Position numbers and translations under genes: made by a program. The notes under the pieces were generated by a model that was not told the origin of the DNA, made no database searches, and saw only the letters and a program-made list of their open reading frames with translations. A stretch of DNA of 54,198 bases from Yersinia artesiana (GTDB lineage Bacteria; Pseudomonadota; Gammaproteobacteria; Enterobacterales; Enterobacteriaceae), in the NCBI RefSeq assembly GCF_902726545.1, contig NZ_CACVAD010000003.1, positions 1 through 54,198 of the forward strand. The letters run 5' to 3'. This document shows, piece by piece, positions 1 to 54,198 of the stretch. Within the stretch, counting starts at the first letter, position 1. Every line of letters starts with the position of its first letter.

Positions 1-72
1 TTATATCCAGTATCTCAGCAACTTCCCCCAAACTCTGAAATTGCAGACTACACAATATCGTGTGGGTGAGAC

Positions 73-91
73 AAAACTGCATGTCAGTTTT
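73..91 (+). terminator. Short hairpin, possible end of the upstream tRNA transcript
   Basis: AAAACTG (73-79) pairs with CAGTTTT (85-91) over a 5-base loop. There is no U-run after it, so termination is a guess based on position downstream of a presumed tRNA cluster. Confidence 0.25.
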
Positions 92-94
92 GAA

Positions 95-240
95 CAACGC
101 TTGCGTTGGCCCGAAGGGCGAGTGTCAGAATGATACGAGTAACCTGCGTTCAGGTTCGAGCCGAGCGAAGCGAGACAGCAACGCGCAGCGTTGACCCGAA
201 GGGCGAGGCCAGGGGCCGAGTAATCCCGCACGACCCACCA
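95..240 (+). repeat. Two tandem GC-rich modules ending in a tRNA-Lys 3'-end remnant
   Basis: Two related modules follow one another. Each begins with CAACGC..GCGTTG and then CCCGAAGGGCGAG (95-122 and 179-207), and continues after a short spacer into CGAGTAA(T)CC. The second ends at 222-240 in AATCCCGCACGACCCACCA, which matches 18 of 19 bases of the 3' end of enterobacterial tRNA-Lys including CCA. The rest of that tRNA is not present. In E. coli a tRNA-Lys/Val cluster lies directly upstream of nadA, so this is probably the downstream edge of that cluster. It could be an rtT-like repeat (repeats carrying tRNA 3' ends) or an old attachment site. Confidence 0.6.
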
Positions 241-435
241 TTCTCTTCTCCTTCTCCCTGTTATACCTTCCAAGTAAATATCATTTATACTTCTCATTCC
301 AGAACCCCAAAACAGATCTCTATAACCCTCTACTATCCTTTCTGCCACTCAACTTTTCCCCATATTTAACTCTATTAAACATTTTTGCCATTTTGAGACA
401 ATATCTGGCGACTTTTAGCAAAATATTGAGTATTT

Positions 436-453
436 TGTTTAGGATAAAAAACA
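436..453 (+). promoter_or_regulatory. NadR operator upstream of nadA
   Basis: TGTTTA, six bases, then AAAACA matches the NadR consensus TGTTTA-N6-TAAACA at 11 of 12 positions. NadR represses nadA-pnuC in enterobacteria when NAD is plentiful. The site lies 68 bases before the nadA start, where a promoter operator is expected. The rest of 241-520 is AT-rich and holds no gene that I can see. Confidence 0.7.
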
Positions 454-517
454 AACCAATCTGACTGGCAGCCTGAAAGACATTGTGGCTCCGGAATCAC
501 TGGCAATAGAGATGTGA

Positions 518-1582
<1,065 letters not shown>

Positions 1583-1592
1583 ACATTTCATA

Positions 1593-1713
1593 CTGACGAC
1601 AAAGCCAAATGAAGGGGAGTCGTGCCGTTCGGGTCGTAGCGACGTTAGTCGCCGGAGTACCCGTAGGTGCGGTAACCCCTTCACTCCACAAGCTAAAAAG
1701 CAGATGTATTAAC
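1593..1713. repeat. Dispersed hairpin repeat, copy A (nadA-pnuC spacer)
   Basis: The core at 1610-1683 starts TGAAGGGG and ends CCCCTTCA. Inside are two further nested stems: CGGGT (1630-1634) with ACCCG (1659-1663), and GCGAC (1639-1643) with GTCGC (1648-1652) around a GTTA loop. A second copy lies at 13563-13685; the 74-base cores agree at 64 positions. Both copies share the left flank GACAAAG..AAA and end near TATTAAC. It lies inside an operon and would be transcribed. I do not know its family name. Confidence 0.75.
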
Positions 1714-1730
1714 AGCAAAAGGATAGCCAG

Positions 1731-2459
1731 ATGGATTTCTTGAGTACCAGTAACATATTGGTTCATATTCCGCTGGGTACAGGCGGGTATGATCTTTCAT
1801 GGATAGAAGCAATTGGGACGTTGTTCGGGTTGTTATGTATCTGGTTTGCCAGCAAAGAAAAAATCATCAACTATTTATTCGGTTTGATAAACGTGACGTT
1901 GTTCGCGGTGATTTTTTTCCAGATCCAACTCTATGCCAGCTTGTTGCTACAGCTGTTTTTCTTTGTAGCCAATATTTATGGTTGGTATGCCTGGAGCAAA
2001 CAAACGCCTGATAACCAAGCGGAATTGAAAATTCGTTGGCTATCTTTGCCGAAAGCATTGGCTTGGGGCGTGGTATGTGTGGCGGGTATCGCGTTGATGA
2101 CGTTGCATATTGATACGGTATTTACCTGGCTGACCCGCGCAGCAGTTGCCGTTATGCAAGGTTTGGGGGCCAATGTCCAAATGCCGGAGTTGCAGCCAGA
2201 CGCTTTCCCATTCTGGGACTCCACTATGATGGTCTTATCCATCGTGGCGATGATTTTGATGACCCGTAAGTATGTTGAAAACTGGCTAATTTGGGTGGTT
2301 ATTGATGTCATCAGTGTGGCAATTTTCGCCTACCAGGGCGTTTACGCCATGGCGCTGGAATACGTGATACTGACGCTGATTGCACTCAATGGTTCTTGGT
2401 TGTGGATTAAGAGTGCGGCACGAAACCAGTCCCGCCCACTGTCTACCCAGAGTAATTAG
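1731..2459 (+). CDS. pnuC: Nicotinamide riboside transporter PnuC
   Basis: PnuC is an inner-membrane facilitator that brings in nicotinamide riboside for NAD salvage. The 242-residue product is strongly hydrophobic with about seven predicted membrane segments. It carries family-typical stretches such as IWFASKEKIINYLFGLINV near residue 37 and WYAWSKQ near residue 86. The start has a good AAGGA site eight bases upstream. It follows nadA in the same direction, with a hairpin repeat between them, so NadR control of the nadA promoter should also cover import. Confidence 0.95.
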   Translation: MDFLSTSNILVHIPLGTGGYDLSWIEAIGTLFGLLCIWFASKEKIINYLFGLINVTLFAVIFFQIQLYASLLLQLFFFVANIYGWYAWSKQTPDNQAELKIRWLSLPKALAWGVVCVAGIALMTLHIDTVFTWLTRAAVAVMQGLGANVQMPELQPDAFPFWDSTMMVLSIVAMILMTRKYVENWLIWVVIDVISVAIFAYQGVYAMALEYVILTLIALNGSWLWIKSAARNQSRPLSTQSN

Positions 2460-2490
2460 TATTTCGGTCCAATAGCGGTTGCGGGAAATG

Positions 2491-2529
2491 TCAGTCAGGC
2501 GAGGTGCTATAAAGCATTCGCCTGACTGA
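2491..2529. terminator. Long hairpin between convergent pnuC and zitB
   Basis: TCAGTCAGGCGA (2491-2502) pairs perfectly with TCGCCTGACTGA (2518-2529), a 12-bp stem. The U-run is poor on both strands, so it may terminate weakly or protect 3' ends. Its position between two converging genes suggests a shared terminator. Confidence 0.6.
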
Positions 2530-2534
2530 TAGCA

Positions 2535-3491
2535 TCAATGGTGATGATGGTGATGATGGTGATGATGGTGATGATGGTGCTCTCCGGCATTGGTGGTTTG
2601 ACTCATGCCGCAATCAGGCGCTTCGCAACGTTGGTACTCCATCTGAATGGTGGCATGACCGATATGGTAATGATGTAGTAGATGGTGCTGAATGCGTTGC
2701 AGCAACTCATCATTGTCTTGCGGTGGGATTACCTGCACATGCAGTGTCATCAGCCGTTGCTCACCGACTTGCCATAAGTGGACGTGATGGACGTCCCGCA
2801 CCTCATAGATGCTGGTGCAGAGATCTTTGCGCAACTTATTGATATCAATCTCCTGCGGTGCGCCCTCTAATAGCTCGTGAAAACTTTCTTTCAGCAGCCG
2901 CCAGGCACTGCGCAACACCAACACCGAGACTAATACCGATAAAATCGGATCTATGGGTGTCCAGCCGGTGGTCAGGATCACTACGGCTGCCACGATAGCC
3001 CCGACGGAGCCTAATAAGTCACCCATAACATGCAAGGCTGCGGCTCGCACATTGATATTCTTTTCTTCCTCGCCACGATGAAGTATCCAGAAGCAGAAAA
3101 TATTCGCACATAATCCCGCTATGGCGATGATTAACATCGGCACACCCATCACCTCATGCGGGGTAAAGAAACGCCGAACCGCCTCCCAAAAAATCAGCAC
3201 GACAATCAATAATAAAGCTGCGGCGTTAACAAACGCGGCCAGCGTGGTGAGACGCAAATAACCAAAGGTGTGGCGTGAGTCCGGTTTCCTCTGTGAGAAA
3301 TGCACTGCCATCAATGCGATAAATAATGCGGCAGAATCGGTCAGCATATGTCCGGCATCGGCCAGCAGCGCCAGCGAGCCAGATAACCAGCCGCCAATCG
3401 CCTCTGCCACCATAAACAGAGTCGTCACAGCGAAAGCTATCAATAGGCGCTTGCTGTTGCCGTCTTGTGGGAAAAACGATGTTGCAGACAT
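2535..3491 (-). CDS. zitB: Zinc efflux transporter ZitB (cation diffusion facilitator)
   Basis: ZitB is an inner-membrane Zn2+/H+ antiporter. The 318-residue product has the six-helix CDF layout. The metal-site pattern HxxxD appears as [14 protein letters not shown] (residues 41-54) and again as HVMGDLLGS (near 154-162), followed by a cytoplasmic C-terminal domain with HHVHLW. The protein ends in fourteen consecutive histidines, encoded by a 9-base tandem repeat (CAC CAT CAT), and also has a Cys pair (CEAPDC) before the tail. The gene is in the same place as in E. coli, between pnuC and aroG, and converges on pnuC. Confidence 0.93.
2538..2579. repeat. 9-bp tandem repeat encoding the His14 tail of ZitB
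   Basis: The unit GTGATGATG, read on the other strand as CAC CAT CAT, is repeated about 4.7 times. Gain or loss of units keeps the reading frame and only changes the number of histidines. The stop codon follows directly. Confidence 0.9.
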
Positions 3492-3735
3492 ATTTATCCT
3501 TCAATGGTAAAGCTGAACACAAAACGAGAACTATCTATCTATGTTAGCCCTGATAGGATTTCAATCAATGATTGATGCATATTATAGATAACAGCGATGT
3601 TGTTGTTTATCTGTACGGCTCTCCTAATGCGATAAAGTAGATTTACAGCATCCAATTCACCAGTTAGATTGGTTCAACTAGATTAATACAGACAGATGTT
3701 GTGCGATGATCGTCACAAGACTTAATGGAAGCGCT

Positions 3736-4788
3736 ATGAATTACCTGAATGATGACCTACGGATTAAAGAAATTAAGGAACTCCTGCCCCCAGTCGCCCT
3801 GCTAGAGAAGTTTCCGGCCAGCAATAATGCTGCAGAAATCGTCGCCAAGACCCGTGCTGCGATTCACAACATTTTGCGCGCTCAGGATGATCGCTTGTTG
3901 GTGGTGATTGGCCCATGCTCCATTCACGATACTCAGGCGGCCAAAGAGTATGCAGCTCGCTTGCTGACATTGCGTGAAGAGCTGCAAGGCGAGCTTGAAG
4001 TGGTGATGCGGGTCTATTTTGAAAAACCGCGTACTACGGTAGGTTGGAAAGGTCTGATTAACGATCCGCATATGGATGGTAGCTACGACATCAATGATGG
4101 TCTGCGTATCGCACGTAAGTTGCTATTGGATATTAATGAGAGCGGTTTACCGGCTGCGGGTGAGTTTTTGGATATGATCACCCCGCAGTACCTGGCCGAC
4201 CTGATGAGCTGGGGAGCGATTGGTGCCCGTACCACGGAATCTCAGGTTCACCGCGAGCTGGCTTCTGGCTTGTCTTGCCCGGTTGGTTTCAAAAATGGTA
4301 CCGATGGCACTATCAAAGTTGCTATTGATGCTATCAATGCTGCCAGTGCGCCACATTGTTTCCTGTCGGTGACTAAATGGGGTCACTCAGCGATTGTTAA
4401 TACCGCCGGAAACGATGATTGCCATATCATTTTGCGTGGTGGCAAAGAGCCGAATTACAGCAGCACCCATGTTGCTGCGGTGAAAGAGGGGCTTAGCAAA
4501 GCTGGCCTGGAACCACAAATCATGATTGATTTCAGCCATGCTAACAGCTGTAAGCAATTCAAAAAGCAAATGGAAGTGGGAACGGATGTTTGCCGTCAGA
4601 TTGCTCAGGGCGAAAAATCCATTATGGGTGTGATGATTGAAAGTCATCTGGTCGAAGGTAGTCAGAATCTGGAAAGTGGCGACCCCTTAACTTACGGCCA
4701 AAGTGTCACCGATGCTTGTATTGGTTGGGAAGATACAGAGGCGTTGTTGCGCCAGTTATCAAATGCAGTCAAAGCTCGCCGCCAGTAG
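3736..4788 (+). CDS. aroG: DAHP synthase, Phe-sensitive type
   Basis: AroG joins phosphoenolpyruvate and erythrose 4-phosphate to DAHP, the first step of the shikimate pathway. I place the start at 3736, where MNYLNDDLRIKEIKELLPPV aligns with the E. coli N-terminus, giving 350 residues as in E. coli, with GGAA seven bases upstream. An in-frame ATG ten codons earlier (3706) has no comparable support. Family signatures include GPCSIHD near residue 60, the PEP-site segment KPRTTVGWKGLINDPHMDGS near 97, and GARTTESQ near 163. I saw no convincing TyrR box upstream. Confidence 0.96.
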   Translation: MNYLNDDLRIKEIKELLPPVALLEKFPASNNAAEIVAKTRAAIHNILRAQDDRLLVVIGPCSIHDTQAAKEYAARLLTLREELQGELEVVMRVYFEKPRTTVGWKGLINDPHMDGSYDINDGLRIARKLLLDINESGLPAAGEFLDMITPQYLADLMSWGAIGARTTESQVHRELASGLSCPVGFKNGTDGTIKVAIDAINAASAPHCFLSVTKWGHSAIVNTAGNDDCHIILRGGKEPNYSSTHVAAVKEGLSKAGLEPQIMIDFSHANSCKQFKKQMEVGTDVCRQIAQGEKSIMGVMIESHLVEGSQNLESGDPLTYGQSVTDACIGWEDTEALLRQLSNAVKARRQ

Positions 4789-4838
4789 GCTATCGTCCTT
4801 GCCATTTTGAATTTGGGCCAATAGCTGGTTAATAAAAA

Positions 4839-4870
4839 CCCCCGACATCTGAGATGTTCGGGGGTTTTTT
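4839..4870. terminator. Bidirectional terminator between aroG and gpmA
   Basis: CCCCCGACATC pairs with GATGTTCGGGGG (one bulged base) and is followed by TTTTTT. On the other strand the stem is followed by an A-run complement, so it can stop both converging genes. Confidence 0.9.
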
Positions 4871-4891
4871 AATGCGACTAATCAGTGATGA

Positions 4892-5644
4892 TTACTTTGC
4901 TTTACCCTGATTGGCAACCGCAGCAGCTTTAGCCGCGATTTCATCAGCGTTACCCAGATAGTAGTGTTTGATTGGTTTGAAGTTTTCATCAAACTCATAC
5001 ACCAATGGCACACCTGTTGGGATGTTCAGCTCAAGAATTTCTTCTTCGTTCAGATTATCCAGATATTTAACCAGTGCACGCAGAGAGTTACCGTGGGCGG
5101 CGATAATAACGCGCTCACCACTCGCAATGCGTGGTTTGATCACTTCTTCCCAGTAAGGGATAACGCGTTCGATAGTCAGAGCCAGGCTTTCAGTGGTTGG
5201 CAGCTCTGCATCGGTTAATTTTGCATAGCGTGGGTCATGGCCTGGGAAGCGCTCATCACTTTTATCCAGTGCTGGAGGGGTGATGGCAAAGCCGCGACGC
5301 CACAGTTTAACTTGTTCGTCACCGTATTTAGCCGCAGTTTCGGATTTATCCAGACCTTGCAATGCGCCGTAATGACGCTCATTCAGTTTCCAGGTTTTTT
5401 CCGTTGGAAGCCAAGCCTGATCCAGTTCGTCCAGGATGCTCCACAAGGTATGGATAGCGCGTTTTAATACTGAGGTGTAGGCGAAATCAAAAGTAAAACC
5501 TTCATCTTTCAACAGCTTGCCAGCTGCTTTTGCTTCGGTACGGCCTTTCTCAGACAAATCAACGTCATACCAACCGGTAAAGCGGTTTTCGTTGTTCCAT
5601 TGACTTTCGCCGTGACGTACCAGAACCAGCTTTGTTACTGCCAT
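4892..5644 (-). CDS. gpmA: 2,3-bisphosphoglycerate-dependent phosphoglycerate mutase
   Basis: GpmA interconverts 3- and 2-phosphoglycerate in glycolysis. The product is 250 residues, the same as E. coli. The phosphohistidine motif RHGESQWN puts the catalytic His at residue 11, and the second active-site segment AAHGNSLRA is near residue 184. The start has a GAGGAG ribosome-binding site. It is a single gene that converges on aroG across a strong terminator. A Fur-type operator about 100 bases upstream suggests iron control, which is known for gpmA in E. coli. An ERIC-type element lies between that site and the start codon. Confidence 0.97.
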
Positions 5645-5670
5645 AGTTCGAACTCCTCAGATGACTAATT

Positions 5671-5739
5671 TATACCCGCCATACTTCGAGCTGCATGTGC
5701 GTTAGCTGCTTTCCTGCAACTCGAATTATTTAGAGTATA
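5671..5739 (-). repeat. Short (core-deleted) ERIC element in the gpmA leader
   Basis: The 69-bp element has the ERIC terminal inverted repeats: TATACCCGCCATACTTCGAG at one end, and CTGCAACTCGAATTATTT followed by AGAGTATA at the other. The central ERIC core is missing. It would be transcribed as part of the gpmA 5' leader. Confidence 0.85.
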
Positions 5740-5744
5740 TTCAA

Positions 5745-5759
5745 TGATAACTATTATCA
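5745..5759. promoter_or_regulatory. Fur box upstream of gpmA
   Basis: TGATAACTATTATCA matches the Fur 7-1-7 inverted repeat TGATAAT-n-ATTATCA at all but one base. It lies just upstream of the ERIC element, about 100 bases before the gpmA start. Confidence 0.75.
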
Positions 5760-5910
5760 TTATATTGCTGGATTGCCGCAGACAGCAATCGTTTGTGTTT
5801 AACCATAGCCAATTTTTTATCATAAGGTAAGGCCAGAGGTCGAATCGATTCCGCTATATCTATAACCAATTAATCTATGGGATATTAAATACCCCATAGG
5901 ACTCGGGAGA

Positions 5911-6243
5911 TTAAGCGGCTTTCTTCAGGCAGGTACTCATAAAGGTTTTCCGCGCGTCACCTTTTAATTCTTTGGTTGCCGCCTCGGCATTACAGCTTTT
6001 CATTTTCTGCTGCTGTGGGGTCAGGGCTTTCTCGTCAGGGTGAACTTGTGCTTTTAGGCACTGACTCATAAATTTCTTTCGATCATCACCTTTCAGGGAT
6101 TGGGTTGTCGCTTGCTGGTTACAATCAGTCATTTTTTTCTGTTGCGCGGCTTGAGCCGGTGAAGGGGTTTTTGCTGTATCCGCCGCCATCACATTCACAC
6201 TGAGCAGCAATCCGGCTGAGAGTAATAAAGTCGTTAGACGCAT
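5911..6243 (-). CDS. psiF: PsiF-family periplasmic protein
   Basis: The 110-residue product starts with a signal peptide (MRLTTLLLSAGLLLSVNVMA, cut before ADTA). Two PsiF repeats follow, each with the pattern MxxCNxxA..LKGDxRKxFMSxCLK (about residues 38-65 and 81-108). Each repeat has two cysteines, probably disulfide-bonded in the periplasm. E. coli PsiF is a phosphate-starvation-induced protein of unknown function next to phoA; here the gene lies between gpmA and galM. I found no good Pho box upstream. The family is clear, but orthology to E. coli psiF is less so. Confidence 0.85.
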   Translation of the reverse strand: MRLTTLLLSAGLLLSVNVMAADTAKTPSPAQAAQQKKMTDCNQQATTQSLKGDDRKKFMSQCLKAQVHPDEKALTPQQQKMKSCNAEAATKELKGDARKTFMSTCLKKAA

Positions 6244-6370
6244 AGGAATTCCTTAGATAATATTTGGGGCCCTGAAAGGGCGGGTAACAGGTGGCACTGA
6301 CGCCTGACAGATGCAGTTAAGCGTAGATGGTAGCGCTGAATATGGGTAGTTATCTCAGATGAATAGAGAC

Positions 6371-6386
6371 TGCCGCCGCAGCGGCA
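6371..6386 (-). terminator. Possible gal operon terminator hairpin
   Basis: TGCCGC and GCGGCA form a 6-bp GC-rich stem just after the galM stop. The U-run is weak, so this is tentative. Confidence 0.35.
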
Positions 6387-6391
6387 ATCCG

Positions 6392-7456
6392 CTATAACGC
6401 AATGAAATGATAAACGGTGGTTGCGCGGTAGGTTTTCCCCGGTTTTAGCCAGCAATCAGGTTGTGGCCATTCAGGGTGATTAGGGCTATCAGGTAAGAAT
6501 TCACTTTCCAGTGCGACACCGGTGTAGCTGGCATAGGTTCCGCCATTGCGCGCAGGTGTGCCGCCGAGGAAATTGCCGCTATAGAGCTGCAATGCAGGTG
6601 CTGTGGTGTAAACGCTCATTTGCACCTGATTATCAGAGGACCACAGATGCGCCGCCGGGCTTTCGGTCGCGCCACAGGTGCGATGCAGCAGATAGGCATG
6701 GTCATAACCCTTAACTCGCTGCTGGCAACGGTCTTGCAGGAAGTCGCGTGCCAGCGTTTTCGCTTGACGGAAATCCATGCCGGTTTTTTCAACACTTTCT
6801 AGCCCAGCGGTGGGTATTCCATCACTGTCGACCGGCAAATAACGGTCAGCAAACAGCTGTAATCGATGCGCCCGCACGTCTCGCCCATCGCCATCGAGAT
6901 TAAAGTACGCATGATTGGTCAGGTTTACCGGGCAAGTTTTATCAACCTGAGCCTGGTAGTGAATTTCCAGCCGATTATCCTCGGTCAGCAGATATTGCAC
7001 TTCGGCGGTGAGATTACCGGGGAAACCCTGATCACCGTCAGGAGAGTGCAACTGATAAGTGACCTGCTTTTCATCCTGTTTCACTTTTTGCCAGCGGCGG
7101 GCATGGAAACCTTCCGGGCCACCATGTAGTTGGTGATGGCCTTGATTGGGTATCAGATGAAGCGTTTCGCCCTCCACCGTGATCTGTGCATTAGCAATAC
7201 GATTGGCATAACGGCCAACTGTCGCGCCGAGATAAGCCGCTTGATGCAGATAATCGGCCGGAGTTTGGCAGCCCAGCAGCAACTCACGGTTTTCGCCCCC
7301 TTTGAGCGGCAATATTGCCGATAACCAGGTTGCACCCCAATCCATCAGTGTCACGCTCATGCCGGTTTTATTATGTAACTCGGTCAATTCAAAGGGGTGA
7401 CCATCCGGTGCTAACTGGTCAACACTGCTTGATGATGCAGCGTCGTTTTTCAGCAT
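6392..7456 (-). CDS. galM: Galactose mutarotase (aldose 1-epimerase)
   Basis: GalM interconverts beta- and alpha-galactose, feeding GalK. I choose the ATG at 7456, with AAGGAG eight bases upstream and an N-terminus that aligns with E. coli. It overlaps the galK stop by seven bases, which suggests translational coupling. The product is then 354 residues. An upstream in-frame ATG at 7483 lies inside galK. Family motifs include GRYANRIAN near residue 77, the catalytic-histidine segment NHAYFNLDG near 180 and [20 protein letters not shown] near the C-terminus. It is the last gene of the gal operon. Confidence 0.95.
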
Positions 7457-8601
7457 AAACCCGCTCCTTGTGAAGCCTGACAAACGTAAAAGGTTTCAGT
7501 TCTGCCGCCACTGTAGGCTGGATATTGCTGCGCTACAGCCGCACGAACTGGCTCGACGAGCGAATTTGGCATGAGCGCGACAATACAGCCGCCAAAGCCA
7601 CCGCCAGTCATACGAACACCACCTTGCTCCCCAATAACCGATTTCACAATATCCACCAGGCTGTCGATCGGCGGAACTGTGATCTCGAAATCATCGCGCA
7701 TTGAAATATGAGACTCGTGCATCAATTGTCCCATCAATTTCAAATTGCCAGCCGCCAATGCATCAGCCGCTGCCAGAGTGCGCTCATTTTCAGTAATCAC
7801 ATGGCGAGCACGTTTCGCGACCACAGGATCTAACTCATCCTGGATGGAGAAGAACAGGTTAGGATCAACATCGCGCAGGGCTTTCACCCCAAAGAAACGC
7901 GCAGCGGTTTCACATTGCTGGCGACGGGTGTTGTATTCGCTATCAACCAAGCCCCGTTTTACATTGGAATTGATTATCACCACCGCCACATTTTCTGGCA
8001 TGGGGACGGCGCGAGTTTCAAGTGTGCGGCAGTCGATCAGTAGCGCATGGTCTTGCTGGCCGAGTGCTGAAATCAGCTGGTCCATGATGCCGCAGTTGCA
8101 GCCGACAAACTGGTTTTCAGCTTCCTGGCCATTGAGTGCCAGTTCCACACCACTCAGAGGTAACTGATAGAGTGATTGTAGCGCCTGGCCGACGGCGACT
8201 TCTAAAGAAGCCGAAGAGCTCAGGCCAGCGCCTTGTGGAACATTGCCGCTAATAACCAGTGAGGCACCGCCAAAATCGGCATGACGCAGTTGCAAGTGTT
8301 TTACCACACCGCGCACATAATCAGCCCAGCGGTATTGCGCATGGGGGACAATTGGTTCATCCAGAGAGAATATATCTTGCTGATTGTCATAATCAGCCGC
8401 AATAACATGTATCTGGCGGTCATCGCGTTTGCTGCAACTGATGACGGTTTCATAATCAATGGCGCAGGGCAGCACAAAGCCATCGTTATAATCGGTATGC
8501 TCGCCGATAAGATTGACGCGGCCCGGCGCTTTGATAGTGATATCAGGGTTATGGCTAAACTGTTGGCGGAAAATGGCCTGGGTATGCTGTTTTAAACTCA
8601 T
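7450..8601 (-). CDS. galK: Galactokinase
   Basis: GalK phosphorylates alpha-galactose at C1 using ATP. The 383-residue product has the three GHMP-kinase motifs: the galactokinase signature [19 protein letters not shown] near residue 28, the ATP loop [13 protein letters not shown] near 127, and [11 protein letters not shown] near 344. The catalytic aspartate segment GIMDQ is near 172. The gene shares a base with the galT stop and overlaps galM, so galTKM are tightly packed. Confidence 0.97.
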
Positions 8602-9650
8602 TATTTGACTCCGGCTTCTCGATAATGGACATCACTTACTGCCCGCAGGTGTTCAGCCGCCTGTTCCGCTGTAAGGTCTCGCTGGGTTTCGGCCAGCATT
8701 TCATAACCCACCATAAATTTACGTACCGATGCAGAGCGCAGTAATGGCGGATAAAAATGTGCATGTAGCTGCCAGTGTGTATTGTCCTCCGCGTTATAAG
8801 GTGCGCCGTGCCATCCCATGGAATAAGGGAAAGAACATGAGAACAAATTGTCGTAGCGGCTGGTCAGTTTTTTCAGTGCAATAGCCAGGTCGTGGCGCTG
8901 TTCATCCGATAAATCTTCTAAGCGCAGAACATGAGATTTTGGTAGCAGCAAGGTTTCAAACGGCCACGCCGCCCAGTAGGGCACCACGGCTAACCAGTGC
9001 TCAGTTTCAACCACTGTTCTGCTGCCATCACGGCGCTCACGTTTGGCATAATCGAGCAGCATCGGCGATTGATATTGTTGAAGATATTGCTGTTGCAGGC
9101 GGTCTTCCCGTGCAGCTTCATTGGGCAGGAAGCTATTCGCCCAAATTTGCCCATGCGGATGGGGGTTCGAGCAGCCCATAGCTGCACCTTTATTTTCAAA
9201 CACTTGTACCCACGGGTATGTTTTACCCAACTCGGTACTTTGTTGTTGCCAGGTCTGGATGACATCTTCCAGCGCTGCCAGTGTTAGCTGCGGCAAGGTT
9301 TTACTGTGATCCGGTGAAAAGCAAATGACCCTGCTGGTACCGCGTGCGCTCTGGCTGCGCATCAAGGGATCATCACTTTGCGGTGCAGCAGGGGTATCCG
9401 GCATCAGCGCGGCAAAGTCATTGGTAAACACATAGGTTGAGCGGTAATCAGGGTTGACGTCACCCGTTACCCGGGTATTACCAGGGCATAAGAAGCAATC
9501 CGGATCGTGCGCCGGCAAACTCTCGGTCGAAGGCGACTCTTGCTGGCCTTGCCAGGGGCGCTTGGCCCGATGAGGCGATACCAATACCCACTGATCACTT
9601 AATGGGTTATATCTGCGGTGTGGATGATCCACAGGGTTAAAATCAGTCAT
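8601..9650 (-). CDS. galT: Galactose-1-phosphate uridylyltransferase
   Basis: GalT exchanges UMP between UDP-glucose and galactose 1-phosphate. In the 349-residue product the metal ligands Cys52, Cys55, His115 and His164 and the nucleophile His166 (in NPHPHGQIW) sit at exactly the E. coli positions. The gene lies nine bases after galE in the Leloir operon. Confidence 0.97.
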
Positions 9651-9659
9651 AACAATACC

Positions 9660-10676
9660 TTAATCGGGATAGCCCTGAGGATTCTGTGATTGCCAGCGCC
9701 AGGTGTCAGCCGCCATTTCGCCCAACGAACGGCTGACTCGCCAGCCCAGTTGTTGCGCGGCTTTGGTGGGATCCGCCCAATAAGCCGAAAGATCGCCGTC
9801 ACGACGCGGTGCAAAATGGTAGGCCAGTGGTTTGCCACAAGCTTTGCTGAATGCTTCGACCACTTGTAAGACACTGTGACCGACACCCGCACCTAAATTG
9901 AAAATATGTACGCCAGGTTGATTGTGTAACTTTTTCATTGCGACAACATGGCCGTCAGCTAAATCGACCACATGAATATAGTCCCGTACCCCAGTGCCAT
10001 CAGGGGTTGGATAGTCATTGCCAAATATTGCCAGTGATTCACGACGGCCTACGGCAACCTGTGCAATAAACGGCATCAAGTTGTTAGGGATGCCCTGTGG
10101 GTCTTCCCCCATCAATCCTGACGGATGGGCTCCAACCGGATTGAAATAGCGCAGAATGGTCATGTTCCATTGTGGATCAGCCAGTTGCATATCTTGCAGG
10201 ATTTGCTCAACCATTAATTTGCTGCGGCCATAGGGGCTGGAAGGCGAGCCGGTTGGGAAGCTTTCGACATAAGGAATTTGCGGCTGATCACCATACACGG
10301 TGGCGGATGAACTGAAGATAAAGTTTTTGACTTGAGCAGAGCGCATCGCTTCCAGTAAGACCAAAGTACCATAGACATTATTATTGTAATATTCCAATGG
10401 CTTACTGACGGATTCGCCGACAGCTTTCAAGCCAGCAAAATGAATAACTGCATCAATAGAATGAGTGGCAAATATCTTATCGAGTAAGGCGCGATCACGG
10501 ATATCCCCCTGATAAAATTCAGGTGTGTAACCGGTCAATTGATCTATCCGGGCTAATACGCTGGATTTGCTATTACAAAGGTTGTCGAGGATCACTGGCG
10601 TGTGGCCAGCTTCAATCAATTGCACACAGGTATGGCTACCAATGTAACCGCTACCACCTGTTACCAGAACGTACAT
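9660..10676 (-). CDS. galE: UDP-glucose 4-epimerase
   Basis: GalE interconverts UDP-galactose and UDP-glucose using bound NAD. It is the first gene of galETKM. The 338-residue product has the Rossmann loop GGSGYIGSH at 7-15 and the short-chain dehydrogenase triad Ser124, Tyr149 and Lys153 (YGRSK), matching E. coli numbering. Codons 7-12 also contain the internal GalR operator. Confidence 0.97.
   Translation of the reverse strand: MYVLVTGGSGYIGSHTCVQLIEAGHTPVILDNLCNSKSSVLARIDQLTGYTPEFYQGDIRDRALLDKIFATHSIDAVIHFAGLKAVGESVSKPLEYYNNNVYGTLVLLEAMRSAQVKNFIFSSSATVYGDQPQIPYVESFPTGSPSSPYGRSKLMVEQILQDMQLADPQWNMTILRYFNPVGAHPSGLMGEDPQGIPNNLMPFIAQVAVGRRESLAIFGNDYPTPDGTGVRDYIHVVDLADGHVVAMKKLHNQPGVHIFNLGAGVGHSVLQVVEAFSKACGKPLAYHFAPRRDGDLSAYWADPTKAAQQLGWRVSRSLGEMAADTWRWQSQNPQGYPD
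10642..10657. promoter_or_regulatory. Internal gal operator (OI) within galE
   Basis: On the minus strand this reads GTGGTAGCGGTTACAT, identical to my recollection of the E. coli internal GalR/GalS operator. Its centre lies 111 bases from the upstream operator at 10753-10768. Confidence 0.8.
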
Positions 10677-10707
10677 AAAAGACTCCTCGAATGACTTTTG
10701 TCTAAGA

Positions 10708-10713
10708 AAGATA
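10708..10713 (-). promoter_or_regulatory. gal promoter -10 region
   Basis: On the minus strand GCATGCTATCTT aligns with the overlapping P2/P1 -10 elements of the E. coli gal promoter. TATCTT would be the P1 -10 hexamer, with a start near 10701. Confidence 0.5.
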
Positions 10714-10734
10714 GCATGCCATTATGTGAGAAAA

Positions 10735-10750
10735 GGTGATCTGTGCTCAA
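10735..10750 (-). promoter_or_regulatory. Degenerate CRP site of the gal promoter
   Basis: The right half AGATCAC is good but the left half is poor. The centre lies about 41.5 bases upstream of the predicted P1 start, the E. coli spacing. Position supports it more than sequence. Confidence 0.4.
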
Positions 10751-10752
10751 TA

Positions 10753-10768
10753 ATGGAATCGTTTACAT
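10753..10768. promoter_or_regulatory. Upstream gal operator (OE)
   Basis: On the minus strand ATGTAAACGATTCCAT matches the E. coli OE half-sites at 14 of 16 bases. Its centre is about 60 bases upstream of the predicted P1 start, the same position as in E. coli. Confidence 0.8.
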
Positions 10769-10937
10769 TTAATTTTATCGTAGCTTAAACTCTGTGAAGG
10801 TATAAATACAGGGGAATGAACAATGATAGGCAAAAAAAGGAGAGAAAACTCAGGTATGACAAAGATAACCACAGTGGTAGCGTTCTCATCCATTCATTTA
10901 GCAGGAATGTCCTGCTAATGACACGCTATGGCCCGAT

Positions 10938-10967
10938 ACCAGTGAATCAAATGGTATCGGGTCTTGT
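10938..10967. terminator. Perfect hairpin downstream of the CPBP gene
   Basis: CCCGATACCA pairs with TGGTATCGGG, a 10-bp stem with a 10-base loop. A second stem, AGCAGGA with TCCTGCT, lies at 10901-10917. Neither has a U-run. The remaining gal-CPBP spacer (10769-10900) holds nothing else that I can name. Confidence 0.5.
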
Positions 10968-10976
10968 CAGTAAAAA

Positions 10977-11795
10977 TCAGTGGGCGGAATAAAGCGGGTA
11001 GGTAAAGAACAGCAAGTGCATTAAATTCAGACCGAAATGGAATGCCACGGCAACCCACAAACGGCCACTCCATAGCCATGCTAAGCCATAAATAACTCCC
11101 GCCAGAGCAGCGAACACCATTAACAGCGCGCCACCGGCAAAATGCGCGGCACCGAATAACAGCGCGGTAAGCAGCAGTGCTGGATAGTTCCCGATGCACT
11201 GACTTAGGCGTTGCTGTAAATAACCACGGAATAGCGCCTCTTCGGCCAGGCAAACAAAAAATATGTTGGCCATAATAAAGGAGCCAACCCATGACGGAGT
11301 GTGCATTTCAACTTTCAAACCGCCTAGCGCGACCGCCAGCAGTAACAAGGCAGGGATACTGACAATCAAACCTAACCAACTGAACCCGCTAACTGAGAGA
11401 TGCTTTTTGGCAACAAACAAGGTGGGGAGGCAAGCGAGTAAAATAAAGGGAACCAATGCCTTATCAAGATTGTAATACATGGTGAAGGGGGCGCTCAGTG
11501 GCCCTACTTTTACGCGGTCTAACACTTTCAAGTTGTTAAAACCAGGAATCAGGTGCAGGAATAAGGCAACAGCGGCGAGTACCAAAAGCAATTCTAATCC
11601 GGCGGCCAGCCATTTCTGTTGACGATATTTATTTAGTAGCAGCGCAACCACCAGTGTCAGCAACAGAAATGCCGCCGAGGGTAATGTCAGAACACCGTGA
11701 TAAAGGGCAATTGATAAGGATAAAGCCAAGAGAAACAGGGAAAGTACCCGGTTAATTGATAAGAAAAGCAGCGATGCCGCAAGTACGCCCCACAT
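10977..11795 (-). CDS. CPBP-family intramembrane glutamic endopeptidase
   Basis: The 272-residue product is very hydrophobic, with about eight membrane segments. It carries the CPBP (CAAX protease / Abi) motifs: EEALFRGYLQQR near residue 182, AHFAG near 212 and HFGLNLMH near 254, which together supply the catalytic Glu and His residues. Bacterial members are membrane proteases linked to self-immunity or protein processing. The substrate here is unknown. It stands alone between the gal and mod operons, a place where E. coli has no such gene. Confidence 0.8.
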   Translation of the reverse strand: MWGVLAASLLFLSINRVLSLFLLALSLSIALYHGVLTLPSAAFLLLTLVVALLLNKYRQQKWLAAGLELLLVLAAVALFLHLIPGFNNLKVLDRVKVGPLSAPFTMYYNLDKALVPFILLACLPTLFVAKKHLSVSGFSWLGLIVSIPALLLLAVALGGLKVEMHTPSWVGSFIMANIFFVCLAEEALFRGYLQQRLSQCIGNYPALLLTALLFGAAHFAGGALLMVFAALAGVIYGLAWLWSGRLWVAVAFHFGLNLMHLLFFTYPLYSAH

Positions 11796-11981
11796 AGGTC
11801 ATCCTTTGTTTATGTAGCTCTACAATATTCGAAGTCAGATAACTCAAACCATTATCTTCCGCCAGCCTTAATAAGGGCTGACGGTTGGAATAATAACATA
11901 GGTGGTTGGGCATAAACTTCAGGTAAATGGGGTCAACCTTTCATTATTTTTAGATAAATAAAATAGATAATTCTGATACAT

Positions 11982-13475
11982 TCAACCGGATAATTTTTCC
12001 TGCTGATATTGATAAATATCGCCATCAGGAATAAAGGTTAGCCGGTGGGTAATGCATTGCGGCGCATCTTCTGCGTGGTGAGACACAAACAACAATTGTG
12101 TCTCACCCTCACTGATCATCACATCAATAAAACGACGCACTAACAAGCGGTTAAGTGGATCTAATCCTTGCAATGGTTCGTCGAGAATCAGTAGTGCAGG
12201 GTGTTTTACCAGCGCTCTGGCGATCAGGGCCAAACGCTGTTGCCCCCACGATAAGCTATGGAAAGGCTGATCGGCGGTCGCGGCAGAAAACCCCAGTAAT
12301 GCCAGCCATTGATCGGCAAGTTGTTGTTGCCGGTCTGATACGGCCTGATAAATACCAATTGAATCGAAAAAGCCCGATAAAATCACCGTGCGCAGATTGG
12401 TACTGACACGGTAATCCAAATGCAAACTGCTGCTGACATAACCGATATGGCGCTTAATATCCCAGATGGTTTCCCCACTGCCACGACGGCGGCCAAACAG
12501 TGTTAAATCATTACTGTAACCTTGTGGATGATCACCTGTGATTAGGCTGAGTAAAGTTGATTTCCCAGCACCATTCTGGCCGATAATCTGCCAATGCTCG
12601 CCTGGATTCACCTGCCAACTCAAGTTATGCAAGATAGGGCGTTCATTGTACTCCACCACTCCATTTTTCAATACAATCAGAGGATTGTCTTGCGATAAAT
12701 GAACTTGCTGCTGTGGATTTTCTGTTTCTGGCAGTAACAATCCCTCAAGATTTTCGCTGTGGGCCAGTTGAGCAATCAGTGCTTGGGAAAGGATCTGCTG
12801 ACGCGGGCCAGTGTGGGTCAATTGGCAATCCGCGAGTACGCCGACGTATTGCACAAAATCGGGAATATCATCAAAGCGGTTAAGCACCAAAACCAGTGTG
12901 ACACCGTGCGCTGCAAGTGTGGACAGCATGCCGGCTAACTGCGCACGGGCGGCCACATCCAAACCATCAAACGGCTCATCCAGAATCAGCAAGTCGGGTT
13001 GAGGCATCAGTGCCCGGCATAACAATGTCTTGCGGGTTTCACCGGTCGAAAGATACTTAAAGCGGCGGGAGAGCAAATGACTAATGCCAAATTGTTCTGC
13101 CAGTTGCTGGCAGCGTTGCGAATCGCTGAATTCTTCCTGGATGATTTCGGCTGTGGTGCGCCCGGTGTCATCTTCATCGGCGCTGAGTAAATCGGTGTTA
13201 TTACGCTGCCACTCTTCGCTGACTAACTGTTGCAGTTGCTCGAAAGACAAACGCACAATATGGTTGAAATTGCTCTGGCGACTGCCACCAAGCAGGATAA
13301 GTTCTCCCGCTAAAGCCTTGGCCAGCGACGATTTACCACTGCCATTGGCACCAACAAATGCCCAGCTATCCCCTGACTGCTGCTTACCACCAGAAGAGAT
13401 ACGTAACTCTGGCAAGATGAGTGTCCGGGTGTCGCTCAGACGAAAACAACCTTGCGTTATTTGCAATTCAGACAT
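11982..13475 (-). CDS. modF: Molybdate-linked ABC ATPase ModF
   Basis: ModF is a cytoplasmic protein with two ABC ATPase domains that is transcribed with modE; its role in molybdenum handling is unclear. The 497-residue product has Walker A loops GANGSGKSS (near 41) and GQNGAGKST (near 295). Signature motifs are LSTGE in the first domain and LSWGQ in the second, with LLILDEP Walker B motifs in both. I start at 13475 (MSELQITQG), which aligns with E. coli and has GGGAAAG upstream. Earlier in-frame codons lack family support. Confidence 0.92.
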   Translation of the reverse strand: MSELQITQGCFRLSDTRTLILPELRISSGGKQQSGDSWAFVGANGSGKSSLAKALAGELILLGGSRQSNFNHIVRLSFEQLQQLVSEEWQRNNTDLLSADEDDTGRTTAEIIQEEFSDSQRCQQLAEQFGISHLLSRRFKYLSTGETRKTLLCRALMPQPDLLILDEPFDGLDVAARAQLAGMLSTLAAHGVTLVLVLNRFDDIPDFVQYVGVLADCQLTHTGPRQQILSQALIAQLAHSENLEGLLLPETENPQQQVHLSQDNPLIVLKNGVVEYNERPILHNLSWQVNPGEHWQIIGQNGAGKSTLLSLITGDHPQGYSNDLTLFGRRRGSGETIWDIKRHIGYVSSSLHLDYRVSTNLRTVILSGFFDSIGIYQAVSDRQQQLADQWLALLGFSAATADQPFHSLSWGQQRLALIARALVKHPALLILDEPLQGLDPLNRLLVRRFIDVMISEGETQLLFVSHHAEDAPQCITHRLTFIPDGDIYQYQQEKLSG

Positions 13476-13541
13476 CATCTTTCCCATATTCTGCAACACA
13501 ATAATAGGTGTAGGAATAGGCGGGAAGGGGCAAAATGTCAA

Positions 13542-13559
13542 CAGGTAAATGCTTATCTA
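13542..13559. repeat. 18-bp perfect direct repeat, left member
   Basis: CAGGTAAATGCTTATCTA occurs here and again at 13688-13705. The two copies closely bracket hairpin repeat copy B, like a target-site duplication. Confidence 0.85.
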
Positions 13560-13562
13560 AGA

Positions 13563-13685
13563 CTGCTGACAAAGTTAAATGAAGGGGAATCGTGCCGTTG
13601 GGGTCGTAACGGCGTAAGCCGTCGGAGTGCCCCTAGGTGCGGTCACCCCTTCACAAACTGAACTATAAATAGCTTTGCTATTAAC
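13563..13685. repeat. Dispersed hairpin repeat, copy B (modE-modF spacer)
   Basis: The core at 13580-13653 is the partner of copy A at 1610-1683. The stems are kept by paired changes: the inner stem is ACGGC/GCCGT instead of GCGAC/GTCGC, and the middle stem is GGGGT/GCCCC instead of CGGGT/ACCCG. It lies between modE and modF, so it is probably transcribed. Confidence 0.75.
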
Positions 13686-13687
13686 CT

Positions 13688-13705
13688 CAGGTAAATGCTT
13701 ATCTA
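13688..13705. repeat. 18-bp perfect direct repeat, right member
   Basis: This is the second copy of CAGGTAAATGCTTATCTA; see 13542-13559. Only the first ten bases recur again, at 11920-11929. Confidence 0.85.
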
Positions 13706-13729
13706 CGGTTGATAACTAACGTGAATTAC

Positions 13730-14521
13730 TCAACACAGTGTGGCGATGATGACCCGATCAGCATTGAACTGGGCAATAACATCACTTCCCACGCGCAAAT
13801 TCAGTTTGTGTAATTCGCTATTATTCTGTGTCGAGCAGAGACTGGCTCCACCTGCCAGCGTCACGATAACCTCACTGTGTTCATTGCCCGGCTCGATACT
13901 ACTAACGGTGCCCGGCAGCGAATTATCCGCTGCCCCCGCGAGCGCTTGATCAGTGATAAGTTTTATCCAGGGCGCTTTGATCAATGCCAACACTTCTTTA
14001 CCCGCTGCCAATTGTAACCGGTCGGCACTTTGCTGGGTTATCGCCGCAGATAAGCGAGTTTTCCTATCGGATAACAGAATATTGACGTGTTGCTGAACCT
14101 GCTGATGGTCACGCTCAATGACGGTGCCGAAGAATTGATTACGAGCGCTGGTTTGCAGTGAAAAACGAGAAATTGCGGCCAACAAGCTATCCAGTGGCAT
14201 TGAGTCGTCTTTCAGAGTATCAAAGGCTTTTTGCTGAATCTGCGCCAGCAAATCATAGAGCTGAATTAAACGCTCGCCATAGCGAGTCAGAAAAGCACCG
14301 CCGCCACCTTTGCCACCCGTTGCCCGCTCGACTAATATTTCTTCAGCTAATGTATTCATTTCATTGATGGCATCCCAGGCGCTTTTATAGCTAATCCCGG
14401 CGAGTTTCGCGCCCTGACTGATTGACCCGGTATTTTGTATTTGTTTCAGTAATGAGATACGTCGTGGATCGGCAAACAGTCGCTGCTGAAGTTTTAAAGT
14501 GAGTAGGATTTCGGCCTGCAT
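13730..14521 (-). CDS. modE: Molybdate-responsive transcriptional regulator ModE
   Basis: ModE binds molybdate, dimerises and controls molybdenum genes, repressing modABC and activating moa in E. coli. The 263-residue product has an N-terminal winged helix-turn-helix (about residues 20-80, including GISYKSAWDAINEMN) and the glycine-rich ATGGKGGGGA loop. Two Mop-type molybdate domains follow, with SARNQFFG near 124. I start at 14521 (MQAEILLTLKLQQ), which aligns with E. coli and has GGAGC upstream. Matching operators are visible before modA and moaA. Confidence 0.96.
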   Translation of the reverse strand: MQAEILLTLKLQQRLFADPRRISLLKQIQNTGSISQGAKLAGISYKSAWDAINEMNTLAEEILVERATGGKGGGGAFLTRYGERLIQLYDLLAQIQQKAFDTLKDDSMPLDSLLAAISRFSLQTSARNQFFGTVIERDHQQVQQHVNILLSDRKTRLSAAITQQSADRLQLAAGKEVLALIKAPWIKLITDQALAGAADNSLPGTVSSIEPGNEHSEVIVTLAGGASLCSTQNNSELHKLNLRVGSDVIAQFNADRVIIATLC

Positions 14522-14609
14522 GATTTTTAGCTCCAGCGGGAAACGCGTATTGTGACTCAACAATCGATGTATATCCAATGAACATCAAGTGCGTAGCGCT
14601 AAAGCCCCA

Positions 14610-14629
14610 ATCGCACGTTTGGCAGGTTA
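14610..14629 (+). promoter_or_regulatory. Candidate marbox upstream of acrZ
   Basis: ATCGCACGTTTGGCAGGTTA keeps the GCAC core and part of the MarA/SoxS/Rob consensus, but the A-rich right half is poor. E. coli acrZ is under MarA/SoxS/Rob control, so the position is sensible. Confidence 0.3.
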
Positions 14630-14711
14630 CATTCTTTTCGTGTGGGTTAGAATAACTGCATTCATTCATTGCTTATATAATTTACACAGAATGATATCTA
14701 TTGGTTATTGT

Positions 14712-14727
14712 GATAACGTGGGTTATC
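14712..14727. promoter_or_regulatory. Perfect 6-4-6 inverted repeat upstream of acrZ
   Basis: GATAAC-GTGG-GTTATC lies 30 bases before the acrZ start. The binding protein is unknown. Confidence 0.4.
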
Positions 14728-14756
14728 GCTCTATAAAGTAGTTATGAGAGGTTAGT

Positions 14757-14897
14757 ATGTTAGATCTTTTGAAAAGCCTGCTTTTTGCTGTGGTCATGGT
14801 ACCCGTAGTGATGGCAGTGATTTTGGGCATGATCTATGGGCTGGGTGAGGTGTTTAACATCATCTCTAAAACGGGTCACACGAAAGAACGCTCTTAA
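14757..14897 (+). CDS. acrZ: AcrZ, small accessory subunit of the AcrAB-TolC efflux pump
   Basis: This 46-residue protein reads [20 protein letters not shown] and continues [15 protein letters not shown] before a short charged tail. It is nearly identical to E. coli AcrZ (49 residues) over the single membrane helix. AcrZ packs against AcrB in the inner membrane and adjusts which drugs the pump exports. It lies between modE and modA as in E. coli. A terminator follows, so it is its own transcript. The start has GAGAGG about eight bases upstream. Confidence 0.95.
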
Positions 14898-14939
14898 TGA
14901 GATAACTGCTGTTTCTGACGCGGTTGTATTCACTTCATA

Positions 14940-14976
14940 AATGCCTGGCGGATTAACGCCGGGCATTTTCGTTTTT
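14940..14976 (+). terminator. acrZ terminator
   Basis: AATGCCTGGCG pairs with CGCCGGGCATT (one wobble) over a 6-base loop, followed by TTCGTTTTT. Confidence 0.85.
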
Positions 14977-15066
14977 ATCTTTTGCTTCATTATCTTCACT
15001 TCTGCTGTGACAACTCAAGATACCTCACATCTAGCCGATAAATTACATGACCTGCCCATGATGTTA

Positions 15067-15090
15067 CGTTATATTTCAGCGTATATAGCG
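15067..15090. promoter_or_regulatory. ModE operator of modABC
   Basis: The 24-base site begins CGTTATAT and ends TATATAGCG, the same length and ends as the E. coli modA operator. It is 23 bases before the modA start and would cover the promoter, so molybdate-bound ModE should repress import. Confidence 0.8.
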
Positions 15091-15113
15091 GTATCACTCA
15101 TGCGGAGAACAAG

Positions 15114-15890
15114 ATGAAGAATCAATACGGTAAAGTGAATAAATGGGTTGCGAGTGCGGTGTTGCTGGCAGCATTTTCCAGTTCTGCCATGGCGGCAGAT
15201 ATCACAGTTTTCGCGGCTGCCTCTTTGACCAATGCGCTGCAAGATATCGCAGCACAGTATAAGAAAGAGAAGCAAGTTGAAGTGGTGGCCTCTTACGCAT
15301 CATCCTCCACTCTGGCTCGCCAGATTGAGCAGGGTGCCCCGGCGGACTTATTTATCTCTGCTGATCAACAATGGATGGATTATGCCATTGATAAGCAACA
15401 AATGGTCGCTAATACCCGCTTTACCCTGTTAGGTAATGAGTTAGTATTGATTGCGCCAAAAGACAGCAAAATTACCAAAGTCGAGATTGATAAAAAAACA
15501 GATTGGAAGAAATTGTTAGAAGGTGGCCGTCTGGCGGTTGGCGATCCTGATCATGTTCCTGCCGGGATTTATGCCAAAGAGTCACTGGAGAATTTAGGTG
15601 CCTGGACAACTTTAGCCCCAGAAATGGCACGAGCCAATAACGTGCGCAGTGCTATGGCACTGGTCGAACGGGCAGAAGCGCCGCTGGGTATTGTCTATGG
15701 CTCAGATGCTATAGCCAGCGATAAAGTGAAAGTTGTGGGGGTATTCCCGGCAGCAAGTCATAAGCCGGTTGAATACCCAATGGCAATTGTTAAAGGTCAT
15801 GAAAATCCTACCGTTACTGCTTTTTATGATTACCTGAAAAGCCCGGCAGCGGCTGTTATTTTCGAAAAATATGGATTTACCACACGCTAA
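15114..15890 (+). CDS. modA: Molybdate-binding periplasmic protein ModA
   Basis: ModA captures molybdate or tungstate in the periplasm for ModBC. The 258-residue product has a signal peptide of about 27 residues ending SSSAMAA, then the family motif FAAASLTNAL with oxyanion-binding serine and threonine. Other conserved stretches are SSSTLARQIEQGAPADLFISAD (in parts) near 62 and GDPDHVPAGIYAKE near 143. A GGAGA site precedes the start. It shares one base with modB, so the three genes form a coupled operon. Confidence 0.96.
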   Translation: MKNQYGKVNKWVASAVLLAAFSSSAMAADITVFAAASLTNALQDIAAQYKKEKQVEVVASYASSSTLARQIEQGAPADLFISADQQWMDYAIDKQQMVANTRFTLLGNELVLIAPKDSKITKVEIDKKTDWKKLLEGGRLAVGDPDHVPAGIYAKESLENLGAWTTLAPEMARANNVRSAMALVERAEAPLGIVYGSDAIASDKVKVVGVFPAASHKPVEYPMAIVKGHENPTVTAFYDYLKSPAAAVIFEKYGFTTR

Positions 15891-16585
15891 TGATATTGAG
15901 TGAGTATGAGTGGCAGGCCATTATTCTGAGCCTGAAGGTTTCCGGTGTGGCGGTGGTGTGCAGTTTGCCGTTAGGTATTTTGATGGCGTGGATTTTAGTG
16001 CGCTGCCGTTTCCCCGGGAAGTCTTTGTTAGATAGTGTTATTCACTTGCCACTGGTGCTGCCGCCAGTGGTTATTGGTTATTTGCTGTTGATAAGCATGG
16101 GCCGACGCGGTTTTATTGGCGAGTGGCTTTATAGCTGGTTTGGCATTAATTTCAGTTTCAGTTGGCGTGGTGCGGCATTGGCCTCGGCGGTGGTGGCTTT
16201 CCCGCTGATGGTCAGGGCAATTCGTTTGGCGTTAGAGGCAGTTGATACCCGTCTGGAACTGGCGGCGCGCACCCTTGGAGCAAATCCGTGGCGGGTGTTT
16301 TTCACTATCACGCTGCCGCTTTCTTTACCGGGTGTGATAGCCGGCACGGTACTCTCTTTTGCCCGTTCGCTGGGGGAGTTTGGTGCCACCATCACTTTCG
16401 TTTCCAATATTCCCGGCGAAACCCGCACCATTCCATTGGCTATGTACACCCTGATTGAAACGCCCGGCGCTGAAGCGGCGGCGGCAAGGTTATGTGTTAT
16501 CGCCATTATTCTGTCGCTGGTTTCTCTGTTGTTGTCTGAATGGCTGGCCCGTTGGGGTAAAAAGCGCATGGGGGTACCATGCTAG
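15890..16585 (+). CDS. modB: Molybdate ABC transporter permease ModB
   Basis: ModB is the inner-membrane channel of the molybdate importer. The 231-residue product has about five helices and the permease loop [19 protein letters not shown] near residue 127, which contacts the ATPase. Its start overlaps the modA stop by one base, and its end overlaps modC by seven. Confidence 0.96.
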
Positions 16586-17643
16586 AACTGGATTTCAGCC
16601 AACAACTGGGTGATTTGCATTTACAAGTGAGCACTAATTTACCCGCCCAAGGTATTACCGCTATTTTTGGATTATCGGGGGCTGGTAAAACATCGCTGAT
16701 CAATGTGATTGGTGGTTTGACTCGTCCGCAGCAAGGCAAAGTTGTGCTTAATGGCCGGGTGCTGGTGGATGCAGAACAGAATATTTATCTGCCACCGGAA
16801 AAACGGCAGGTAGGTTATGTCTTTCAGGATGCGCGTTTGTTCCCCCATTATCGCGTAATGGGTAACTTGCAATATGGTATGAACCCGTCAATGCGCGGGC
16901 AGTTTGATACTATTGTAGGATTACTGGGGATTGAGGCGCTATTAGGGCGCTTCCCGTTAACCCTTTCTGGTGGTGAAAAACAGCGGGTAGCAATTGGCCG
17001 TGCCTTGCTGACCGCCCCTGAGCTGTTGTTGATGGATGAGCCTTTAGCCTCACTGGATTTGCCGCGCAAACGGGAACTGTTGCCGTATCTGGAACGGCTG
17101 GCGCAAGACGTCAATACACCGATATTGTATGTCAGCCACAGCATGGATGAGATTTTACGTTTGGCGGATCAAGTGGTGGTGATGGATGCAGGTAAAGTTC
17201 GCGCTGTTGGTGGCCTGGAAGAGGTGTGGGCCAGTAGTGCATTGCGTCCGTGGCTGCAACGGGAAGAGCCGAGCAGCATTTTGCGGGTGAGTGTCATTGG
17301 TCATCATGACCGTTACGCGATGACGGCACTGGCATTAGGCGACCAGCGGCTATGGGTCGGAAAGCTGGAGGCGCAAGAGGGCGATTCAATGCGTATCCGG
17401 ATAAATGCGGCCGATGTCTCATTGGTATTACAGCCCCCGCAAAACAGCAGTATTCGCAATATTTTGCCCGCTAAAATAGCCGAATGCCTTGAAGTTGATG
17501 GGCAGGTCGATGTCAAACTGGCTGTTGGCGACCAATGGTTATGGGCAAGAATTACACCATGGGCGCGGGATGAACTGGGGCTGAAACCCGGTCAGTGGGT
17601 ATACGCACAGATAAAAAGTGTGTCGTTTAATCGTAAGAATTGA
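16579..17643 (+). CDS. modC: Molybdate ABC transporter ATP-binding protein ModC
   Basis: ModC powers molybdate import. The 354-residue product has Walker [10 protein letters not shown] near residue 31, signature [15 protein letters not shown] near 130 and Walker B LLLMDEP near 151, with the switch histidine in SHSMDE. A C-terminal Mop/TOBE domain (about 290-354) can bind oxyanion and may give feedback inhibition. It is the last gene of modABC and is followed by a long palindrome with a U-run. Confidence 0.96.
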
Positions 17644-17660
17644 GAGATATAAACCTCTAC

Positions 17661-17792
17661 AACTCGATCTTAAGTGGTGAGGATAGGCAGAAGAGTAAAG
17701 CGTCCGCGCCAGGACGGCGCGGCTCGAGCCCCCAGGGAAGGGTTTACGGCGTCTTTACGATCTGCCTGTCTTCACCGCTGCGAGCTTTTTTT
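17661..17792. repeat. Long imperfect palindrome doubling as the modABC terminator
   Basis: The arms at 17661-17700 and about 17745-17785 are inverted relatives sharing GGTGA.GA.AGGCAGA and GTAAAG. An inner stem pairs CCGCGCC with GGCGCGG (17704-17722). TTTTTTT follows at 17786-17792, so a modC transcript would end here. I recognise this as a type of Yersinia intergenic palindrome but cannot assign a family name with certainty. Confidence 0.7.
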
Positions 17793-17803
17793 AACAAACT
17801 CGA

Positions 17804-18625
17804 TTATGCCAGCACATGCTGGCGGATAACTGCAGCAATGCCCGGTTGTTCATTATCGGCAATCACCAGATCGGCCCGTTGTTTGATGGCATCAGCGCTG
17901 TTGCCCATCGCCACACCTAAACCGGCGCTCTCAAGCATGCTCAGGTCGTTAAAATTATCACCAAAAGCGACCACATCTTTCATGCTCAAACCTTGAGATT
18001 CAACCCATTGTTGCAGGCGCATCCCTTTGCTGTTCCCAGCTTGGGCGATATCCACCTGATCATGCCACGACCATTCACATGCCAGCCCCATTTCATCTTC
18101 TACTTTGCTCGCAAATGTTTTTAGCTGGTCGATATCAGCATGGGAGGTGGCAAATTTCCAAATAGCATTGGCGCTGTGGGCGGCATCTAACAAGCTATCG
18201 ACATGAAGCAGGGTCGGGCGTTGGGCAATGGGTAATGATTCGGCCCAATTGAGGGAGCGCACGACATGTCCGCTACTCTGTTGATAAAGCATCGCATCGT
18301 CGACATACATCAGCCCGTGGATATCACTTTGCTCTAGCAACTGTAATACCTGAACCGCCTGCTGAGGTTCTAATGGGTTGGAGTCTAAAACTTTTTTGGC
18401 TTGATAATCATATATGTAAGTGCCATTACAGCAAATTGCCGGGGTATCGAGTTCGAGCGCCTGATAAAACGGATGAATCGCCACATGATGGCGGCCCGTG
18501 ACGACCACAACCTTGGCTCCTCCAGCGCGGGCTTGCGCCAGTGCGGACAAAGATTCTGGCAAAATACGTTTCTTGCTGTCGAGCAGCGTTCCATCCAAAT
18601 CCAATGCAATAATACGGTATGTCAT
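17804..18625 (-). CDS. ybhA: HAD-family phosphatase YbhA (pyridoxal phosphate phosphatase)
   Basis: YbhA is a Cof-type HAD phosphatase; the E. coli enzyme acts on pyridoxal phosphate and some sugar phosphates. The 273-residue product has the nucleophile motif ALDLDGTLLDS at 7-17, the threonine motif VVTGRHH near 62 and the late acidic motif GDNFNDLSM near 220. I start at 18625 (MTYRIIALDLDG), which fits E. coli length; upstream in-frame codons look non-coding. It is divergent from pgl and converges on modC. Confidence 0.9.
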   Translation of the reverse strand: MTYRIIALDLDGTLLDSKKRILPESLSALAQARAGGAKVVVVTGRHHVAIHPFYQALELDTPAICCNGTYIYDYQAKKVLDSNPLEPQQAVQVLQLLEQSDIHGLMYVDDAMLYQQSSGHVVRSLNWAESLPIAQRPTLLHVDSLLDAAHSANAIWKFATSHADIDQLKTFASKVEDEMGLACEWSWHDQVDIAQAGNSKGMRLQQWVESQGLSMKDVVAFGDNFNDLSMLESAGLGVAMGNSADAIKQRADLVIADNEQPGIAAVIRQHVLA

Positions 18626-18838
18626 AGTGATGCTAATCCCAAGGCGAGAAATAATATGCTTGAATAGTATTTTCTGATGGTACACCGGATAAGCCGTTGA
18701 TTAAACCTGACTGGGGTTGGTCAGCATCATTAGTTTTAAAATGCGCGATGGTAGACCTGCTCAGTCAGGTAAGCTAGGGTATCAATCATGCGTTAATAAA
18801 AAATAGTGTTGCCCAACAAGCTCGACTAAGGAGTAAAA

Positions 18839-19840
18839 ATGAAGCAAGTGGTTTACGTGGCAAGCCCAGACAGTCAGCAGATCCATGTCTGGCAATTAGG
18901 TTCCACCGGTGAATTAACCTTACTGCAAACGGTGGAAGTACCGGGCCAGGTGCAGCCGATGACAATCAATCCGAACCAACGTCATCTGTATGTTGGCGTT
19001 CGTCCTGATTTTGGCATCGTCAGCTATAACATTGCCGATGATGGCACCTTGACTGCCGCCGGTATGGCGCCGTTGCCAGGTAGCCCAACTCATATTGGTA
19101 CGGATCTGCAAGGCCGTTTTCTGTTCTCTGCTTCTTACAGTTTCAACTGTGTCAGTATCAGCCCTATTGATGAGCACGGTGTGGTGCAAGCGCCTATTCA
19201 GCAACTTGATGATCTACCCGCGCCACACTCGGCAAATATTGACCCAACCAATCAAATCCTGCTGGTACCTTGTCTGAAAGAAGACAAAGTGCGCTTATTT
19301 GATTTGAGCGCTGAGGGCAAATTGACGCCACACGCGCAGGCGGCTGTGACGGTTGCCGCTGGTGCAGGCCCGCGTCATATGGCTTTCCACCCTAATCAGC
19401 AGGTGGCTTATTGTGTCAATGAGCTGAATAGCTCGGTTGATGTATACCAAATCAGCGATAACGGCCAAGAATATAAGATCATTCAAACATTAGATGCTAT
19501 GCCTGCTGGCTTTACAGACACCCGTTGGGCGGCTGATATCCACATCACGCCAAATGGCCGCCATTTGTACATTAGCGACCGTACTGCCAGTCTGTTGGGG
19601 ATTTTTAGTGTTTCTGAAGACGGGCGTGAGATTGCGTTGGTTGGACACCATCAGACTGAAGCCCAGCCGCGCGGTTTTAATATTGATCACAGCGGTCAGT
19701 TCCTGATCTCTTCCGGCCAGAAATCTGATCATATCGCAGTGTATCGTATCGATCAGCATAGCGGCGAGTTGACAACCCTCCACCGCTATCCGGTTGGGAA
19801 AGGCCCAATGTGGGTCAGCATTGGTACACCAAGGGTGTAA
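18839..19840 (+). CDS. pgl: 6-phosphogluconolactonase
   Basis: Pgl hydrolyses 6-phosphogluconolactone in the pentose phosphate pathway. The 333-residue product is the seven-bladed beta-propeller type of E. coli (YbhE). Repeated blade signatures include [10 protein letters not shown] near 10, [11 protein letters not shown] near 47, [10 protein letters not shown] near 178 and [10 protein letters not shown] near 239. The start has AAGGAG six bases upstream. A strong terminator follows. Confidence 0.95.
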
Positions 19841-19851
19841 ATGATCAACTT

Positions 19852-19874
19852 AACGGCCTGAAAGGGCCGTTTTC
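19852..19874 (+). terminator. pgl terminator
   Basis: AACGGCC pairs with GGCCGTT over a 6-base loop, followed by TTTC. Confidence 0.75.
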
Positions 19875-19928
19875 ATATTAAATAGTTATGAAAATCCATG
19901 TCCATTTAGCAATCAGGATGATTGCGGG

Positions 19929-19954
19929 TATACCCCTAAGGGGTATAGTATAAT
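19929..19954 (+). promoter_or_regulatory. Promoter and palindromic operator of the toxin-antitoxin pair
   Basis: TATACCCCTAAGGGGTATA (19929-19947) is a perfect 19-base palindrome. It abuts TATAAT (19949-19954), a consensus -10. A dimeric XRE antitoxin bound here would block the promoter, the usual autorepression of such modules. Confidence 0.7.
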
Positions 19955-19965
19955 GAAAGGAATTT

Positions 19966-20337
19966 ATGACGGACATTTTTCTCAGCCAAGGTTTTGCCTC
20001 TTTTACCCGAAAAGAAGGGATTGTTGATCAGGATATAAAAGATGCTGTTTCCGAGATGGATAAAGGTCTTATAGATGTCACTCTGGGAAATGGCCTTTAC
20101 AAGAAACGTATCGCCAAAAAGGGGCAAGGTAAGCGCAGGAGTTATCGGGTTATTATCGCATTTCGAAGTGGTAAAAACGTATTTCTGCTGTATGGGTTTA
20201 CCAAAAATGAACGGGATAACATAAACATAAAAGAGTTATTGGCGTTCAGAGCATTAGCAAAAGTCTATTTTAATTTTACTGAGGGCGACCTGCAAAAATT
20301 GGTTGCCAGTAACAAACTACGTAAGGTGTGCCGATGA
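19966..20337 (+). CDS. RelE/HigB-like toxin of a type II toxin-antitoxin module
   Basis: The 123-residue product matches the RelE-like family of Pfam PF06296 by pattern. YKKRIAKKGQGKRRSYRVII near residue 45 is followed by FLLYGFTKNERDNI near 73 and a conserved KELLAF. Family members are thought to be ribosome-dependent mRNA endonucleases; activity here is inferred. The toxin gene comes first and overlaps the antitoxin gene by four bases, as in higBA-type modules. It lies between pgl and bioA, where E. coli has other genes. Confidence 0.85.
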   Translation: MTDIFLSQGFASFTRKEGIVDQDIKDAVSEMDKGLIDVTLGNGLYKKRIAKKGQGKRRSYRVIIAFRSGKNVFLLYGFTKNERDNINIKELLAFRALAKVYFNFTEGDLQKLVASNKLRKVCR

Positions 20338-20636
20338 GTAAAATTTTGTCTTCAATCCATCAGGAGATACAAAGCCTGCATGAAGCCGGTTTTGTCGATA
20401 CGGTAACAATGCAAGACTTTGATGCCCAATGTATTGAGCCAGTAAAAAATTATTCACCGAATGATATTAAAGCGATAAGGGAGCGAGAAAAGGTTAGCCA
20501 ACCTATTTTCGCGCTCTATCTTAATGTCAGCAAAAAGGCAGTCCAAAAATGGGAGCGGGGTGAAACCATTCCCAGTTCTTCGGCCCTAAAATTATTATCC
20601 ATCGTTGATAAACGCGGTTTGCAAATATTGGCTTAA
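20334..20636 (+). CDS. XRE-family antitoxin
   Basis: The 100-residue product has a C-terminal helix-turn-helix (about residues 45-95). REREKVSQPIFALYLNVSKK is followed by AVQKWERGETIPSSSALKLL, the classic recognition-helix region. The N-terminal part (MSKILSSIHQEIQSLHEAG) probably binds the toxin. I start at 20334, where ATGA overlaps the toxin stop; an ATG two codons earlier is also in frame. The stop is nine bases from the end of convergent bioA. Confidence 0.85.
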   Translation: MSKILSSIHQEIQSLHEAGFVDTVTMQDFDAQCIEPVKNYSPNDIKAIREREKVSQPIFALYLNVSKKAVQKWERGETIPSSSALKLLSIVDKRGLQILA

Positions 20637-20645
20637 AGCACAAGG

Positions 20646-21923
20646 TTAACTGTGATTTTCCACCGCACCTGCCACCGCATCGGTCAGTCGGGTTAATGCT
20701 TCTGACGAGATAATATAAGGTGGCATCAGGTAAATCAGCTTACCGAAGGGCCTGATCCATACCCCTTGTTCAACAAAACCGCGTTGCAGGCGAGCGACGT
20801 TAACCGGTTCCTTCATTTCCACCACCCCGATAGCCCCTAATACCCGCACATCAGCCACGGCCTGATGTTTTATCAGCGGTAACAATGTTTGTTTCAATTG
20901 AATTTCGATGGAAGCCACTTGCTGTTGCCAGTGATTCTCTGCCAATAGACTCAGGCTGGCCGAGGCCACTGCGCAAGCTAGCGGGTTTGCCATAAATGTC
21001 GGCCCATGCATAAAGCACCCGGCATCACCGTTACTGATGGTTTCTGCCACTTTTCGGGTGGTCAGTGTGGCGGATAAGGTCAAATAGCCACCAGTGAGTG
21101 CCTTACCTAAACAGAGAATATCCGGCACGATTTGCGCGTGTTCAGAGGCAAAAAGTTTGCCGGTACGGCCAAATCCTGTGGCGATTTCATCAGCAATCAA
21201 CAAAATATTATATTGATCGCACAAAGCCCTGACCTCGCGCAGATAGGCGGGGTGATAGATACGCATCCCTCCTGCGCCTTGCACTATTGGCTCCAAAATC
21301 ACCGCCGCAATATCACCGGCGTGCTTTGCTATCATCGCAGCAAAATCGGTGATGTCTTCCGGGTTCCATACCTCATCAAAGCGGCTTTGTGGCGCGGTGG
21401 CGAACAGATTTTCAGCTAAATAACCTTGATACAAACTGTGCATAGAATTCTGCGGGTCACACACTGACATCGCGCCGAAGGTATCGCCATGATAGCCGTG
21501 GCGCAGGGTCAAAATCCGCTGCCGCCGTTCCCCTTTGGCCTGCCAGTATTGCAATGCCATTTTCAGTGCAACCTCGACTGCCACCGAGCCAGAATCAGCC
21601 AGAAACACGCATTCCAGCGCCGGCGGGGTCATGGCGACCAGTTGTTGGCAAAGTTTCACCGCTGGCGGGTGGGTAATACCGCCAAACATCACATGCGACA
21701 TCTTATCCAACTGCTGATGTGCCGCCTGATTCAGTGCCGGGTGGTTGTATCCGTGAATCGCCGCCCACCATGAAGACATGCCATCAATCAGACGTCGGCC
21801 ATCGGCCAGTTGCAGCTCAACACCTTCGGCGGCAACTACCGGATAGCAGGGCAGTGGGTCAGTCATTGAAGTGTAGGGATGCCAGATATGGCGTTGATCA
21901 AAAGCCAGGTCAGAAGGTGTCAT
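20646..21923 (-). CDS. bioA: Adenosylmethionine-8-amino-7-oxononanoate aminotransferase
   Basis: BioA makes 7,8-diaminopelargonate from 8-amino-7-oxononanoate with S-adenosylmethionine as amino donor, the third step of biotin ring assembly. The 425-residue product has the class III aminotransferase pattern [19 protein letters not shown], with the PLP lysine in [10 protein letters not shown] about 25 residues later. I start at 21923 ([14 protein letters not shown]), matching E. coli. The SD is weak, as in E. coli. It is divergent from bioBFCD around a BirA operator. Confidence 0.96.
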
Positions 21924-21932
21924 GAGAATGAG

Positions 21933-21966
21933 TTGTAAACCAAAATGATTCAAGAATGGTTGACAG
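21933..21966. promoter_or_regulatory. BirA (bio) operator
   Basis: TTGTAAACC, 16 bases, then GGTTGACAG. This is the BirA inverted repeat (TTGTAAACC-N16-GGTTTACAA) with changes only in the right arm, at the same spacing as E. coli. BirA loaded with biotinyl-AMP would repress both directions. Confidence 0.85.
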
Positions 21967-21987
21967 TATATCGAGTTTATTTACACT
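21960..21987 (+). promoter_or_regulatory. bioB promoter
   Basis: TTGACA (21960-21965), 16 bases, TACACT (21982-21987). The consensus -35 hexamer is the right arm of the BirA operator, which may explain why that arm departs from symmetry. Confidence 0.55.
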
Positions 21988-22022
21988 GACGACACTTTTT
22001 TCTCTTCTTTGGAGAGGCCGTA

Positions 22023-23075
22023 ATGGCAAATTCTATTCGCTGGACAGTCGGGCAAGCCCAGGCCCTGTTTGAAAAACCGTTGTTGGATTTATTATTTGAA
22101 GCTCAGCAGATTCATCGTCAGCATTTTGATCCACGCCAGGTTCAAGTCAGCACTTTGTTGTCGATTAAAACCGGTGCTTGCCCGGAGGATTGCAAATATT
22201 GTCCACAGAGTTCGCGTTACAAAACCGGGCTGGAAAGTGAGCGATTAATGCAGGTCGAGCAAGTGCTGGAATCCGCGAAAAAAGCCAAAGCTGCGGGTTC
22301 AACTCGTTTTTGTATGGGAGCGGCCTGGAAAAATCCACATGAGCGCGATATGCCTTATCTGGAAAAAATGGTCGAAGGCGTCAAGGCGATGGGTATGGAA
22401 ACCTGCATGACCTTGGGGACTTTGGACAAACAGCAAGCCCACCGTTTGGCAGACGCCGGATTAGATTATTACAATCACAATCTGGATACCTCGCCGGAAT
22501 TCTACGGCAGCATCATCACCACCCGCAGTTATCAGGAGCGGCTTGATACCCTAAGCGAAGTGCGCGATGCCGGGATCAAAGTCTGTTCCGGCGGCATTGT
22601 TGGGCTGGGCGAAACGGTGCGTGACCGCGCCGGGTTGCTGGTGCAACTGGCAAATTTGCCTAAACCACCGGAAAGTGTGCCGATCAACATGCTGGTCAAA
22701 GTGAAAGGTACGCCGCTGGAAAATAACGACGATGTGGATGCTTTCGAGTTTATTCGCACCATCGCGGTTGCTCGCATTATGATGCCAACCTCTTATGTGC
22801 GGCTCTCCGCTGGCCGTGAGCAGATGAATGAACAAACGCAGGCCATGTGCTTTATGGCTGGAGCGAATTCCATTTTCTATGGCTGCAAATTACTCACCAC
22901 GCCGAATCCGGAAGAAGATAAAGATTTACAGCTATTCCGCAAATTGGGGCTGAACCCGCAGCAGACCGCGACTTCCCATGGTGATCGTGAACAGCAACAG
23001 GTTTTGACCGAGCAATTATTGCACGGCGACTCCTTGCCCGAAGACTCGGTTCAATTTTATAACGCGGCCCACTGA
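22023..23075 (+). CDS. bioB: Biotin synthase
   Basis: BioB is a radical SAM enzyme that inserts sulfur into dethiobiotin. The 350-residue product has the cluster motif CPEDCKYC near residue 53 (CxxxCxxC) and the later cysteines and arginine of the 2Fe-2S site. GGAGAGG precedes the start. It shares one base with bioF, so bioBFCD is a tight operon. Confidence 0.97.
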
Positions 23076-24226
23076 TGAGCTGGCAGAACAAAATAGATCT
23101 CGGCCTGCAACAGCGGCACGAGGCAGCCGCTTATCGTTGCCGTCAAGTCAATGATGGGGCGAATGGGCGCTGGTTACACACTGGTGCGCAGCAATATCTC
23201 AACTTTTCCAGCAATGACTATTTGGGATTGAGTCAGGATCCCGCGGTGATTGCGGCCTGGCAACAAGGGGCGCAGCGCTATGGCGTGGGGAGCGGTGGCT
23301 CCGGTCATGTTACGGGCTATAGCTTGCCGCATGCCCAATTGGAACAACAATTGGCTGACTGGCTGGGTTATCCGCGCGCTTTGTTGTTTATCTCCGGCTT
23401 TGCCGCCAATCAGGCTGTATTGACGGCGTTAACCGCTGCGGATGACCGAATTCTGGCGGATAAGCTCAGTCACGCCTCTTTGCTGGAGGCCGCTGCACAC
23501 TCTCCGGCACAACTTCGACGTTTTGCTCACAATCAACCTGATTCACTGCAAAAACTGCTTAATAAGCCGTGTTCAGGTCAAACTTTGGTGGTGACAGAAG
23601 GCGTTTTTAGCATGGATGGCGACAGTGCACCGTTGGCGGCGATACAGCAACATACGGCGGCGGCGGGGGGCTGGTTATTGGTAGACGACGCTCATGGTAT
23701 CGGCGTGCGGGGGGCTGCGGGGCGGGGAAGTTGTGAGTTGCAAGGTGTGAAACCTGAACTGCTGGTGGTGACTTTTGGTAAGGCGTTTGGCTTAAGTGGT
23801 GCGGCGGTGTTGTGTCAGGAGCCGGTAGCCGAGTACTTGCTGCAATATGCCCGTCACCTGATTTACAGCACGGCAATGCCACCGGCGCAGGCCTGTGCTC
23901 TGCAAGCCGCGCTACTGCGTATTCAGCAAGGTGATGATTTGCGCCAACGCCTCCAGCAACGCATCACGCAATTTCGCTGCGGTGCAGCAGCTTTACCGCT
24001 GCAATTAGGGGCATCTGACACGGCGATTCAGCCACTATTGGTCGGCGACAATCAACAGACCGTGGCATTGGCAGAACAGCTACGCGCTGCGGGCTTGTGG
24101 GTGACGGCTATTCGCCCGCCGACAGTTCCTCCCGGTGGCGCAAGATTGCGTATTACCCTGAGTGCCGCCCATCAGAGTGATGATATTGACCGGTTGTTGG
24201 AGGTGCTACATGGCGTTTGTCACTGA
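23075..24226 (+). CDS. bioF: 8-amino-7-oxononanoate synthase
   Basis: BioF condenses pimeloyl-ACP with alanine using PLP. The 383-residue product has the class II aminotransferase motifs: [11 protein letters not shown] near residue 45, [11 protein letters not shown] near 203 and [11 protein letters not shown] near 231 with the PLP lysine. It overlaps bioB by one base and bioC by 17. Confidence 0.96.
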
Positions 24227-25022
24227 AAATTCACCGCCAGCAAGAGCCAGCAAACCCACAGTAAATCAGCTAACAGTAAATAAACCGGCAATTGCTGCGG
24301 CTTTTAGTCGAGCGGCTGGCAGTTACGATACCGCCGCCGATTTGCAACGGGAAACCGGTAATGCCTTGTTGGCACTCGGCGTACCGCATCCGGGGATGTC
24401 AGTATTGGATGCTGGTTGTGGTACTGGGCATTTCAGCCGTCTTTGGCGCGAGCGCGGTAAGCAGGTTATTGCATTGGATCTGGCTGCGGGCATGTTGGAG
24501 CACGCCCGTCAGCACAAAGCTGCCGATGACTACCTTCTTGGGGATATTGAGAATATTCCGCTGCCAGATCAATCCGTTGATATCTGTTTTAGCAATTTAG
24601 CGGTGCAGTGGTGCACCGATTTATCTGTGGCGCTGGCCGAACTGTATCGGGTCACGCGCCCTGGGGGGATCATTCTGTTTTCCACTTTGGCCGACGGCTC
24701 TCTGGATGAATTGGGGCAGGCGTGGCAACAGGTGGATGGTAAGCGGCATGTGAATGATTTCCTCTCATTTCAGCATATCAGCGCGGTTTGTCAGGGATAT
24801 CGCCACACCCTGACACCGCAGACATATCAGCAACAGTTTCCGAATGTCATCGCCCTTATGCGCTCGCTACAGGGCATTGGTGCCACGCATTTACATCAAG
24901 GGCGCAAGGCTGGATTGAATGGCCGCAAGCGCCTCATGGCCTTGCAGCACGCTTATAGCATGCAATCTGGTTACTACCCACTGAGTTACCATTTAGTTTA
25001 TGGGGTTATTTATCGTGATTAA
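24210..25022 (+). CDS. bioC: Malonyl-ACP O-methyltransferase
   Basis: BioC methylates malonyl-ACP so that fatty-acid synthesis can extend it to pimeloyl-ACP. The 270-residue product has SAM motif [16 protein letters not shown] near residue 65 and [12 protein letters not shown] near 89. I start at 24210, with GGAGG upstream and inside the end of bioF, an arrangement that suggests translational coupling. It is about 20 residues longer than E. coli BioC at the N-terminus. Confidence 0.94.
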
Positions 25023-25728
25023 ACGTTGGTTTATCACCGGCACAGATACTGATGTCGGTAAGACAGTTGCCAGTTGTGCTTTGCTACAAGCCGCAGCCCT
25101 CCAAGGCTTTCGTACCGCCGGTTATAAACCGGTGGCATCCGGTAGCCAGATGACAGCCGATGGCTTGCGTAACAGCGATGCGCTGGCATTACAGGCGAAC
25201 AGCACTCAAACATTGTCTTATGCACAGGTGAATCCGCTGACATTACTGGAGGCCACCTCACCGCATATTGCCAGCGTTAGTGAAGGGCAGGAGATTCATT
25301 TGCCGGTCTTATCACAAGGTTTACGCCAACTTGAGCAATCGGCTGACTGGATATTAGTCGAAGGAGCGGGGGGCTGGTTTACGCCACTTTCGTCACAGGC
25401 GACGTTTGCCGACTGGGTGCAGCAGGAACAATTGCCGGTGATAATGGTTGTTGGGGTAAAACTGGGTTGCATCAATCATGCGCTGTTAACGGCTTTGGCG
25501 ATTGAGCAAGCGGGATTATCGCTGGCAGGCTGGGTGGCGAATGAGGTGATAGCGGCAGGACGGCGGCAAACTGAATACATGGCAACACTGAAACAGATGA
25601 TAAACGCGCCGTTATTGGGCGTTGTTCCCCATCTTGCGGATTTGACCACTTCTCCTGTGACAGAGCGACGTGATCTTGATCGCTATCTGGATCTGAGTTT
25701 ATTGGCAGTGCACCGCCGCCCAGATTAA
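25015..25728 (+). CDS. bioD: ATP-dependent dethiobiotin synthetase
   Basis: BioD closes the ureido ring of dethiobiotin using CO2 and ATP. The 237-residue product has the P-loop GTDTDVGKT at 8-16 and VEGAGGWFTPLS near 112. I prefer the GTG at 25015 ([12 protein letters not shown]), because it aligns with the family N-terminus and has GGGG nine bases upstream. The in-frame ATG at 25000 would add five residues without an SD. It overlaps the bioC stop by eight bases. Confidence 0.94.
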   Translation: MIKRWFITGTDTDVGKTVASCALLQAAALQGFRTAGYKPVASGSQMTADGLRNSDALALQANSTQTLSYAQVNPLTLLEATSPHIASVSEGQEIHLPVLSQGLRQLEQSADWILVEGAGGWFTPLSSQATFADWVQQEQLPVIMVVGVKLGCINHALLTALAIEQAGLSLAGWVANEVIAAGRRQTEYMATLKQMINAPLLGVVPHLADLTTSPVTERRDLDRYLDLSLLAVHRRPD

Positions 25729-25765
25729 AGGTAAATACGGATTTTTAGCCATTTAGTGACTAAAA

Positions 25766-25788
25766 GGGCTAATACCTGTTATTAGCCC
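25766..25788. terminator. Bidirectional hairpin between bioD and the orphan ABC gene
   Basis: GGGCTAATA and TATTAGCCC form a perfect 9-bp stem with a 5-base loop. On the minus strand it is followed by TTTTAG, so it suits the leftward gene best. Confidence 0.75.
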
Positions 25789-25840
25789 ACTATTTCGTTT
25801 GGCACAAATCGGCTGTTGTCCACCGCAGTATTGAGCCATA

Positions 25841-26548
25841 TCAACTGACCAAATGCTCAATAATCATATTTTCATCCAACTGATCTAACGTTCCTTGCGC
25901 TACATTTCGTCCACCAGCCATCAGGCAGAATCTATCTGCAACATGTTGAATAAACGGCAATCGATGTTCGACTAACAATACCGTCATGCCAAGGCTACGG
26001 CTAAGTTTTTGCAGAATATTGCCGATATCTTCACTCAGTGGCGGCAACGTGCCGTTACCTGGTTCATCAAGAATAAGCAATTCAGGTTCGGCGACCAGTG
26101 CGCGAGCAATCGCCAACTGTTGTTGCTGATGACGGGTAAGTTCCCCACCTCGTTGATGGCGTTTGTCATATAACAGGGGAAACAACTCAAAAATCCAGCC
26201 CGGAATATGGCGTGATTTATGTCCAGCGAGCACGGCTATTAACATATTCTCCTCAACACTCATTTGGGAGAATATCTGTTGCCCTTGCGGAACATAGCCG
26301 ATACCCAGTGCAGTGCGCCCCTCAACAGGTTGCTGTAACAAATTCTGCGGCGGTTCATGGTTAGGCTGCCAGGTCATGGTGCCACTCATAATGGGCAGAT
26401 GGCCCATGATGCAATTAATTAATGTGGTTTTCCCTACGCCATTGCGTCCAATCAGGCAGGTACATTGGCCGCGAGGAATCTCCAGATTGATATCCCAAAG
26501 AATATGGTTCTGACCATAGTATTGATTTACAGCGGTTAAACTCAGCAT
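25841..26548 (-). CDS. Orphan UrtE-like ABC ATPase with degraded signature motif
   Basis: The 235-residue product resembles UrtE, the ATPase of urea importers in the branched-chain amino acid (HAAT) class: NQYYGQNHIL near residue 8, Walker A GRNGVGKTT near 33, Q-loop YVPQGQQIF near 85. The ABC signature is LTRHQ where relatives have LSGGQ, and the segment after Walker B (LLILDEP) is GNGTLPP rather than TEGIQPS. No partner permease or binding protein lies nearby. The gene keeps a good GGAG site and an intact frame. It may be a decaying remnant or may have a new use. Confidence 0.75.
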   Translation of the reverse strand: MLSLTAVNQYYGQNHILWDINLEIPRGQCTCLIGRNGVGKTTLINCIMGHLPIMSGTMTWQPNHEPPQNLLQQPVEGRTALGIGYVPQGQQIFSQMSVEENMLIAVLAGHKSRHIPGWIFELFPLLYDKRHQRGGELTRHQQQQLAIARALVAEPELLILDEPGNGTLPPLSEDIGNILQKLSRSLGMTVLLVEHRLPFIQHVADRFCLMAGGRNVAQGTLDQLDENMIIEHLVS

Positions 26549-26836
26549 CAGTGCTTCTCCTCAGTCGATCTCAGTTATTCACAGGTATCCCGGTGTTCTG
26601 TAACGGCTAGTGAAGAATTAACCAGCAAATCTGCATACCTGGTAGCGGCAGCACTGCATAAAACACCACATTTCTAGCGGGTGGTTGCGAGCATCAATAT
26701 ATGAAGCAACTCTTGGGCCAAGTTGTGATGAGTGAGGATAAAATAGGTATGTTAACGGGCTGTAAATGGTTTTTGCGCAAACGGGGAAAAGAAAACGATT
26801 AAAACAACCGGAGGGGCAATGATGGGGGAGCAATTA

Positions 26837-26853
26837 TTGCACTCAAGCAGTGC
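26837..26853. promoter_or_regulatory. NtrC-like inverted repeat
   Basis: TGCACTCAAGCAGTGCC keeps the TGCAC...GTGC arms of the NtrC enhancer consensus at the correct 17-base length. Nitrogen control would fit a former urea importer promoter, but no clear sigma-54 promoter is visible. Confidence 0.3.
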
Positions 26854-27077
26854 CAGAGAGGAGATAATGGTGCAATAAAAATACAGTGCTTATTGCGTTA
26901 CTGAGCGGCCTCACAGAAAGAATGAAAATTATAGAATTAGCAAATAGATTTGTTAGCACTAATTGAAATATGCGGTGAAATAAAAATGTAAAAAAAACAC
27001 TAAAAAAGCCAGTTTGTCACTATTACGCCGCGAAGCTTCGCTTTTCGCCAACGCACGGCCCTTGTGGGGTTGAATGA

Positions 27078-27102
27078 GTTATCCACCATTCCTGTGGATA
27101 AC
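27078..27102. promoter_or_regulatory. Inverted pair of DnaA boxes upstream of uvrB
   Basis: GTTATCCAC and GTGGATAAC are perfect inverted arms around a 7-base spacer. The right arm (27093-27101) contains a perfect TTATCCACA box on the minus strand; the left is TTATCCACC. Near-matches also occur at 27301-27309 and 27332-27340. A DnaA box upstream of uvrB is known in E. coli. Confidence 0.65.
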
Positions 27103-27403
27103 CTTGTGCATTAGCCATAGAAAACTGATGACAGACGAGAGCGGACGCGGCTTCCGCTCGTGTTGTCCGGATTCTCGACTTTTTAATAAATTTTTTTATT
27201 TTCAATGAGTTAATTAAAATCAAGCGCTCAGGAAATATAGCCTGTATGGATGGATAATCTTTAAGCAATTAACTCTCAATAATGTGTTGATGTTAATGGC
27301 TGGGGATAAAAATACTTTTAGGGTGCAAATGCTATCCACATCTCACTGTAATAATGCGTGCAATATTGCATTGAGAGAAATTTCGGCATTTTGGTGCTTG
27401 AAG

Positions 27404-27419
27404 CTGGTTTTATATCCAG
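27404..27419. promoter_or_regulatory. LexA (SOS) box of uvrB
   Basis: CTGGTTTTATATCCAG is close to the E. coli uvrB SOS box (CTGTTTTTTTATCCAG) and fits CTG-N10-CAG with an AT-rich middle. It lies 83 bases before the uvrB start. It also falls inside the in-frame upstream extension, which argues against the earlier start codon. Confidence 0.75.
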
Positions 27420-27501
27420 TATCATAGCAGTGGCAAAAATCTATGGGGCTTTCATAATTAGCCTCCTGACAGTTTGTATTTCTCCGGCGGGTAGCAAATT
27501 C

Positions 27502-29514
27502 ATGAGTAAACCATTCAAACTACATTCTGAGTTTAAGCCAGCAGGTGATCAGCCTGAGGCCATCCGGAAACTGGAGGAGGGGCTGGAAAATGGTCTGGCT
27601 CATCAAACACTGTTGGGGGTGACCGGCTCGGGCAAAACCTTTACGGTAGCCAATGTCATTGCTGACCTGAATCGGCCCACTATGGTGTTAGCACCCAACA
27701 AAACCCTGGCCGCGCAGCTTTATGGTGAGATGAAAGAGTTCTTTCCTGAGAATGCGGTGGAATATTTCGTCTCCTACTATGACTACTATCAGCCCGAAGC
27801 TTATGTGCCAAGCTCTGATACTTTTATCGAGAAAGATGCCTCGGTAAACGAGCATATCGAGCAAATGAGGCTATCGGCCACCAAGGCCCTGCTGGAGCGG
27901 CGCGATGTGGTGGTGGTGGCCTCGGTCTCTGCCATTTATGGTCTGGGTGACCCTGATTTATACCTGAAAATGATGCTGCATTTGACCAAGGGTATGATCA
28001 TCGATCAGCGTTCTATTTTGCGCCGTTTGTCAGAATTGCAATATAGCCGCAACGATCAGGTGTTTCAGCGCGGCACTTTCCGCGTGCGTGGCGAAGTTAT
28101 CGACATCTTCCCGGCGGAATCTGATGAATGGGCACTGCGGGTAGAGTTGTTTGATGAGGAAGTGGAACGGCTATCGATATTTGATCCGCTAACCGGCCAG
28201 CTACAACACGAGGTTCCACGTTTTACTGTTTATCCTAAAACGCACTACGTTACCCCGCGGGAGCGAATTTTACAGGCGATGGAAGAGATCAAAGTTGAGT
28301 TGGCAGAGCGGCGTAAGGTGCTACTAGCCAACAATAAATTGATCGAAGAACAGCGTATTACCCAGCGAACCCAGTTTGACCTCGAAATGATGAATGAGCT
28401 GGGTTACTGCTCTGGTATTGAAAACTATTCTCGCTATCTCTCGGGCCGTGGGCCGGGAGAGCCGCCGCCAACACTATTTGATTATCTGCCAGCCGATGGT
28501 TTGCTAATTGTAGATGAATCCCACGTCACCATCCCGCAAATCGGCGGCATGTATAAAGGTGACCGCTCACGTAAAGAAACATTGGTGGAATATGGCTTCC
28601 GGCTCCCCTCGGCGCTGGATAACCGCCCAATGCGTTTTGAAGAGTTTGAAGCGCTGGCACCGCAAACTATCTATGTTTCGGCCACTCCGGGCAAATACGA
28701 GCTGGAAAAATCCGGTGGCGAAGTTATCGACCAGGTGGTGCGCCCAACCGGCTTGCTCGATCCATTAATTGAGGTGCGCCCTGTAGCCACACAGGTGGAT
28801 GACTTGCTGTCAGAGATCCGCATTCGCGCTGCAATTAATGAGCGGGTGCTGGTCACTACGCTGACCAAACGCATGGCAGAGGACTTAACCGAGTATCTGG
28901 AAGAGCATGGCGCGCGGGTGCGTTACCTACATTCGGATATTGATACCGTGGAGCGCGTAGAGATTATCCGTGATTTGCGTTTGGGTGAGTTTGATGTGCT
29001 GGTGGGGATCAACTTACTGCGAGAAGGGCTGGATATGCCGGAGGTTTCACTCGTTGCCATCCTTGATGCCGATAAAGAAGGTTTCCTGCGTTCTGAGCGC
29101 TCCCTGATTCAGACCATTGGTCGCGCAGCTCGTAACCTTAATGGTAAAGCCATTCTTTATGGTGACAGAATTACCGCTTCAATGGAAAAAGCCATTGGTG
29201 AAACAGAGCGGCGTCGAGCCAAACAGCAAGCTTACAATGAAGAGCGCGGCATTATTCCACAAGGGCTAAACAAGAAGATCGGAGATATTCTGCAGTTGGG
29301 CCAACCTTCTACCCGTGGCAAGGGGAAAGGTCGGGGTGGCAAAGTGGCTGACACCAACAACTACCAATCTCTGGCACCAAAAGCGCTTGATCAGAAAATC
29401 CGTGAATTGGAAGCGCAGATGTACACCCACGCGCAAAACCTTGAGTTTGAGCAGGCGGCAGAATTGCGCGATCAGGTGCATCAGTTACGCCAACAGTTTA
29501 TCGCCATCTCTTAA
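27502..29514 (+). CDS. uvrB: Excinuclease ABC subunit B
   Basis: UvrB is the damage-verifying helicase-like subunit of nucleotide excision repair and acts with UvrA and UvrC. The 670-residue product has Walker [10 protein letters not shown] at 39-47 and the beta-hairpin segment [20 protein letters not shown] near 88. DESHVT follows near 338, then helicase motifs VSATPG and QTIGRAARN, and a C-terminal UVR domain (about 630-665) that binds UvrC. The start [11 protein letters not shown] aligns with E. coli. An in-frame ATG 48 codons earlier would read through the promoter and LexA box. Confidence 0.97.
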
Positions 29515-29592
29515 CATCTTGCGGCATAGCTCGATTCCTCGTAAGGTGTGCCGCTAAAATTAGGGTTAAGAGACAAATAAAAAGGGCAAATG

Positions 29593-29841
29593 ATGAGTGA
29601 CCATGTATCAAAAGATCCGTTACACGGTATTACCCTTGAGCAACTGTTGACCAAATTGGTTGAGCATTATGGTTGGGAAGAGTTGGCATATCGCATTCGG
29701 ATCAACTGTTTTACCAGCTCGCCAAGTATCAAATCTAGCCTGAAGTTTTTGCGACGTACGCCATGGGCACGAACTAAAGTGGAAGAGCTTTATATCCACA
29801 TGACTGAGACCGCTGCTTTGGAAGAAAAATCGCGCAAGTAA
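29593..29841 (+). CDS. VF530-family DNA-binding protein
   Basis: The 82-residue product matches the VF530 (DUF2132) family by pattern: [20 protein letters not shown] near the N-terminus, [20 protein letters not shown] in the middle and [12 protein letters not shown] after it. The family is small and helical, and is described as DNA-binding. The function is not known. I prefer the second of two adjacent ATGs because AAGGG is then six bases away. It follows uvrB and converges on ybhK with only 14 bases between the stops. Confidence 0.8.
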
Positions 29842-29855
29842 CCTTGTGCGCCCAC

Positions 29856-30779
29856 TTACACCGAGCCGGCACCACCTAATTGTTGCAAGGTGGTTTCCAG
29901 TGCCTGGCGCAGTAACTCTCGGTCATGGCGATAGGGGATATCTTTGGCTTCCAGGGGCTGTTGGACAATGATTCTGTTCGCAACGCCACTGATATCAATG
30001 CGTGGGCTTACAATTGCCGCATCAATAATTTTTCGGCCAATCTTACTTTCCATTATTTCCAGCTTTTCATGCAATGACAGCCCAGCGGCCGCCACACTGA
30101 GTTCACGCCCCAGATTGCCAATATAAATCATGCTGGCAGAGCTGCGTCGCAGGGCTTGAGTGAGATCATCGAGTAATAACAGCGGCATCAGGCTGGTCAA
30201 AAAGCTCCCCGGCCCGATTAAAATGACATCTGCCTGGCTGATTGCTTCAATCGCTTCCTTGGTCGCGTGGACATGGGGAGATAGCAGCAAATCTTTCGGC
30301 ATATGCGCAAGTTGGTCAATATTCACTTCGCCGTAAACCGGGTGCCCTTCACTATCGATAGCCAGTAAATCGACGGGTTGTTCCGACATGGGGATCAACC
30401 AGGCATCCACTTTCAGCAAGCTGCGTACCAGGTTAATGGCTTCAATGGGCCGAATACTGAGATGGTCCAGTGCCTTGAGCATTAAATTGCCCAGATTATG
30501 ACCCGCCAGTTCACCATTACCGGTAAAGCGGTATTCGAACATTGCAGAAGCGACACTGGGTTCTGTTATCAGTTGATTCAGGCAGTTACGCGTATCACCC
30601 CAGGCAATCCCACCCTCTGAACGGCGGATGCGACCGGTTGAACCGCCATTATCGGTGGTGGTAACAATACCGGTCAGGCGTGAGCCTAAAGGGGAAAGGG
30701 CTGACATCACTCGCCCCAGCCCATGGCCGCCACCTAAAGCCACCACCCGATCAAGGTCCGCTAATGTGCGATTTCGCAT
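29856..30779 (-). CDS. ybhK: YvcK/CofD-like protein YbhK
   Basis: YbhK belongs to the gluconeogenesis factor (YvcK) branch of the CofD superfamily. Relatives bind UDP-sugars and affect cell-wall metabolism, but the E. coli protein is poorly understood. The 307-residue product has [13 protein letters not shown] near residue 12, the [13 protein letters not shown] segment near 40 and [12 protein letters not shown]-type motifs later. I start at 30779 ([11 protein letters not shown]), which matches E. coli and has AGGA six bases upstream. It is divergent from the moa operon. Confidence 0.92.
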
Positions 30780-30946
30780 ATTTTTCCTGCCTAAATATTG
30801 TTGCCTGACTCTAATAGTAGAGCTAATGGTGAAATTGCTGCATAAGTTAACGGATTTGCCGCTGAAACGCGATAAAAGCCATGGTTTTCGTGATTTTAAC
30901 CCAGTATTAGGCATGAGCGGAATGAGCGTCAGTTTTATGCATAAGT

Positions 30947-30970
30947 CGTTGTATATAAAAATATATAGCG
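30947..30970. promoter_or_regulatory. ModE operator upstream of moaA
   Basis: The 24-base site begins CGTTGTAT and ends TATATAGCG. It is the same length as the modA site at 15067 and identical at about 18 of 24 positions. ModE with molybdate activates moa in E. coli. Confidence 0.65.
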
Positions 30971-31105
30971 AAAACAGCCATTGGCTATCTTACAGTTTTA
31001 GCGTTAGAATCTGGAGGAAAAGTGGGGTTTTTAGCGATTAGCGGCTATACCCAAAATGACTTTTTTAACCATGGTTCAGTTAGCTGTCAGTACAGTGACT
31101 GAGCA

Positions 31106-31226
31106 CAAACTCCTAGCCTTGGTGTCTACGTTGTTGCGTTTATGGACAATATGATGCCCTGGCCGTGGCTTTAAGCCACCAGGGTGCGAGGTAGAAATGC
31201 CTGCATCTCCCGTATTTGGAAAGGTG
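31106..31226 (+). ncRNA. Moco riboswitch in the moaA leader
   Basis: The leader matches the Moco RNA motif: CTCCTAGCCT at the 5' side, then ATGCCCTGGCCGTGGC, TTTAAGCCACCAGGG, GCGAGGTAGAAATGCCTGCA and TCTCCCGTATTTGGAAAGG. The 3' strand runs into the moaA ribosome-binding site. In E. coli this RNA senses the molybdenum cofactor and reduces moaA translation. Strength of the match: nearly every conserved block is present. Confidence 0.92.
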
Positions 31227-31228
31227 TT

Positions 31229-32209
31229 ATGGTACAACTTACAGACGCATTTGCGCGCAAGTTCTATTACTTGCGCCTATCGATTACCGATGTGTGTAAT
31301 TTTCGCTGCACATATTGCCTGCCCGATGGCTACCGCCCGGACGGAGTTAAAAGTTTTCTCAGCCTTGACGAAATAAGCCGCGTCAGCCGGGCATTCTCGC
31401 TATTGGGGACAGAAAAAATCCGCTTAACCGGTGGCGAGCCATCTATGCGCCGCGATTTTACCGACATTATCGCCACCATTCGTCAAAATCCCGCGATCCG
31501 CACCTTGGCGGTGACTACCAATGGTTACCGTTTAGCGCGTGATGCAGCCCAATGGCGTGAGGCGGGGCTGACGGCGATTAATGTCAGTGTTGATAGCCTC
31601 GACCCACGGCAGTTTCATGCCATCACCGGACAAAATAAATTTCATCAAGTGATGCAAGGAATTGATGCCGCTTTTGATGTGGGTTTTGAGAAAGTCAAAA
31701 TCAATGCCGTGCTGATGCGGGATGTCAATGACAAGAATCTCGGTGCATTCCTTAACTGGATAAAATCTCGCCCGATTCAACTGCGATTTATTGAACTGAT
31801 GGAAACCGGCGAGGGCGGCAATTTGTTCCGCAAGCACCATGTTTCCGGCAGCGTCATCCGCCAGCAATTGCTCCAGCAAGGCTGGCAGCAGCAAGAACGT
31901 GCGCGCAGCGATGGCCCGGCTCAGGTGTTTCATCACCCGGATTATCTGGGCGAAGTTGGGCTTATCATGCCGTATGAGAAAGACTTCTGTGCCAGTTGTA
32001 ACCGCCTGCGTGTTTCAGCGCTGGGAAATCTGCATTTATGCTTGTTTGGCGAGCAGGGTATTACGCTGCGTGATTTGTTGACCAGTGACGACCAGCAAGA
32101 TGAATTAATGGCGCGGATTCAAAGCGCATTGCAAACCAAGAAACAAACTCATTTCTTGCATCAAGGCAACAGCGGTATCACACAGAATTTATCGTTTATT
32201 GGTGGCTGA
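31229..32209 (+). CDS. moaA: GTP 3',8-cyclase MoaA
   Basis: MoaA is a radical SAM enzyme that, before MoaC, converts GTP toward cyclic pyranopterin monophosphate. The 326-residue product has the N-terminal cluster motif CNFRCTYC near residue 22, the SAM-site LTGGEPS near 72 and the C-terminal 4Fe-4S motif CASCNRL with a third cysteine in LHLCLFG. It ends in two glycines needed for activity. The ATG at 31229 aligns with E. coli. An upstream in-frame GTG (31184) lies inside the riboswitch. Confidence 0.96.
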
Positions 32210-32240
32210 TCGGCTGCAATATCAAGAACAAAGGTTATCT

Positions 32241-32720
32241 ATGACCCAACTGACTCACATTAATGCCGCTGGCGAAGCCCATATGGTGGACGTTTCCTCC
32301 AAAATAGAAACCGTGCGTGAAGCCCGTGCGGAGGCTTTCGTCGAAATGCACGCTGCGACTTTGGCCATGATTATCGAAGGTAGCCATCATAAAGGTGATG
32401 TGTTTGCCACTGCACGAATTGCAGGTATTCAGGCGGCTAAAAAAACCTGGGAATTAATTCCGCTGTGCCACCCGCTGTTGCTCACCAAAGTGGAAGTCCA
32501 ACTGGAAGCACAACCGGAACACAATATAGTTCGCATCGAATCCTGCTGTCGCTTGACCGGTAAAACCGGGGTGGAAATGGAAGCTCTCACCGCAGCGTCC
32601 GTTGCGGCCCTGACTATTTACGACATGTGTAAAGCCGTACAAAAAGACATGATAATTGGCCCGGTTCGCCTGTTGGCAAAAAGTGGCGGAAAATCCGGTG
32701 ATTTTAAGGTGAACTCATGA
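32241..32720 (+). CDS. moaC: Cyclic pyranopterin monophosphate synthase MoaC
   Basis: MoaC completes cyclic pyranopterin monophosphate formation. The 159-residue product has the motifs [13 protein letters not shown] near 51, LIPLCHPL near 73 and [13 protein letters not shown] near 110. I start at 32241 ([20 protein letters not shown]), with AAGG upstream. It directly follows moaA; moaB, present at this place in E. coli, is absent. Confidence 0.96.
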
Positions 32721-32962
32721 TTCAGATTCTATTTTTTGCTCAGGTTCGTGAGTTGGTAGGAATTGACCGCTTGCAACTGGCAGCGGAATTTCCAACGGTT
32801 GAAGCTTTGCGTCAATCCCTATGTCAGCGGGGTGAACGCTGGCAGTTAGCACTGGAAGAAGGTAAATTGCTCACGGCGGTGAATCAATCGCTGGTCAACA
32901 TGCAGCACCCTTTGGTTGCGGGAGATGAAGTGGCTTTCTTCCCACCAGTGACGGGAGGTTGA
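32717..32962 (+). CDS. moaD: Molybdopterin synthase sulfur carrier MoaD
   Basis: MoaD is the small ubiquitin-fold subunit that carries sulfur as a C-terminal thiocarboxylate. The 81-residue product ends VTGG, the required double glycine. Its start overlaps the moaC stop by four bases (ATGA). Confidence 0.95.
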
Positions 32963-32964
32963 TG

Positions 32965-33417
32965 ATGGACAACACGCGTATTCGTGTCGGGCCGGAGGCA
33001 TTTAATGTCGGCGAAGAGTACACCTGGTTGTCACAGTGTGATGAAGATGGCGCGGTGGTGACCTTTACCGGCAAAGTCCGAAATCATAATTTGGGGGCTA
33101 ATGTCAGTGCTTTGACGCTGGAGCATTATCCAGGGATGACAGAAAAAGCGCTGGAAGAAATCATTGCCCAAGCGCGCAGCCGCTGGCCTTTGCAGCGCGT
33201 GTCAGTCATTCATCGGGTGGGGCCGTTGTTTCCCGGCGATGAAATTGTCTTTGTTGGCGTGACCAGTGCTCATCGCAGTATGGCGTTTGAGTCGGCTGAG
33301 TTTATTATGGATTATCTGAAAACACGGGCACCCTTCTGGAAACGTGAAGCAACCACGGAGGGCGAACGTTGGGTCGAATCACGCGACAGTGATCATGCTG
33401 CTGCCAGACGTTGGTAA
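32965..33417 (+). CDS. moaE: Molybdopterin synthase catalytic subunit MoaE
   Basis: MoaE pairs with MoaD to insert two sulfurs into the pterin. The 150-residue product equals E. coli in length and carries GAVVTFTGKVRNHN near 31, HRVGPLFPGDEIV near 95 and YLKTRAPFWKRE near 123 with the catalytic lysines. Of three possible starts in a row (TTG, ATG, ATG), the last is six bases from GGGAGG and fits E. coli. Confidence 0.95.
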   Translation: MDNTRIRVGPEAFNVGEEYTWLSQCDEDGAVVTFTGKVRNHNLGANVSALTLEHYPGMTEKALEEIIAQARSRWPLQRVSVIHRVGPLFPGDEIVFVGVTSAHRSMAFESAEFIMDYLKTRAPFWKREATTEGERWVESRDSDHAAARRW

Positions 33418-33560
33418 ACTGTACGTAAACCCGTGTAAAGATTGGCCCTAAACATCTATTTTTACTCCCTTGTTTGCCCTATTTCTGTGGTACCCTTAAA
33501 GAGTCGGTGGGCTGTCAGCTGATAGCCTGTATCATTATTTATATGCATAAGGTAACTACC

Positions 33561-34271
33561 ATGGATCGCTATCCACGCTCTAATGGTTCAATTGTCGAAC
33601 GTGCCAACTCTGGCATTCAGGCATATATGGCGCAGGTATACGGCTGGATGACCTGTGGTCTGTTATTAACAGCAGTAGTCGCTTGGTACGCAGCAAATAC
33701 GCCTGCGGTAATGAATTTTATCTTTTCCAGCCAGATCACCTTTTTCGGGCTGATTATTGTTCAGTTAGGTCTGGTATTTGTTATTTCTGGCATGGTTAAT
33801 CGCTTAAGTGGTTCAATGGCAACCAGCCTGTTTATGCTGTATTCAGCGCTGACGGGGCTAACTCTTTCCAGCATCCTTATCATGTATACCGGCGCTTCTA
33901 TCGCCAGCACGTTTATTATTTGTGCCGGAATGTTTGGTGCGATGAGTGTGTACGGCTATACCACTAAACGTGATTTGAGTGGTATGGGTAGCATGCTGTT
34001 TATGGGCTTGATTGGTATCGTGTTGGCTTCTATCGTTAATATCTGGCTGAAAAGCCCGGCATTGATGTGGGCTGTCACTTATATCGGCGTGTTGGTATTT
34101 GTTGGTCTGACTGCTTACGATACCCAGAAGCTGAAAAATATGGGCGCGCAGTTGGATTCTAATGATAGAGATAATTTCCGTAAATATTCTATCGTCGGCG
34201 CATTGACCCTGTATCTTGATTTTATCAACTTGTTCCTGATGTTACTGCGGATTTTCGGCAACCGCCGCTAA
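33561..34271 (+). CDS. ybhL: Bax inhibitor-1 family membrane protein YbhL
   Basis: YbhL belongs to the Bax inhibitor-1/YccA family of seven-helix inner-membrane proteins; relatives conduct calcium or bind the FtsH protease. The 236-residue product has the family end YLDFINLFLMLLRIFGNRR and the aspartates of AYDTQ. I start at 33561 (MDRYPRSNG), matching E. coli, with AAGG upstream. An upstream in-frame ATG adds 29 residues with no support. Confidence 0.93.
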   Translation: MDRYPRSNGSIVERANSGIQAYMAQVYGWMTCGLLLTAVVAWYAANTPAVMNFIFSSQITFFGLIIVQLGLVFVISGMVNRLSGSMATSLFMLYSALTGLTLSSILIMYTGASIASTFIICAGMFGAMSVYGYTTKRDLSGMGSMLFMGLIGIVLASIVNIWLKSPALMWAVTYIGVLVFVGLTAYDTQKLKNMGAQLDSNDRDNFRKYSIVGALTLYLDFINLFLMLLRIFGNRR

Positions 34272-34331
34272 GCGGGTTGATTAAGGGCTGCGACGCGGCA
34301 GATTTGCCCGGCGTACACTGCTCAAAATTTG

Positions 34332-34366
34332 AAAGGACACCATATTGGTGTCCTTTTTGCTTTTTA
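34332..34366 (+). terminator. ybhL terminator
   Basis: AAAGGACACCA pairs with TGGTGTCCTTT over a 3-base loop, followed by TTGCTTTTT. Confidence 0.9.
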
Positions 34367-34400
34367 GTGAGCGGATATGCAGTGCTAACGATTAAATCCG

Positions 34401-35513
34401 CTACGCAATTTTCCGTCTAAACATTCCATATGCCACACTCCCTGTCGTGGCCGTTATCACCAACAGCGGCCACAAGCTGTGCCAGATAATATCGAAGCTG
34501 GCATCCTTGAGATAAATCTGTTTGGTGATATCAGTAAAGTGGCGGATAGGATTGATCCACGTGATGTTTTGCAGCCAAATGGGCATGTTCTCCACTGGGG
34601 AGACATAACCAGAAAGCAGGATTGCCGGCATCATAAAGACAAATACACCGATAAATGCTTGCTGCTGAGTGGAACATAGCGATGAAATCAATAAGCCAAA
34701 ACCGACCAGCGACAGGCCGTAGAGCAACATAGTGCCGTAGAACAGCGCCAACGAGCCAGCAAAGGGGATTTGGTAGAAAAATATTCCGATAAACAACACG
34801 ATAGTCGCCTGGAACGTAGCCACTATCAGCGCCGGAACCGCTTTGCCGATAAAAATTTGCCAGGTAGTCAGTGGTGAAACCAGAAGCTGTTCCAATGTCC
34901 CTTGCTCTCGCTCACGCGCTACGGACAGCGACGTCACAATCAGTACGCCGATAGTTGTAATCATCGCAATCAATGACGGCACAACAAACCATTTGTAATC
35001 CAGATTCGGGTTATACCAGTTTCGAATCACCAACTCGCTGTTATTGGGCTTAACTTGCCCTTCAGTCAATTCTAATTGGTACTCTTGCACAATTTGCTGA
35101 ATGTAATTTGCCGCTATTTGAGCACTGTTGGAATTGCGCCCATCTAATACGAGTTGTAGCTGAGTCATTTTGCCATTGGCCAAATCCGCACTGAACTGCT
35201 CAGGAAAGCGAATCAACAGCAGCGCTTTCTGATTATCAATGACCGGCTGAATCTCTTGTGGACTGTGCAGCAGCAAGACGTGAGAAAAGGCTTCGGCTTT
35301 AGCGAAGCGCTGGGTGAGTTCGACCGAGGCCTTGCCGCTATCTTCACTGTAAATGGCGATAGTGGCATTAGTCACTTCTAATGTGGCGGCGAATGGGAAT
35401 AAGATCACCTGCAATATCACTGGCATGATTAATATCGCGCGGGTTTGCGGTTCACGTAGCAGCGACTGCAACTCTTTAATAATCAATGTGTAGAGGCGAT
35501 GAAACATTGCCAA
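34401..35513 (-). CDS. ybhR: ABC-2 type exporter permease YbhR
   Basis: YbhR is one of two permeases of the YbhFSR exporter, implicated in E. coli in efflux of cefoperazone, tetracycline and Na+/Li+. The 370-residue product has one N-terminal helix, a large periplasmic domain (about residues 50-180) and a C-terminal bundle of five helices with [18 protein letters not shown] near 209. It is last in a five-gene leftward cluster, 27 bases after ybhS. Confidence 0.93.
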
Positions 35514-35540
35514 CTTCCTTCTGCTAATCGAGTCGACGAC

Positions 35541-36731
35541 TTAATCTAATCGACGATGAGTTTTCCAAGCTGTCAGGCCAATAAAGACCACGGCTGATGC
35601 GATCAGGAACAATAGGTTAATCACCAAAACGGTACCGATATTCCCCGCCAAAAACAGAGTTTGCAGGCTACTGACAAAATAGCGGGCAGGAATGATATAG
35701 GTCACGGCGCGGACAACGGCTGGCATACTGTCGATTTGGAAAATAAATCCAGACAGCATAACCGCGGGCAGGAATGCGGCGTTCAATGCCACCATCGCAG
35801 CATTGAACTGGTTGCGGGTGATAGTCGAAATCAATAACCCCATGCCCAGTGTGCTGGCTAAGAACAAGCTGGTCATGACAAACAATATCCACAATGAGCC
35901 ACGATAAGGTACACCGAGGATAAACACCGCGACCACCATACATAGCGTCATAGCGACCATGCCGAGTACGTAATAGGGGATAAGTTTCGACAACAACAGT
36001 TCACTGCGCGTGACCTGAGTCGACAATAACGCCTCCATGGTGCCGCGTTCCCATTCGCGGGCGATCACCAGTGACGTCAGGATCGCGCCAATCACTGTCA
36101 TGATAATAGTGATGGCACCTGGAATAATAAAATGTCGGCTGATGGCAGCAGGGTTAAACCAATAACGCACCTGAATCTCTATTAACGGATCATTCTTTTG
36201 CCCCAGATTTTGCGCCTGCTGCTGTTGCCAGATTTGCCAGACACCTTGAGCATAACCTTGCACAAAATTGGCGGTATTTGGCTCACTGCCATCAGTAATT
36301 ACCTGAATCGGGGCTTTACTCTCAGGCCGTGCAAGTTGCTCGGCAAAGTCATTGGGAATCACAATAAGCCCACGAATTTTACCGGCCTGCATCGCCTGAA
36401 TCAGTGCCTGACGGTTATCACTGATTTGTGGCGAGATATAAGGTGAACTGGCGAACGCGTTAGCCAAATCTTGCGCGGGTCGACTCTGTTGCTCCATCAA
36501 AATGCCAATATGCAGCTTGCTCGAATCCAGATTGATGCCGTAGCCAAATATAAACAGCAACAATAGGGGGATGACAAAAGCAATCAGCCCGCTGCTTGGG
36601 TCACGTAGAATTTGCCGGGTTTCTTTATTGCACAGCGCTCGTAAGCGACGCCAGGAGAATCCGGTGTCTTGATAAGTTTCACTCTCATTTACCGGCGATT
36701 TATTTACATGGAAATCATGTGGCTCGGTCAT
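35541..36731 (-). CDS. ybhS: ABC-2 type exporter permease YbhS
   Basis: YbhS is the partner permease of YbhR. The 396-residue product has the ABC-2 loop [20 protein letters not shown] near 235 and [20 protein letters not shown] near 314. The N-terminus is about 19 residues longer than in E. coli. Its start overlaps the ybhF stop by four bases, so the pair is probably translationally coupled. Confidence 0.93.
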
Positions 36732-38479
36732 GATTGCTGCTCCTTATCGTTTTGCCGGTCATAGCGCAGGACCAGTTCGATAAATGCTTCTTCCATTGAT
36801 GGATTCGGATTTTCATCAGTGGCGACTTGCTGCTTTAGCTCATCAGGTGTGCCTGCGGCAATAATTTTGCCGCGGTAAACCAGGCCGATGCGATCACAAT
36901 ACTCCGCTTCATCCATAAAATGAGTGGTGACCATGACTGTCACACCCTTGTCTACCATCCCATTGATATGCAACCAAAACTCACGGCGAGTGAGCGGGTC
37001 AACACCGGAGGTTGGCTCGTCCAGAAACAGGATGTCGGGTTCATGCATCAGGGCGCATGCCAGCGCCAGGCGCTGTTTGAACCCAAGCGGCAGTGAATCA
37101 GGTGTTTGTTTGAGAATCGGTGTGAAATTAAATGCTGACGTCATATCGGCAATTTTATCGCGCTGGGTTTTACCCTGTAGGCCATAAACACCGGAGAAAA
37201 ACTTCAGGTTTTGCTCCACTGTCAGGTTGCCATACAGTGAAAATTTCTGCGCCATATAACCCAAATGTTGGCGTGCTTTACCTGAACTGGTTTTCAGATC
37301 CATACCCAGCACCAATGCCTTGCCACTGCTGGGAACCAGCAAACCACACATCATCTTAAAAGTGGTTGATTTACCGGCACCGTTCGGTCCGAGTAAGCCA
37401 AATATCTCGCCGCGTTTTACCTGAAAATTCACATGATCAGTGGCGGCGAAATCACCAAATTTCTTGGTTAACTCTTGGGCTTCAATCACGGTTTCGTCAT
37501 GGCTACCTTCGACTTTGGGCATGATTTTTGCCAAAGCAGACTCACTGGCCGGGCCGCCGCCCAGCAGGTCAATAAAGGCATCTTCAAAGCGTGGGTCGGC
37601 CTCCATGATTTCGCCATTAGGTTGATTTAACAGAGATAATACCTGGCTGTGATCCACTTCCGGCTTGAGGATCAGCCGCACATATTTCCCCTGAATCACC
37701 CCATCACTGACCTGTGGCAATGTTAGGGCGTGCTGTAGCAATTTGCGGTTAGTTCCGGTTTGAGCAGCAACCAAAATGGTTCGGCCACTCATACGCTGTG
37801 TCAGTTCCTGTGGTGCGCCGCTGTAAAGCAGCTTACCTTCATTGAGCAGCAAAACCTCGCGGCATTGCTCAGCCTCATCCAAATAGGAGGTACTCCACAG
37901 GATAAGCATACCGTCACTTGCCAACTCATGAACCATGCGCCATAACTCGCGGCGTGAGATGGGGTCGACACCGACACCTGGCTCATCAAGCAACAAGACT
38001 TTTGGCTGACCGACCAAGGTACAAGCCAGCCCCAGTTTTTGCTTCATACCGCCAGAAAGCTTGCCGGCCAGCCGTTCAGTAAAGCGGGTCAAATCGGTAA
38101 AAGTCAGCAGGCGCTCGAATGTTTGGCGGCGCTGTTCACCAGTTACACCGCGTAAATCGGCATACAGCGTCAGGTTCTCCATTACCGTCAAATCTTCATA
38201 CAATCCAAACTTTTGCGGCATATAGCCGAGGATTGAATGCAACTGACGATCATTTTCCACCGGGTCAAGACCTACGACTGACAACTTGCCATGACTGGGT
38301 TTGAGCAACCCCGCCAACATTCGCAACAGCGTGGTCTTACCGGCACCGTCAGGCCCGACTAAACCGGTGACGGCACCGCTGCGAATTTCAGTGGTCAGGC
38401 TGGCAACGGCAGGGTTCTCCAGTCCAGGGAAGGATTTTTCGACACCTTCCAAAGTAATAAGATGCTGGATGCCATTCAT
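36728..38479 (-). CDS. ybhF: Exporter ATPase YbhF with two ABC domains
   Basis: YbhF is the ATPase of the YbhFSR pump. The 583-residue product contains two ABC domains. The first has Walker [10 protein letters not shown] (near 42) and signature LSGGMKQKL. The second has GPNGAGKST (near 365) and [12 protein letters not shown] as signature, with [12 protein letters not shown] Walker B. It lies between ybhG and ybhS. Confidence 0.93.
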
Positions 38480-38492
38480 AGCTCATACCACC

Positions 38493-39479
38493 TTAAGGTT
38501 GTACAAAGCGGACAGTGACCGGCATACCCTGGCGCAGCGACTCATCGGCATCGGTGATGATAATACGTAAGCGATAAACCAGATCGGTGCGTAAATCCGG
38601 CGTTTCCACACTCTTAGGGGTAAATTCGGCGGTCGGCGAAACAAAACCGATTTTGCCGTGATAAGGCTTGTCCGGGCGGCCATCAGTAAAGACTTCGACC
38701 TCAGTCCCAGGGATCGCTTGACCCAAATGACGCTCGCTGACATAGGCTCGTACCCAAACAGGATCAGTCAGAGAGAGCGTAAAGACGGTGTTGCTGGCAG
38801 ATAGAATGGTGCCTGGCTCAACAGCGCGTGTCAGTACCGTCCCGCCAGAGGGAGAGAGTAGGGTGGTATCTTGCAAGTTGAGCTGGGCTTGCGCCAATTC
38901 AGCTTCACTTTGCGCCAGATTTGCTTCGGCTTGCGCAATTTCTTGCGGGCGGTTACCGCTTAAGTATTGAGCCAGCTTATCTTTCGATGCTTGCAGATTG
39001 GCTTGAGCCTGATTACGCGCGGTACGGGCATTTTCCAGTTCATTAGCAGAAGTGGCTTTATTGGCCCACAATCCTTGTTGGCGTTTGAGGAAGCTGTCAG
39101 CGTAACTGAATGCAGCCTCGCGCTGGGAAACCTCAGACCTGACCTGGGCAATCTCTTCCTCCCGATAGCCCGCTTTCAGTAACGCTAATTGGGCCTGTGC
39201 ACTTTGTACATTCGCCTGCGCTTGTTTGAGGGCGTTGACATAAGGGCCGTCATCCAGTTTTCCCAACATTTCACCCGGTTGAATTTTATCGCCTTCATCG
39301 ACCGCGAGAGAGGCTAGCCGGCCACCGACTCTAAAGCCCAGATTCACGGTGCGAATATCGACATTACCATATAACGTCAATGTGGCGTCTTGTTGTTGGC
39401 GATAATAACTCCATCCGTAACCTATTGCCGCCAACAGAGCGACAATAACGACGGCCACTATAATCTTCTTACGATTCAT
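38493..39479 (-). CDS. ybhG: Membrane-fusion (HlyD-like) protein YbhG
   Basis: YbhG is the periplasmic adaptor of the YbhFSR exporter. The 328-residue product has an N-terminal membrane anchor (about residues 5-21), a lipoyl half-motif at [18 protein letters not shown], a coiled-coil hairpin rich in Ala, Gln and Glu (about 80-205) and a second lipoyl half [17 protein letters not shown] near 207. It is the gene after cecR and is 13 bases from ybhF. Confidence 0.93.
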
Positions 39480-39527
39480 AATGCTCCCTATCTGTTACCG
39501 ATTTTTATGACAACCAGGTCAGTGATT

Positions 39528-40226
39528 TCACCCTAATGTTTTAGCCCGCAGCCCATAAAGCAACAGGTCAATATGTTCGATAAGTACTTGATTAATCATC
39601 TCACTTTCAGATTCACCGATTTCCAGCCATCCAGCTTGCCGGCGGATGGTTTCTCGCCCCATACGGAAAGCCAGAACTTCACCAATTAATGCATGTGTAT
39701 GAAGAATAGTTTTTGTAGCATTTGCATCGGCACCAATGAATGCCGCCAGCAATAGGTTCAGTTTTTGGTGTAAAGGTGCAATGGCCTGAGTATGAATCAA
39801 CAGATATGCATCAGTGGGGGAGAGTTGCTCCCGCGCCATGATTTTGCTGAGATTCAGCGTTTCTGGCTGTGTCATTAAATGACTGAATTCTAATAATCCA
39901 CGGCGGATATAATGCAGCTGCTGTTCCGGGCTTTGCTCCTGGCGCGGTAGTAGCAGAAACTGGTCAATTTCCTGTCTCAGTGGCGCAAAAGCTTGTTGAA
40001 TAAAATCGGCAATTTGTTGCGCCACCGCCAGATACAGACCTTCTTTGGAATTGAAGTAGTAAGTAATCGCGGCAATATTCTGGCCGGCCCGCTGAGCAAT
40101 CTCACGGGTGGTAGCCCCTTTCAAACCCTGTTCGCCGAACAACTCGGTCGCCGCTTGTATCAGTTGCTGACGGGCTTGTTCACCGCGAGAGGTGACAGGT
40201 ATTGCTGGTGTCATGGAATGGGACAT
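39528..40226 (-). CDS. cecR: TetR-family regulator CecR (YbiH)
   Basis: CecR controls ybhGFSR and rhlE in E. coli and affects sensitivity to cefoperazone and chloramphenicol. The 232-residue product has the TetR helix-turn-helix at about residues 20-65: GATTREIAQRAGQNIAAITY followed by YFNSKEGLYLAV. I start at 40226 (MSHSMTPAIP), four bases after GGAG. An ATG four codons later is possible. It heads the leftward operon and is divergent from rhlE. Confidence 0.92.
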   Translation of the reverse strand: MSHSMTPAIPVTSRGEQARQQLIQAATELFGEQGLKGATTREIAQRAGQNIAAITYYFNSKEGLYLAVAQQIADFIQQAFAPLRQEIDQFLLLPRQEQSPEQQLHYIRRGLLEFSHLMTQPETLNLSKIMAREQLSPTDAYLLIHTQAIAPLHQKLNLLLAAFIGADANATKTILHTHALIGEVLAFRMGRETIRRQAGWLEIGESESEMINQVLIEHIDLLLYGLRAKTLG

Positions 40227-40248
40227 AGGCTCCAGTCTTAGTGCAATT

Positions 40249-40323
40249 CCCCTGTAGGGGTACATAAGGGTATAATTTGTGCTAATAATAGTAATGGCTA
40301 AATAATAAATCAATCATATGATT
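40249..40323. promoter_or_regulatory. Palindromes in the cecR-rhlE divergent region
   Basis: CCCCTGTAGGGG (40249-40260) and the perfect palindrome AATCATATGATT (40312-40323) lie between the divergent genes. Either could be the CecR operator; I cannot tell which. The rest of 40324-40480 is AT-rich with nothing else clear. Confidence 0.4.
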
Positions 40324-40488
40324 AACTTTAGGCTGTAGCTGCGAATATGTAAAGTTATGGCCGGAATTAGCTCTGTTTTTGTGAGCAGAAGTGAGTTAAT
40401 CGCCAGAAATAAATCAATTTTCTTGATGTTTGGGTTAATAAAAATCTTAAGAAACACGTAAATATCCCTTTTCCTGCTAAACATCTGT

Positions 40489-40629
40489 TATAATCAGCCG
40501 CAATGGTGCACTGCAGTTTGTGCCAATCCTCGTGGTAATGCCTCAATTCATGCCTCGTCTGATAATCTTCCCTTGAAACTGCACCTGACGATATCGCCGG
40601 GATTGGGGAGATCTGGAGCTTCTCGTAAT
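40489..40629 (+). promoter_or_regulatory. rhlE promoter and long structured leader
   Basis: TATAAT (40489-40494) predicts a start near 40501, giving a leader of about 130 bases. GGTGCA/TGCACC and GTTT/AAAC allow a long-range stem between 40505-40519 and 40576-40585. The nearest SD-like GGAG is 12 bases from the ATG, unusually far. Confidence 0.5.
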
Positions 40630-41985
40630 ATGTCATTTGATTCTCTCGGTTTAAACGCCGACATCCTGCGTGCTGTTGAAGAGCAGGGCTACCTTGTGCC
40701 GACGCCAATTCAACGTCAGGCAATCCCTGTGGTACTGGAAGGCCGTGATTTAATGGCCAGCGCCCAAACCGGTACCGGTAAAACCGCTGGTTTCACCTTG
40801 CCACTGTTGCAACTGCTAAGTCAGAACCAACAGCCAATTAAAGGCCGTCGTCCGGTGCGTGCGTTGATTTTGACGCCGACTCGCGAACTGGCTGCGCAGA
40901 TTGACGAAAACGTCCAGAGTTACAGCAAATACCTGAAGCTGCGTTCGCTGGTGGTATTTGGTGGCGTTAGCATTAACCCACAGATGATGAAATTGCGTGG
41001 TGGTGTTGATATTTTGGTCGCCACCCCGGGCCGTTTACTGGATCTGGAACATCAGAACGCGGTTGATTTGTCCAAGATTGAGATTTTGGTATTGGACGAA
41101 GCCGACCGCATGCTGGATATGGGCTTTATTCACGATATCCGTCGTGTTTTGGCAAAACTGCCAGCCAAGCGCCAGAACTTGCTGTTCTCCGCCACCTTCT
41201 CTGATGAGATTAAAGGTTTGGCTAGCAAGCTGTTGCATAACCCCGCTTCTGTTGAAGTGGCGCGTCGCAACACTGCTTCTGAACAAATCGCACAAAGCGT
41301 TCATTTTGTGGATAAAAACCGCAAACGCGAGCTGTTATCTCAGATGATTGGCGAAGGTAACTGGCAGCAAGTATTGGTGTTCAACCGCACCAAACATGGC
41401 GCTAACCATTTGGCTGAACAATTGAATAAAGACGGCATTACTGCCGCCGCTATTCACGGTAACAAGAGTCAGGGCGCGCGTACTCGTGCATTGGCTGATT
41501 TTAAAGACGGCAAAATCCGTGTACTGGTTGCGACTGATATCGCCGCTCGCGGTTTGGATATCGATCAGTTACCTCATGTGGTTAACTATGAACTGCCAAA
41601 CGTACCGGAAGATTACGTGCACCGCATTGGTCGTACTGGCCGCGCAGAACGTACTGGTGAAGCGATTTCTTTAGTTTGTGTTGATGAACATAAACTGTTG
41701 CGTGATATCGAGCGCTTACTGAAACGTGAAATCCCACGCATTGCGCTGGATGGCTATGAGCCGGACCCGAGCATTAAAGCTGATCCGATTCAAAATGGTC
41801 GTCAAGGTCGCGGAGCACAACGTCCTGGTATGGGCCGTGGTAGCAGTGCAGGCCGCCCACAAAATGGTGGCGCAGCAGCAGGCCGTGGCGATAGCCGCAC
41901 CAGCCGCCCACGTAGCCAGGCTGATGGTCAACGCCGCCCGGCAGGCCCGTCTTCTCGTGGTCGTAGTCGTAATCCAGGCGAATAA
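40630..41985 (+). CDS. rhlE: DEAD-box RNA helicase RhlE
   Basis: RhlE is an ATP-dependent RNA helicase involved in ribosome maturation and RNA decay. The 451-residue product has the full motif set: the Q motif TPIQRQA near 27, Walker A AQTGTGKT near 45, [19 protein letters not shown] near 155, SAT near 186 and HRIGRTGR near 340. A basic, glycine- and arginine-rich tail follows (about 395-451). I start at [11 protein letters not shown], matching E. coli. The in-frame ATG 19 codons upstream lies in the leader. Confidence 0.95.
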
Positions 41986-42005
41986 GTTAAATCGTATTCG
42001 CTGAT

Positions 42006-42035
42006 AAAACCGCTTCTTTGGAGGCGGTTTTTTTT
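42006..42035 (+). terminator. rhlE terminator
   Basis: AAAACCGCTTC pairs with GAGGCGGTTTT (one wobble), followed by a run of eight T. Confidence 0.9.
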
Positions 42036-42153
42036 CATCTGAATCCATGTCATTACAGGGTTATTCCTTGTCTTAGCCCCGGCTTGCCCCGTATCATTGC
42101 CGGTCTTTTTTACCGTTATACTGTGGTTGAAATAAGGAAGTAGGATAAATGAT

Positions 42154-43092
42154 ATGCGGGTAATACTGGCACCGATGGAAGGGGTATTAGACTCACTGGT
42201 GCGCGAGCTTCTTAGTGAAGTCAATGATTACGACCTTTGTATCACCGAGTTCTTACGGGTGGTCGACCAACTATTGCCTACAAAATCATTCTACCGCCTC
42301 TGCCCTGAACTTCATCATCAGAGCCGAACCTCATCTGGCACTTTGGTGCGTATCCAATTGTTAGGCCAATATCCGCAATGGCTGGCGGAAAACGCCGCTC
42401 GCGCGGTTGAATTGGGATCTTACGGTGTGGATTTAAACTGCGGCTGCCCCTCTAAATTGGTGAACGGCAGTGGCGGCGGGGCCACATTGTTAAAAGATCC
42501 AGAGCTGATTTATCGGGGCGCGAAAGCAATGCGTGAAGCTGTACCGGCCCATCTGCCCGTAACGGTAAAGATTCGTTTAGGTTGGGATTCGGGTGATCGC
42601 CAGTTTGAAATTGCTGATGCGGTGCAACAAGCAGGCGCAACGGAATTAGCGGTACATGGCCGCACCAAAGAAGATGGTTATCAAGCGGAACGCATTAACT
42701 GGCAGGCAATAGGTGAAATTCGCCAGCGCCTGACCATACCTGTGATTGCCAATGGCGAAATTTGGGATTACCAGAGTGCGCAAGAGTGTATGAAAGTCAC
42801 GGGCTGTGATGCTGTGATGTTAGGTCGCGGCGCACTGAATGTGCCTAATTTGAGCCGTGTGGTGAAGTATAACGACCCGCGTATGCCCTGGCCGGAAGTG
42901 GTCAAACTGCTGCAAAAGTATGTGCAATTAGAAAAGCAGGGCGACACAGGGTTATACCATGTTGCCCGTATCAAACAGTGGTTAGGTTATTTACGCAAAG
43001 AATATGCAGAAGCCACGGATCTATTCAGCGAAATCCGCGCATTAAAAACCTCAAAAGAGATTGCATTGGCTATTACTCGTATTCGAGTATAG
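42154..43092 (+). CDS. dusC: tRNA-dihydrouridine(16) synthase DusC
   Basis: DusC is an FMN enzyme that reduces uridine 16 in tRNA. The 312-residue product begins APMEGVLDS (FMN site), has the catalytic cysteine in LNCGCPSK near residue 95, [10 protein letters not shown] near 136 and [10 protein letters not shown] near 168. It is very close to E. coli DusC. It is the first gene of a block whose E. coli counterparts lie far from rhlE. Confidence 0.95.
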
Positions 43093-43105
43093 GTATGACT
43101 AAATA

Positions 43106-43150
43106 CCGTTGCCTATAAACAAGCTAAAGGTATTGGCAACGGCATATTTT
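43106..43150 (+). terminator. dusC terminator hairpin
   Basis: CCGTTGCC pairs with GGCAACGG over a 21-base loop, followed by CATATTTT. Converging genes share it. Confidence 0.55.
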
Positions 43151-43160
43151 CCTTGTGAAT

Positions 43161-43790
43161 TTATTGTTTTTTATCCTGCATCTGTTTAAGGACTTTACCG
43201 AAGCTGATCGTTTTCCTACCCACTTTTTTCATTCCTTCTTCCGGAAGATAACTGAATTTCACGTAAAGTAGCTTACCCTCCGCCTTTTCCTGATATTTTA
43301 GCTTTTGAATAACGTCATACATTTCTTTGATATCTACAGGGATACCTGCGGCATCAGTTACCACCGAGCCAGGTAGAAATATTGATATTTGTTCAACCGA
43401 TTTACTCAACAAATCATGTAGTGGAAATAAGCCAGTAAATCGCTGTCGTGGCACATAATTGGTAATACCCATATAAATATCCGGTAGTTCTTTAATATGA
43501 TTTTCAATGCCGCGGGTCTGGTTTTTAATCAGAAATTCTGAAACTTCAATGGGGGTGCCGATTAATACTAATGGCTTGATAGCATTTCCTTTTTCGGCAA
43601 AGAGATACTCATTGTTGCTATCCTTTACGGCCTTTTGTAGTTCACCGCGATCAACAATCAGGCTGTAATATTTTCCCTCTTTTACAATAGGGGCAGGCTC
43701 GCGCCATAGAGCAATTTCATTGGCTGATGTAGCCCCCATTCCTACCGTAGAACATATAAATAATATAGATGTATTAACTAAGATTTTCAT
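43161..43790 (-). CDS. Secreted protein of unknown function
   Basis: I do not recognise this gene. The 209-residue product starts with a signal peptide (MKILVNTSILFICSTVGMGA, cut near TSA) and has no further membrane segment, so it is probably periplasmic. The mature part is basic and mixed alpha/beta in appearance, with no cysteine. Segments TGLFPLHDLLSKSVEQISIF and LYVKFSYLPEEGMKK look like folded-core strands. I start at 43790, where AAGGA is eight bases away. Longer in-frame versions (to 43928) run into the small gene upstream. That gene lies 79 bases upstream on the same strand. Confidence 0.75.
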   Translation of the reverse strand: MKILVNTSILFICSTVGMGATSANEIALWREPAPIVKEGKYYSLIVDRGELQKAVKDSNNEYLFAEKGNAIKPLVLIGTPIEVSEFLIKNQTRGIENHIKELPDIYMGITNYVPRQRFTGLFPLHDLLSKSVEQISIFLPGSVVTDAAGIPVDIKEMYDVIQKLKYQEKAEGKLLYVKFSYLPEEGMKKVGRKTISFGKVLKQMQDKKQ

Positions 43791-43869
43791 CAATAAGATC
43801 CTTCTCATTATGACCATTTTATGCAAATGATTAGTTATAAAATAATATTTACATCTCACTTTTATCCGC

Positions 43870-44046
43870 TTACTTTCTCTTTCGACTGATAAACTTCGCA
43901 ATGCCCAATAGGAAAACTGCACCAACAAAAATCAGCAAAGCATCCACCCAAAATGTCAGCGATGCCAGATTTTCATCATGAATGTCAGCTAAGCCAGCTG
44001 CGATTAAAAATACGCCGAAAAGAATACCAAAAATTGTCGTTCCCAT
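43870..44046 (-). CDS. Small two-helix membrane protein, unknown
   Basis: This 58-residue frame reads MGTTIFGILFGVFLIAAGLA, then DIHDENLASLTFWVD, then ALLIFVGAVFLLGIAKFISR and KRK. It has two hydrophobic helices joined by an acidic loop, and a basic C-terminus that should stay in the cytoplasm. AGGTGG lies four bases before the ATG. I know no family for it. The clean ribosome site, helix pattern and positive-inside tail make a real gene likely. Confidence 0.7.
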   Translation of the reverse strand: MGTTIFGILFGVFLIAAGLADIHDENLASLTFWVDALLIFVGAVFLLGIAKFISRKRK

Positions 44047-44269
44047 ATAACCACCTGTTAATCTGGGTTATCTAAATATTTCTGTTGGCATTATAGACTA
44101 ATATTTAAGTAGGCTGTATTTACTTGCGTAAATGTTTACCTCTGAGCAGCGATTAGGCAGTTTTAATCTTTGTAACAATCATTTTAAGAATGTGTGGTGC
44201 GCAGGGCATTACTGTAATTTATAATGCGCCAGATCAACCACAATGGCTCCAGACAACCTATTTAAGCTG

Positions 44270-45211
44270 ATGAACATGCATGTGAAAATCCGTTTTGCAC
44301 TATTAAGTTTCTTGCTTTTATCTACCAGTATCAGTGTTGTTCCTGCCGCGATAGCGAGTGGTGGAGCCAGTGAAGTTAAAGGTAAAGCCCCGCTTGAGTT
44401 AGCATCAGGAAGCGCAATGGTGGTTGATTTACAAACGAATAAAGTGATTTATGCCAATAACGCAGATGAGGTTGTACCGATCGCATCCATCACCAAACTA
44501 ATGACAGCCATGGTGGTATTAGATGCTAAATTACCGCTTGATGAGATTATTTCAGTCGATATCCATCAAACCAAAGAAATGAAAGGCGTATTTTCACGGG
44601 TTAGAGTGAACAGTGAAATTAGCCGCAAAGATATGTTGTTGCTGGCGCTTATGTCATCGGAAAACCGTGCCGCAGCAAGTCTGGCTCATCATTATCCCGG
44701 CGGTTATAACGCCTTTATTAAGGCGATGAATGCAAAAGCTAAATCGCTAGGAATGACCAAAACGCGCTATGTCGAACCCACCGGTCTCTCGATTAATAAT
44801 GTTTCGACGGCGCGCGACCTGACTAAATTATTGATAGCGACCAAGCAATATCCACTTATTGGTCAGCTAAGCACTACAACCGAGAAAATGGCAACATTCC
44901 GTGAGCCAAATTACACATTGCCTTTTCGTAATACTAACCATTTGGTTTATAACGATAAATGGAATATCCAGCTAACAAAAACCGGCTTTACCAATCAGGC
45001 GGGACACTGTTTGGCAATGCGCACCGTTATTGGTAATCGCCCTGTTGCATTGGTTGTTTTGGATGCTTTTGGTAAATATACCCATTTTGCAGATGCAAAC
45101 CGCCTGCGTAGTTGGATAGAGACGGGTAAGGCTGCACCCATCCCCGGTGCTGCAAAAAGCTATCGTCAGCAAAAAGATGCTCAAGGCCGCTTAGCTCAGG
45201 TATCCGAATAA
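44270..45211 (+). CDS. pbpG: D-alanyl-D-alanine endopeptidase (PBP7)
   Basis: PbpG cleaves D-Ala-meso-DAP cross-links in peptidoglycan in the periplasm. The 313-residue product has a signal peptide (to about AAIAS) and the three serine-peptidase motifs: SITK, SEN (in LMSSENRAA) and KTG (in LTKTGFTN). The start is uncertain: ATGs at 44243, 44270 and 44276 are all in frame and none has a strong SD. I prefer 44270 for a normal signal peptide length. Confidence 0.93.
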
Positions 45212-45305
45212 ATACAGCAATTGGCAATTGAGAGGCAGAGTTTGCATGCAACGGGCAAATTCTGCCTGTGGTATTTGATAAATGGCGCTTATATTACTGA
45301 TAAAA

Positions 45306-45389
45306 TTAGAAAATTAGTTTAAATACGCCGGTAATAGTCAGTAATCCTACAATAAAAATGATTGCAATAATCCACAGTATTATTTTCAT
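45306..45389 (-). CDS. yohP: YohP, 27-residue membrane protein
   Basis: The frame reads MKIILWIIAIIFIVGLLTIT and ends GVFKLIF. E. coli YohP is also 27 residues and begins MKIILW and ends TGVFK-IF, so identification is secure despite the size. It is a single-helix inner-membrane protein of unknown function. GGGAGA lies five bases before the ATG. In E. coli yohP also lies near dusC and pbpG. Confidence 0.88.
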   Translation of the reverse strand: MKIILWIIAIIFIVGLLTITGVFKLIF

Positions 45390-45430
45390 TCGTTCTCCCA
45401 GTCTCAAGATGAAAAAATAACGTTTGCCAG

Positions 45431-45454
45431 TCATACCAACCTTAGTTGGTATGA
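45431..45454. repeat. Perfect hairpin between yohP and dld
   Basis: TCATACCAAC and GTTGGTATGA form a perfect 10-bp stem around CTTA. It could be the dld terminator (the minus strand has TTTTTT about 20 bases further) or an operator for yohP. Confidence 0.5.
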
Positions 45455-45556
45455 GATTATGACTATAGTTTGTCTGGCAGATTTCATGCGGTATGTTGTA
45501 GGAATTCGGATAATGCTTAATTCATTTTGATGCATACAACATTCGTTTCCAGAAAG

Positions 45557-47269
45557 TTATTTGGTCTGCCAATATTTAAACTTCGATGTTTTGCCAATCC
45601 CTGGGTTAAAACTGTTGGTTGGATCTATCTGCTGATAAAACGCTTTCAATGCAGGCTTAGCAATATAGAGGTGGCCGACATTATGTTCGGCTGGATATTC
45701 CGCCCCTTTATCATTCAGAAGAACCAACATTTTTTGTTTTAAAGCGTGCGTATCGACCCCTTTCTTTACAATATAATCTTGATGAAAGACATGGCACAAA
45801 AAGTGGCCATAATAGAGTTTGGCGACCAGAGATTGATCTATTTCAGGCGGTAGAGTTTCAAACCACTGCTCCTCATTACGTGGCAGAGCAATATCCAGCG
45901 CTAGAATATCTTCAACTTTATCGGCATGCACGGCGTGATAACGAACGGCTGCACCGGCCGCAGCAAAACGATGCAAAAAAGCTTTTTTGCCTTCATCGGC
46001 AGTACAGGTAATAAAGTTACCTTCCGCAGTAACAAAAAATTCCTTTAAAAATTGCTGAGCTTCAGTAATTCCTTCTCCTGACATTTTCAACAGCAAGTGA
46101 TGCTCATATTTATTACGATAACTCTTAAGTCGCTTTGGTAAATGGTTGGGAAGTACCTGGCTAAAACCTTGCATGATCCGATCAGTTAAATGGTCGACCA
46201 GGAAAGGAACTTTATTCAGGCGTGCATCAATTTTGCCTTTTAAGGTGAAGAAACGCGGCATATTATTGGTACCCATGCTGTTGATCATGACAAATGTATC
46301 TTTGCCATACACCTCTGCAATATCAAAAATGTCACGATGCATGTATTCACCAGCAATAGGTAAATGTTTGAAGTCACGTAAAATAGCACGCCGTAGTTCT
46401 GTTAATACTTGAGTCTGGTTGGTGCCGATATAAAAAACTTGCTGCTGTTTTTCACTGGGGAATGTATCCAGGCGAACAGCAAACACAGCCAATTTACCCG
46501 CGCATCCAGACGCTTCAAATAGGCGTCTTGGGTCAGCATTAAAACGGGATGGGGTGGGCGCATCAATATCTCTCACGCGCGTAGCATATTCGTGATCAGA
46601 TGCTTGTTGTGTCCCTTGATCAATATCGCTGGCCTGATACTTACCTTGTTCTAAACGTTGTAAAATCTCCTCTGGTGTATTACCTAAATTAATTCCTAGA
46701 TGATTAATTAATTGCAACTCACCTTGTGCATCAATTTGCGCAAATAGTGCCATTTCCGTGTAAGCAGGGCCTCTTTGAACCAATGAGCCACCTGAGTTAT
46801 TACAAATGCCACCGATAACTGAAGCACCGATGCAGGAAGAACCAATGACTGAATGGGGTTCGCGGTCATAGGGTTTCAAACGTTTTTCCAGTTGATTCAA
46901 TGTGCTACCGGGAAAGCCAATAATCTGCTTACCATCATTGAGTAACTGAATTTGATTGAGGCGCAATGTATTCAATATAACAACAGGGCGGTCGTAATCA
47001 TCTCCACTAGGCGTCGATCCCTCTGTCAGCCCGGTATTCGCTGCTTGCATGATAACGATAGTGTCGGCCGCCACGCAGGCTTGTAATAACTGCCATTGCT
47101 GCAACAAGGTAGAAGGAAATACGACAGCGAGGGCAGAACCAGCCCCTGAGCGGAAACCCGTACGGTAGCGTTCAGTTTGGCGTTCACCAGTCAACAAGTA
47201 GCGAGCGCCGACAATATGTTGCAACCGAGCTAACAGAGTTTGAATTTTTTTATCAGTAGATTGATTCAT
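45557..47269 (-). CDS. dld: Quinone-dependent D-lactate dehydrogenase
   Basis: Dld is a peripheral membrane flavoprotein that oxidises D-lactate to pyruvate and feeds the respiratory chain. The 570-residue product is one residue shorter than E. coli. It has the FAD-binding PCMH-type region (about 40-215, including NTGLTEGSTPSGDDYDRPVV and SVIGSSCIGASVIGGICNNS) and the C-terminal membrane-binding region typical of Dld. It is divergent from cyaB. Confidence 0.95.
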   Translation of the reverse strand: MNQSTDKKIQTLLARLQHIVGARYLLTGERQTERYRTGFRSGAGSALAVVFPSTLLQQWQLLQACVAADTIVIMQAANTGLTEGSTPSGDDYDRPVVILNTLRLNQIQLLNDGKQIIGFPGSTLNQLEKRLKPYDREPHSVIGSSCIGASVIGGICNNSGGSLVQRGPAYTEMALFAQIDAQGELQLINHLGINLGNTPEEILQRLEQGKYQASDIDQGTQQASDHEYATRVRDIDAPTPSRFNADPRRLFEASGCAGKLAVFAVRLDTFPSEKQQQVFYIGTNQTQVLTELRRAILRDFKHLPIAGEYMHRDIFDIAEVYGKDTFVMINSMGTNNMPRFFTLKGKIDARLNKVPFLVDHLTDRIMQGFSQVLPNHLPKRLKSYRNKYEHHLLLKMSGEGITEAQQFLKEFFVTAEGNFITCTADEGKKAFLHRFAAAGAAVRYHAVHADKVEDILALDIALPRNEEQWFETLPPEIDQSLVAKLYYGHFLCHVFHQDYIVKKGVDTHALKQKMLVLLNDKGAEYPAEHNVGHLYIAKPALKAFYQQIDPTNSFNPGIGKTSKFKYWQTK

Positions 47270-47475
47270 GCCAGCATATCCCTATTATTTTATTAATTTT
47301 GTGAAACTTCCCATGTCATTAGCGCTTATATTGTTATTGGCATTTGTGCTGCTCGCGGCTTAGCATAGCTAATGCTGGGGGTTAGTTTGATGAGTACCAC
47401 AATAATAATTTTTGACCATCAGACTATGAAGTATAGGATCGGATTGGATTATGGCACGGATTAATAAGGCATTTT

Positions 47476-48015
47476 ATGAGTGAGCATTTTGTTGGTAAAT
47501 ATGAGGTTGAGTTGAAGTTCCAGGTATCGGATATCGTGCAATTGCATAAACAGTTAGCCATGCATGAAGCAATCGCATTTACCGTCGATAATCATGAGAA
47601 AGATATCTATCTGGAAGCGAATAGCGGCGATTTAGCTGCTAAGCAAATAAGTATGGTTTTACGAGAGATGAATCCATCGGGTATTCGTTTGTGGATAGTT
47701 AAAGGGCCGGGCACAGAACGTTGCGAAGCAACCAATATTGAAGATATCGATAAAGTACAGAGTATGTTGTCAACATTAGGCTATCAGCCTGCGTTTACAT
47801 TGGAGAAACGACGCAGCATCTATTTTGTTGGAAAATTTCATGTGACGGTTGATAACCTGGCAGGATTGGGTGATTTTGCTGAAATAGCTATTATGACTGA
47901 TGATGTCACAGCTCTTGACAATCTCAAGGCTGAGTGCCGAGATTTAGCTGATAGATTAGGATTATTGGCAGAACAACAAGAAAGTCGATCATACCGACAG
48001 CTATTTGGTTTCTAA
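47476..48015 (+). CDS. cyaB: Class IV adenylate cyclase (CYTH domain)
   Basis: The 179-residue product is a close relative of the structurally known Y. pestis class IV adenylate cyclase. The CYTH signature ExExK appears as KYEVELKF near residue 8, and further metal or ATP-contact positions lie in RLWIVKGPG near 73, KRRSIYF near 113 and DFAEIAIM near 134. It forms cAMP from ATP in vitro in relatives; its role in the cell is unclear because enterobacteria rely on a class I cyclase. It stands alone. Confidence 0.9.
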
Positions 48016-48078
48016 CGAGTATACGAAGAACCCTCATGATGTCATATTGGCCGTTCCAGATGTCACGGCCAGATAGCT

Positions 48079-48420
48079 CTATTTTTTCATCAAAGACTTT
48101 AAGTTAGCGAATGGATTGTGGGTGGCAACCCCCTGATCATTCTGTGCATCATCGCCAGCAATCACTGTCGAACCATAGAGATCTGCTTCGGTATATTTGG
48201 AGTGTTCATGGTCATGGCAAAAAAGGCATAACATCTCCCAATTGCTGCCATCTTCGGGGTTATTACTGTGATCATGGTCGATATGGTGAACTGTCAGTTC
48301 GCGCAAGTTGGAATAAACGAATTCACGTGAACATTTGCCGCAAACCCACGGATAAATCTTCAACGCTTTTTCCCTATATCCACTTTCCAAACGCGCGTAG
48401 TTCTTCGGTATATATGCCAT
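48079..48420 (-). CDS. yajD: HNH nuclease family protein YajD
   Basis: The 113-residue product is almost identical to E. coli YajD. It has the zinc-finger cysteines CGKCSREF and CLFCHDHEH around the HNH core LTVHHIDHDHSNNPEDGSNW, the expected nuclease fold. The substrate is unknown. I start at 48420 (MAYIPKNYARLES), with AAGG upstream and matching E. coli. Confidence 0.93.
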   Translation of the reverse strand: MAYIPKNYARLESGYREKALKIYPWVCGKCSREFVYSNLRELTVHHIDHDHSNNPEDGSNWEMLCLFCHDHEHSKYTEADLYGSTVIAGDDAQNDQGVATHNPFANLKSLMKK

Positions 48421-48787
48421 ATCAGCCTTCAATTCTGTGAGAAATAATAGTTCTATTTTAGCGTGAAAGCAGGCGGCAGACTATCTACGATTGACTATTA
48501 ATCTTTAGGTCATACTCCCTCATTAGAGCCAGTCTCTACAGGAAGATATTGAATCAATTATAAAAATATGTGTCTAGATATTCATGTTGATACTGAGAGT
48601 TTTTGAGACTTTTGCTGATGATTTAAAGGGATAAGCCGTTTTACACTATCACTCTGTTTTTATGTTTACATTATTCAGTATAGAGTTATTAGCATAAGAT
48701 TATGCGTATCTCGCTAATAGACTTATTTTACGACAGGCAATACAGCGTATTTAGCCTGAAATCCTTTGCCGATTCAGTTGAGGCGAT
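48421..48787. other. Intergenic spacer with no recognised feature
   Basis: These 367 bases are AT-rich. I saw no coding frame with a ribosome site, no RNA gene and no clear operator. The promoters of yajD and the next gene must lie here. Confidence 0.5.
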
Positions 48788-49891
48788 ATGAAAGAATCTG
48801 AGGTACTGGCCGAAGTCAGTAATGAAAACCAGACATTAGTAGCCGTGGTGCAACAAGACCAGCGGGTAGTGTATTTCTATATTTATCCACAAGAGGCGTT
48901 TGAAGAAAGTTTCCCTGTTCGCGCTTGTTGGGTGAGAAATCTGGTCGCAGCGCCAATATCGGCTGATAATATTGCCCTTGAACAAGGATTAGCGCCGCGA
49001 TTAGCTGCCGAGTTTTGCCGTAATGTAGCCGGTGAGGCCGAACTTGATGCGCAGTTTATTTCAATTATCTGGTCAGAAAGTGATGATGGCGCAGCATTAT
49101 GGTATCAGGGGCAATTACTGGCGATTATTCCCGGTTGGAGTTTATATATTGATCACTCCGTTTGTTATTCTGCCAGCTGTATTAAAGACAACCCACTAAC
49201 ATTACCGCTGGGTTCAGCTTCCACCAATACTCAATATGCTCGCGCTCAAAATACACGCCAATTTTGGCGAACCTGGCAACAGGAAGAAGGGAATCCATGG
49301 CCTGGGCTACAGGCTGAATATATTCAGTGCTATGAACAACATTTCGGCCCTGCGGTGAAATATTATGCCATCGATCAAGGCAAGTGGCCGCCGATGGCTA
49401 TCTCACAGCACGAAAAAGAGGGAATATATTATTTTCTGACGCTAGGTGTCAGTATTCGCCCTCAGCCATGGGTTGAAATATTATTCAACGACGATGCGAC
49501 TAAATACCGGCGTTTCGAAATGGCTATAGCGATTGATAGCCAATTTGTTAATGAGGATAATGCTATTCATATGGCAAGCGCACTGGCTGGTTTTGCTCAT
49601 GTGCCTTGGGGCAAAATAACCTGGTTGGGGGAAGGGCATACACTAGAGTCAGAAGTCGCACCTCAAGGGTATGAAGGCTATATTTTATCATCCAAGCTTT
49701 ATGATAATGCCGATAGCTTAATATTACCCTTTCAGCAAGATGACTCGGTTAATCTATATTGGGCCAGTCCGGTTTTTGCCAGTGAAAGAGAATTCGCTCA
49801 TAGCATCTCGAATGGTGGTCATGATTTACTGAAAAAACTGCAACAACAGGGAGTTAACCATATTTTTTCACCACGTGAATCTGTTATTTAA
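48788..49891 (+). CDS. Suppressor-of-fused (SUFU) domain-like protein
   Basis: The 367-residue product is soluble, acidic and rich in aromatic residues. The C-terminal half (about residues 180-360) looks like a bacterial SUFU domain: YYFLTLGVSIRPQPWVEILF near 214, RRFEMAIAID near 240 and VPWGKITWLG near 269. The N-terminal half (about 1-170) is not recognised; it has WSESDDGAALWYQGQLLAII near 94. Bacterial SUFU proteins are often linked to toxin immunity or secretion systems, but no toxin gene is next to it. The assignment is from pattern memory and needs a profile search. Confidence 0.5.
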   Translation: MKESEVLAEVSNENQTLVAVVQQDQRVVYFYIYPQEAFEESFPVRACWVRNLVAAPISADNIALEQGLAPRLAAEFCRNVAGEAELDAQFISIIWSESDDGAALWYQGQLLAIIPGWSLYIDHSVCYSASCIKDNPLTLPLGSASTNTQYARAQNTRQFWRTWQQEEGNPWPGLQAEYIQCYEQHFGPAVKYYAIDQGKWPPMAISQHEKEGIYYFLTLGVSIRPQPWVEILFNDDATKYRRFEMAIAIDSQFVNEDNAIHMASALAGFAHVPWGKITWLGEGHTLESEVAPQGYEGYILSSKLYDNADSLILPFQQDDSVNLYWASPVFASEREFAHSISNGGHDLLKKLQQQGVNHIFSPRESVI

Positions 49892-50046
49892 TTTCATCTG
49901 AATATGGCGGATTTGATTTGCAGATTTTGTTATTCGGGTCTTAACTTAACAATGACGATAGCAGTTTGAGGTTGTAATGTTAAGTTTGTAAGTGAGTGAG
50001 ATAAGCAAATCTGCTATCAGTGATTTTTAATGTTATGGAGGTGCTT

Positions 50047-50295
50047 ATGGGCATACTATCTTGGATTATTTTTGGTCTTATCGCCGGTATTTTGGCTAAG
50101 TGGATTATGCCAGGAGAGGATGGCGGTGGTTTTATTATGACTATAATCCTCGGCGTAGTGGGTGCGCTGGTTGGTGGCTATATCAGCACTTTCTTTGGGA
50201 TGGGCAAGGTTGATGGATTTAACATTGGTAGCTTTGTGGTGGCGGTTATCGGCTCGCTGGTTGTGCTATTTGTCTACCGAAAGTTGAGAAGCTAG
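50047..50295 (+). CDS. GlsB/YeaQ/YmgE-family membrane protein
   Basis: The 82-residue product has three membrane helices and the family pattern: WIIFGLIAGILAKWIMPGED near the N-terminus, GGGFIMTIILGVVGALVGG and IGSFVVAVIGSLVVLFVYR. Members are small stress-associated inner-membrane proteins of unknown function. I start at 50047, seven bases after GGAGG; the longer in-frame form (50020) lacks family support. Confidence 0.88.
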   Translation: MGILSWIIFGLIAGILAKWIMPGEDGGGFIMTIILGVVGALVGGYISTFFGMGKVDGFNIGSFVVAVIGSLVVLFVYRKLRS

Positions 50296-50383
50296 CAGCT
50301 ATTTAAATGTTTTTGCAGTAATTTTAAATATTATTTGTTGATAACACTAGCATTAATCAAGAAATTCAGACTCAAAAATATAG

Positions 50384-50411
50384 GAAAGGTGGCTAAGTTT
50401 TGTCACCTTTC
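50384..50411. terminator. Hairpin before the phn transporter operon
   Basis: GAAAGGTGGC pairs with GTCACCTTTC (one wobble) over an 8-base loop. It has no U-run. It abuts the PhoB box at 50411. Confidence 0.5.
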
Positions 50412-50429
50412 TCTCATAAAACTATCATC
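50411..50429 (+). promoter_or_regulatory. PhoB box upstream of phnC
   Basis: CTCTCATAAAACTATCATC matches the Pho box (two CTGTCAT repeats spaced by an AT-rich 4-mer) at about 17 of 19 positions. It lies 61 bases before the phnC start, where it would replace the -35 element. Confidence 0.75.
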
Positions 50430-50489
50430 AATATGCAATAGAAATGTTCGTTAATGGCTCATGACTACAGGTAATCTGAGAGACATGAC

Positions 50490-51326
50490 ATGGGCCAGGC
50501 GTTACGTAAATTCACTGTAGCGGATTATCCAGCTACAGTGTCAGAATCGCGTAAAAAGGTACTTGCTGTTAAAGGCTTAGTTAAGGCGTATAAGTCACAG
50601 CATCGCGTTCTGGATGATATTAATTTTGAGCTTCACGCGGGTGAGTTTGTCGCAATAATTGGCCGTTCAGGTGCTGGTAAATCGACATTGTTGCATATTT
50701 TAAATGGTACTATTCCCAGCAGTGCTGGTGAAATAATTAATTATCATGATAATGGCGAGACACAGAATATTGCTACCCTGACAGCCAAGCAGATGCGAAA
50801 ATGGCGAGCCAAATGTGGCATGATTTTTCAAGATTTTTGTTTGGTTCCGCGCCTCGATGTCATGACTAATGTTTTATTAGGTCGCCTCAGTTACACCTCC
50901 ACACTAAAATCATTTTTTAAAATTTTTGCAGATCAAGATCGCGCCAGAGCAATCGAGTTGTTGCAATGGCTTAATATGCTGCCATATGCCTTGCAACGTG
51001 CAGAAAACCTCTCGGGTGGACAAATGCAGCGGGTGGCTATTTGCCGGGCGATGATGCAAAACCCCAAAATATTATTAGCTGACGAACCCGTCGCGTCTTT
51101 AGACCCCAAGAATACCACGCGCATTATGAATACATTACAGAAAATAAGTGAAGACGATATTGCAGTCGTCGTTAACTTACACTCTGTCGATTTAGTAAAA
51201 GAGTATTGTACGAGAGTCATTGGCATTGCTCATGGACGAATTATTTTTGACGGCCACCCCTCTATGCTGAATGACACCATTATTCAGGATATATATAGCG
51301 ACGAATCAACTGAACTTTTGCATTAA
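50490..51326 (+). CDS. phnC: Phosphonate ABC transporter ATP-binding protein
   Basis: The 278-residue product is the ATPase of a phosphonate or phosphate-ester importer. It has Walker [10 protein letters not shown] near residue 59, [20 protein letters not shown] (Q-loop) near 111, [14 protein letters not shown] near 173 and Walker [14 protein letters not shown] near 193, with the switch histidine in VNLHSVDL. About 20 extra residues precede the usual N-terminus. It heads phnC-phnD-phnE-phnE. Confidence 0.92.
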
Positions 51327-51362
51327 TTCCCACTTATCCCATTATCAGAATAGGTTATTTTA

Positions 51363-52292
51363 ATGAAAAAAGTATTTTGTCTTACCTCATTATTGGCAAG
51401 TATGATGGTATTTAATGCCACAGCAGCGGATGCACCAAAAGAAATTAATCTGGGTATTCTGGGCGGACAGAATGCAACACAGCAGATTGGCGATAATATG
51501 TGTGTCAAAGAATTCTTGGATAAAGAATTAAACGTTAAAACCAATTTGCACAATGCTTCTGACTATTCAGGGGTGATTCAAGGCTTACTTGGTGGGAAGA
51601 TTGACCTGGTATTAAGTATGTCTCCGTCCTCTTTTGCTTCTGTTTATATCAAAGATCCTAAAGCCGTCGATATAGTGGGTATTGCTATTGATGATACGGA
51701 CAAGTCGCGCGGTTATCACTCAGTTGTAGTCGTCAAGGCCGATAGCCCTTATCAGAAAATTGAAGATTTAAAGGGCAAAGCATTTGGTTTCGCTGATCCA
51801 GACTCAACTTCAGGTTTCTTGATCCCTAATCAAATCTTTAAACAGAAATTAGGCGGAACAGCAGATAACAAATATAACAATTTCTTCTCTAGCGTGACAT
51901 TCTCTGGCGGCCATGAGCAGGATATTCTGGGTGTTATTAACGGTCAATTTGACGGTGCAGTAACATGGGCATCAATGATAGGTGACTACAATACCGGCTA
52001 TACCAGCGGCGCATTCACCCGCATGATTAGGATGGATCACCCAGATTTAATGAAGCAGATCCGTATCATCTGGGAATCTCCACTTATTCCTAATGGCCCG
52101 ATTTTAGTCCGTGGTGCATTGCCTCCTGAATTTAAAGCACAACTCGTGGCTGCGGTTAAAAAACTGGATAAAGAAGATCACGCCTGCTTTATCAAAGCAA
52201 TGGGCGGTAAACAGCATATTGGTGAAACATCACTTAGCGAGTATCAAACAATTATTGATATGAAGCGTGAATTAACCAAAGGCGACCGTTAA
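51363..52292 (+). CDS. phnD: Phosphonate-type ABC transporter substrate-binding protein
   Basis: The 309-residue product has a signal peptide (MKKVFCLTSLLASMMVFNAT, cut near AADA) and the PhnD-family fold. Characteristic segments are DYSGVIQGLLGGKIDLV near 66, FGFADPDSTSGFLIPNQIFK near 141 and SGGHEQDILGVINGQFDGAV near 180. The preferred ligand (phosphonate, phosphite or a phosphate ester) cannot be read from the sequence. It lies 36 bases after phnC. Confidence 0.92.
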   Translation: MKKVFCLTSLLASMMVFNATAADAPKEINLGILGGQNATQQIGDNMCVKEFLDKELNVKTNLHNASDYSGVIQGLLGGKIDLVLSMSPSSFASVYIKDPKAVDIVGIAIDDTDKSRGYHSVVVVKADSPYQKIEDLKGKAFGFADPDSTSGFLIPNQIFKQKLGGTADNKYNNFFSSVTFSGGHEQDILGVINGQFDGAVTWASMIGDYNTGYTSGAFTRMIRMDHPDLMKQIRIIWESPLIPNGPILVRGALPPEFKAQLVAAVKKLDKEDHACFIKAMGGKQHIGETSLSEYQTIIDMKRELTKGDR

Positions 52293-52316
52293 GTCGGCTC
52301 TGCGGATATAAATTTA

Positions 52317-52341
52317 TTAGCTCTGGCTTTGCCGGAGCTAA
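52317..52341 (+). terminator. Intercistronic hairpin between phnD and phnE
   Basis: TTAGCTCTGGC pairs with GCCGGAGCTAA (one wobble) over TTT. With TGCTTTT after it, this may terminate part of the transcripts or protect the phnCD message, giving more binding protein than permease. Confidence 0.65.
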
Positions 52342-52363
52342 TGCTTTTAGGTGGTAGCTAATT

Positions 52364-53227
52364 TTGAATACAGATTTTAACCATTACTATCAGCGGGTTA
52401 GCGTTAAACAGAAACGTGAAACATTGATTTGGTCATTGGCACTGGTCATTATCTATCTTGGTGCGGGAAGCATTGCTGAGTTTAATTTACATACTATTTT
52501 TATTTCTATTCCGCACTTTTTTGATTATCTGGTTGAAACTGTCCCCGTACTCCATTGGCATAAACTATTCGCGGATGGTCATACGGAAGGCTCGTTGGCC
52601 TATTGGGGCTATCGTCTGCCGATTCAGTTACCGCTAATCTGGGAAACTCTGCAATTGGCAGTAGCTTCGACAATTTTATCGGTAATGGTTGCCATTATTT
52701 TTGCTTTCTTGGCGGCGAATAATACTCAAAGCCCCTCATGGCTGAGATTATCTATCCGGACTTTTGTCGCTTTTTTACGCACGATGCCAGAATTAGCATG
52801 GGCAGTGATGTTTGTCATGGCTTTTGGAATTGGGGCGATTCCCGGTTTTTTGGCGCTGGCCTTACACACTATTGGCAGCTTAACCAAATTGTTTTACGAA
52901 TCATTAGAAACCGCATCGGATAAACCTGTTCGTGGCCTCGCTGCTTGTGGGGCCGGTAAATTACAGAGAATGCGTTTTGCACTTTGGCCGCAAGTAAAAC
53001 CCATATTTCTTTCCTATAGCTTTATGCGGCTGGAAATTAATTTTCGTCAATCGACTATTTTAGGATTGGTGGGCGCGGGGGGAATCGGTCAGGAGTTGAT
53101 GACCTCAATCAAACTGGATCGTTATGATCAGGTGAGTATGACACTATTGCTGATTATTATTGTGGTTTCACTGTTGGATTACACATCTGGTAAATTACGC
53201 AAGCGAGTTGTAGAAGGAGTTTCATAA
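52364..53227 (+). CDS. phnE: Phosphonate-type ABC transporter permease (first)
   Basis: The 287-residue product is an inner-membrane permease with about six helices and the family loop GLAACGAGKLQRMRFALWPQ near residue 190, followed by NFRQSTILGLVGAGGIGQEL near 223. The start appears to be TTG at 52364, with GGTGG nine bases upstream; no ATG fits as well. It shares one base with the second permease. Confidence 0.9.
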   Translation: MNTDFNHYYQRVSVKQKRETLIWSLALVIIYLGAGSIAEFNLHTIFISIPHFFDYLVETVPVLHWHKLFADGHTEGSLAYWGYRLPIQLPLIWETLQLAVASTILSVMVAIIFAFLAANNTQSPSWLRLSIRTFVAFLRTMPELAWAVMFVMAFGIGAIPGFLALALHTIGSLTKLFYESLETASDKPVRGLAACGAGKLQRMRFALWPQVKPIFLSYSFMRLEINFRQSTILGLVGAGGIGQELMTSIKLDRYDQVSMTLLLIIIVVSLLDYTSGKLRKRVVEGVS

Positions 53228-54132
53228 TGCTGACAGGCCATTTGAGCACAGGGCAACTAGCAACACTGAAACAGCAGCATCCGCAGATTTTCTTACAGCA
53301 AAAACGCTATATCAGATGGGTTACTATCATTGGGGTAGCTATTTTTTTATATTACCTTTTTTTCTTCAAAACCTTTGGTATTCCCTGGCAGGCATTTGTT
53401 AATGGTAGCCAGCAAATAAGTCGATATTTTTTGCGTATGTTTGTTTGGCATGATTTTGTTAATTGGCCATTTAGATATTATTTTGGTCAGATTTTTATTA
53501 CCTTAGCCATTGTTTTTTCAGGGACGCTTACTGCCACACTGATTGCTTTACCCCTGTCATTCCTGGCGGCGCGGAATGTGATGTCGACACCAGGTTTACG
53601 CCTTATTTCATTTGTCGTGCGCCGTTTTCTGGATATTTTCCGTGGCATTGATATGGCGATCTGGGGGCTGATTTTTGTGCGTGCTGTGGGTATGGGGCCA
53701 CTTGCTGGGGTGCTGGCGATTATTATGCAAGATATGGGGTTGCTCGGTAAACTTTATGCGGAAGGGCATGAGGCGGTTGATAAATCGCCTAATCGTGGTT
53801 TAACTGCGATGGGAGCCAATGCCTTGCAAAAACAGCGTTTTGGTATTTTCACTCAGTCTTTCCCCACTTTTTTAGCTTTAAGTCTTTACCAAATTGAATC
53901 TAATACCCGTTCGGCTGCAGTATTAGGTTTTGTCGGGGCGGGAGGGATCGGCTTAGTTTATGCTGAGAACATGCGCTTGTGGAATTGGGATGTCGTGATG
54001 TTTATTACATTAATCATGGTGGTTATTGTTATGATTATGGATAAAGTCTCAGCCACTTTGCGGAAGAAGTATATTGTTGGTGAGGAAATTGCACTTTATC
54101 AGCCAACCAATAATATTAAATCTAAAGTTTGA
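53227..54132 (+). CDS. phnE: Phosphonate-type ABC transporter permease (second)
   Basis: The 301-residue product is a second PhnE-like permease, clearly related to but distinct from the first. It has LTAMGANALQKQRFGIFTQS near residue 196 and NTRSAAVLGFVGAGGIGLVY near 232. Its start overlaps the first permease stop by one base, so the two are coupled and probably form a heterodimer. A strong terminator follows. Confidence 0.9.
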   Translation: MLTGHLSTGQLATLKQQHPQIFLQQKRYIRWVTIIGVAIFLYYLFFFKTFGIPWQAFVNGSQQISRYFLRMFVWHDFVNWPFRYYFGQIFITLAIVFSGTLTATLIALPLSFLAARNVMSTPGLRLISFVVRRFLDIFRGIDMAIWGLIFVRAVGMGPLAGVLAIIMQDMGLLGKLYAEGHEAVDKSPNRGLTAMGANALQKQRFGIFTQSFPTFLALSLYQIESNTRSAAVLGFVGAGGIGLVYAENMRLWNWDVVMFITLIMVVIVMIMDKVSATLRKKYIVGEEIALYQPTNNIKSKV

Positions 54133-54145
54133 TATCTATTCTAAG

Positions 54146-54192
54146 AATTAAGGTAAGTGTTTATTTATCTCTTACCTTAATTTGTTTTTTTA
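54146..54192 (+). terminator. Terminator of the phn transporter operon
   Basis: AATTAAGGTAAG and CTTACCTTAATT form a perfect 12-bp stem with a 13-base loop, followed by a T-rich run. The operon therefore ends with the second phnE. Confidence 0.9.
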
Positions 54193-54198
54193 TTGGGA

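Follow-up and report, generated by a model that had tools for sequence, protein, structure and literature searches.

Two copies of a hairpin element in the window

The window, the whole stretch of 54,198 nucleotides from Yersinia artesiana analysed here, carries two copies of a short hairpin element and one copy of the related repeat YPAL/RU-2 (Table 1). Copy 1 begins 7 bp past the stop of the nadA ORF and ends 16 bp ahead of the pnuC ORF, and it is sense to both of these plus-strand ORFs. Copy 2 lies between two minus-strand ORFs, modE and modF, and is antisense to both, so the two copies are in opposite orientations relative to transcription; all four gene names come from reading the ORFs alone. 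The repeat is beyond chance, as a 20-base probe allowing up to three mismatches gave 2 matches against 0.00 expected. Both strands of both copies fold better than shuffled sequences (z -2.96 to -4.78), with plus-strand single-strand values of -2.96 and -4.78 for copies 1 and 2.

Direct comparison of the two 74-base cores gave exactly the 10 differences counted in an earlier sequence-only reading of this DNA. The three double base-pair swaps that it described are present from copy 1 to copy 2 (1630/1663 C-G to G-C, 1639/1652 G-C to A-T, and 1642/1649 A-T to G-C), and so is its one wobble change (1634/1659, T-A to T-G in the consensus fold), while the remaining three differences lie at unpaired positions of that fold. 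The extent of 120 bases that it proposed was nearly right, the actual unit being about 125 bp for copy 1 and 130 bp for copy 2. Elsewhere in the window, Rfam matches were obtained to the RtT RNA (119-240, 80.5 bits) and to the molybdenum cofactor riboswitch (31098-31242, 106.3 bits).

Table 1 Positions of the element copies and related features in the window. Bit scores are from model R1, which was built from 58 sequences, both window copies included.
Feature	Position	Strand	Remarks
Copy 1 of the mobile element	1590..1714	+	About 125 bp, worn ends
Core hairpin of copy 1	1610..1683	+	Model R1, 97.3 bits over 1605-1689
Copy 2 of the mobile element	13560..13689	+	130 bp, YPAL-type ends AGACTGCTGACAAAG and CTTTGCTATTAACCTCA
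Core hairpin of copy 2	13580..13653	+	Model R1, 105.5 bits over 13575-13659
Left copy of the 16-bp target duplication GGTAAATGCTTATCTA, beside copy 2	13544..13559	+	
Right copy of the 16-bp target duplication, beside copy 2	13690..13705	+	
Stretch with related YPAL/RU-2 copy	17640..17830	+	Rfam Ysr224 match on the minus strand, 17697-17801

Size and spread of the family

The genome search that the sequence-only reading had suggested revealed a family, with at least 40 scored matches (of 60 candidates) in the window's genome and matches in 22 of 25 genomes of the genus, from 1 to at least 34 in each. A covariance model made from 58 diverse genus copies detected the element in 13 of 147 sampled same-family genomes outside the genus, each belonging to a different genus; including the window's genus, the same search matched 15 of 149 genomes, two of them from that genus. 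A pattern search of named genomes found 31 stretches in five carriers, namely Leminorella grimontii, Serratia oryzae, Serratia sp. Ag1, Edaphovirga cremea and Limnobaculum allomyrinae. For S. oryzae and Leminorella the pattern was an exact one, which picks out cores that are alike. When 295 genomes sampled across the order were searched, with the best 15 candidates per genome scored under strict filters, matches came from the window's genus only (2 genomes). The occurrence outside the genus is patchy. With copy 2 as the only query, E. coli genomes, plasmids and phages gave no match at E 1e-5.

For further analysis, 160 copies from 13 genomes were aligned and grouped by their flanks into 101 loci, 36 of which had more than one copy. 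The genus copies fetched were the top BLAST hits, so the genus sample is biased to well-kept copies, and the motif used missed 12 of 65 loci.

A mobile unit of about 131 bp with YPAL-type ends

The terminal sequences TTCAGACTGCTGACAAA and CTTTGTCAATAACCTCA of YPAL/RU-2 are matched by the element family, and one degenerate 16-base end pattern fits both ends in opposite orientation. Both ends were recognisable, with at most five mismatches each, in 117 of 213 copies from several genera. The ends of copy 2 scored 28 (left; shuffle maximum 17) and 19 (right; 18) against YPAL, and the worn ends of copy 1 scored 15 (16) and 8 (16), not above shuffles. Alignment of the whole element to YPAL gave 17 for copy 1 (shuffle maximum 23) and 28 for copy 2 (25), compared with 157 for the window's own YPAL. 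The whole-element score of copy 2 equals that of its left end alone. Identity with the YPAL core was rejected, as the core scores at shuffle level apart from the ends, and so was identity with the 167-168 bp YPAL/RU-2, as 95 of the 117 two-ended copies measure 130-133 bp. The sequence-only reading had made no confident match to a named family; by its ends and targets the element can be linked to one, YPAL/RU-2.

A survey of 40 comparisons with relatives found clean empty sites at four loci. In other cases the element was still in place, a different repeat was present or rearrangement was too heavy for a reading. At the site of copy 2, the relative G018 is without the element (empty site of L202) and has a single duplication unit, GGTAAATGATTACCTA. 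Locus L024 is empty in two genomes (5-bp duplication), and L029 and L178 each have an empty site with an 18-bp duplication. Both window sites (L001 and L010) hold a YPAL copy in the relative G006, scoring 140 and 177 against the window's YPAL (shuffles at most 21), and the sites of L005, L009, L012 and L019 hold YPAL in one relative each (scores 179, 128, 110 and 151). This suggests that the same places are filled repeatedly, or that cores are exchanged between shared ends. Loci L009 and L097 are apparently one site, with the element in opposite orientations in two relatives.

In S. oryzae, a search on the ends only found ten end-pattern pairs spanning exactly 131 bp. Nine S. oryzae copies of equal length had a mean identity of 0.985 over 36 pairs across the whole 132-bp unit, a likeness that is overstated because the copies were found with an exact core pattern. 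Judging from these sequences, movement in S. oryzae looks recent. The element has the traits of a MITE, being short, with terminal inverted repeats, target duplications and empty sites, and a unit of about 131 bp would be too short to encode a transposase. The element is a non-autonomous mobile element of about 131 bp.

Target duplications and insertion sites

A target duplication better than all 20 flank shuffles was detected in 52 of the 117 two-ended copies, some copies at the same locus being counted twice. None was detected in the other 65, the cut being such that only duplications of 9 bp or more could register, and none at copy 1. The detected duplications span 14-31 bp. Inverted-repeat arms of at least 4 bp were present in 46 of the 52, compared with 22% of shuffles, by a measure that tolerates an offset; a strict palindrome score flagged only 6 of the 52 because it demands exact centring, and the tolerant measure was used instead. 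For 30 of these 46, the arms run from the left edge to one base short of the right edge, at any length from 14 to 31. In 32 of the 52, the right copy is followed by a T-rich stretch or the left copy is preceded by an A-rich one, against about 4% per control 10-mer; this is a test of composition only, with the result expected beside intrinsic terminators. The detectable duplication is usually the whole target hairpin.

The sequence-only reading had placed the element in spacers inside operons. This was not borne out across the family, which is a mobile repeat, polymorphic for presence and absence, near gene ends. Convergent ORFs flank the element at 52 of the 101 loci, and at one more such locus an ORF overlaps it; the flanking ORFs are both on the minus strand at 27 loci, both on the plus strand at 18 and divergent at 1, with 2 unclassified, all counts being approximate given simple ORF calling. 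The codirectional sites (27 versus 18) show no significant orientation preference (p 0.23). At 71 loci a plus-strand ORF lies at the left, and 51 of these elements start within 60 nt of its end. Insertion is near gene ends, often at terminator-like inverted repeats. The abstract of De Gregorio 2006 reportedly describes insertion near stop codons and overlap with terminators.

Comparison with known repeats

YPAL/RU-2 resembles the element in its ends, its variable-length duplications at dyad symmetry, its intergenic sites and its use of the same sites in sister genomes, and differs from it in core and in length (167-168 bp versus about 131 bp). Its ends and target behaviour are given in Table 1b of PMC2759123, and section 11 of the review PMC2229807 reports YPAL duplications of 3-26 bp with targets that span or adjoin dyad symmetry. 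Excerpts of PMC2267715 list a class YPAL* of 130 bp with 10 copies, credited to De Gregorio 2006, and an HMM of length 136 with 26 matches in Y. pestis; its predicted structure is tabulated there as complex, not stem-loop. Compared by description only, YPAL* is like the element in length and genus and unlike its stem-loop in structure, and the element may be the same as, or overlap, this 130-bp class. The de novo Yersinia repeats Kristensenii39 (142 bp) and Aldovae3 (154 bp), as listed in Table 3 of PMC2847712, are abundant and of similar size by description; each has 5 E. coli matches there, whereas copy 2 as query had none.

ERIC/RU-1 is, by description, also a short palindromic mobile repeat of enterobacteria. 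A length of 127 bp is given for ERIC, and TA termini with TA duplications are described for enterobacterial repeats, in contrast to the 14-31 bp of the duplications detectable here. REP/BIME sequences are hairpin repeats as well, and the REP hairpin is the substrate of the RAYT transposase. REPs, however, measure 20-40 bp (PMC3733652), and the element instead has terminal repeats and long target duplications. Identity with RU-3 was rejected (scores 12 and 16, below shuffle maxima of 24 and 29). At the element, every Rfam family stays below its threshold; the small RNA family sR035 was rejected at 20.4 and 19.2 bits against a gathering score of 233, and the weak full-length match suggests, at the level of sequence, that a related copy may be transcribed. 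Literature on YPAL, miniature insertion sequences, terminators with duplication and related repeats, in a set not covering De Gregorio 2006, showed nothing on covariation or hairpin-length duplications. As far as these searches show, the covariation, a duplication made of the whole hairpin and the spread beyond the genus are new.

A conserved fold with compensating stem changes

The core of 74-85 bases keeps a single fold, made up of three helices, conserved internal loops and a GNRA-type loop. The loop columns carry G at 96 of 100 loci, A or G at 93 of 99, and A at 96 of 100. Strong conservation also marks the internal loops, around GGGUCGUA and CGGAGYGCCC, which are among the most conserved columns of the alignment. 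Apical pairs switch from one pair type to another, and very few of their cells are broken; one of them is U-A at 49 and C-G at 48 of the 101 loci, besides two others. Loci L208, L218, L235 and L261 have about 16 extra bases (CTCTTAGTTTCAAATACAAG-like) 5' of the apical stem, and at locus L022 an insert of about 16 bases of the same kind is present in G018 and G006 and absent from the window's genome. A form of about 202 bp in S. oryzae (L373) keeps the lower helices and has extra sequence with apparent further hairpins apically. In five loci of Leminorella and Limnobaculum (L301, L305, L308, L310 and L331), a second palindrome (around CCGGCCGAGCAC ... CGGCCGG) replaces the usual right end after the core.

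The covariation check proposed in the sequence-only reading showed stems changing in compensating pairs, both within the genus and beyond it. The genus alignment of 58 diverse copies comprised 50 of 52 diversity picks, six variants and the two window copies, and contains the sequences that the fold was drawn from. In it, both partners vary at 16 of 25 pairs, and 96.4% of cells are paired; double changes occur in 108 cells compared with 25.7 in shuffles, none of 500 shuffles being as high, and shifting the pairing partner by 1-3 columns abolishes the signal. The alignment across genera had 37 sequences (28 of 32 references and 9 copies from the genus of the window). Both partners vary there at 18 of 26 pairs, and 93.1% of cells are paired, again with none of 500 shuffles as high. 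In this alignment the lower and middle helices are also replaced in compensating fashion, beside the apical stem. In a tree-based null (60 simulations, 97 rows), pairs 52-63, 51-64 and 53-62 exceed every simulated value, while pair 54-61 (E 0.5) and the remaining pairs of the fold are not significant. Columns 32 and 86, inside an internal loop, show strong non-canonical covariation (mainly T with A and A with C) that is significant in the same null, and may reflect a tertiary contact or only linkage within subfamilies.

We also compared copies at the same locus. Among 47 same-locus pairs with at most 6 differences, there were 17 pair-breaking changes compared with 42 expected (0 of 1000 simulations as low), 34 pair-keeping changes compared with 26.5 expected (61 of 1000 as high) and 3 double changes compared with 0.6 expected (21 of 1000 as high). 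The rarity of pair-breaking changes suggests that the stems are protected at a locus too, or are refreshed by conversion from other copies. Differences numbered at least 8 in 12 of 59 same-locus pairs. As read by eye, 8 of the 12 have an exchanged apical stem (for example L003-L167 and L006-L120), and so does L006-L201. From the sequences, such exchange fits conversion or replacement.

Mutation and recombination might by themselves create compensated changes, through template switching within the palindrome together with gene conversion among a few subfamilies, and the exchanged apical stems and the fact that only three canonical pairs clearly exceed the tree-based null speak for this. However, template correction should erase the internal loops, which are instead so well conserved, and the compensation across genera extends to the lower and middle helices. 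We regard this account as improbable. The selection on a fold that the sequence-only reading had proposed is upheld by covariation over many copies, with the caveat that conversion between copies contributes. The fold is clearly constrained over many movable copies. The same-locus data show this constraint, but given the alternative of conversion they do not separate the routes to it, be it spreading, transcripts or partly conversion.

It is very improbable, in our judgement, that the fold works in double-stranded DNA, as a cruciform or as a site for protein binding. The long palindrome and the use of both orientations would suit such a role, but a single strand is the better match for the conserved GNRA-type loop and for internal loops that are long and unpaired. 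Wobbles also lean toward the plus strand, with 31 G-T versus 15 A-C (p 0.026), which is weak evidence because unpaired columns have a similar C-to-T bias.

Another possibility is that the fold is retained for its use to the host: a hairpin in the 3' UTR would block exonucleases, tune mRNA stability or provide a site for processing, as has been suggested for YPAL and ERIC. The closeness of many elements to the end of a plus-strand ORF, the shortage of pair-breaking changes within loci and the possible transcription suggested by the sR035 match are in its favour. So is the statement, in section 11 of the same review (PMC2229807), that YPAL is 'co-translated' (sic) with the genes before it and might have an effect on RNA stability. 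Yet either strand can be transcribed, sites are empty in close relatives, and the six sites named above hold YPAL instead, so no particular copy looks needed. We consider a host role rather unlikely to be what keeps the fold.

Search for an autonomous partner

Using exact YPAL-type ends, we detected no autonomous partner in the genus genomes G006, G012 and G018. Three units of about 1.54 kb in G006 were rejected as candidates, being YPAL copies with an IS110-family transposase gene inside; lying between YPAL halves, this gene appears to be a passenger. The gene is near-identical in the three YPAL copies (L239, L240 and L241), as if YPAL were its preferred target. At 16 further left-end loci in G006, right ends were mostly 97-181 bp away or none was convincing. 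Among the matches listed for S. oryzae ends, there was no clear unit of 1-3 kb; besides the ten pairs at 131 bp, the pairs spanned 94, 121 or about 202 bp. Locus L242 in G006 is a 280-bp unit in which a single pair of ends encloses both a variant hairpin core and a YPAL core, and its YPAL half is matched in 23 of 25 genus genomes.

Discussion

The explanation that we favour, at slightly better than an even chance, is that this is a non-autonomous mobile element sharing the ends of YPAL, whose folded single strand is needed for mobilisation by a putative trans-acting enzyme. Such an enzyme would cut each strand at the foot of a target hairpin, which would account for duplications whose length follows that of the hairpin. 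The folded single strand of the element would be its substrate or recognition feature, and copies that lose the fold would then stop spreading. With the hairpin duplicated, an intact terminator would be left beside the insertion, which would limit the cost to the host. Our preference for a role in spreading comes from the persistence of the fold in different genera and beside different host genes, in either orientation, and in copies that come and go. Selection on spreading alone does not predict that stems are protected within loci after insertion, unless conversion refreshes the copies.

More broadly, we tentatively propose, as an idea that is somewhat unlikely as it stands, that structure-guided transposition operates in Enterobacterales, with hairpins read in both element and target. 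A trans-acting enzyme would recognise the element's folded single strand by its GNRA-type loop and conserved internal loops, and would cut target DNA at both feet of a terminator hairpin, setting the duplication length to the hairpin length. YPAL, the element and the fused forms would then be interchangeable cores on the same ends.

Short palindromic repeats are commonly regarded as selfish relics. The present family raises two testable questions, namely what moves YPAL-type repeats and how such elements fill terminators without harming their hosts. It also carries a warning for annotation, as transcripts of single copies may be annotated as separate small RNAs. The window's YPAL/RU-2 copy, with its match to Ysr224, has at least 40 scored relatives in the genome, and single copies of mobile repeats may account for some of the small RNAs annotated in Yersinia.
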